Assembly (NCBI GenBank): GCA_030065585.1
Contig: JASJED010000074.1
Span: 1-38,617 of the forward strand
Origin: Desulfobacterales bacterium
GTDB lineage: Bacteria > Desulfobacterota > Desulfobacteria > Desulfobacterales > UBA5852
Direction: 5' to 3'
Length of the DNA: 38,617 nucleotides
Under the pieces are notes generated by a model, which did not search any database, was not told the origin of the DNA, and was given only the letters and a program-made list of their open reading frames with translations. Shown piece after piece: positions 1-38,617 of the stretch (the stretch's first letter is position 1; every line of letters begins with the position of its first letter). Both the position numbers and the translations under genes were made by a program.

Positions 1-419
1 CCGCCTGATCCCTGACACCCGAAACCTGACACCTTGTAAATTTCTAAAATATTGCGGGAAAGCCATCGGACGGCCTTCAATCCTCCAGGTCGGTCAGCGG
101 ACTTGCTGGGGGAGACGCTTATCTGCGCCTTGTCTAGGCAACGCCCCTCAGAACGTCGCTTATTTCCGCCTTCGCACGCCCCTCCCCCAATTTTCTGCGC
201 AACCCTCAGGTGCGCGCCTTTCAATCAAATCATCAAAGGTTGTGCGGTGGAAAAGAGGTAAGGATAATTCCCATCCATGGGAAGATGATTCCATAATCAT
301 AACTTGGTGTCGAAGGGGCACCTCGGTTAACTTATTGATTTTTTTCAGCGCCCCAATTTCATCAACTGCTGGACCTTTTTTTGCATGTCATCTTTGAAAC
401 TTCGACGGTTGGATAAGGG

Positions 420-947
420 GTGGTCATTTCGACGATAGAAAAAAGCGGGGAGAAGAGCCGTATCGATGCCAAAGGCAACATAGCACCACGCGCTTTTGAT
501 GATCGGCGATCGGGGAACGATCGACGCGATCGATCAAAACGGGGTGTTCGGTTTTTACTTTTCGGGGGCCGGCGCGTGAACTATCGGCGCCACGCGGATC
601 GGCAGCGCATGCTTTATGTCGATTGGTATCACCAATCGCTTTTCGGCACCATCGTGCTGATTTTGCTCCTAAGTGTGATGGATGCCCTACTGACCATTGT
701 TTTGATCAATCACGGGGCCACCGAGATAAATCCCATCATGGCTTTCTATCTGGAGATGGGACCCTATACCTTCCTATTCGTCAAATACGGCCTGACCTGC
801 GCAGGCCTGCTGATTCTGGTGCTCTGCAATAATTTCTTCCTGAGGTCGATCCGGGTCCATGCGGGGGCTTTGTTGTATCTGGTTCTGGTGGCCTTCATCG
901 GTGTCGTCTCCTGGCAGATTTTTCTGATTGGCAAGATGATCGCCTGA
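420..947 (+). CDS. DUF5658-like small membrane protein with Arg-rich cytoplasmic N-terminus
   Basis: 175-aa ORF; N-terminal DRRSGNDRR motif, then about 3 hydrophobic segments; LLSVMDALLTIVLINHGATEINPIMAFYL resembles DUF5658 (DxxLT...GxxExNPxM). Confidence 0.75.
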   Translation: MVISTIEKSGEKSRIDAKGNIAPRAFDDRRSGNDRRDRSKRGVRFLLFGGRRVNYRRHADRQRMLYVDWYHQSLFGTIVLILLLSVMDALLTIVLINHGATEINPIMAFYLEMGPYTFLFVKYGLTCAGLLILVLCNNFFLRSIRVHAGALLYLVLVAFIGVVSWQIFLIGKMIA

Positions 948-1117
948 ATTCGGTACCCGGACCCTCACCGAAGCCACAATGGCCAGCGGCCATCCCCCCC
1001 CCTTTTTCCCGGCGGCGGCTTGTGGTAAGAACCCCGAGGGGATCGGCGGCGGAAGGCGCCCCGAGCCTCTGTGCTGTCTGATACCCTGCTGGGGTCTTCC
1101 CACGAACGGATGCTGCC

Positions 1118-1882
1118 ATGTCGCCGCGGACCAGTCTGGATTACCATGGCGGGCGAATTCTGGGCCCGTCTGACCGCTTTCGATTCGGGTGCCATCCCGG
1201 GGTAGCCTGTTTTACGCGCTGCTGCCGGGATGCGGACATGTATCTCTATCCCTACGATATCATCCGCATGAAACGCCACCTGGGGATGACCTCCGAGGAG
1301 TTTCTAAACACCCACAGCGTCGTCGCCATCCGCGACAATCCCCATTTTCCCCACGTGATGCTTAAGATGTCGGATGCCGCCGACCGGGCCTGCCGTTTTC
1401 TCACTGCCGACGGGTGTCAAATTTACCCCCATCGACCTTACGCCTGCCGGGCCTACCCGCTGGAGCGGGCCGTGGCCCGTCAATCGAGGGGCCCGAATCG
1501 AACGGCCTATTACGGCATCGCCCGCCACGTCTACTGCCAAGGTCATGCGGAGCAAACCACATGGACCATCGCCGATTGGTCGGACGACCAGGACCTGGCG
1601 GACTATGAGGCCATGAACGACCAATGGGTGGATGTCGACTCCATTTTCCGCACCAACCCCTGGGGTGACCAGGGGATTCGAAGCCCGGCCCTGCCGATGG
1701 CTTTCATGGCCTGCTATAATATGGACAAATTCAGGCAGTTCGTTTTCGAAAGCTCCTTTTTGACGCGTTTGGCGGTCCCCGCCCCGCGGATTGAAGCCGT
1801 CCGCGCCACGGACGAAGCCCTGATGCTTCTGGGATTCGACTGGGTGCGCCGGATGCTGCGCAACGAAGGACCGCTGGCGTAG
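1118..1882 (+). CDS. YkgJ-family cysteine cluster protein (putative Zn/Fe-S binding)
   Basis: 254-aa ORF with CxxxxxC..CC near the N-terminus and CRFLTADGCQIYPHRPYACRAYPLE, typical of YkgJ/UPF0153; start codon uncertain. Confidence 0.75.
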   Translation: MSPRTSLDYHGGRILGPSDRFRFGCHPGVACFTRCCRDADMYLYPYDIIRMKRHLGMTSEEFLNTHSVVAIRDNPHFPHVMLKMSDAADRACRFLTADGCQIYPHRPYACRAYPLERAVARQSRGPNRTAYYGIARHVYCQGHAEQTTWTIADWSDDQDLADYEAMNDQWVDVDSIFRTNPWGDQGIRSPALPMAFMACYNMDKFRQFVFESSFLTRLAVPAPRIEAVRATDEALMLLGFDWVRRMLRNEGPLA

Positions 1883-1894
1883 CGCGTTTTGGGT

Positions 1895-1950
1895 TTAGGT
1901 GTCAGGTGACAGGTGTCGGGTAATTCTGAAACCTGAAACCTGACACCTTA
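1895..1950. repeat. Imperfect inverted repeat built from the TGACACC/GGTGTCA motif
   Basis: taggtgtcaggtgacaggtgtcgggt ... aaacctgaaacctgacacctta; related direct copies at 4-35 and 2034-2060. Confidence 0.6.
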
Positions 1951-2064
1951 GTATGTAATAAACAGGGAGCCCTTGCAGCGGTGTCAGTGTTCAGCTGTCA
2001 GTAAATGGTTCGACTTCGGGGCCATGGCCGCCTCATCCCTGACACCCGAAACCTGACATTTTAT

Positions 2065-2200
2065 GCGCGACGGTTTCGTAATAAATCCGAGATCAAGGCT
2101 TGCGAAGCCCGAGGAATGAGGCGTACATATCGTACGCCGCAGTGACGAGGGGTGAAGCGTAACGCCGATATCGGGCTTATTACAAAACCGTTTTAGCGAC
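2065..2200 (-). repeat. Palindromic intergenic repeat family, copy 1
   Basis: acggtttcgtaataa ... ttattacaaaaccgt terminal inverted repeat; internal GGCGTAC-ATATC-GTACGCC hairpin; same family as copies at 14357, 31307 and 34408 (reverse orientation relative to the last two). Confidence 0.85.
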
Positions 2201-2218
2201 AACCGCAGGAGGTGCCTC

Positions 2219-2686
2219 ATGACGCAACTAAAACCCGGAGACCCGGCCCCGGCCTTCGAGGCCCCGGACCAGGACGGCAACATGGTAAGCTTGGGCGACT
2301 TCAACGGCCGCAAGCTCTTCCTCTTTTTCTACCCCAAAGCCAACACCTCGGGGTGAGCCACCCAGGCCCAGGCGGTGCGGGACGCACGGCCCGAACTGGA
2401 TCACAACGGCGTGGCGGCCATCGGGATCAGCCCGGACACGCCCCGCAAACAAAAGAATTTCGACGCCAAGTACACGCTGGGTTTTCCGCTGCTGAGCGAT
2501 CCCGAGCATCGCATCGCGGAAGCCTACGGCGCGTGGGGTGAAAAGAAGATGTACGGCAAGACCTTTATGGGGATCGTGCGCACTTCGGTGCTGATCGACG
2601 AGCAGGGCCGGGTCACGGCGATATGGCCCAAGATCAGCCCCAAGAATACGGTACCTGAGCTGTTCAAGGCGCTAACAGGCGGTTGA
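2219..2686 (+). CDS. Peroxiredoxin (Bcp/PrxQ-like) selenoprotein; TGA at 2354-2356 read as selenocysteine
   Basis: One frame from ATG 2219 through TGA 2354 to the stop ending at 2686: MTQLKPGDPAPAFEAPDQDGNMVSLGDFNGRKLFLFFYPKANTSG-U-ATQAQAVRDARPELDHNGVAAIGISPDTPRKQKNFDAKYTLGFPLLSDPEH...; the TGA falls at the catalytic Cys of FYPK-x-NT-x-G-C-T-x-Q/E; AGGAGG-type RBS just upstream (cgcaggaggtgcctc). Confidence 0.9.
2371..2391 (+). promoter_or_regulatory. Putative bacterial SECIS element
   Basis: GGC[G]GUGCG-GGA-CGCAC[G]GCC hairpin (8 bp plus one G/G mismatch) whose loop starts about 23 nt after the UGA. Confidence 0.7.
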
Positions 2687-2699
2687 AAAACGATTGCGC

Positions 2700-3137
2700 T
2701 TAGCGCTGCAGTTTGAAGCGAATCCGCAGGATGCCGTCCTGATGGCTGGAGGAGGTGATACGAAATTTGCCGATCGCGCCGGTGGAAGCCACATGAGGAC
2801 CGATGCAGGGGCAGCGGTCATAGTCGCCAACCGCCACAATGCGAATTCGGTCGCCGGCATCCTCGGGCAGCCGCGAAAGATCAAAGGCCTGCCGGGCGGC
2901 GGCGAGATCCATGAAATTCTCCGTCAGGGGCAGATCGGCGGCGATCACGGCGTTTACCTCCGCTTCGAGCCGGCGTTCCTCCACGCTGCTCAGCGGTCGC
3001 GCGAAGCGGTAGTCGCATTTTGATTTCTTCTTCTCGATGTGAGCGCTGAAACAGCGCGGGCAGTCGAAAAGGCGGCCCATGGCCTGGTTGAGGATATGTT
3101 CGGCGCTGTGCATGCGGGGATCGAATACCTTGACCAT
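2700..3137 (-). CDS. Alanyl-tRNA editing domain protein (AlaX-like)
   Basis: MVKVFDPRMHSAEHILNQAMGRLF contains the HxxxH motif; CPCIGPHVASTGAIGKFRI contains the CxxxH-type motif of AlaX/second additional domain; ORF track extends to 3185. Confidence 0.8.
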   Translation of the reverse strand: MVKVFDPRMHSAEHILNQAMGRLFDCPRCFSAHIEKKKSKCDYRFARPLSSVEERRLEAEVNAVIAADLPLTENFMDLAAARQAFDLSRLPEDAGDRIRIVAVGDYDRCPCIGPHVASTGAIGKFRITSSSHQDGILRIRFKLQR

Positions 3138-3343
3138 CTTGATTTCCCATCGCTGTTGATGATTGCTCGGGCTTCCTACCATCATTGGGGCCAGATGGGA
3201 ATAGCCCGCTGCCGCAAAACCGATTACGGTTGGTGCCAGGATCCCGCGCGGTTTGACAGGACCGCCAAAGCCCTCTATCTTTTAATCATCGTTTAGATTA
3301 GACGTCGAATTCCGGTAGCTAGCCCCCGGCAGCCGAGGATAGA

Positions 3344-3529
3344 ATGATGGGAACCTCCCGCAAAAAACGCAGCCCGGCTGACAGGCGCTCGGGTGTCGAT
3401 CGTCGCCGTACCAATCCCCGTCGCTACACCGGTATTGAAAGACGCATCGATCCCGATTGTCGCAGCAGCCGCGACCGACGTGAAGGCAATGGACCCTGGT
3501 CTGAACTTCAGATGCCGCATATTCGTTAG
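3344..3529 (+). CDS. Small Arg-rich hypothetical protein with DRRSGxDRR motif
   Basis: 61-aa ORF MMGTSRKKRSPADRRSGVDRRRTNPRRYTGIERR...; motif shared with the 420-947 protein. Confidence 0.4.
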   Translation: MMGTSRKKRSPADRRSGVDRRRTNPRRYTGIERRIDPDCRSSRDRREGNGPWSELQMPHIR

Positions 3530-3685
3530 GATCCTACCTGACAAGTTTGGGATGCACCAGGATGACCCTGAGCCTTGTACCCTTGGCCATGGCACTCAGC
3601 GGTTGATTGGCGCCGGCCGGTTGCCGACGGTGATCATATCGCCTTAACCGGTGTCTTCCTCGACCCCGTATCCACCAGCGGAGGA

Positions 3686-3883
3686 ATGCAGATGGACGAC
3701 CGAATTGCCCAGGGAAGCGGTGACACGCAAAGTGTTCGCATCGATATTCCCCAGAGTCTGATGTCGAGGGTGCACAACCACTGCAACAAGCGCAACATTA
3801 CCATTCAGGAATTTATTCGCGACGCCCTTTCCGAAAAACTGGAAATGGCCCACAAAGAACGCCGACGCAAACAGCGCGTCTAA
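3686..3883 (+). CDS. Ribbon-helix-helix-like small DNA-binding protein
   Basis: TQSVRIDIPQSLMSRVHNHCNKRNITIQEFIRDALSEKLE fits the RHH (Arc/CopG-type) pattern; GAGG just upstream of MQMDDR (ATG at 3686 or 3692). Confidence 0.65.
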   Translation: MQMDDRIAQGSGDTQSVRIDIPQSLMSRVHNHCNKRNITIQEFIRDALSEKLEMAHKERRRKQRV

Positions 3884-4242
3884 AACCGGATGGTATTCCG
3901 CACGTTCACTTTTCCTGCCGCCTTTCCATTCGTGCGGCGCCGCTCCACTCCCATCGTTTCCGCCGGATGCTGGCCAATCGGGTGACGAAGCGTTTCAAGC
4001 CCCACATGGCCTCCTTGAAGATTACCCATTCGTAAGAAATCACGGATCTGACGATTCCGGAAGATTATGCGCGTAAACGGACCCCCATTCATCGCTGCTG
4101 GCAATTAAGGGTCTGAACCGCTACGGGTCGAATGCCGACCTGGGGTGTTGATTCGCAAGCGAAACCGCGTCCTCAAACGCCGGTCAGCGGTGATTGGCGC
4201 ACACGCCGATTGCAATGGTTGCGGGATACAAGGTGTCAGTGA

Positions 4243-4701
4243 TCAGGTGGCCAATCGCTGCGCCGCCCAGGCCAAGGCGGCATACCGGGCGGTTTTGCCC
4301 GCAGCCACCAGGAGGGTGAAGCGCCACAGGGGAATGCGCAGGATGCCGCCCACGAAGCACAGGGGATCGCCCACCACCGGGGCCCAGGCCATCAGCAGGG
4401 ACCAACTGCCCCAGCGCTCGTACCAGCGCTCTGCCCTGAGGCGCGCCTGCGCATCGATTTTGAGCCCGCGTCGGATGATGCAGGGGCCTCCCCAGATGCC
4501 CAGCGCCCATGTCGTCATGGCCCCCAGGGTGTTGCCGACGGTGGCGACAACCACCGCCGCGCCGGGGTTGATCTGATGAATCACCAGCGCCACAAGCAAC
4601 CATTCGGAAGCGATCGGTAAGACGGTCGCGGCCAGAAAACTGATACCCAAGAGGGCCGGCAGGCCCCAGTCGATGAGAAGCGCTTCCATGTCGGAGGTCA
4701 T
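4243..4701 (-). CDS. YqaA/DedA-family membrane protein
   Basis: 152 aa; LPIASEWLLVALV...GNTLGAMTTWALG...RWGSWSLLMAWAPVVGDPLCFVGGILRIPLWRF typical of the SNARE-associated/DedA YqaA group. Confidence 0.8.
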   Translation of the reverse strand: MTSDMEALLIDWGLPALLGISFLAATVLPIASEWLLVALVIHQINPGAAVVVATVGNTLGAMTTWALGIWGGPCIIRRGLKIDAQARLRAERWYERWGSWSLLMAWAPVVGDPLCFVGGILRIPLWRFTLLVAAGKTARYAALAWAAQRLAT

Positions 4702-4719
4702 TCGCGGATCGGGGTCTGA

Positions 4720-5322
4720 TCAGTCTTCGACCGCGTAGCCATACTCTTTTGCGTTGACATTGTGGCGTTTTTCCCACCCCAAGGTCGAGGAGGGCGTCGG
4801 ACCGTAGTCATGCCCCGGCCAGACGACGGTATCTTCAGGCAGTTCCATCAGACGGCGGATAGAGGCCCCCAGGGTGGGCCGATCGCCGCCGGGAAGATCG
4901 GTGCGACCGCTGTCGCCCACAAAGAGGGTGTCCCCGGTGAAGAGATTGCCGTCGGCATACAGACAGATGCCGCCGGGCGTGTGGCCGGGGGTGTGGATCA
5001 CCTTCAAGCCAAGGGTGCCCATCTGAATCTGGTCTTTGTCGGAAAGGAAAACATCCGCCCCCGGAAATCCAGCGGCATCGTCGGTGTGGATCATGACGCG
5101 TGCCCCGGTTTGGGCCTTGAGCTGCGCATTGCCGGCCGTATGGTCGCCGTGGGCGTGGGTGTTGACGATCGTCGTAATGGTCAGACCCTCATCGGCGGCG
5201 GCCGCCAGGATGGCCGCCACGTCCGCTCCGGGATCGATTACCAAGGCCTGGCAGGTGCTTTCGCATCCCACCAGATAGCAGAAATTGTCCATCATGCCCA
5301 CTTCGAGCTGTCTGATGATCAT
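4720..5322 (-). CDS. MBL-fold metallo-hydrolase (glyoxalase II-like)
   Basis: 200 aa with NTHAHGDHTAGNAQL, HTPGHTPGGICLY, FTGDTLFVGDSGRTDLPGGD, WPGHDYGPTPSSTLGWEK. Confidence 0.9.
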   Translation of the reverse strand: MIIRQLEVGMMDNFCYLVGCESTCQALVIDPGADVAAILAAAADEGLTITTIVNTHAHGDHTAGNAQLKAQTGARVMIHTDDAAGFPGADVFLSDKDQIQMGTLGLKVIHTPGHTPGGICLYADGNLFTGDTLFVGDSGRTDLPGGDRPTLGASIRRLMELPEDTVVWPGHDYGPTPSSTLGWEKRHNVNAKEYGYAVED

Positions 5323-5499
5323 CGATGCCTCCGTTTTGCAATTTTAGTCATTTTGCTTTAATGAGATCGTAAATTCCATAGGCGCCCATTATCCGATAGG
5401 CATTTAAAATAAATCGACTGCCGGTGCAAGCGGCACCTGGCAGGGCACGGCCCGCGCATTGGCTGTGCGCCAATTCTTACCATAAGGAATATCCTCGCC

Positions 5500-6417
5500 A
5501 TGCTACCGCCGTCCGGAAACGCAAGCCGTGGTCAGGTCGCCGTCAGCCGGTTGGTCGGCGGCATCGTGCTGACACGGCCTGTCTTTCTCCTGATGTTGCT
5601 TGTGATGCTGCCCGGCTGCAGCCGCATGGTCTCCAACGCGACCAGCGATCTGGCGGACAACCTGGCCCAGGCCATCGCCAACAATGATGACCCGGATACG
5701 GTCAGGGCCGGGGGCCCGGCCTATCTGCTCATGATGGACGGTCTGGTGCACCGCGATCCGGAAAATCCAGACCTGTTGATGCGCGCCGCCGCGCTCTACA
5801 GCGCTTACGGCGAGGCATTTGTCGACGACCCGGACCGGGCCCGCCGACTTTCTCAGCGGGCCTTGCGCTACGCGACACGTGCGCTTTGTGTCCACGCGCC
5901 GGACGACTGCCATTTGCGCCAGGCCGATTTCGACCTATTCGAAGCCCGCCTTCAGCGGGTCGATGAACAGGAGGTGCCGTTGTTCTACACCTGGGGGGCC
6001 GCCTGGGCCGGGTGGATTCAAGCCCGCAGCGACGATCTCGACGCCGTGGCCGAGTTGGCCCGCGTCGAGGCGATCATGCAGCGGATCGCGGTGGTGGATG
6101 AAGATTATCAGCGGGGTAGTGCGCATCTATACCTGGGGGCTTTTGCCATCCTCGTGCCGCCGGCCATGGGCGGTAGACCCGAGGTGGCCCGACAGCATTT
6201 CGAACGGGCGATTGCCCTTTCCGGCGGTGAGAATCTCATGGCCAAGGTGGTTTACGCCCGTCGCTATGCCCGCATGGTCTACGACCGTCCGCTCCACGAC
6301 CGCCTGCTGATGGACGTGTTGGCGGCCGACCCCGATGTGCCCGGGATGGTTCTCTGGAACATTCTGGCCCAGGAGCAGGCCCGGGAACTGCTGGCCAGCG
6401 CCGATGATTTTTTCTAG
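5500..6417 (+). CDS. TatT-family TRAP-associated TPR lipoprotein/periplasmic protein
   Basis: Lipobox-like LLVMLPGCSRM, helical TPR-like repeats, immediately upstream of dctP/dctQ/dctM-like genes. Confidence 0.8.
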   Translation: MLPPSGNASRGQVAVSRLVGGIVLTRPVFLLMLLVMLPGCSRMVSNATSDLADNLAQAIANNDDPDTVRAGGPAYLLMMDGLVHRDPENPDLLMRAAALYSAYGEAFVDDPDRARRLSQRALRYATRALCVHAPDDCHLRQADFDLFEARLQRVDEQEVPLFYTWGAAWAGWIQARSDDLDAVAELARVEAIMQRIAVVDEDYQRGSAHLYLGAFAILVPPAMGGRPEVARQHFERAIALSGGENLMAKVVYARRYARMVYDRPLHDRLLMDVLAADPDVPGMVLWNILAQEQARELLASADDFF

Positions 6418-6536
6418 CCCGCGGGCGGCTTGGCCCCCAAGAAGCGCCGGGGCGCCTTGCAACCCTAGAAAAGGGTGTTAGGTTCGATGACATGAATCGA
6501 CCGAATGGCATAACGACGGAAACCCGGGAAAGATTT

Positions 6537-7556
6537 ATGTTGGCTTGTAATTGGCGGTATTGGATCGCCCTTCTGCTGCTGGTGGTCTTTGCGGCTCCGG
6601 CCCAGGCCGTAGTTCTCAAGGTGGCCACCCTCACGCCGGAGGGGTCCAGTTGGATGCGCAAGATGCGCGCGGGGGCCGAGGAAGTGGCCCAGGCCACCGA
6701 CCAGCGCGTGCGCTTCAAATTCTATCCCGGCGGTGTGATGGGCAACGACCGCGCCGTACTGCGCAAGATTCGCGCGGGGCAGCTCCACGGCGGGGCCTTT
6801 CAGGGGGGAACCCTTGCCGGCTACTACGGCGACATTCAAATTTACGGTCTGCCGCTGACGTTCAAGTCCCTCGGCGAAGTCCACCACGTGCGCCAACACA
6901 TGGATCAGGATCTGGTCGAGGGGCTGGAGGCCAACGGCTTCGTCACCTTCGGCCTGGCCGACGGGGGTTTCGCCTATATCATGTCCAATCAGCCGGTGGC
7001 CGACATCGAGGCTTTGGGCCGCTTGAAGGCCTGGGTTCCGGCCAATGACAAGATGATCCTGGATGCCATGCAAGGCTTTGGCTTGAGCCCGATTTCACTG
7101 CCCATCGCCGATGTGCGCACAGGCCTGCAGACCGGCTTGATCGATACCGTGGCGATTTCACCGATCGGGGCCATTGTGCTGCAATGGCACACCCAGGTGA
7201 AATACCTGACCAAGATGCCGCTGGTCTATCTTTTCGGCATCCTGGCGCTGGATCGCAAAGCCTTCTCCCGAATCGCCCCGGCCGATCAGGCGGAGGTGCG
7301 GCGGATCATGACCCGGGTCTGGCGCGAGATGGACGCCATGAACCGCGACGACAATGCCAAGGCACTCGAGGCCTTGCGCACCCAGGGGATCGAATTTATC
7401 GAACCGGCGCCCGATGCCCGCGATATATGGTACCGACGGGCGGAACCCATCCACCGCCAAATCATTGAGGCCGGGCATATCAGCCCCGCCGCCATCGACA
7501 AGTTGGAACGTCTGCTGAATGACTACCGAGCCCGGTTGGCCCGCCAAAATCAATGA
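6537..7556 (+). CDS. TRAP transporter substrate-binding protein (DctP family)
   Basis: Signal peptide, then VVLKVATLTPEGSSWMRKMRAGAEEVAQATDQRVRFKFYPGGVMGNDRAVLRKIRAGQLHGG; ORF track starts at 6492 but MLACNWRYWIALLLLVVFAAPAQA looks like the natural start. Confidence 0.92.
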   Translation: MLACNWRYWIALLLLVVFAAPAQAVVLKVATLTPEGSSWMRKMRAGAEEVAQATDQRVRFKFYPGGVMGNDRAVLRKIRAGQLHGGAFQGGTLAGYYGDIQIYGLPLTFKSLGEVHHVRQHMDQDLVEGLEANGFVTFGLADGGFAYIMSNQPVADIEALGRLKAWVPANDKMILDAMQGFGLSPISLPIADVRTGLQTGLIDTVAISPIGAIVLQWHTQVKYLTKMPLVYLFGILALDRKAFSRIAPADQAEVRRIMTRVWREMDAMNRDDNAKALEALRTQGIEFIEPAPDARDIWYRRAEPIHRQIIEAGHISPAAIDKLERLLNDYRARLARQNQ

Positions 7557-8058
7557 CCCCGCCGTCCGTTCCCGTCTGACCCGGGTGCTCGGTCTGCTCT
7601 ACCGGCTGGAGGACCTGTTGATTGCGGCCCTCCTCACGGCGACCATGGGGCTGGCCCTGTTTCAGATTATTTTGCGCAACGTGATGGGAACGGGGATTGT
7701 CTGGGGTGACGTCCTGGTCCGGATTCTGGTGCTCTGGATCGGCATGGCCGGCGCCATGGCCGCCACACGCGAGGGCAAGCATATCAGCATCGATTTGCTG
7801 ACGCGGTTTTTAACCCCCGGCCTGCGGCGGGTGGCGAACAGCCTGACCGCCCTGTTTGCCGCGGTGATCTGCCTGGCGGCCGCTTATTTCAGCCTGCAGT
7901 TCGTGCTGAGCGAATACGCCGCCGGCGACCTGGTGTTCGGGCGCATCCCTTTCTGGGTGTGCGAGTCCGTCCTGCCGCTGGCGTTCAGCATCATTGGATT
8001 GCGCTATGGTACCCAGTTTCTGATCCATGTCGCGTTCCCGCCGGGAGAGGCCTCCTGA
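7519..8058 (+). CDS. TRAP transporter small permease (DctQ family)
   Basis: 179 aa, 4 TM; FQIILRNVMGTGIVWGDVLVRILVLWIGMAGAMAATREGKHISID. Confidence 0.92.
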   Translation: MTTEPGWPAKINDPAVRSRLTRVLGLLYRLEDLLIAALLTATMGLALFQIILRNVMGTGIVWGDVLVRILVLWIGMAGAMAATREGKHISIDLLTRFLTPGLRRVANSLTALFAAVICLAAAYFSLQFVLSEYAAGDLVFGRIPFWVCESVLPLAFSIIGLRYGTQFLIHVAFPPGEAS

Positions 8059-9335
8059 TGGCCGCCCTCCTGTTTGTGGCGCTGGCCCTGCTGGCGCTTC
8101 TGGGAGCGCCCCTGTTCACCGTACTGCTGGCGGTGGCCATGGTCGGTTTCCATCTTCAGGGGATCGATCTGTCCGCCACAGCCATCGAGATCTACCGCTT
8201 GGCCGACATGCCCCTGTTGTTGGCCCTGCCCTTTTTTGCCTTTGCCGGTTACATCATCGGGCACAGCCAGACATCCCGGCGCCTGGTCCGGTTGACCCAG
8301 GTTTTCCTGGGATGGCTGCCGGGGGGGCTGGCCATCGTCTCCCTGGTGACCTGTGCCCTGTTCACCGCCTTTACCGGTGCGTCGGGCGTGACCATCGTGG
8401 CGTTGGGGGCGCTGCTCCACCCGGCCCTGATCCAGGACGGCTACCGTGAACGCTTCAGTTTGGGGCTCGTGACCTCCTCCGGGAGTCTGGGGCTTCTGTT
8501 TCCGCCTTCCGTGCCGCTGATCTTATACGGGGTCGTCGCCCAGCAGATGGGGGTCGGGCCGTTGTTCGCGATCGAAGACCTCTTCTGGGCCGGATTGATC
8601 CCCGGCATTTTAATGATCGCTTTGCTGTCGTGCTGGAGTCTGTGGGCCAACCGGGAGAAGATCCGCGCGGCCGAGCGGTTTTCCGCCACCGCCGCCATGG
8701 CGGCCCTGCGCGAGGCCATCTGGGAAATACCGCTGCCGATTTTTTTGATCATCGGCATCTACGGCGGGTTCCTGGCCATCTCCGAAGCGGCGATCATTAC
8801 GGCGGCCTATGTGGTGGTGGTCGAAGTTTTCATCTACCGGGAAATCGGTCTCGGTGAGCTTCCGGCGATCATGCGCGATGCCATGGTGATGGTGGGCGGC
8901 ATCCTGTTGATTCTGGGGGTATCGCTGGCCTTTACCAACTATCTGATCGACGCGGAGGTGCCCACCCGCCTGTTCAACCTGATCCAGCGGCATGTCAGTG
9001 AGCGGATCATCTTTCTCATGCTGCTCAATATCCTGCTTCTCCTGCTGGGCGCTTTTCTGGATATCTTTTCGGCCCTGGTCATCATGGTGCCCCTGATCCT
9101 GCCGGTGGCGGTCAGCTACGGCGTCAATCCGGTCCATCTGGGCATTATTTTCCTGGCCAACATGCAGATCGGCTATTTCACCCCGCCGGTGGGCATGAAC
9201 CTGTTCATCGCCAGCTACCGCTTCGAAAAGCCGGTCGCCACCCTCTATCGGGCCACGATTCCTTTCATGCTGGTGCTGCTGGCATCGGTGCTGATCATCA
9301 CCTACTGGCCCCCGCTGAGTTTGTCGTTTCTTTAA
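8058..9335 (+). CDS. TRAP transporter large permease (DctM family)
   Basis: TGATG overlap with dctQ; GASGVTIVALGALLHPALIQDGYRERFSLGLVTSSGSLGLLFPPSVPLILYG; ...FTPPVGMNLF. Confidence 0.93.
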   Translation: MAALLFVALALLALLGAPLFTVLLAVAMVGFHLQGIDLSATAIEIYRLADMPLLLALPFFAFAGYIIGHSQTSRRLVRLTQVFLGWLPGGLAIVSLVTCALFTAFTGASGVTIVALGALLHPALIQDGYRERFSLGLVTSSGSLGLLFPPSVPLILYGVVAQQMGVGPLFAIEDLFWAGLIPGILMIALLSCWSLWANREKIRAAERFSATAAMAALREAIWEIPLPIFLIIGIYGGFLAISEAAIITAAYVVVVEVFIYREIGLGELPAIMRDAMVMVGGILLILGVSLAFTNYLIDAEVPTRLFNLIQRHVSERIIFLMLLNILLLLLGAFLDIFSALVIMVPLILPVAVSYGVNPVHLGIIFLANMQIGYFTPPVGMNLFIASYRFEKPVATLYRATIPFMLVLLASVLIITYWPPLSLSFL

Positions 9336-9689
9336 GTCGCCGACACTTGCATCGTGCCACACGGTGGATTGCGCCATTGCGTCGGCTGAATTCGTTTGGC
9401 GTCACACCCCCCCTTCTGGTGAGAGACCCGACGAGGTTTGACCAATCCGGCATAATCGCAACAAAGTTGCTTTTCTTTCACATGAAATGAAAGTAACCTA
9501 TAGAAATCGTCGATGGACCTGGCGGTTTGGTATCCGTAGACTTACACTGTTCGGCCGGCGTGGTGCGTGTGAGAATGGTGCGGAGATACGAGAATAGACG
9601 ACAATTGATGGTATGGAAATTGCTTTCGTTTAGCGCAATGATACCGGCATCGATGACCCACTACCCTCATCTGACAAGGAAATGCCCAT

Positions 9690-11786
9690 ATGAAGCGGCT
9701 ATCGCTTAACCTATCGGCAATCTTGATCTTTATCGGCATTCAATTGGGCTTGGTCCTTCCCCTGGCGGCCGAATCCTTCCCCCGGTACGAGGCCATCCAA
9801 CCCAATGTATCTTTTTGGGAAAAGATCTATTCGGAATATCCCACCACCCGGGCGGTCGTGCATGACAGCAAGGATCTCGGTATCGTCTACGAGGTTATTG
9901 CCCTTAAACCCCACGATGCGCCGGGGGCACGTAAGATCAACCGTAAACGCATGAAGCGGGCCCGGGCCACATACCAGGGGCTCTTGAAGCGCCTGGCCGC
10001 CGATCCGCACCTTCAGGATCCCGAGGCCCGCCGGGTGGCCGCCTTGTTCGGACCGGGGGCCGGCGCGAAGGCCTTTGGGCGTGCGCGTCACCGGGTGCGC
10101 TGCCAAATTGGACAGAAGGATCGATTCCGGGCCGGTTTGATACGCTCCGGCGCCTATCTCGACGAAATCCGGACCATTTTGCAATCTTACGGCGTACCCC
10201 AGGATCTGGCCTACCTGCCCCATGTGGAGTCGTCGTTCAATCCCAAGGCCTACAGCAAGTTCGGCGCCGCCGGGATCTGGCAGTTTACGCGCTCGACCGG
10301 CAAGCGTTTCATGCGCGTGGGCTACGAGGTCGACGAGCGCCGCGACCCCATTATAGCAACCCATGCCGCCGCCCGTTTGCTCAAGGAAAACCATGAACGG
10401 CTGGGCAGTTGGCCCCTGGCCATTACGGCCTACAATCATGGGGCCTCCGGCGTGGCGCGGGCCAAACGCAAATACGGCGACTATCCGAGCATCTTTCGAT
10501 CGTATCGCAGCCGCACCTTCAAGTTCGCCTCGCGGAATTTCTACGCCGAATTCCTGGCCGCCCGTCAAGTGGCTGCCAACCACCAACAATATTTTGACAC
10601 CCTGACCATGGATCAACCGGTACCCTCCCGTACCGTGACCCTCGCGGGGTATGCCCGTTTCAGCGACCTCTGCGCACACTTCGCGATCGAACCGCAAGCG
10701 CTGCAATCGATGAATCCGGCCCTGCGCCCGCCGGTCATCAATGGTCAGAAATATGTTCCCAAGGGCTATCACCTGCGTCTGCCCGCGCCGGACGGCAGCG
10801 ATGTCCTGCTGGCGGCCATTCCCGCAAGCCTTTATCTTTCGGCCCAAAAGCCCAGCCGTTTTTACACGGTCCAGCGCGGTGATACGGCCGGCAAGATTGC
10901 GCGGGCCAACGGTGTGCGCCTGGCCGATTTGATCGCCGTCAACAATCTAAACCGCCGGGCCACGATCTACCCCCGGCAGACGCTGCGCATTCCCCTGCCC
11001 GATGAAACCGTGGCCGCCAAAACCCCACCGCCGAAACCTACGCTGATGGCGGATCGTGGCGCGGCCAGCCCCTCACCGACGCCCCCGCCGGAGCGCGCTC
11101 CGGCGCAGGAACCTGCGCCAACGCCGCCTAAGCGACCCGAACCGCCGGCGGCCGCTGCGGTTGAACTGCCGCGCCCCATGGCGGCGTCAATCGTGCCGCT
11201 GCCGGCGCCTGAGCGGATCGAAGCCCCGGTCGAAAAAACACCGATTTCGGCCGCCCAGGCGCCCAGTGCCGAGATTGTCGCCGCCGATGTTCATTTCGAG
11301 CGCATGGCCACCATTCAGGATCGGCCAGCGGGCATTCTGCAGGTGGAAGTCGAGGAGACCCTGGGCCACTATGCGGAATGGGCCGGCGTGCGCACCCAGG
11401 CGATTCGACGCCTGAACGAACTGCCTTACGGCCGCACGCTGCATTTGCACCAGAAAGTCAAGATACCGCTGCACCGGACCACCCAGGCCGCGTTTGAGGA
11501 GCACCGCTATGAATTTCACAAACGCCTGCAGGAGGACTTCTTTGCGGTCTACCGCGTCAGTGAGCTGGAAACCTACCGGGTGCAAAGGGGGGACAGCTAC
11601 TGGACCCTGTGCCGCAATAAATTCGATATACCCATGTGGCTGCTCAAACACTACAATGCCGATATCGACCTGGCGAATCTGCAATTCCGTCAGAAGCTGA
11701 TGATCCCGGTGATCGAGAAAACCGACGCCGGTGACCCCGGTACGGTGGCCGCGGATCCGGTTGCCGAAACGCCGGACGAGTCATAG
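9690..11786 (+). CDS. Membrane-bound lytic transglycosylase (MltD-like) with LysM domains
   Basis: SLT domain: LAYLPHVESSFNPKAYSKFGAAGIWQFTRSTGKRFMRV...ITAYNHGASGV; LysM: YTVQRGDTAGKIARANGVRLADLIAVNNL and YRVQRGDSYWTLCRNKFDIPMWLLKHYN; Pro-rich linker. Confidence 0.92.
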   Translation: MKRLSLNLSAILIFIGIQLGLVLPLAAESFPRYEAIQPNVSFWEKIYSEYPTTRAVVHDSKDLGIVYEVIALKPHDAPGARKINRKRMKRARATYQGLLKRLAADPHLQDPEARRVAALFGPGAGAKAFGRARHRVRCQIGQKDRFRAGLIRSGAYLDEIRTILQSYGVPQDLAYLPHVESSFNPKAYSKFGAAGIWQFTRSTGKRFMRVGYEVDERRDPIIATHAAARLLKENHERLGSWPLAITAYNHGASGVARAKRKYGDYPSIFRSYRSRTFKFASRNFYAEFLAARQVAANHQQYFDTLTMDQPVPSRTVTLAGYARFSDLCAHFAIEPQALQSMNPALRPPVINGQKYVPKGYHLRLPAPDGSDVLLAAIPASLYLSAQKPSRFYTVQRGDTAGKIARANGVRLADLIAVNNLNRRATIYPRQTLRIPLPDETVAAKTPPPKPTLMADRGAASPSPTPPPERAPAQEPAPTPPKRPEPPAAAAVELPRPMAASIVPLPAPERIEAPVEKTPISAAQAPSAEIVAADVHFERMATIQDRPAGILQVEVEETLGHYAEWAGVRTQAIRRLNELPYGRTLHLHQKVKIPLHRTTQAAFEEHRYEFHKRLQEDFFAVYRVSELETYRVQRGDSYWTLCRNKFDIPMWLLKHYNADIDLANLQFRQKLMIPVIEKTDAGDPGTVAADPVAETPDES

Positions 11787-12019
11787 CTTACCCTATTTGC
11801 AATCTACCGCGCCTGGCGCGGGTGGTTGCGGTGCTAAACACACGGCAGGTAAAACGGCCGTCGATATTACGGTAAACACGGGGGCATCCCCTGAAATTGA
11901 TCTCGAGCTGAAAGTTGGATCTCAATGACGCAAAGTGCCCCGAACAACCATGACCGTCCGGGCCGAGATATGATGATCACGAGGCCCCCCTATCCGGTCG
12001 CAGGCCCGCGGGTCTGGAT

Positions 12020-13003
12020 ATGACGCGCCCTTCGATGACGCGTGGGCGGAATCATTGCCGGCAATGCCTCCCCTGGGTGGCCATTTTCCTGATTGGCCTT
12101 TGGGCTGTGGCGGCTTGTCCGGCCACGGCCGCTGCCACGCAGGTCCGTTTCTTCTACAGCGGTGACGGTCATATCAATCTGGCCAGCAGTAAAAACGGCA
12201 CGACCTTCGATGGTCGCTATCGAATTGCCGCCGACCGCTACGACCCCGAAGCCCTCAAAGCCTTGCACCGTGTCTTCGCTGCGCCTTATACGCCTGACAA
12301 GCCGCGCTTGTCATTGCGACTGGTCGAGTATCTGGACTACCTGCAAGACCATCTGCATCCCGGTGCGCGAATCACCATCACTTCCGGCTACCGCAGTCCG
12401 GCCTATAACAGCAAGGTCCGAAAAGGCGGTGGCCTGGCGGCCAAAGCCAGCATGCATCAGTATGGGATGGCCGCCGATTTTATCATGGAAGGGGTGCCCT
12501 CACGGCGGGTGTGGGAAAAGGTCAGGGCCTTGGGCTTCGGCGGCACCGGCTATTACCAGGGCAAGACGGTGCACGTCGACGTGGGCCCGGCGCGGTTTTG
12601 GGACCAGACCGACTCGGGAGTCGGTACGGGCATCTCCGACGACAACCAACTGATCGGACTGGTGGCGGATTACGACATCTACGCACCGGGGGCGGTGATG
12701 TATATGCATTTTATCCGCATGACCGCTTTTCCGATCGGCGTAACCGCGACGTTTGAATTGCGCCGCCGGCCGTCGGCGGGCGAAGTCCTCGAATCGACAG
12801 CCTTCCACCCGGACTTCAACCGATCCTACGAGGGGGACTGCCTGCATCTGGAGGATGTCGAAGAGATGGCTTTCATCCGCTGGCGCCTGCCACGCGACCT
12901 GCCACCGGGGCGTTATGACATTCAAGCCCGTTTCTGTGATTCCCGCTGGGAGCGCATGCCTCCTCAGGTCGCCACCCCGGTGTTTGTCATCAGCGCACCA
13001 TGA
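12020..13003 (+). CDS. DUF882 / M15A-type peptidase (YcbK-like) with an additional C-terminal region
   Basis: ITITSGYRSPAYNSKVRKGGGLAAKASMHQYGMAADFIMEGV...VHVDVGPARFW matches the M15A/DUF882 Zn-peptidase pattern. Confidence 0.85.
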   Translation: MTRPSMTRGRNHCRQCLPWVAIFLIGLWAVAACPATAAATQVRFFYSGDGHINLASSKNGTTFDGRYRIAADRYDPEALKALHRVFAAPYTPDKPRLSLRLVEYLDYLQDHLHPGARITITSGYRSPAYNSKVRKGGGLAAKASMHQYGMAADFIMEGVPSRRVWEKVRALGFGGTGYYQGKTVHVDVGPARFWDQTDSGVGTGISDDNQLIGLVADYDIYAPGAVMYMHFIRMTAFPIGVTATFELRRRPSAGEVLESTAFHPDFNRSYEGDCLHLEDVEEMAFIRWRLPRDLPPGRYDIQARFCDSRWERMPPQVATPVFVISAP

Positions 13004-13083
13004 GCCTTTAGCGGCCAAGACAACCAACCTGCGGCACGGCGATTTCGGATGCCAGGGGGTCGCCAATCCGGGAGCGTAACCCA

Positions 13084-13725
13084 ATGGAAACCAACCTCAA
13101 TGCGGTCGAAACCAGGATCCTGGGAAGTCTCATGGAAAAGGCGCTGTCCACGCCCGATTACTACCCCCTGTCGTTGAACGCCCTGCTCAATGCCTGTAAC
13201 CAGAAATCAAGCCGTGATCCGGTGGTGACCTATGACGCGCCGAGCGTACAGTCCGCACTCGAGGGATTGGAAGCCAAGGGCCTGGTGGACTGTAGCCGTT
13301 TGGGGCGCGTGCCTAAATTTGCGGAGCTTTTCGGCCGCCAGCACGACCTGATGCCTCCCGAAATAGCGGCGCTGTCCGTAATGCTCCTGCGCGGCCCCCA
13401 GACGGCCGGTGAGATTCGCAGCCGCACAGCCCGCATGCATCGGTTTAGCGGGCTGGAAGCGGTCCTGGAAACCCTGGCCCGACTCACCGAATGGGGCCTC
13501 TGCCACCGCTTGGCACGCCTGCCCGGCCACAAGGAAGACCGTTATGCGCACCGGCTCGGTGATACGGACGAAGCGCCGGCGGTGAAAGTTGAAGCGGATC
13601 CGGGACCAACCACGCCGCAGGCGGTTGACCGCATCGAAACCCTGGAGCAGGCGGTCGCTTCCCTGCGTGCTGAGTTGTCCGCGCTGCAAGCTGAATTCAG
13701 TGCCTTTAAATCCCAATTTGAATAG
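13084..13725 (+). CDS. YceH-family protein (DUF480)
   Basis: LNAVETRILGSLMEKALSTPDYYPLSLNALLNACNQKSSRDPVV is the DUF480 signature; C-terminal coiled coil. Confidence 0.93.
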   Translation: METNLNAVETRILGSLMEKALSTPDYYPLSLNALLNACNQKSSRDPVVTYDAPSVQSALEGLEAKGLVDCSRLGRVPKFAELFGRQHDLMPPEIAALSVMLLRGPQTAGEIRSRTARMHRFSGLEAVLETLARLTEWGLCHRLARLPGHKEDRYAHRLGDTDEAPAVKVEADPGPTTPQAVDRIETLEQAVASLRAELSALQAEFSAFKSQFE

Positions 13726-13837
13726 ATTTGATCTCTTCGTTCCCTGTGCTTAGCGTTTAAAGACTGCGCAATCCAGCGTGCCGGCGTTCGGCCCCCATGG
13801 CGGCCGGCCGCGATGATGAAGCTTTCGAGGTGCCGCC

Positions 13838-14326
13838 ATGCGCAGACAAAAAGTATTCGTCACCAGTGACGGTAAGGCCACCTTCGTCTGTCCCGCGTGC
13901 GCGCGCTCGCGGACCGTGGATGCGGCCCGCAACCCCACGCTTTCACGCGCCGCCAGGGTGCGGGTCAAGTGCCCCTGTGGCCACCAGTATCCCGTGAGCC
14001 TGGAACGCCGCCGCTATTTCCGCAAGGCGGTTGATTTGCGCGGCACGTTTGTCCAAACGGTCGACGGTCGGCACGTGGACGGCGGGCCAATGGTCGTCCT
14101 CGACCTGTCGCGCACGGGGATGCGGATCCGGTTAAACGAGAGCCGGCCCGTAAGGATCGGCGACACCCTCGTGGTCAAGTTCCAGTTGGACGATCGTCAG
14201 CAGTCGTTGATTCACAAAGAAAGCATCGTGCGTCGGATCGATGGGGTCGATCTGGGCACCGAGTTTACCGCGTCCAACGTGATCGATGCCAGCACGCGGG
14301 CCATCGGATTTTACCTTACCGGTTGA
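13838..14326 (+). CDS. PilZ-domain protein with N-terminal zinc-ribbon-like CPxC...CPCG motif
   Basis: FVCPACARSRTVD...VKCPCGHQYPVSLERRRYFRKAVDLRGTF...VLDLSRTGMRIRL; RxxxR and D-S-G-M elements of PilZ. Confidence 0.8.
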   Translation: MRRQKVFVTSDGKATFVCPACARSRTVDAARNPTLSRAARVRVKCPCGHQYPVSLERRRYFRKAVDLRGTFVQTVDGRHVDGGPMVVLDLSRTGMRIRLNESRPVRIGDTLVVKFQLDDRQQSLIHKESIVRRIDGVDLGTEFTASNVIDASTRAIGFYLTG

Positions 14327-14356
14327 ATACGATGAACTCGCTACAAGTTATCTTAC

Positions 14357-14481
14357 AGACGGTTTTGTAAACACTTCGAGAGACGGCGTGAGATGCCCGG
14401 GGAATGAAGCGTATTTAAAGTACGCTGAACTGGACGAGGGCTGAAGCGTAACGCCGCTATCGGACTGTTTACGAGACCGTC
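14357..14481 (-). repeat. Palindromic intergenic repeat family, copy 2
   Basis: gacggttttgtaaaca ... tgtttacgagaccgtc terminal inverted repeat; internal agcgta...tacgct; lies between convergent genes. Confidence 0.8.
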
Positions 14482-14483
14482 AA

Positions 14484-15104
14484 TCAGCGGTTCTCGAGAT
14501 CCTTGATCCGCTGCCGTGTCAATCGGCGCATGGCGCGGGACAATTCCCCGGGGGCTTCCAGAATCTGGCGGTAGGCTTGCAGCGCTCTCGGTTGATCCTC
14601 TAACCATTCATAATTGCGGGCCAGTTGGAAACGGGTGACAAAGTCCGCTGGACGGGCCTGGCGGGCAACGGTCAGGCTGCGGATGGCGGCGTGGGGGTCG
14701 CCGCGTCTTTCGTAATGCTGCGCCAAGGCGGCCTGCAGGGCAAAGCGAAGATCTTCATCCGATCGGTGCGCCTCGTTTTCCAGCGCGTTCACTAGATATG
14801 CCTCCGTGTGCTGATCCGCCGCGATCGATTGGAATGCGGCCGGGCCGAGTTTGTCGGTGATCTGCTGCCGGATGAACATTTCCCGGCGCCGGGTATGAAA
14901 ATCGAATTCGGTCTGGCAGTCCTTGGCGCTGGGGAAGAAATTGGCGCGGAGCATGGGCAGCGCAATCGAGATCACCGCCGCGACCACAAGCAGGGCCAGC
15001 GGATCGAGGCGGCCACTGGTCAGCATGCGATAGACGAGGATGCTGGCAACGACGATTGCGCCGATGGCGGCTAAGGCAATAAGCAGAACCCGGTTGAACG
15101 TCAT
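14484..15104 (-). CDS. Membrane-anchored TPR protein
   Basis: 206 aa, two N-terminal TM helices, then TPR-like helices; ORF overlaps the end of the upstream TPR gene. Confidence 0.65.
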   Translation of the reverse strand: MTFNRVLLIALAAIGAIVVASILVYRMLTSGRLDPLALLVVAAVISIALPMLRANFFPSAKDCQTEFDFHTRRREMFIRQQITDKLGPAAFQSIAADQHTEAYLVNALENEAHRSDEDLRFALQAALAQHYERRGDPHAAIRSLTVARQARPADFVTRFQLARNYEWLEDQPRALQAYRQILEAPGELSRAMRRLTRQRIKDLENR

Positions 15105-16372
15105 GGCCTGTCTCGCGGCAAGCCTTTATCGCTCGTGTGGGCTTCGACCTGCCGGGCAAAGCCTATGAAGCGTCGGGCCTCGTGGTCATGGCCTTGGTGG
15201 GCATAGATACGGGCCACACGGCGGTAATATTGTGCGGCATTGGTTGGTATTTCCTGCACGAGGGCCAGATACGATTCCAGTAGGTCGGTGTCATACTGGC
15301 TTTCGGCAAAACACAGCTCAGCGTATTCGTGGCGGATCTGGGGGTCGATGCGGGCACCGCAGCCACGGCAACGGTCGATGATGCCCCGGTAGAGCTCCCG
15401 GGCGCGGTCGCGGTCCTGCAGATCCAGGCAGACCCGGGCCAGCTTGTGGGCCACCGTCGGGTCCCATCCATGGGTGTCGATGAAGCGATGATAATGCTGC
15501 CGGGCGGATTCGTGTTTTCCAGCGCGCGTGAGGGTTTCGCCCCGCAGGAGCAAGGCCGCCACGGATGTCGCCAGATCGGTCGGCAGGGTATCCAGAAGGG
15601 CCAGGGCCCTGTCAAAATTTTTCTGGTCCCAGTAGATTTCGCACAGAAGCTGATAGGCGGGCAGGGCTTCGGGGTGATGGCGGCGAAAAAGGCGTAGCAG
15701 ATCATGGGCCGCGGATTGGCGATTCAAGTTTAGATAGGCCGTGGCCAGTTCCAGCGGGATGTAGCTGTCCGGCTCGGGGTGGGCCTTGTGGGCTTGCTCA
15801 AGGTGGCGGACGGCGTTTTCAAAGGCCCCTCGATTGAGGGCGATGTAACCCCGCTTGAAATCATCGCCGTAACGCTGATATGCTTGGCCCACAGCGGCCG
15901 GCAGGGTGTGGCATAACGCCAGGAAATAATCATCGTCCCCCGTCGCCGGCAACTGGCCGGCGGGCGTTTCCCGACGTACTGCCCCGCGAACAGCCGGCTC
16001 GGGGGCATTGACCTCGTAATACCGGCCCTCGAGTTCCCGGAGCGCTCGTTCCAGGGTGCGCTGAAAATCTTGATCGGTACTGACTTCGATTGCCAGCGTC
16101 AGCATTTCGTGGGCTTCGGCCCAATAGTGGCCGTCCATCAGGTCGCGCGCCTGGCGCCAATGATCGCGGGCCAGGGCCTGTCGCGCCTGCCGGATCTTGG
16201 CGGATAGCCGGTGCTGACGGTCGCCTGGGGTTCCGGAGCGTTTGGCGAGTTTGTCCCGAGCGCTTTCGTAGACCAGCATGGCTTCACCCCATCGACCGGC
16301 CGCCATCAGTCGATCGCCTTTGTGCTCCAGTTTTTCGGGGGTCGCTCCCGTCAGCCGTTCCAGAAGGGACAT
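15101..16372 (-). CDS. TPR repeat protein
   Basis: Repeated TPR-like units; likely start MSLLERLTGATPEKLEHKGDRLMAAGRWGEAMLVYESA; ORF track extends to 16462; overlaps the next gene by about 4 nt. Confidence 0.75.
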   Translation of the reverse strand: MSLLERLTGATPEKLEHKGDRLMAAGRWGEAMLVYESARDKLAKRSGTPGDRQHRLSAKIRQARQALARDHWRQARDLMDGHYWAEAHEMLTLAIEVSTDQDFQRTLERALRELEGRYYEVNAPEPAVRGAVRRETPAGQLPATGDDDYFLALCHTLPAAVGQAYQRYGDDFKRGYIALNRGAFENAVRHLEQAHKAHPEPDSYIPLELATAYLNLNRQSAAHDLLRLFRRHHPEALPAYQLLCEIYWDQKNFDRALALLDTLPTDLATSVAALLLRGETLTRAGKHESARQHYHRFIDTHGWDPTVAHKLARVCLDLQDRDRARELYRGIIDRCRGCGARIDPQIRHEYAELCFAESQYDTDLLESYLALVQEIPTNAAQYYRRVARIYAHQGHDHEARRFIGFARQVEAHTSDKGLPRDRP

Positions 16373-16682
16373 GGGTATACACTCCGGTATCCGTTTGGGG
16401 CTCGCTTGCCAGGGTCTTTCAGGGCTATCAGGCCAAACCCGGGATTGCAAGGCGATCGGCATCCACCGCGGCGATTCGAACGAATTGAGCCTGACGCTGG
16501 AAAATTTTCAGTTCAGACTTATGTTCATAATTGACACATCTTGATGCGATCTGATTTTCCGGATTGTGAAAACCTAAAACGTTACCGGCGAACAGGCAAG
16601 GTGCTCGCGGGTAGCGTTGATTATCGTCCAGCCCGGGAATCATTGGCCGGCACAGATCATTCATTTATTGGGGGGGGTCCAA

Positions 16683-17588
16683 ATGGAGACTTTCAGGGAA
16701 GAGTCGCAACCCATTGAATTCGTCGTCGGGGAAACCTACGAGAACGAAAAGGGTGTTTTCGAGGTCTTGTCAATTCAGCGGGATGCAATGGTCATTCAAT
16801 GGGAAAACGGCGAATCTATCGAAACCACGGTCAGTTTTCAACGCCGTATTCAGGAGCGTCGTCGCTGGGAGCGCCAACGCCGCGAAAAGCTCGCGGCGGC
16901 ATCGGGCGCCAAGGGGCGCCGCACCGCCCGCAAGGCCGGATCGACCTTCGAAGGTTTCCGACTCGAGGATTTCAAAAAGACCATCAGTCGCACACCCTGG
17001 CGCAGCCGCAGCCAGTTTGGCGGTGCCGTTACAACCCGATTGTCATCATCGCGGCTGAATGTCAATTCATGGGCGGCCAAACGCCGCAACGAAGTCTATT
17101 GGGCCGACGCCGCCCGTTGGAAGGCCAAGACCGTCGATTATCCCGCCAAGTTTTTCACCCGGGCCGACGAGACAACACTGGCCTGGGGTTTTTACATCGA
17201 ACGCGCAGATGCCGATCGCATCATCTCACCCGACTGGGAGACTTTCATGCGCTGGCTTGGTGACGTCGAGAACGATAGCTGGCTGCGTGAGACGGCCCTT
17301 GAGCACGATCTCCTGGTTTACGATGCCCATCAGCGCACTTTCGGTGGTATTATCAAGCCCCAAACCAGCAACTGGGTGGTGAGCGATGGCGACACATCGA
17401 GCGAAACGGCCCAACTGGCCCCGATCATCGAAAGCTGGCCGGCGACGACCTGGATCGACCTGATGGTTGCCAAGCGAATCGACAAGGAGGATGCCATCGA
17501 GCGCGGTCAGGACATGGCTGCCGATGTGGCTGAACTGATCGACCTGCTTTTTCCGCTCTACGAATCTTCCGCGTCGTCCTCTGCCTGA
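16683..17588 (+). CDS. Conserved-looking hypothetical protein, family not recognised
   Basis: Long ORF with METFREESQPIEFVVGETYENEKGVFEVLSIQRDAMVIQWENGE; basic middle region; no recognised domain. Confidence 0.65.
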   Translation: METFREESQPIEFVVGETYENEKGVFEVLSIQRDAMVIQWENGESIETTVSFQRRIQERRRWERQRREKLAAASGAKGRRTARKAGSTFEGFRLEDFKKTISRTPWRSRSQFGGAVTTRLSSSRLNVNSWAAKRRNEVYWADAARWKAKTVDYPAKFFTRADETTLAWGFYIERADADRIISPDWETFMRWLGDVENDSWLRETALEHDLLVYDAHQRTFGGIIKPQTSNWVVSDGDTSSETAQLAPIIESWPATTWIDLMVAKRIDKEDAIERGQDMAADVAELIDLLFPLYESSASSSA

Positions 17589-17720
17589 AATCTCGCAAGC
17601 ATCACCGGCAGAGTGTGCACCGTCGGCGCTACGATGGTTGCCTACAAGTTTGGAATGTCTCTCCGAATATTTATTCTGCGGCGACGGGGCGCATTTGTCT
17701 GACCGCGCCCTGGCAACCGG

Positions 17721-17837
17721 TCATAGCTGGATCACCCAGCGCATGGCATAGGACAGCAGCAAAGTGCCGATCAGGCCGCCGCACCACAACAGAATGAACC
17801 AGATCCACTGACGCTGTTTTTCAGTAAGCGGTCTCAT
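17721..17837 (-). CDS. 38-aa single-TM small protein downstream of CydB (CydX/DUF2474-like)
   Basis: Manual translation: MRPLTEKQRQWIWFILLWCGGLIGTLLLSYAMRWVIQL*; start overlaps the last 17 nt of cydB; below the ORF-track length cutoff. Confidence 0.75.
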   Translation of the reverse strand: MRPLTEKQRQWIWFILLWCGGLIGTLLLSYAMRWVIQL

Positions 17838-18840
17838 GCGACGATTTTCCTCTGAAAAGGTAGTAGCAGTAGGCGGTGTAGCCCAGTACCACGGGGAGTA
17901 AAATTACTGTTCCGATCAACAGTAAGGATTGCGACTCTGGTGCAGCGGCGGCCTGGCGAAAGGTAACGGCGGTCGGTACGATCCAGGGCCAGAGACTGAT
18001 GCCCAAGCCGAGGTAGCTCAGGAGAAATACACCGATACTCAGAAAGAATGGGCGGTATTCAGCCCCCTTGTGGAGGTCACGCCAGATCACGGCAAAAAAC
18101 ACGGCCGTGATCAGGGGGACCGGCAATAGAAAATAAAAATTCGGAAGACTGAACCACAGCCGCCGCACATTGGCATCCATCATCGGCATGCTGATACTCA
18201 CCACGGCAATGAACAACCCCACATAACCGAGCACGTAGGAGGCGGACTGGCGGGCCCAGTGCTGTGTTTCACCATCGGTTTTCATGACCAGCCAGGTGCC
18301 TCCGAGAAGCGCATATCCAAACACGAGGGCGACGCCGACCATAATGCTGTACGCATCGATCCAATCGAAGGCGCCGCCGGCATATTGGCGTCCCTCGACC
18401 GTGATGCCCTGCACCACGGCGCCCAGGATCACACCCTGCATGAACGTTGCCGTCAGCGAGCCGAAGTGAAAGGCATAATCCCAAATGCGGCGGGACTTGC
18501 CGCTGGCCTTGAAGCGAAATTCGAAAGCCACACCCCGGAAAATGAGGCCCAGAAGCATGATGATGACCGGGATATAGAGGGCTGGCATCAGGATGGCATA
18601 CGCCAAGGGGAAAGCTGCAAACAACCCCCCCCCGGCAAGCACCAGCCAGGTTTCGTTGCCATCCCAGAAAGGTGCGATGGAGTTCATCATGCGGTCCCGG
18701 CACTGGTCGGTGGGGGCGAAGGGAAACAGAATGCCAACCCCCAGGTCGAATCCATCCAGGATCACGTACAGCAGGACGGCCGTCATGATGAGGCCGTACC
18801 AAATCATAGGCAGGTCTACGAAAGCTTCAAAATTAAGCAT
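17821..18840 (-). CDS. cydB: Cytochrome bd-type ubiquinol oxidase subunit II
   Basis: 339 aa; MIWYGLIMTAVLLYVILDGFDLGVGILFPF...DGNETWLVLAGGGLFAAFPLAYA. Confidence 0.95.
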   Translation of the reverse strand: MLNFEAFVDLPMIWYGLIMTAVLLYVILDGFDLGVGILFPFAPTDQCRDRMMNSIAPFWDGNETWLVLAGGGLFAAFPLAYAILMPALYIPVIIMLLGLIFRGVAFEFRFKASGKSRRIWDYAFHFGSLTATFMQGVILGAVVQGITVEGRQYAGGAFDWIDAYSIMVGVALVFGYALLGGTWLVMKTDGETQHWARQSASYVLGYVGLFIAVVSISMPMMDANVRRLWFSLPNFYFLLPVPLITAVFFAVIWRDLHKGAEYRPFFLSIGVFLLSYLGLGISLWPWIVPTAVTFRQAAAAPESQSLLLIGTVILLPVVLGYTAYCYYLFRGKSSHETAY

Positions 18841-20236
18841 GCCCGCCTCCTTCCCCCGTTACCAGTTTGGTCACGATGGGGGGCTTCCTGACACCATGAG
18901 CGCCGTAAGCTTCCTCATCCGAGACTGGCCCTTTGTTGATCAGGTGCAGGATATAATAGGCACCGGCCCCGAAGACAAAGGTGTAGGTGACCACAAAAGC
19001 GGTCAGCGAAATGGCGATGGAAGGCGCCGCCACCGGTGAAACCGCATCACTCGTTCGCAAGATTTCATAAACGATGTAGGGCTGTCGTCCAATTTCGGTG
19101 ACGAACCAACCGGCCAACACGGCGATAAATCCCGAGGGTGCCAACGCCATGCACCAGTACTGGAACCAGCGCGTATCAAAAAGCCGTTTTTTGAAGTGCA
19201 GGACCAGAGCGATCAAGCCCGTTAGGATCATCAATGTGCCGATGCCGACCATGATGCGAAACGACCAGAAAACCCATGCCACGGGCGGACGCTCTTCCTT
19301 CGGCCATTCTTTAAGCCCCTTCACCTCACCATCGAGGTCGTGCGTCAGGATGAGACTCGTCAGGTAGGGTATTTCGATGGCCCATTTGTTTTCTTCGGCC
19401 TCCTGATCCGGCCAGGCGAAAAGCGTCATGGGGGCGCCACGCTGTGTTTCCCACAAACCCTCCATGGCCGCCACCTTGGCGGGCTGGTGCTCAAGCGTGT
19501 TAAGCCCGTGCAAGTCACCAATCACGAGTTGCATCGGGGCTACGAAAATCGCCATAATCATGGCCATGCCCAGCATGATCCGCGCATGTTTTACGTGCCG
19601 GCGGCGCCAGAGATAAAACGAGGCGACGCCGGCCACCACGAAAGCGGTCGTCAGATAGGCCGCTATCGTCATGTGGGCGAAGCGGTAAGGAAAGGAGGGG
19701 TTGAAAATCACGGCCAGCCAGTCGGTGGGGTAAAACAAACCGTCATCAGCGACGCGAAAGCCCTGCGGTGTCTGCATCCAACTATTGGCCGACAGAATCC
19801 AGAAGGCCGACACCAGTGTTCCCGCGGCCACGATGACGGTCGAGGCAAAATGCATTCGGGGGCTAACACGATTCCATCCAAAAAGCATGACGCCCAGAAA
19901 CGAGGCCTCCAGAAAAAAGGCGGTCAAAACCTCATAGCCCAGCAGGGGCCCCAGTACATTGCCTGTCTTATCGGCGAATTCAGACCAGTTGGTCCCGAAT
20001 TGAAAGCTCAAGACCACTCCGGATACAACACCCATGCCGAAGGCCACCGCAAATATTTTAACCCACATGCGATAGATTTCAGCATAGATTTGATTGCCGG
20101 TTTTGAGCCAGCGCCATTCGAGAACGGCCAACCAACTCGCCAGGCCAATCGTAAAGGCCGGAAATAGGATGTGAAAAGAAACCGTAAATGCAAATTGAAT
20201 ACGCGCGAGAATAACAGGATCTAGATTATCCAGCAT
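18833..20236 (-). CDS. cydA: Cytochrome bd-type ubiquinol oxidase subunit I (CIO-like, short Q-loop form)
   Basis: 467 aa; LARIQFAFTVSFHILFPAFTIGLASWLAVLEWRWLKTG...GVVLSFQFGTNWSEFADKTGNVLGPLLGYE...GWFVTEIGRQPYIVYEILRTSDAVSP. Confidence 0.95.
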   Translation of the reverse strand: MLDNLDPVILARIQFAFTVSFHILFPAFTIGLASWLAVLEWRWLKTGNQIYAEIYRMWVKIFAVAFGMGVVSGVVLSFQFGTNWSEFADKTGNVLGPLLGYEVLTAFFLEASFLGVMLFGWNRVSPRMHFASTVIVAAGTLVSAFWILSANSWMQTPQGFRVADDGLFYPTDWLAVIFNPSFPYRFAHMTIAAYLTTAFVVAGVASFYLWRRRHVKHARIMLGMAMIMAIFVAPMQLVIGDLHGLNTLEHQPAKVAAMEGLWETQRGAPMTLFAWPDQEAEENKWAIEIPYLTSLILTHDLDGEVKGLKEWPKEERPPVAWVFWSFRIMVGIGTLMILTGLIALVLHFKKRLFDTRWFQYWCMALAPSGFIAVLAGWFVTEIGRQPYIVYEILRTSDAVSPVAAPSIAISLTAFVVTYTFVFGAGAYYILHLINKGPVSDEEAYGAHGVRKPPIVTKLVTGEGGGHA

Positions 20237-20664
20237 ATTATCACCTTGAACACTTAAAAGTTAGACAAAAACTATACAAATTTTAAAAATATTCTAAGTT
20301 CATGGCTTTCCTTGTCAAGCGGTGTGCGACGAACATTCGTCACCGTGATAGGCCCACTGCGGGCAGGTCGCGAGATCGGATATAGATTGACGGTCTGGCT
20401 ATCGATAGGATCTTCGTGCCGATGCGACCTTAGAACGTCGCGCGGGTTGCCGGGCTTGATGACCCAAAGCGGGTTTGCGGTGAACGGTTTGATCACCAGC
20501 TTGTATGGGTTGGCATTGCGCGTATCGCCAAGGCGGAGCAACAAGACGGCATGTTCACAACATTTGAGCCGGATACGGGCGAGATAAGGAACTCCTACGA
20601 GGTGGGAACTGTCCAACCAGCCCCGGATTGTGCTTGAGGTCGAAAATCCGGGGCCGGTGTTGAA

Positions 20665-21171
20665 TTAGCCGCAGCCGCAGCCGGATTTGTCTGAATCGCA
20701 GTGGCAGCCGCCGCCGCATCCGGCATGCTGCTGGGTGGGGCTTGGACTGATGCCGACAACTTCGATGTCGAAGTTAAGCGCCTGGCCGGCCAGCGGATGG
20801 TTCAAATCCACGGTGATCTGCTCATCATCAACCTGGGCGATACGGGCCGGAACCTGGCGGCCGTCCGGGGTGGTCAGGGCAATGGCCTGACCGACCTGGG
20901 GGTCCATTTCCGGGGGCACCTCGGCGCGGGCGAATTGATGCATGTGTTTGTCGTCACGCAGCCCGTAGGCCTCTTCCGGCTTAAGCCGGAAGTTCTTTGT
21001 CTGGTTCAGCGACATGTCACTCAGGGCCGCTTCAAACCCCGGGATCAATTGACCGGCGCCCATCTTGATCTCGAGGGGCTGGCGCCCTTCGCTGGTATCA
21101 AAAACGCTGCCATCGTCAAGGGTGCCCTTGTAGTGAACGCTGATGAAAAGACCATTTTCGACTTTTTGCAT
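20665..21171 (-). CDS. slyD: FKBP-type peptidyl-prolyl isomerase, SlyD-like, with Cys-rich C-terminal tail
   Basis: VENGLFISVHYKGTLDDGSVFDTSEGRQPLEIKMGAGQLIPGFEAAL...DLNHPLAGQALNFDIEVVGI; tail HAGCGGGCHCDSDKSGCGCG. Confidence 0.9.
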   Translation of the reverse strand: MQKVENGLFISVHYKGTLDDGSVFDTSEGRQPLEIKMGAGQLIPGFEAALSDMSLNQTKNFRLKPEEAYGLRDDKHMHQFARAEVPPEMDPQVGQAIALTTPDGRQVPARIAQVDDEQITVDLNHPLAGQALNFDIEVVGISPSPTQQHAGCGGGCHCDSDKSGCGCG

Positions 21172-21258
21172 AAAAAACTCCTGGGTAAAGTTTAAAAGTC
21201 CTCAAAAGTAGGGATATTTTTCTAAAAATCAAGGAAATCCCGGGGAGGGGGGAGCAGA

Positions 21259-21930
21259 TCAGCGGACTTCCATCGATTGCTGGGGAACACGGCGCAGTTG
21301 CCCGACATCGTAGCCGACCCGGGCGAGAAGTTCCAGAATTTTAGCGTAGTCGGATTCGGGAATCGACGGCGTGCGGGCCATCACCCAGACGTAATCGCGT
21401 TTGGTCCGGCCGATAACCGTCTGGGAATAATCTTCGGTAAGGTAGATGATCCGGTATTCCGCCTTGAAGGGCCAGATAAATTGCATACCCCATACGGCGT
21501 TCCCGGTGCCCTCCCGGACAAAACCGCGGGGGTTGTATTCTTTTGGGGGGCCGTCAAAACCGCCCTTATTGAAGGTAAACCGGGTCGCCACCGTCCCGTC
21601 CGCGTCTAGACGATAGCTCTCTAGTGCGTTGTAGGCTCCTTTTTCGAATGAAGTCGGAATACTGGCGATCACATACCAGTCGCCCATGAAGCGCTCAATA
21701 TCGACGGAGGCGACCGTGGGAATCGGTTGGGGGGTCTGGCAGCCCGCCACCAAGGCCAGAATTATCGCGAAGAGGAAATAGCGGGTGATCGCCTTCTTCG
21801 CGCCGGCACGGCGGTAATCCGCTACGATGCCGCAACGGTGGGCCGCCCCGAGGTGCCGATTGGTCAGACGGCGGGGTAAATCAGAGGCGTTGCGGCAGTG
21901 GCCAAAGGCAGTGAAACTTGTATGCGGCAT
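21259..21930 (-). CDS. Lipocalin family lipoprotein (Blc-like)
   Basis: Lipobox ALVAGC, FMGDWYVIASIPTSFEKGAYNALESYRLDADG...YRIIYLTEDYSQTVIGRTKRDYVWVMARTPSI; true start probably internal to the ORF. Confidence 0.9.
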   Translation of the reverse strand: MPHTSFTAFGHCRNASDLPRRLTNRHLGAAHRCGIVADYRRAGAKKAITRYFLFAIILALVAGCQTPQPIPTVASVDIERFMGDWYVIASIPTSFEKGAYNALESYRLDADGTVATRFTFNKGGFDGPPKEYNPRGFVREGTGNAVWGMQFIWPFKAEYRIIYLTEDYSQTVIGRTKRDYVWVMARTPSIPESDYAKILELLARVGYDVGQLRRVPQQSMEVR

Positions 21931-22006
21931 AGGGCTATGCGCTCTCTTTCAGGTTCGATGGTCAATCGTTGATGATCGTTAATTAGTTTTAGACAAGCTG
22001 TGCTTC

Positions 22007-23077
22007 ATGTCAACCAGCCGGGAAAGGTTTAGAGGCGGCGGGAAAAAAAGCCTTGCTAATCCAGGCCGTCGGCGTATTGTCGATGACATGCAAGCGAGTA
22101 CGCACCATGTTTTTTGGCGGCATCCTGCCGGCTTGGACCGCCCGCATCTCGCACGGCAGCGCCCTGTGGTCTTTGCGGGCCAGGCCGTCCTCCGACGATT
22201 GGTCTGCATACTCATCGTGTGGTGGGTCACCCTCGACCCGATCGCGGCACAGGTGGCGGAGCGCTATATTCTGGTGCTCAAGGATGGCCGGCGCATTGCC
22301 GTTTCCAGGTATGAGACATCGGGCGACCATATTTACTACGAACGCTTCGATGCCCGCATCGGTATTGACCGAGCCCTGGTTGAGACGATTCTGGTTATCC
22401 CGCCAAGCCAAGACACGCCGGTTTTGGAGGATGTCATCCTGGGGCGCGTGCTCAAAATCCATGACCGTCAATTCACGCTCGGCGATTTTTTGCGCGAAGA
22501 CTTCTTTACGGCCGAGATCGAACCGCGCCTGTCACCGGAAGAACAAACCGCCTATGTCCGCAAACTGATCAGCTTGAAGCGATGGCAAATCCTGGAGATC
22601 GAGGATCAGTGGTCGATTGCCGAGAAGAAGGGCGATATCGTCGATCTGGGCGTGCGCGAGCAACAGCTGATCGCCGCCCTGAGAGATCTAAACGATGGGC
22701 AGCGCGCCTTGTCCAAACTGGTGCAGCGGCACCGCGCCGCCCCGGCGCGGAGCGGTTCAGGAACCCGTTCCTCAGGGCCGGAAGAAAACGAAACCACGGC
22801 GGGTGGCGACATGGCGGCCAACGGGCACCCGGCTGCGGAAGTTTCGATCGATGCCCTGATGGATCCTGCGGCCGGCCGGGATCGATTGCAGCACCAACGT
22901 GAAATGCTAGTGATCGTGATCAAGAAAAATTATGATGCCGGCGAAAAAGCCGGAGGTGTCTTGACGCTGCAGCAGGCCCGTCAGGATTTGCGGATCGTTG
23001 ATTTGCAAATCAGGTATTTCGACCAACTGGCGGGTGTGCCGCCCACGTCGACAGCCCCGCCCTTGCCAAACCCATGA
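22007..23077 (+). CDS. Hypothetical secreted or membrane-associated protein
   Basis: Hydrophobic segment near residue 65 followed by VAERYILVLKDGRRIAVSRYETSGDHIYYERFDARIGIDRALVETI; start uncertain. Confidence 0.55.
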   Translation: MSTSRERFRGGGKKSLANPGRRRIVDDMQASTHHVFWRHPAGLDRPHLARQRPVVFAGQAVLRRLVCILIVWWVTLDPIAAQVAERYILVLKDGRRIAVSRYETSGDHIYYERFDARIGIDRALVETILVIPPSQDTPVLEDVILGRVLKIHDRQFTLGDFLREDFFTAEIEPRLSPEEQTAYVRKLISLKRWQILEIEDQWSIAEKKGDIVDLGVREQQLIAALRDLNDGQRALSKLVQRHRAAPARSGSGTRSSGPEENETTAGGDMAANGHPAAEVSIDALMDPAAGRDRLQHQREMLVIVIKKNYDAGEKAGGVLTLQQARQDLRIVDLQIRYFDQLAGVPPTSTAPPLPNP

Positions 23078-23405
23078 CAGTTGGGCCTTCCGGGCAGCCA
23101 ACCCGACCACCGCTCAAATCGCGTCCCGACAACCAGGGACTGCCATGCCTGCGGCCCGCAGGTGCTGGTTACGCCGCCGACCCTGAAGTTGCCCGCACCG
23201 TCGAAGTCAGCATCGTCTTGAATCCCTGGGCTAGATTGCCTTTTAACGTCATTCATAGTTAAATGGTGCCGTCGACGGTTAGTGAACGTTGGCGTTTTAT
23301 TGTTACGAACGTGCCATTCGTTCGGGGTTGACGAGCAAATTCATGAATTCCCGCCCGGTGCGCTCCGGGGGGCGCATGCCCCGTGCCCGGCGAGAAAGGC
23401 AAACC

Positions 23406-24854
23406 ATGATCGTTCCTGTCATTCTGGCCGGCGGCGCCGGCACGCGGTTGTGGCCGCTGTCGCGAGAACTGCATCCCAAACAGCTCCTGCAGTTGACCGG
23501 CCATCACAGCATGATTCAAACGACGCTCGCGCGTTTGAAGGGGCTGGCCGACCTGGCGCCGCCGGTGGTCATCTGCAACGAGAGTCACCGCTTCATGATC
23601 GCGGAGCAGATGCGGGAGATCGGCATCCGTCCCCAGGCGATCATTCTGGAACCGGTGGGGCGCAACACGGCGCCGGCCATTGCCACGGCCGCCCTTTTCA
23701 TGGCGCGGCACGCCCCTGCGGATGATTTGCTGGTGCTGCCGGCGGATCACCACATCGGCCAGCCGGCGGCCTTCCATCAGGCGGTGGTTGCCGGCTGCCA
23801 ATTGACCGCCCGCCAGCACCTGGCAACCTTTGGCATCGTGCCCACCGCGCCGGAAACCGGATACGGCTACATCCAAAAGGGGCAGGTCCTGGAAAACGAT
23901 TCAGGGGACCACACGGGCTGGGCCATCGAGGCCTTTGTCGAAAAGCCCGATCGCCAGGTCGCCGAAAGCTATCTGGCTTCCGGGGACTATCTCTGGAACA
24001 GCGGTATGTTTCTTTTTCGAACGGACGTTATCCTGGAAGAGATGCAGCGACTGGTGCCGGAAATGGTCGGCGCCTGTGAGACCTCCTTGCACCGTGCGGT
24101 GATCGATCTTGATTTCCTGCGCTTGGACGTCGAAGCCTTTGGGGAATGCCCATCGGATTCCATCGATTACGCCATCATGGAAAAAACGGATCGCGGGGCC
24201 ATGGTTCCCCTGGATGCCGCCTGGAATGATTTAGGGTCCTGGGAAGCCTTGTGGAACGTGGGGGACAAAGACGCCGCCGCCAACGTCGTTACCGGTGACG
24301 CGCTGCTGCACGACGTTACCAATTCCTACATATTGGCCGACAGCCGCCTGGTGGCGGCGCTCGGCGTGGATCGCCACATTATCGTGGAAACCGCCGATGC
24401 GGTGTTCATTTCCCCGCGGGATCGCGTTCAGGATGTGAAACATCTGGTTATGCGGCTAAAGGCTGATCAGCGCGGGGAAGGCATCCGTCATCGGCGGGTT
24501 TACCGTCCCTGGGGGACGGTGGAGAGCATCATCGCCGCGGAACGCTTCCAGGTCAAACACATCACCGTCAACCCGGACGCGCGCATCTCTTCTCAAAAAC
24601 ACGACCATCGCGCCGAGCACTGGGTCGTGGTCAAGGGTACGGCGCTCGTCAACCGGGGTGAGGAGGAATTCATTCTCAAAGAAGACCAATCTACCTACAT
24701 ACCGGTGGGTCAGTCCCATCGCCTCAAGAATCCCGGCAAACTGCCGCTCGAAATCATCGAGGTCCGGACGGGAAGCTATTTGGGCGAGGACGATATCCAC
24801 CGCTATGACGATGACTACGGTCGCTGCTTTCCCACGTGCCCAAGCGATGGGTAA
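23406..24854 (+). CDS. manC: Mannose-1-phosphate guanylyltransferase / mannose-6-phosphate isomerase
   Basis: MIVPVILAGGAGTRLWPLSRELHPKQLLQL; EPVGRNTAPAIATAALF; FVEKPD; C-terminal cupin RPWGTVESIIAAERFQVKHITVNPDARISSQKHDHRAEHWVVVKGTA. Confidence 0.96.
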   Translation: MIVPVILAGGAGTRLWPLSRELHPKQLLQLTGHHSMIQTTLARLKGLADLAPPVVICNESHRFMIAEQMREIGIRPQAIILEPVGRNTAPAIATAALFMARHAPADDLLVLPADHHIGQPAAFHQAVVAGCQLTARQHLATFGIVPTAPETGYGYIQKGQVLENDSGDHTGWAIEAFVEKPDRQVAESYLASGDYLWNSGMFLFRTDVILEEMQRLVPEMVGACETSLHRAVIDLDFLRLDVEAFGECPSDSIDYAIMEKTDRGAMVPLDAAWNDLGSWEALWNVGDKDAAANVVTGDALLHDVTNSYILADSRLVAALGVDRHIIVETADAVFISPRDRVQDVKHLVMRLKADQRGEGIRHRRVYRPWGTVESIIAAERFQVKHITVNPDARISSQKHDHRAEHWVVVKGTALVNRGEEEFILKEDQSTYIPVGQSHRLKNPGKLPLEIIEVRTGSYLGEDDIHRYDDDYGRCFPTCPSDG

Positions 24855-24952
24855 GGCCGCCGCCCGCAAGAGCCTCGGTGGGCCGACCCCGCGCGACTTC
24901 GCAGCATGGCCGCACCGATCGATTTTGTAATATCAACCTATAGGAACCGAGA

Positions 24953-26068
24953 ATGAAAAAAGCACTGATTACCGGCATCACGGGGCAGGACGGCGCTTAT
25001 CTGGCTGAATTGCTGTTGCACAAAGACTATGCGGTCCATGGGATCAAGCGCCGTGCGTCTTCCATCAATACCGAACGCGTCGATCATCTCTACAAGGATC
25101 CGCATGAAGAGGACGTCCGCTTCACGATGCATTACGGCGACCTGACGGATGCCACCAATCTGATCCGTATCATCCAGGAAGTACAGCCGGACGAGATTTA
25201 CAACTTGGCCGCCCAGAGTCACGTCATGGTCAGTTTCGAAACACCCGAATACACCGCCAATGCCGACGCGCTTGGAACCCTGCGGCTCCTGGAGGCCATT
25301 CGTATATTGGGCCTTGAAAACCAGACGCGTTTCTACCAGGCCTCCACCAGCGAAATGTTCGGCAAAGTACGCGAAACCCCCCAGACCGAGACAACCCCTT
25401 TCTACCCCCGGAGCCCGTATGGGGCCGCCAAGGTTTACGCCTACTGGATTACGGTCAACTACCGAGAGGCCTACGGCATGTATGCCTGCAATGGCATTCT
25501 TTTCAACCACGAGTCGCCGATCCGCGGCGAGACCTTCGTGACCCGTAAAATAAGCCGCGCCGTGGCGCGGATGCACATGGGGCTGCAGGACTGTCTCTTC
25601 CTGGGTAACCTGGAGGCGCGAAGAGACTGGGGGCATGCCCAGGATTACGTCCGGGCCATGTGGGGCATGCTTCAGCAGGAGCAACCGGAAGACTACGTGA
25701 TTGCCACGGGCGAGGATCATTCCGTGCGTGAGTTCATCGAAAAGGCCTTTGCGGTCGTGGGCGTCGCGATTCGCTGGGAGGGTGAAGGTCCCGAGGAGAT
25801 CGGTCGCGTCGACCAGATCACGGCTGCCAGGGGATCGGCCCTGCGACCCGGCGATACGATCGTGCGTATCGATCCGCGTTATTTTCGTCCCACGGAAGTC
25901 GATTTTCTATTGGGGGACCCCACCAAGGCCCGGGAAAAACTGGGCTGGGTGCCGGAAGTCAGCTTCGATGAACTGGTGGCGACCATGATGCAGGAAGATC
26001 TCAAGGTGGCCGACCGGGACCGCCTGTGCGATATTGCCGGTTTTCCCATCTATCAACATGCTGAATAG
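24953..26068 (+). CDS. gmd: GDP-mannose 4,6-dehydratase
   Basis: [46 protein letters not shown]; YxxxK as YGAAK; long Gmd signature. Confidence 0.97.
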
Positions 26069-26086
26069 CACCCGAAAGAACACCGT

Positions 26087-27205
26087 ATGAACCGACAGAA
26101 TCGGATCTATGTGGCCGGACACCGCGGGATGGTGGGGGCCGCTATCGCCCGGCGGCTTCGTGCCGAGGGCTATGATCAGCTGATTACCCGCCGGCACGCC
26201 GATCTGGACCTGACCGACCAGACAGCCGTCCGGCAGTTTTTCCGCCACCAGCCGATCGATCACGTGGTCCTGGCAGCGGCGCGTGTCGGTGGCATTCAGG
26301 CCAACAACACCTATCCGGCCGAATTCATCTATCAGAACCTGATGATCGAGGCCAACGTGATCCACGGGGCCTATCAGGCCGGGGTGCGGCATCTCCTTTT
26401 TTTGGGCAGTTCCTGCATTTATCCCAAATATGCCGAACAGCCCCTAAAGGAAGAAGACCTTCTTAGCGGCTGGCTGGAGCCCACCAATGAACCCTACGCG
26501 GTGGCCAAGATTGCCGGCATCAAGCTCTGTGAGGCCTACAACCGCCAGTACGGCACCCGTTTTCGTTCGCTGATGCCGACCAATCTTTACGGCCCCCATG
26601 ACAACTACGATCTGGAGACTTCGCACGTTCTGCCGGCCCTGATCCGCAAATTTCATCTGGCCAAATTGGCCCTGAACAAGGACTGGGAGGCGGTGGCCGC
26701 CGACGAAAGGCGCCATGGACCGATTCCCGATGAGATCCGGGCTTCGCTGGGCGATCCGCAAAGCCCGAAACGAGGAACGACACCACAGGTGGTCCTCTGG
26801 GGCAGCGGCCGCCCCTATCGTGAATTTTTACATGTGGACGATCTGGCCGCGGCGTGCCTCTTCATCATGAACCAGCCCGACGAGCGCTTAGCCGAGATCA
26901 TGACAGCCGCGAGCAGGGCAGGCGCAGACGACACCGGAACTGCCCCGCGTCACAACCTGCGGCCCGAGACCTGCCTGGTGAATGTCGGCACGGGGCGCGA
27001 CCTGACCATCAGGGCCTTGGCCGAAACCGTCGCCGAGGTCGTGGGCTATGCTGGCCGGGTCGTTTGGGATACCGCTAAACCCGACGGCACCCCCCGCAAG
27101 CAACTCGATGTCAGCCGTTTGCTGCAGCTGGGCTGGGAACCCCGGATCGGTCTGCGCGAAGGCATCCAGCTGACGTACCAGGCCTATCTGGACGCTTGCG
27201 ATTAG
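26087..27205 (+). CDS. fcl: GDP-L-fucose synthase
   Basis: [73 protein letters not shown]. Confidence 0.96.
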
Positions 27206-27263
27206 ACCTGCTGCCGGGCGATAACAACCGCGGCCTCGTCGCTGTACTTAGAAAGGATCATCG

Positions 27264-28928
27264 ATGCACCAAGCTGCCAAGAATCATGACGTTTCGCTGG
27301 CCCCTACCGGTGAAGTCTTCGACTTGCCGTGCGAGAAAGACTATGCCGACGAATTCAACCGATTGCAGGCGCTGGCCCGGCGTCACCGCGACGACGGACG
27401 CGAGGTCGTCGTCGTCATGGGCGTCGGTTTTGTCGGCGCGGTGATGGCTGGTGTGGTGGCCGATGCATCCCCGGAAGGATCGGACCGATCGCCTTATTTC
27501 GTGATCGGTATGCAGCGGCCTTCGACGCGTTCTTACTGGAAGATACCCTATCTCAACCGTGGCCTGGCACCGGTGGAGGCCGAAGATCCTGAAGTGGCAC
27601 CTTTGATCGAGCGTTGCGTGAAAGCGAAACAAACGCTCACCGCCACTTTTACCTATGACGCCCTCCAGTTGGCGGATATCGTGGTGGTCGATGTGCAGTG
27701 CGATTATCTCAAGGAGACCCTGGGCGATGTCCGTCAGGGCTATGCCGATATCCGTGCCCTGGAAGAAAGTCTGAAGGTGATCGGTCAGAAGATTCGACCC
27801 GAATGCCTGGTGTTGATCGAGACCACGGTGCCGCCCGGAACAACGGAGTATGTGGCCAATCCAATCATCAAGAAAGCCTTCGAAGAACGCGGCCTGACCC
27901 GGGTGGAGCCTTGTCTGGCGCACAGCTTCGAGCGCGTCATGCCCGGGCGCGACTATGTGGCCTCCATCCGTGAATTCTGGCGGGTGTGCAGCGGCATCAA
28001 TGCCGACGCCCGCGATAAGGTGGTGGCCTTTCTTTCCAACGTGATTGATGTTGCCAATTTCCCCCTGACGGTGCTGGACCGCCCGATCGAGAGTGAAACC
28101 TGCAAGATTGTGGAGAATTCCTACCGAGCCACCACGCTGGCCTTTCTGGATGAGTGGAGTCTGTTTGCCGAGCGCAACGGGGTGGATCTGCACAAGGTGA
28201 TCGAGGCCATCAAGGTGCGCCCCACGCATTCGAATATGATTTTTCCCGGTCCGGGTATCGGGGGGTATTGTCTGCCCAAGGACGGGGGTTTGGGCGTCTG
28301 GGCTTACAACACGCTCATGGGATTTGAGGACGAAATTTTCAAGATGACGCCCCTGGCGATCGACATCAATGATACGCGGGCTTTACGGGTCGCACAGCTC
28401 GTCCGTGACGCCCTGCGAAACATGGGTAAAATCGTGGCGGCCTCGCGGGTCGCGCTACTGGGTGCCTCCTATCGAAAGGACGTGGGCGATACGCGTTACA
28501 GCGGCTCCGAGCTCATCGTCCGCAAACTGGCCGAAATGGGGGCCGAACTGGTGGTTCACGATCCCTACGTGAAGCGTTGGTGGGAGTTGGAAAAACAGGA
28601 CAGCTATCCCCGGCCGGGCTATTCGATGGCGCGGTTTTTCCGCAATCAGGAAGGGCTGCGCGACATTGCGGTTAAAAAACAAATGGCCGATGTGCTCAAA
28701 GGGGTGGACGCCGTTATCCTGGCTGTCGGACATCAGGCTTACCGTCAATTAGACCCGGATACCGTGATTCGGCAGACGGGCCGCCCCGCTGCCGTCATCG
28801 ACTGTTTCAACCTTTTGAATGATGATCAGATCGAACGCTATTTCGAGTTGGGCTGCGAGGTCAAAGGTCTTGGACGGGGACATGTCAAACGCATCAAGGA
28901 CCGCGTGGCCTGCCGCCCGGCCTCCTGA
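27264..28928 (+). CDS. UDP-glucose/GDP-mannose-type nucleotide sugar dehydrogenase (long form)
   Basis: VVVMGVGFVGAVMAGVVAD; VLIETTVPPGTTE; catalytic GPGIGGYCLPKDGG; 554 aa with N-terminal extension. Confidence 0.9.
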   Translation: MHQAAKNHDVSLAPTGEVFDLPCEKDYADEFNRLQALARRHRDDGREVVVVMGVGFVGAVMAGVVADASPEGSDRSPYFVIGMQRPSTRSYWKIPYLNRGLAPVEAEDPEVAPLIERCVKAKQTLTATFTYDALQLADIVVVDVQCDYLKETLGDVRQGYADIRALEESLKVIGQKIRPECLVLIETTVPPGTTEYVANPIIKKAFEERGLTRVEPCLAHSFERVMPGRDYVASIREFWRVCSGINADARDKVVAFLSNVIDVANFPLTVLDRPIESETCKIVENSYRATTLAFLDEWSLFAERNGVDLHKVIEAIKVRPTHSNMIFPGPGIGGYCLPKDGGLGVWAYNTLMGFEDEIFKMTPLAIDINDTRALRVAQLVRDALRNMGKIVAASRVALLGASYRKDVGDTRYSGSELIVRKLAEMGAELVVHDPYVKRWWELEKQDSYPRPGYSMARFFRNQEGLRDIAVKKQMADVLKGVDAVILAVGHQAYRQLDPDTVIRQTGRPAAVIDCFNLLNDDQIERYFELGCEVKGLGRGHVKRIKDRVACRPAS

Positions 28929-28935
28929 TCGACTG

Positions 28936-29010
28936 GATCTCCGGGATGCCGGCGGCCGTACCCCGCTGCATCTGGCCGTCTTCCGAGGCCATCGCGAAAT
29001 GAGAGGCGCC
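28936..29010 (+). pseudogene. Possible remnant of an ankyrin-repeat gene (single repeat)
   Basis: Frame reads LDLRDAGGRTPLHLAVFRGHREM, close to the ankyrin consensus D-x-x-G-x-TPLHLA-xx-GHxE, without a complete gene around it. Confidence 0.4.
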
Positions 29011-29219
29011 CGCGTCCGCAAACCCGATGAATTTAAAGCGGGCTGTGTTGACGCGTCTGTAGCGATCAAGGCAGGGTCTTGCGGCAAAGGGGCGGATGGA
29101 TGCGATGCCCATAGGGCCGCATCGAACTATTGGCAGACCCCATCAGAGGTGGGGGGAGTAAACGCAACGAGGGCGACCACGATTGGCAGACCGCACATTA
29201 CCCAAAGAAGCCCCGGGGC

Positions 29220-29795
29220 CTATGGATCTTCATTCAAAGCATCGTCCTGCCAATATTTGGTCCCTTTGACCGTGGCCTGAAGGGCTAAACCGCTTTCGGT
29301 CAACTGGTAAATCGTGATGTTGTCCAGCAAAGCCTCGCCGCCGACCGCGGCCCCCATATCGCTGGCCTTGGCAGCGGCATCGGCATGCCCGCCAAACTCC
29401 CAGCCGCTTTCGACAAAGCGTTTCATGGTTTCATGGTCATGGAAAATGAAGACGGCGCGGAAATCCTTGATACCCAGTCCCAGGCCGATGCCTAATTCAC
29501 CCATTTTCATATAGGTCCGGCGCCGGTCGCCATTGTTGTGGACGACACCGTAGCCGCCGCCAAAACTGGCGAGGATAAGATTGACGTTGGCATTGCTGAA
29601 GACGGCATACCCCGGGGCCGACGCAATCTGCGATTTGGCCTGGGGACGAACGCGGTAGAGATTCGAGAGGGTTTCCTGCTGCATCTCCCGAATTGCCTGA
29701 CGCTTGTTTTCCGGACGGTGTCCCTTACTGGTCGCACAGGCCGTTAAAACGCTGGCCATGGCCACAACGCACAACACGGTCTTGATCGGTTTCAT
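29220..29795 (-). CDS. SYLF/Ysc84-like lipid-binding lipoprotein
   Basis: MKPIKTVLCVVAMASVLTACATSKG lipobox; APGYAVFSNANVNLILASFGGGYGVVHN...GELGIGLGLGIKDFRAVFIFHD. Confidence 0.87.
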   Translation of the reverse strand: MKPIKTVLCVVAMASVLTACATSKGHRPENKRQAIREMQQETLSNLYRVRPQAKSQIASAPGYAVFSNANVNLILASFGGGYGVVHNNGDRRRTYMKMGELGIGLGLGIKDFRAVFIFHDHETMKRFVESGWEFGGHADAAAKASDMGAAVGGEALLDNITIYQLTESGLALQATVKGTKYWQDDALNEDP

Positions 29796-30095
29796 TTTTG
29801 ATATCCTGCCATGATCGCGATTCGTCCACCAGCGGCGGAGCCTTAGACGGTGATAACCTGCATCGTTATTCAAATATCGGGAAATCCGGTCTAGATCTTT
29901 AATGCCTGCATTTTATCCCTGAATCGTTTAAGACACTGATTATGGCATTCGGTCTAAAGGCTGATGAGCGCATGGCCTTCGCGACATCCTGGTAGAGGAC
30001 CGTCGATGGCCGCATGACGATTATGGATTGAATCATTACAAGCGGTTGGCGGCCGCGAACCGTCCACCTTTTACCCCGCATTCGAGGAGGCGCCC

Positions 30096-30425
30096 GTGGC
30101 GTATTCACATGATTTGGAAAAACGCATCGATGCCAGTGTTGGGGGTTGGGGGCTGGCCAAGAAGAAGATGTTCGGTGGGATCTGCTATCTGCTGGCGGGC
30201 AACATGTGCTTCGGAATTTACGGGGACTTCCTGATCGTGCGCCTGGGCAGCGACGCGGCGGCGAAACCCTATCTGGCCCAAGCACATGTCAAGCCCATGG
30301 ACATTACCGGACGGCCCATGAAGGGCTGGGTCATGGTGGCGCCGGCCGCCTACGACGGGCCGGAGCAGCTTCGGCCATGGCTTTCCCGGGGAACGCAGTT
30401 CGCTCAGACCCTGCCGCCCAAGTAA
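30096..30425 (+). CDS. TfoX/Sxy N-terminal domain protein
   Basis: 109 aa; KKMFGGICYLLAGNMCFGIYGDFLIVRLGSDAA...KPMDITGRPMKGWVMVAP. Confidence 0.85.
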   Translation: MAYSHDLEKRIDASVGGWGLAKKKMFGGICYLLAGNMCFGIYGDFLIVRLGSDAAAKPYLAQAHVKPMDITGRPMKGWVMVAPAAYDGPEQLRPWLSRGTQFAQTLPPK

Positions 30426-30503
30426 GCGAGGGTAAGGCCTTCATGGGAATTCAGCCCCTGTATACGCGCTTGTCATCGCCGTTCTGGTCAATGGTCGCTG
30501 TCT

Positions 30504-31226
30504 TCAACACATCCCGCCGTTGACGCCGATAACCTGTCCGGTGACATAGGCGGCGTCCTCCGAGCACAGGAAGCGCACGACGCGGGCCACCTCTTCGGGG
30601 CGGCCGATGCGCGCCATGGGGATCATCTGTTTCAGCGCGTCCACCGGTACATCGCGTATCATTTCGGTGTCGATCAGGCCGGGGGCTACCGCGTTGACCC
30701 GGATGCCCAGGCGGCCGACCTCGGCCGCCAGCGCCTTGGTGGCCCCGATCAGACCGGCCTTGGCGGCGGAATAGTTGACCTGTCCGCGGTTGCCGATCAC
30801 GCCGGCCACGGACGAGATGGTGACCACCGTGCCGCTTTTCTGGCGCATCATTTTCTTGATGACCGGCTTGGTGACGTTGTAAAAGCCCTTCAGGGCCACG
30901 TCGATCACCGTATCCCATTTGCCCGGCTTCATGGTCAGAAACAGGTCGTCGGCCGTAATACCGGCATTGTTCACCAGGGCATCGATGGTCGCGGCACGCC
31001 CGATGATGTCTTTTATAACCGGCCCGGCCTGGTCAGGATCCGCCACGTCGAAGGCCACGGTTTCGACGGTGCCGCCGATGGCTTCGATGGCCGCCGTCGT
31101 TTCGCGGGCCGTATCGGCGTTGGAATGATAGGTGGCCACGATGTGATAGCCGTTGCGGGCCAGTTCGATGGCGATGGCTTGCCCGATACCCCGGGTACCG
31201 CCGGTAATGATTGCTGTTTTTTCCAT
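30504..31226 (-). CDS. fabG: 3-oxoacyl-ACP reductase (SDR family, FabG-like)
   Basis: TAIITGGTRGIGQAIAIELARNGYHIVATYHS; NNAGIT; S-YSAAKAG; YVTGQVIGVNGGMC. Confidence 0.93.
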   Translation of the reverse strand: MEKTAIITGGTRGIGQAIAIELARNGYHIVATYHSNADTARETTAAIEAIGGTVETVAFDVADPDQAGPVIKDIIGRAATIDALVNNAGITADDLFLTMKPGKWDTVIDVALKGFYNVTKPVIKKMMRQKSGTVVTISSVAGVIGNRGQVNYSAAKAGLIGATKALAAEVGRLGIRVNAVAPGLIDTEMIRDVPVDALKQMIPMARIGRPEEVARVVRFLCSEDAAYVTGQVIGVNGGMC

Positions 31227-31306
31227 CAGCGTCTCCTTGGATGACGAAATCTAATCGGTGAAGAAGGCCGGGGGGGCTGTCGTGTCAACCGGCCGGCTGA
31301 TTTCCC

Positions 31307-31430
31307 GACGGTTTCGTAAAACGTCCGATATCGGCGTTACGCTTCATGCCTCGTCATTGCAGCGTACCGAAAGTACGCTCTATTCCTCAGCATTCGCAAG
31401 CCTTGATCTCAAACCTTTTACGAAGCCGTC
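31307..31430 (+). repeat. Palindromic intergenic repeat family, copy 3
   Basis: gacggtttcgtaaaa ... ttttacgaagccgtc; internal AGCGTAC-CGAAA-GTACGCT; lies between divergent genes. Confidence 0.85.
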
Positions 31431-31656
31431 TGAAATATGACATTTTACGAGTCCATCTTTTCTGTATTCAGGATAATCCGCTGGGCCGATGCTGCGTTAA
31501 CCCGGCGCCATTTCTAATACGAAAGCCCTTGGTCTGTAAAGCACGGCACGGTGGTGAGGCGTCCCGCGGGCCTGCAACGCCATTGGACTTGCATAAAATT
31601 GCCAGTTGACATTTGATAGTGACGTTTTTGATCGAACCGACACGCTAAGGAGCGCC

Positions 31657-32811
31657 ATGCTATTCCAATTTCAGACCGCCGGCCGGATTTATTTCGGCTG
31701 CGGTGAAGCCGCCCGACTCGGTGCGGTCGCCGCCGAATGGGGCCGGCGGGTTTTGTTCATGACCGGTCGTCATCCCGAACGCTGGGATGATCTGCGGGCG
31801 CAGCTGGCGGCGCAGCGCCTCGATGCCACCGTCTGGCGCATCGAGACCGAGCCCACGGTCGCGATGATCGACCGGGCCGTGGCCACGGCCCGCGAGACGG
31901 GCGCCGACGTTGTGGTGGCGGTCGGGGGCGGGAGCGTCATCGATGCGGGCAAAGCCGTGGCGGCCATGCTGGCCAACGACGGCTCCCTCATGGATTATCT
32001 GGAAATCGTGGGACGGGGCCGGGCGCTCACACAGCCTTCGCAACCCTGTATTGCGGTTCCCACCACGGCCGGCACGGGGGCCGAGGTCACCCGCAACGCC
32101 GTGCTAAGCGCCGTCTCCCACAAAGTCAAAGTGAGTCTGCGCAGTCCGTTCATGATGCCCTGTGTGGCGATCGTCGATCCCGAACTCACGGTGGCCATGC
32201 CCCCTGCGATGACGGCCGGCACGGGCATGGACGCCATGACCCAGTTGATCGAGGCCCTGGTGTCCTCGAAGGCCAACCCCCTGACGGACGGGATCTGCCG
32301 GGAAGGCCTGCCCCTGGCCGTGCGCTGTCTGCCGCGGGCCTTCGATGACGGTCGCGACCTGGCGGCCCGGGAGGGGATGGCGCTGGCCAGTCTTTGCGGA
32401 GGACTGGCCCTGGCCAACGCCGGTCTGGGGGCCGTGCACGGCTTGGCCGGCCCGCTGGGCGGAATGATCCACGCGCCGCACGGTATGATCTGTGCCGCGC
32501 TGCTGCCGCCGGTCATGGCGGCCAATATCGAGGCCCTGCGACGGCAGGCGGCCGATTCGATTTATCTGGAGCGCTATCGGGAAGTGGCCCGTCTTCTGAC
32601 CGGCCGTCTGGACGCCCGGGAGAATGAGGGCGTCGACCACGTGCGTCGCCTGGTCGACCAGTTGGCGCTGCCGGGACTGTCGACCCTGGGCCTCCAGGCC
32701 TCCGACTTGGAAGCGGCCGCGGCCAAGGCGTCTCGCGCCAGCAGCATGCAGGGCAACCCGGTCGTCTTGAGCGCCGATGTGCTGGAAGGCATTTTAAGAT
32801 CGGCGTTCTGA
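31657..32811 (+). CDS. Iron-containing alcohol dehydrogenase
   Basis: FQTAGRIYFGCGEAARLG; VVAVGGGSVIDAGKAVAAM; AVPTTAGTGAEVTRNAVL; GLAGPLGGMIHAPHGMICAALLP. Confidence 0.94.
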   Translation: MLFQFQTAGRIYFGCGEAARLGAVAAEWGRRVLFMTGRHPERWDDLRAQLAAQRLDATVWRIETEPTVAMIDRAVATARETGADVVVAVGGGSVIDAGKAVAAMLANDGSLMDYLEIVGRGRALTQPSQPCIAVPTTAGTGAEVTRNAVLSAVSHKVKVSLRSPFMMPCVAIVDPELTVAMPPAMTAGTGMDAMTQLIEALVSSKANPLTDGICREGLPLAVRCLPRAFDDGRDLAAREGMALASLCGGLALANAGLGAVHGLAGPLGGMIHAPHGMICAALLPPVMAANIEALRRQAADSIYLERYREVARLLTGRLDARENEGVDHVRRLVDQLALPGLSTLGLQASDLEAAAAKASRASSMQGNPVVLSADVLEGILRSAF

Positions 32812-32827
32812 GACGCGCTCTACGGAC

Positions 32828-33781
32828 CTACCTATCCGCATGCCTGGGCGGCCTTTCCAGGAATGATGCGATCTGCGGCCAGAGTCGGACGACGTCTTCC
32901 GGTGTCGACCAGACAATTTCGGGATCCGATTTGAACCAGGTAAACTGACGTTTGGCATAGCGCCGGGTGTCACGTTTGATCAACGCCACGGTTTCGTCCC
33001 AGGCCGTTTTTCTGGAAAGATACTCGACGATATGGCGATAGCCGATGGCTTGCATCGGTTTGAGATCGGCATGGTAGCCGCGGTCCAGCAGCGATTGAAC
33101 CTCGGCCACCAGACCTTCCGCGACCATGGCTTCGACCCGTTGGTTGATGCGCGCGTAAAGGACGTCGCGATCGATTTCCAGGCCGATCTTGAAGGTTGTA
33201 TAGCGCTTTTGCGCAAATCCGTGGCGGCGCTGGAGTTCGGACAATGAGCGGCCAGTGGTCTCGAGGGTCTCGAGGGCGCGGATGATGCGAAAACGGTCGT
33301 TGAGGTGGATGCGGGCGGCACTTTGCGGATCGCGGCGGCGCAGTTCGGCATGCAACCCGGCCACGCCTTGCGTCTCGGCCCGCCGCGCCAGTCTTTGGCG
33401 GATCTGGGGATCAGGCCTCCGGGCAGCGAACAAGCCGTATACCAGCGCTTTGATGTAAAGGCCGGTGCCGCCGGCCACCACGGCCGGTGACGCGGCCTGC
33501 CGGAGACGGTCGATGCAGTCGGCGGCCAGGACCGCGTAGCGCACGGCGTCGAAAGACGTATCCGGATCGACCACGTCGATCATGTGATGCGGGACGGCGG
33601 CCTGTTCCTGCGGCGTTGGTTTGGCAGTGCCGATATCCATGTAACGATAGACCTGCATGGAATCGGCCCCCACGATCTGGCCCCCGATGCGTTGGGCCAG
33701 GCGAATCGCGGCGGCTGTTTTGCCGATGCCGGTCGGACCGCAGATGATGACGATGCGGGGGCGTCTAGAATCCGTGCGCAT
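32828..33781 (-). CDS. miaA: tRNA dimethylallyltransferase
   Basis: RIVIICGPTGIGKTAAAIRLAQRIGGQIVGADSMQVYRYMDIGTAKPTPQEQAAVPHHMIDVVDPD; likely start MRTDSRRPR, ORF track extends to 33838. Confidence 0.95.
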   Translation of the reverse strand: MRTDSRRPRIVIICGPTGIGKTAAAIRLAQRIGGQIVGADSMQVYRYMDIGTAKPTPQEQAAVPHHMIDVVDPDTSFDAVRYAVLAADCIDRLRQAASPAVVAGGTGLYIKALVYGLFAARRPDPQIRQRLARRAETQGVAGLHAELRRRDPQSAARIHLNDRFRIIRALETLETTGRSLSELQRRHGFAQKRYTTFKIGLEIDRDVLYARINQRVEAMVAEGLVAEVQSLLDRGYHADLKPMQAIGYRHIVEYLSRKTAWDETVALIKRDTRRYAKRQFTWFKSDPEIVWSTPEDVVRLWPQIASFLERPPRHADR

Positions 33782-33906
33782 GCCGCGCAGATAATCAGAC
33801 TGTGGGCCTAATCGCAAGCGGAATCTGGGTCGCCGCACAGCTTCCGGTCAGACCCGACACGAAGCACGTCAAGCTTTCGCGCCACTTGAAAATCAGGCTT
33901 TTTTAT

Positions 33907-33933
33907 TTGACATTAAATGGTCGATGCTATAAC
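33907..33933 (+). promoter_or_regulatory. Candidate sigma-70-type promoter for dsrC
   Basis: TTGACA (33907-33912), 15-nt spacer, TATAAC (33928-33933); about 80 nt before the dsrC start in an AT-rich stretch. Confidence 0.5.
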
Positions 33934-34016
33934 TAAACTCGAAATTAAATTAGGCTTGCAGTGAGTATAACCGGCGGGACGCCGAATAAAATTCATTTAA
34001 AGGAGGGTATGAGTAA

Positions 34017-34337
34017 ATGGCCAACGTAGAATACATGGGCAAGACGTTTGAAGTAGATGAAGACGGTTTCATCGGTAATTATGAAGATGGAAAGTGTGAA
34101 GAATGGATCCAGTACGTCAAGCAGCAAGAAGGTATCGACGAACTGAGTGAAGAACACCGCAAAGTCATCACGGTGCTGCAGGAGTACTACGAGAAAAACG
34201 GTATCGCTCCCATGGTGCGGGTCCTTTCCAAAGTCACCGGCTTCAAACTGAAACACATCTATGAGCTGTTCCCTTCAGGTCCGGGCAAGGGCGCCTGTAA
34301 AATGGCGGGTCTCCCGAAACCGACCGGCTGCGTCTAA
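34017..34337 (+). CDS. dsrC: DsrC/TusE-family sulfur relay protein
   Basis: 106 aa; FEVDEDGFIGNYEDG...GIAPMVRVLSKVTGFKLKHIYELFPSGPGKGACKMAGLPKPTGCV with both conserved C-terminal Cys; aaggaggg RBS. Confidence 0.97.
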   Translation: MANVEYMGKTFEVDEDGFIGNYEDGKCEEWIQYVKQQEGIDELSEEHRKVITVLQEYYEKNGIAPMVRVLSKVTGFKLKHIYELFPSGPGKGACKMAGLPKPTGCV

Positions 34338-34375
34338 TGCTGCGGCCTTGACGGCTGTTGCTTAGAACCGATTGC

Positions 34376-34402
34376 AAGGCCCTGCCCCAGGCAGGGCCTT
34401 TT
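34376..34402 (+). terminator. Rho-independent terminator after dsrC
   Basis: AAGGCCCTGCC-CCA-GGCAGGGCCTTTT, 11-bp stem and T-run. Confidence 0.92.
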
Positions 34403-34407
34403 CATTT

Positions 34408-34530
34408 GACGGATTCGCAAAAAGCCCGAGAGCGGCGTTATGCTTCAGCCCTCGTCATTGCGGCGTACTTATGTACGCCTCATTCCTCGGGCTTCGCAAG
34501 CCTTGCGCTCGAACTTTTTGCGTATCCGTC
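34408..34530 (+). repeat. Palindromic intergenic repeat family, copy 4
   Basis: gacggattcgcaaaaa ... tttttgcgtatccgtc; internal GGCGTAC-TTAT-GTACGCC. Confidence 0.85.
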
Positions 34531-34596
34531 TGCAACGCCAATCTTTGCAGTTCCGTTTTCATACGTAATTCGTTTTGGTCGGGGAGGGCGCTTATC

Positions 34597-34983
34597 ATGG
34601 AATTCAAGGTCAAGAGCGGCAGCCGGACTCAGCTGATTGACATAACGTCGGATGTTCAGGCGGCCCTGCGCGAGGCCGGCGTCCGCGATGGTCTCTGTAT
34701 GATTTATGTCCCCCACACCACTGCCGCGGTGACGATCAACGAAAATGCCGATCCCACGGTCAAGTCGGATATTCTTAAAATCCTCAACCAGGTCATTCCC
34801 TTTGAAGCCAATTACGGCCATATGGAGGGCAATTCGGCGGCCCATATCAAGTCGACCCTTGTGGGGGCTTCCGAGTTGGTGGCCGTGCGCAACGGCAAAT
34901 TGCAGCTGGGCACCTGGCAGGGCATTTTTTTCTGTGAGTTCGACGGCCCCCGCCGCCGCCGCGTTCATCTGCACATGCGTTGA
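34597..34983 (+). CDS. YjbQ-family protein (UPF0047)
   Basis: MEFKVKSGSRTQLIDITSDVQAALREAGVRDGLCMIYVPHTTAAVTINENADP; C-terminal GTWQGIFFCEFDGPRRRRVHLHM. Confidence 0.93.
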   Translation: MEFKVKSGSRTQLIDITSDVQAALREAGVRDGLCMIYVPHTTAAVTINENADPTVKSDILKILNQVIPFEANYGHMEGNSAAHIKSTLVGASELVAVRNGKLQLGTWQGIFFCEFDGPRRRRVHLHMR

Positions 34984-35012
34984 TGGATCGATGCCGAATA
35001 CAGGAATCCCCC

Positions 35013-35483
35013 ATGCCCCCTAAGATAAATGATCTGATGGATGATGACGATCGACGCCTGCTGAACCGGATCCAATCGGATTTTCCGGTATCCTCCCGAC
35101 CTTTTGCGACCCTTGGCCAGGAACTGGGCATGAGCGAAGAGGAGGTTCTGGCGCGTGTCGCCGGTCTCAAAGCGGCTGGCATCATTCGACGCATCGGCGG
35201 TAATTTTTCGCCGGAAAAGCTTGGGTTCGTGAGCACGCTCTGTGCGGCCCAGGTGCCGGAGGACGAGATCGATCGGTTTGCCGAGATCGTCAATCGCTAT
35301 GCCGGCGTGACCCATAACTACCTGCGCGAAAACAGCTTCAATATCTGGTTCACTTTTATTGCGCCTTCGATGCAAGAAATCGAGGCCAATTTGGCGGCCA
35401 TCCAGGAAGCCACCGGCGTGACCCAAATCATGAACCTTCCGGCCACCCGGGTTTTTAAAATTAGGGCCAAATTCGACGTCTGA
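35013..35483 (+). CDS. Lrp/AsnC-fold protein, siroheme decarboxylase (AhbA/AhbB)-like
   Basis: DDRRLLNRIQSDFPVSSRPFATLGQELGMSEEEVLARVAGLKAAGIIRRIGGNFSPEKLGFVSTLCAAQVPE...GVTHNYLRENSFNIWFTFIA fits the AhbA/B/NirDGHL pattern. Confidence 0.8.
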   Translation: MPPKINDLMDDDDRRLLNRIQSDFPVSSRPFATLGQELGMSEEEVLARVAGLKAAGIIRRIGGNFSPEKLGFVSTLCAAQVPEDEIDRFAEIVNRYAGVTHNYLRENSFNIWFTFIAPSMQEIEANLAAIQEATGVTQIMNLPATRVFKIRAKFDV

Positions 35484-36301
35484 TGGCCGCGGATCTGCGC
35501 ATTGCCGCCGTGATCACGGAAGCCCCCCTGGGGCGGTTTCAGGCGAATTTGGACCAGGCGGCCGCCTGGGTGCGTCGGACCAAAGACGAGGGCGCCCGGC
35601 TGGTGTGCTTCCCGGAAATGAATCTTTCCGGCTACAGCACCCGCGCGGCCGTGCGCCGGCTGGCCCAACCGCTGGATGGCCCTCTGGTCGACCAGATCGC
35701 GGCGCTGGCGACGGAAACCCGCATGGTGATCCTGGCCGGTCTGGTGGAGTCCGATGCCCGCCAAAGGATTTTCGCCAGCCACCTGGTGGCCTTCCCGCAC
35801 CGGCCTGTGGCGGTCTACCGCAAAACCCACGTGGCCCCCCCGGAGATGGGGATTTATACCCCCGGTCAGGCGCTGCCGCTCTTCGAGATCGACGGCTGGC
35901 GTTTCGGCATCCAGCTTTGCTACGACGCTCATTTCCCGGAACTCGCCACCCGCATGGCGCTGGACGGCGTCGATATTATTTTTTGCCCGCACGCCTCGCC
36001 GCGCGGCACACCGCAGGACAAGCTCGAATCCTGGCGGCGGCACCTGCCGGCCAGAGCTTTTGACAACGGGGTCTTTGTGGTGGCCTGCAACCAGACCGGG
36101 ACGAACGGCGAGGGGTTGCGGTTTCCAGGCTTGGCCGTGGCCATCGGGCCCTCGGGACAAATTCTGGCCCAGGATGTTTCCGGACAGGAAGGTGTCCTGT
36201 ATGTCGATCTGAAACGGGCCGATCTCGCGGCCGTGCGCCGGCACCGCATGCGCTATTTTCTACCCAACCGCCGCCCGGACCTCTATTCATCCTCGGCCTA
36301 G
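35483..36301 (+). CDS. Carbon-nitrogen hydrolase (nitrilase superfamily)
   Basis: CFPEMNLSGYSTR (Glu), YRKTHVAPPE (Lys), GIQLCYDAHFPEL (Cys) triad. Confidence 0.92.
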   Translation: MAADLRIAAVITEAPLGRFQANLDQAAAWVRRTKDEGARLVCFPEMNLSGYSTRAAVRRLAQPLDGPLVDQIAALATETRMVILAGLVESDARQRIFASHLVAFPHRPVAVYRKTHVAPPEMGIYTPGQALPLFEIDGWRFGIQLCYDAHFPELATRMALDGVDIIFCPHASPRGTPQDKLESWRRHLPARAFDNGVFVVACNQTGTNGEGLRFPGLAVAIGPSGQILAQDVSGQEGVLYVDLKRADLAAVRRHRMRYFLPNRRPDLYSSSA

Positions 36302-36377
36302 CGGCCGATCCGCACAACCATTTTCAAAATGGCCTACGCCTCGGGCTGACGAGGTGCGCAAGGTTGGCTGGCGGCTT

Positions 36378-37070
36378 TCAGGTAAGCGGGGAATAGGTCA
36401 GGTGAATACGCGCTTGATCGCGTTTGACCTGGATGTGAAAACCCGGCAGCGTCTGGACAAGAGGGCGGCCCAGCAGAAAATCGAGCATATCTGCCTGGGC
36501 CCGGCCCTGCTCCACCAGTAGCTGGCGAAGGCTTTCATCGTAGCGCACCATGTCCCGGATTTCGGCCATGGCCTTTTCACGCCTCTCCGTGGCCGACGCC
36601 ATTTGGGAGGAGAGCTCCTGGACCCGGCGGTAGGCACAGCGTTCTTCGTGATGGGCGATCAACTCCCAGAGGCCCTCGACGGTGCCCACAAGATCCCGGC
36701 GTGAGAGGCGCTCCTGCCGGTAGAGCGTTTCGATCTCCCGGGTGTCCCAGCATTGCATGCAACGGCATTCCGCGGGGCGGTTTTGGTAAATCTCACATCC
36801 ATGGCCGTTTGCTGCCAGAAAACAGCAGGTCCAGTGATCACCACGGCCCTTGATCTTGATAATGTCGGTCTTCGCAAAGGCCAATCGGCCGGCCACATTG
36901 TCGTAGACCGGCTCGCCGGGACGGATGGTGTAAAGGCAGGCCGCCGGGATCAGCCCCTTTTCGATCAGCGGGCGGTCGATGGGGTGGAAGGCCGGTCCGC
37001 CCTTTCGGCAGCATTCGCCGCAGCGGCGGCAGGTTTGGCAGTTTTCTTCGGGCGAGGGGGGGGGCTTCAT
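36378..37070 (-). CDS. YkgJ-family cysteine cluster protein
   Basis: CQTCRRCGECCRKGGPAFHPIDRPLIE ... CCFLAANGHGCEIYQNRPAECRCMQCWD. Confidence 0.88.
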   Translation of the reverse strand: MKPPPSPEENCQTCRRCGECCRKGGPAFHPIDRPLIEKGLIPAACLYTIRPGEPVYDNVAGRLAFAKTDIIKIKGRGDHWTCCFLAANGHGCEIYQNRPAECRCMQCWDTREIETLYRQERLSRRDLVGTVEGLWELIAHHEERCAYRRVQELSSQMASATERREKAMAEIRDMVRYDESLRQLLVEQGRAQADMLDFLLGRPLVQTLPGFHIQVKRDQARIHLTYSPLT

Positions 37071-37078
37071 CGCGCAAG

Positions 37079-37366
37079 TTACTTTTGATGGCGAAGTTTG
37101 TTTTTAATGAGGTCCAGTACCAGACAGCCGCCCCAGCCAATACCCGCGGATAAAGTGCGATGATAGGGCATAAGTTCACCATCGTTTAATACAATTAATA
37201 GCTGGCTCGGAAGAATCACCACCATTCCCGCCAATCGTGAAGCCCAAAACAACAATCCGTCAATGCCGGAGGCCCCACGGCTGATTTCCAATGTCATCGT
37301 TGCAAAGAAGAATAAGGTTCCCAACAGGCCGATAATCGTTATCAAATAGTTTTTTATAAAATTCAT
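37079..37366 (-). CDS. Small hypothetical membrane protein
   Basis: 95 aa with two or three hydrophobic segments; lies between ykgJ-like gene and the terminator following nifJ. Confidence 0.55.
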   Translation of the reverse strand: MNFIKNYLITIIGLLGTLFFFATMTLEISRGASGIDGLLFWASRLAGMVVILPSQLLIVLNDGELMPYHRTLSAGIGWGGCLVLDLIKNKLRHQK

Positions 37367-37415
37367 TGGAGGACACGAAAGACCATCAGATTGATAGAAA
37401 GCATCTTAAAAATGG

Positions 37416-37450
37416 AACGGAAGCCGTTGCTGCGCAACGGCTTCCGTTTT
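37416..37450. terminator. Strong hairpin terminator (nifJ side, potentially bidirectional)
   Basis: AACGGAAGCCGTTGC-TGC-GCAACGGCTTCCGTTTT, 15-bp perfect stem; T-run on the + strand and ATTTTT on the - strand. Confidence 0.88.
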
Positions 37451-37478
37451 GGTTAGGATTTATGCTTCGCGTTTGCGA

Positions 37479-38617
37479 TCAGGCATCCGGTTTGACACCG
37501 GCGCGGCCGTCGTCGCAGGGCTCGTCCGCGCCGCCGTGTTCGGCCGTATCCGAGATGGTGCAGACCGGATCGCCTTCAACCGCCGCAGAGGCGACGTCCT
37601 TGGCCGCCACTTCCGGGGCGGCATATTCCAGATCCGCCATGCGCTTCAGCGCGGCATAGCGTTCGTGGTACTGTTTCTCCAGCTCGACGGTAAGACGCTT
37701 GGACTCCTCCGGAAAAGCCTTCTGGAGTGTCGCGTAGCGGACCTCACCGGCCAGGAACTCCTGGAGTTTGCCGTTGGGCTCCTTGCATTCCAGGATGAAG
37801 GGGTTCTTGCCTTCCTTCTTGAGTTCCGGGTTGTAACGGTACAGGGGCCAGTAGCCGCACTCGACGGCCAGCTTGGTTTCCTCCTGGCTCTTGCCCATGC
37901 CCTTTTTGATGCCGTGGCTGATGCAGGGGGAATAGGCCAGAATCAGGGAGGGGCCGTCGTAGGCTTCGGCTTCGACGATGGCTTTCAGCGTCTGCTGCTT
38001 GTTGGCCCCCATGCCGATACTGGCCACGTAGACATAGCCGTAGGTCATGGCCATGCCGCCCATGTCCTTTTTCGCGGTCTTCTTGCCCGAGGCGGCGAAC
38101 TGGGCCACGGCCCCGGTGGGTGTGGCCTTGGAGGACTGGCCACCGGTGTTGGAGTAGACCTCGGTGTCGTAGACCATGACGTTGACGTCCTCGCCCGAGG
38201 CCAGCACGTGATCAACACCACCGTAGGCGATATCGTAGGCCGCCCCGTCGCCCAGGAAGACCCAGTAGGACTTTTTGGTAAGGAGTTTTTCCATGCTGAG
38301 GATTTCGGCCAACAGCGGGTTGTCCTTGTGGGCCGGCAGCAGCTTTTTGAGCTGGTCGCCGTACTTGCGTGAGCCCTCGGCATTCTTCATATTGTCCAGC
38401 CAGCCTTGGAGGGCTTCTTTAACGTCCGGCGGCGCTCCGTTGGATATGGCTTCGCTGGCCAGGTCCGCCAGCTTGCGCCGTTGCTGCATGGCGCCCAGGA
38501 ACATGCCATAGGTGAATTCGGCCGGATCCTCGAACAGGGAGTTGCCCCAGGTGGGGCCGAAGCCGTCCTTGTCGACACAGTAGGGCACGCTGGGGGCCGA
38601 GCCGCCCCAGATGGACG
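37479..38617 (-). CDS. nifJ: Pyruvate:ferredoxin (flavodoxin) oxidoreductase, C-terminal part, truncated by window edge
   Basis: KSYWVFLGDGAAYDIAYGGVDHVLASGEDVNVMVYDTEVYSNTGGQSSKATPTGAVAQFAASGKKTAKKDMGGMAMTYGYVYVASIGMGANKQQTLKAIVEAEAYDGPSLILAYSPCISHGI (TPP-binding domain); open at the 3' window end. Confidence 0.95.
   Translation of the reverse strand, partial: SIWGGSAPSVPYCVDKDGFGPTWGNSLFEDPAEFTYGMFLGAMQQRRKLADLASEAISNGAPPDVKEALQGWLDNMKNAEGSRKYGDQLKKLLPAHKDNPLLAEILSMEKLLTKKSYWVFLGDGAAYDIAYGGVDHVLASGEDVNVMVYDTEVYSNTGGQSSKATPTGAVAQFAASGKKTAKKDMGGMAMTYGYVYVASIGMGANKQQTLKAIVEAEAYDGPSLILAYSPCISHGIKKGMGKSQEETKLAVECGYWPLYRYNPELKKEGKNPFILECKEPNGKLQEFLAGEVRYATLQKAFPEESKRLTVELEKQYHERYAALKRMADLEYAAPEVAAKDVASAAVEGDPVCTISDTAEHGGADEPCDDGRAGVKPDA

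Follow-up and report, generated by a model that had tools for sequence, protein, structure and literature searches.

Four palindromic sequences lie in both orientations between the genes of a 38,617-nucleotide stretch of DNA from a Desulfobacterales bacterium (the whole stretch analysed, called the window here), and the question they raise is what kind of repeat they are and how they came to be there. A sequence-only reading of the window had described them as 123-125 bp units and suggested a MITE- or BIME-like non-autonomous element or a structured RNA or DNA repeat. The analysis described here makes it very likely that the four palindromes are copies of a MITE family of Desulfobacterales, moved by an IS1182-like transposase. 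The MITE part of the earlier suggestion held up: the element has inverted ends, 6-bp duplications and no coding capacity in any of its size variants, one orthologous site is occupied in some genomes and empty in others, and there is an insertion sequence (IS) with matching ends and duplications.

The four copies were found within 1-2 bp of where they had been placed, and their matched stretches are ~78-88% identical. All are intergenic, and the neighbouring genes bear out the tandem, convergent and divergent contexts described earlier. Copy 1 lies upstream of a gene at ~2220, copy 2 is convergent with a PilZ gene and a TPR gene on either side, copy 3 is divergent with SDR and Fe-ADH genes on either side, and copy 4 is in tandem between dsrC and a UPF0047 (yjbQ-type) gene. 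The window's open reading frame list, read by eye, agrees that it holds no transposase. None of the four window copies has a perfect 6-bp duplication. Short repeated motifs of the type TCAGGTTTCAGGTGTCAGG adjoin copy 1 (window positions 1900-2060) and also lie to the right of a copy elsewhere (L069); they may represent a second dispersed repeat. Intergenic DNA near some copies (L070, L109, L117) also contains a separate recurring palindrome of the type GTCCCGGATCAGGTCCGGGA.

Positions of the repeat copies and adjoining features in the window, with other elements that have the same ends
Feature	Position	Strand	Description
Copy 1	2069-2192	-	124-bp inner palindrome; tail and target duplication not recognisable
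Copy 2	14331-14481	-	full 151-bp form; inner palindrome 14358-14481
Copy 2 tail and outer end	14331-14357		target duplication not recognisable (2/6)
Copy 3	31307-31457	+	full 151-bp form; inner palindrome 31307-31430
Copy 3 tail and outer end	31431-31457		4/6 flank bases match
Copy 4	34408-34530	+	inner palindrome, decayed tail
Terminator-like hairpin and T-run after dsrC	34368-34407	+	immediately left of copy 4; recognised by sequence
Other elements with the same ends	L109, L165, L171, L387, L388, L391-L393		many with perfect 6-bp duplications

The sequence-only reading had allowed for a family of just these four copies, and the search of the genome and its relatives that it proposed returned many more. 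The assembly that holds the window (4.2 Mb, 361 contigs, 86% complete) has at least 41 BLAST matches (best 40 of 119 candidates scored), with E-values of the other copies down to 1e-44. With up to 3 mismatches allowed, a 25-bp core pattern matched 78 times in the 4.2-Mb genome, compared with 0 matches for a reversed-pattern control. A profile search found ~100 distinct copies (102 with a score above 60; 108 at E<=1e-6); its input was the BLAST and core matches and the loci around stray end motifs, and these copy numbers are lower bounds. The 151-bp element is present in 21 of 58 relative genomes at E<=1e-5, the window's own genome counted, with identities down to ~75% across the full length, and two genomes hold hundreds of candidates. 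Among the matches listed, 80 of 80 named records with the pattern are Desulfobacterales, Desulfobacteraceae or 'Deltaproteobacteria', and among these records the element is confined to one taxonomic group. Several contigs start or end within a copy, and because of this the element may break metagenome assemblies.

No description of the repeat was found by sequence and keyword searches of openly licensed papers, and Rfam 15 gave no match above the gathering score in the window. Within Rfam and the searchable papers, no sign was found that the repeat is one already catalogued, as the sequence-only reading had thought it might be. It is well supported as an abundant and order-wide MITE family that is ordinary in kind, and new as far as Rfam and those papers go.

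The ends of the element are 19-bp terminal inverted repeats, GACGGTCTCGTAAAAAGTC and, inverted, GATGGACTCGTAAAAAGTC. The 123-125 bp unit described earlier is real as an inner palindrome, but many copies are longer and run to a second terminus: to the right of the palindrome is a conserved 27-bp tail, TGAAACATGACTTTTTACGAGTCCATC, with the target duplication next to it. The 151-bp form is the inner palindrome plus the ~27 bp up to this second terminus, and the element's right end has two tandem copies of the end motif. The 124-bp unit was rejected as the whole element because both conservation and duplication run to the second terminus. Copies come in forms of 124 bp, 151 bp and ~169 bp, the last with a small inserted hairpin, CCACCCGAGGCGGATAAAT.

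When the outer terminus is taken as the end, the six bases to the left of GACGG recur to the right of CCATC. The identity between the flanks is highest, at 0.54, when the width is exactly 6 (other widths, 0.25-0.35; unrelated copies at width 6, 0.30). Perfect 6-bp duplications flank 16 of 69 copies in the window's own genome, compared with 11 of 4692 cross-copy control comparisons, and 30 of 69 copies in other genera. The check for target-site duplications that had been proposed thus found them, exactly 6 bp long, at many copies; the target consensus is AWNNWT both in the own genome and in other genera. Some short copies are flanked by a duplication of their own right at the 124-bp ends (AATCAA at L010, TTTATT at L008), and for this reason the inner right-hand end motif can apparently also act as a terminus.

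Several copies (L008, L039, L063 and the one beside window positions 34368-34407) sit in the T-run of an intrinsic-terminator-like hairpin, which AWNNWT would allow. In the own genome (G000), the left end of most copies is on or near a gene end, with a stop codon within ~12 bp (for example L002, L009, L012, L020 and L097), and a TGA is often formed across the junction, with T on one side and GA on the other. Of 75 copies in this genome, 63 have a gene closer to their left end than to their right, with gene calls from a crude codon model. Oriented targeting was considered and rejected, as there is no such bias in other genera (27:27) or in the sister species (12:11).

The site of copy 4, between dsrC and yjbQ, is occupied in the own genome and in its sister G004, and unoccupied in G001 and G005. 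The latter two have the same dsrC hairpin and T-run without the element, and in them the leader of the next gene comes immediately after the dsrC terminator. Only ~8 copies are plausibly common to the own genome and G004, and most insertions therefore appear younger than the split between the two, both assemblies being incomplete.

The sequence-only reading had also proposed looking for a transposase with matching termini, and an IS1182-like element of this description is present in the genome and in relatives. Two stray end motifs in the own genome directly precede a transposase gene. One of the two belongs to a 1.9-kb IS on contig C285 whose reading frame is complete; its 582-aa product has a DUF772 and a DDE_Tnp_1_6 domain, and the DDE_Tnp_1_6 model (PF13751) scores 63.2 bits, above its cut-off of 25.1. 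The best NCBIfam family for the transposase is IS1182, at 135.7 bits, below the NF033551 cut-off of 270, so the partner is a distant relative of IS1182 and not a canonical member; the ISNCY_1 model scores 51.1 bits, far below its cut-off of 325. The partner has the same combination of DUF772 and DDE_Tnp_1_6 in its transposase as IS1182-like insertion sequences, and its ends and 6-bp duplication match those of the MITE. It may belong to the ISDol1 group of ISNCY.

Of 243 genomes of the order, 22 have homologues of the transposase. Those with both ends located are elements of ~1.9 kb with similar termini, and for roughly half of the homologues the script located no end pair. Three have perfect 6-bp duplications (AAACTT at L332, AACCTT at L335 and AATTTT at L139) and others do not; some have CATGACTTTTTACG in common with the right end of the MITE. 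The likeness between MITE and IS is limited to the terminal ~19-22 bp, with nothing common beyond the ends. An origin of the MITE as an internal deletion of the IS was rejected since only the ends match, and because only the ends are common, the MITE is most likely mobilised in trans by a larger IS. On this comparison of ends, the IS is a likely partner of the MITE family. Further non-autonomous elements, 63-324 bp long, that have the same ends but unrelated interiors were seen in G000, G024, G042 and G050, and because they use these ends the 151-bp element probably represents just one of several MITE families that such insertion sequences serve.

Three points count against the link between MITE and IS. 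In the copy-rich genomes G024, G042 and G008, no transposase was detected with the protein query or with PF13751; the supplier there may have been lost or may be missing from the assembly. The IS in the own genome has no recognisable duplication (TTGGTT/AACTTT), and the window copies have no perfect one.

In the proposed mechanism, an IS1182-like transposase would recognise the ends of the gene-less 151-bp element and insert it into AT-rich 6-bp targets (AWNNWT), which would become duplicated. Targets of this kind are found at stop codons and in the T-runs of terminators, and many copies lie in such places. We infer that the transposase is supplied by this IS or by a close, perhaps extinct, relative, and the 124-bp form would arise when the inner right-hand end motif is used as the terminus.

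A different origin would be a repeat of the REP/BIME/REPIN type mobilised by a RAYT transposase, and like those repeats the element is palindromic, intergenic and dispersed in both orientations. REPs measure 20-40 bp and have a GTAG or CGTC tag on one side (PMC3733652), and the element contains no such tagged hairpin. Unlike REP, BIME and REPIN repeats, it is a far longer unit of 151 bp, has other ends in the form of 19-bp terminal inverted repeats, makes a true target duplication of exactly 6 bp, and has its ends in common with a DDE-type IS. The REP/BIME/RAYT assignment was rejected on the ends and the duplication, the BIME-like label is withdrawn with it, and a RAYT-driven origin seems extremely improbable, with the inspection for RAYTs covering the window's open reading frame list by eye.

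The MITE folds into a single long hairpin. The strand opposite to copy 3 gives the best fold, and among 183 copies drawn from many genera it is the more stable strand in 174 (means of about -64 and -53 kcal/mol). Covariation was evaluated in an alignment of 57 copies from the own genome, as the all-genera consensus fold was poor owing to alignment gaps. Changes on both sides were found in 21 of 34 pairs, although the copies are related and the cells are not independent events. There were 97 double-change cells, compared with 13.5 in shuffles, and none of 500 shuffles reached 97; sliding the pair partners destroys the signal. With pairs that have G-U as the norm excluded, the stable strand has 87 G-U and 13 A-C, and 22 pairs have more G-U while 0 have more A-C; the pairs were chosen on the stable strand, which favours G-U at borderline positions and not at Watson-Crick-majority pairs. 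The internal loop GAGGA/GACGA is not Watson-Crick complementary and is 97-98% conserved, above the paired columns; on paper it could form tandem G-A pairs. Of the earlier suggestion of a structured RNA or DNA repeat, the structure is supported by folding and covariation, and no Rfam family matches.

Copies that occupy one and the same site in two species were also compared. In six such copy pairs, 24 base pairs had both sides altered and still paired, 19 one-side changes went through G-U, and a broken pair was involved in 26 changes, mostly in two decaying copies. Copy 4 and its same-site copy, for which both flanks align, differ by 4 double changes, 3 G-U steps and 0 A-C; for some of the other same-site pairs only one flank aligns and orthology is less certain. 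These results show that the single strand in its folded form is important or is kept up, with an RNA role, a single-stranded DNA role or arm-to-arm copying as candidate causes. A need for the full-length hairpin in transposition was rejected, as L109, L387 and L388, which have the same ends and perfect duplications, fold weakly beyond the terminal repeats.

Arm-to-arm copying would mean that, after a MITE origin, template switching between the arms during replication keeps them complementary mechanically, without selection. This is consistent with the same-site copies, where changes are often clean swaps from one Watson-Crick pair to another, several per arm, and with the lack of context dependence. 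However, if the arms copied each other, G-U should not be favoured over A-C on one strand, against the 22-to-0 split seen here, and the mismatched internal loop is conserved and not corrected, which leaves template switching possible but doubtful.

Alternatively, copies of the MITE could be retained because a hairpin of one strand, as RNA or single-stranded DNA, serves the host, for example at mRNA ends or in mRNA stability, as proposed for ERIC-like elements. The compensatory changes and their absence from shuffles, the G-U excess, the consistently more stable strand, the conserved loop that is never complementary and the double changes at the same sites in two species all point this way. But the pairing and the G-U excess are independent of the transcribed strand of the neighbouring genes, pair types found in a single copy only (G-U 10, A-C 8) show no strand preference, the surroundings of copy 3 showed no promoter-like site, and copies are not widely common between species. 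Selection on the hairpin in an mRNA context was rejected because neighbouring gene orientation has no effect, and a host role is on the whole unlikely. The same low expectation applies to the claim that copies are retained as one-strand-specific folded hairpins, which would draw on the compensatory, G-U-tolerant evolution at shared sites and the conserved purine internal loop. If it were true, a single transposon family would be the source of ~100 structured RNA (or single-stranded DNA) elements scattered through each genome, across Desulfobacterales.

With the MITE reading, a very abundant dispersed repeat of a large order of sulfate reducers is now bounded and explained, with copies at gene ends that include one beside dsrC, a gene of dissimilatory sulfur metabolism. 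Now that the exact ends, the 6-bp duplication and a likely partner are known, mobilisation in trans can be tested directly. An unusual property, and the part of this MITE family worth further study, is the strand-specific covariation; it raises the question of whether MITE hairpins are kept for function, by arm-to-arm copying or for transposition, and the same-site copies in sister species make the causes of hairpin upkeep testable.

Bacterial MITEs with an identified IS partner include, as a class, RUP, NEMIS/Correia, Nezha and ERIC (PMC3733652). Like them, the Desulfobacterales element is short and non-coding, has terminal inverted repeats and a target duplication, is mostly intergenic and is able to fold as an RNA hairpin. 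It differs from them in its sequence, host order, end sequence, partner and duplication length, and in a right end made of two tandem copies of the end motif. The ERIC or RU-1 sequence of enterobacteria is 127 bp long (PMC2759123) and resembles the element in size and as a dispersed intergenic mobile sequence; the hosts are unrelated, and the resemblance is one of how the two work, with no membership claimed. What the Desulfobacterales element adds to the comparison with these MITEs is a measured, strand-specific covariation.
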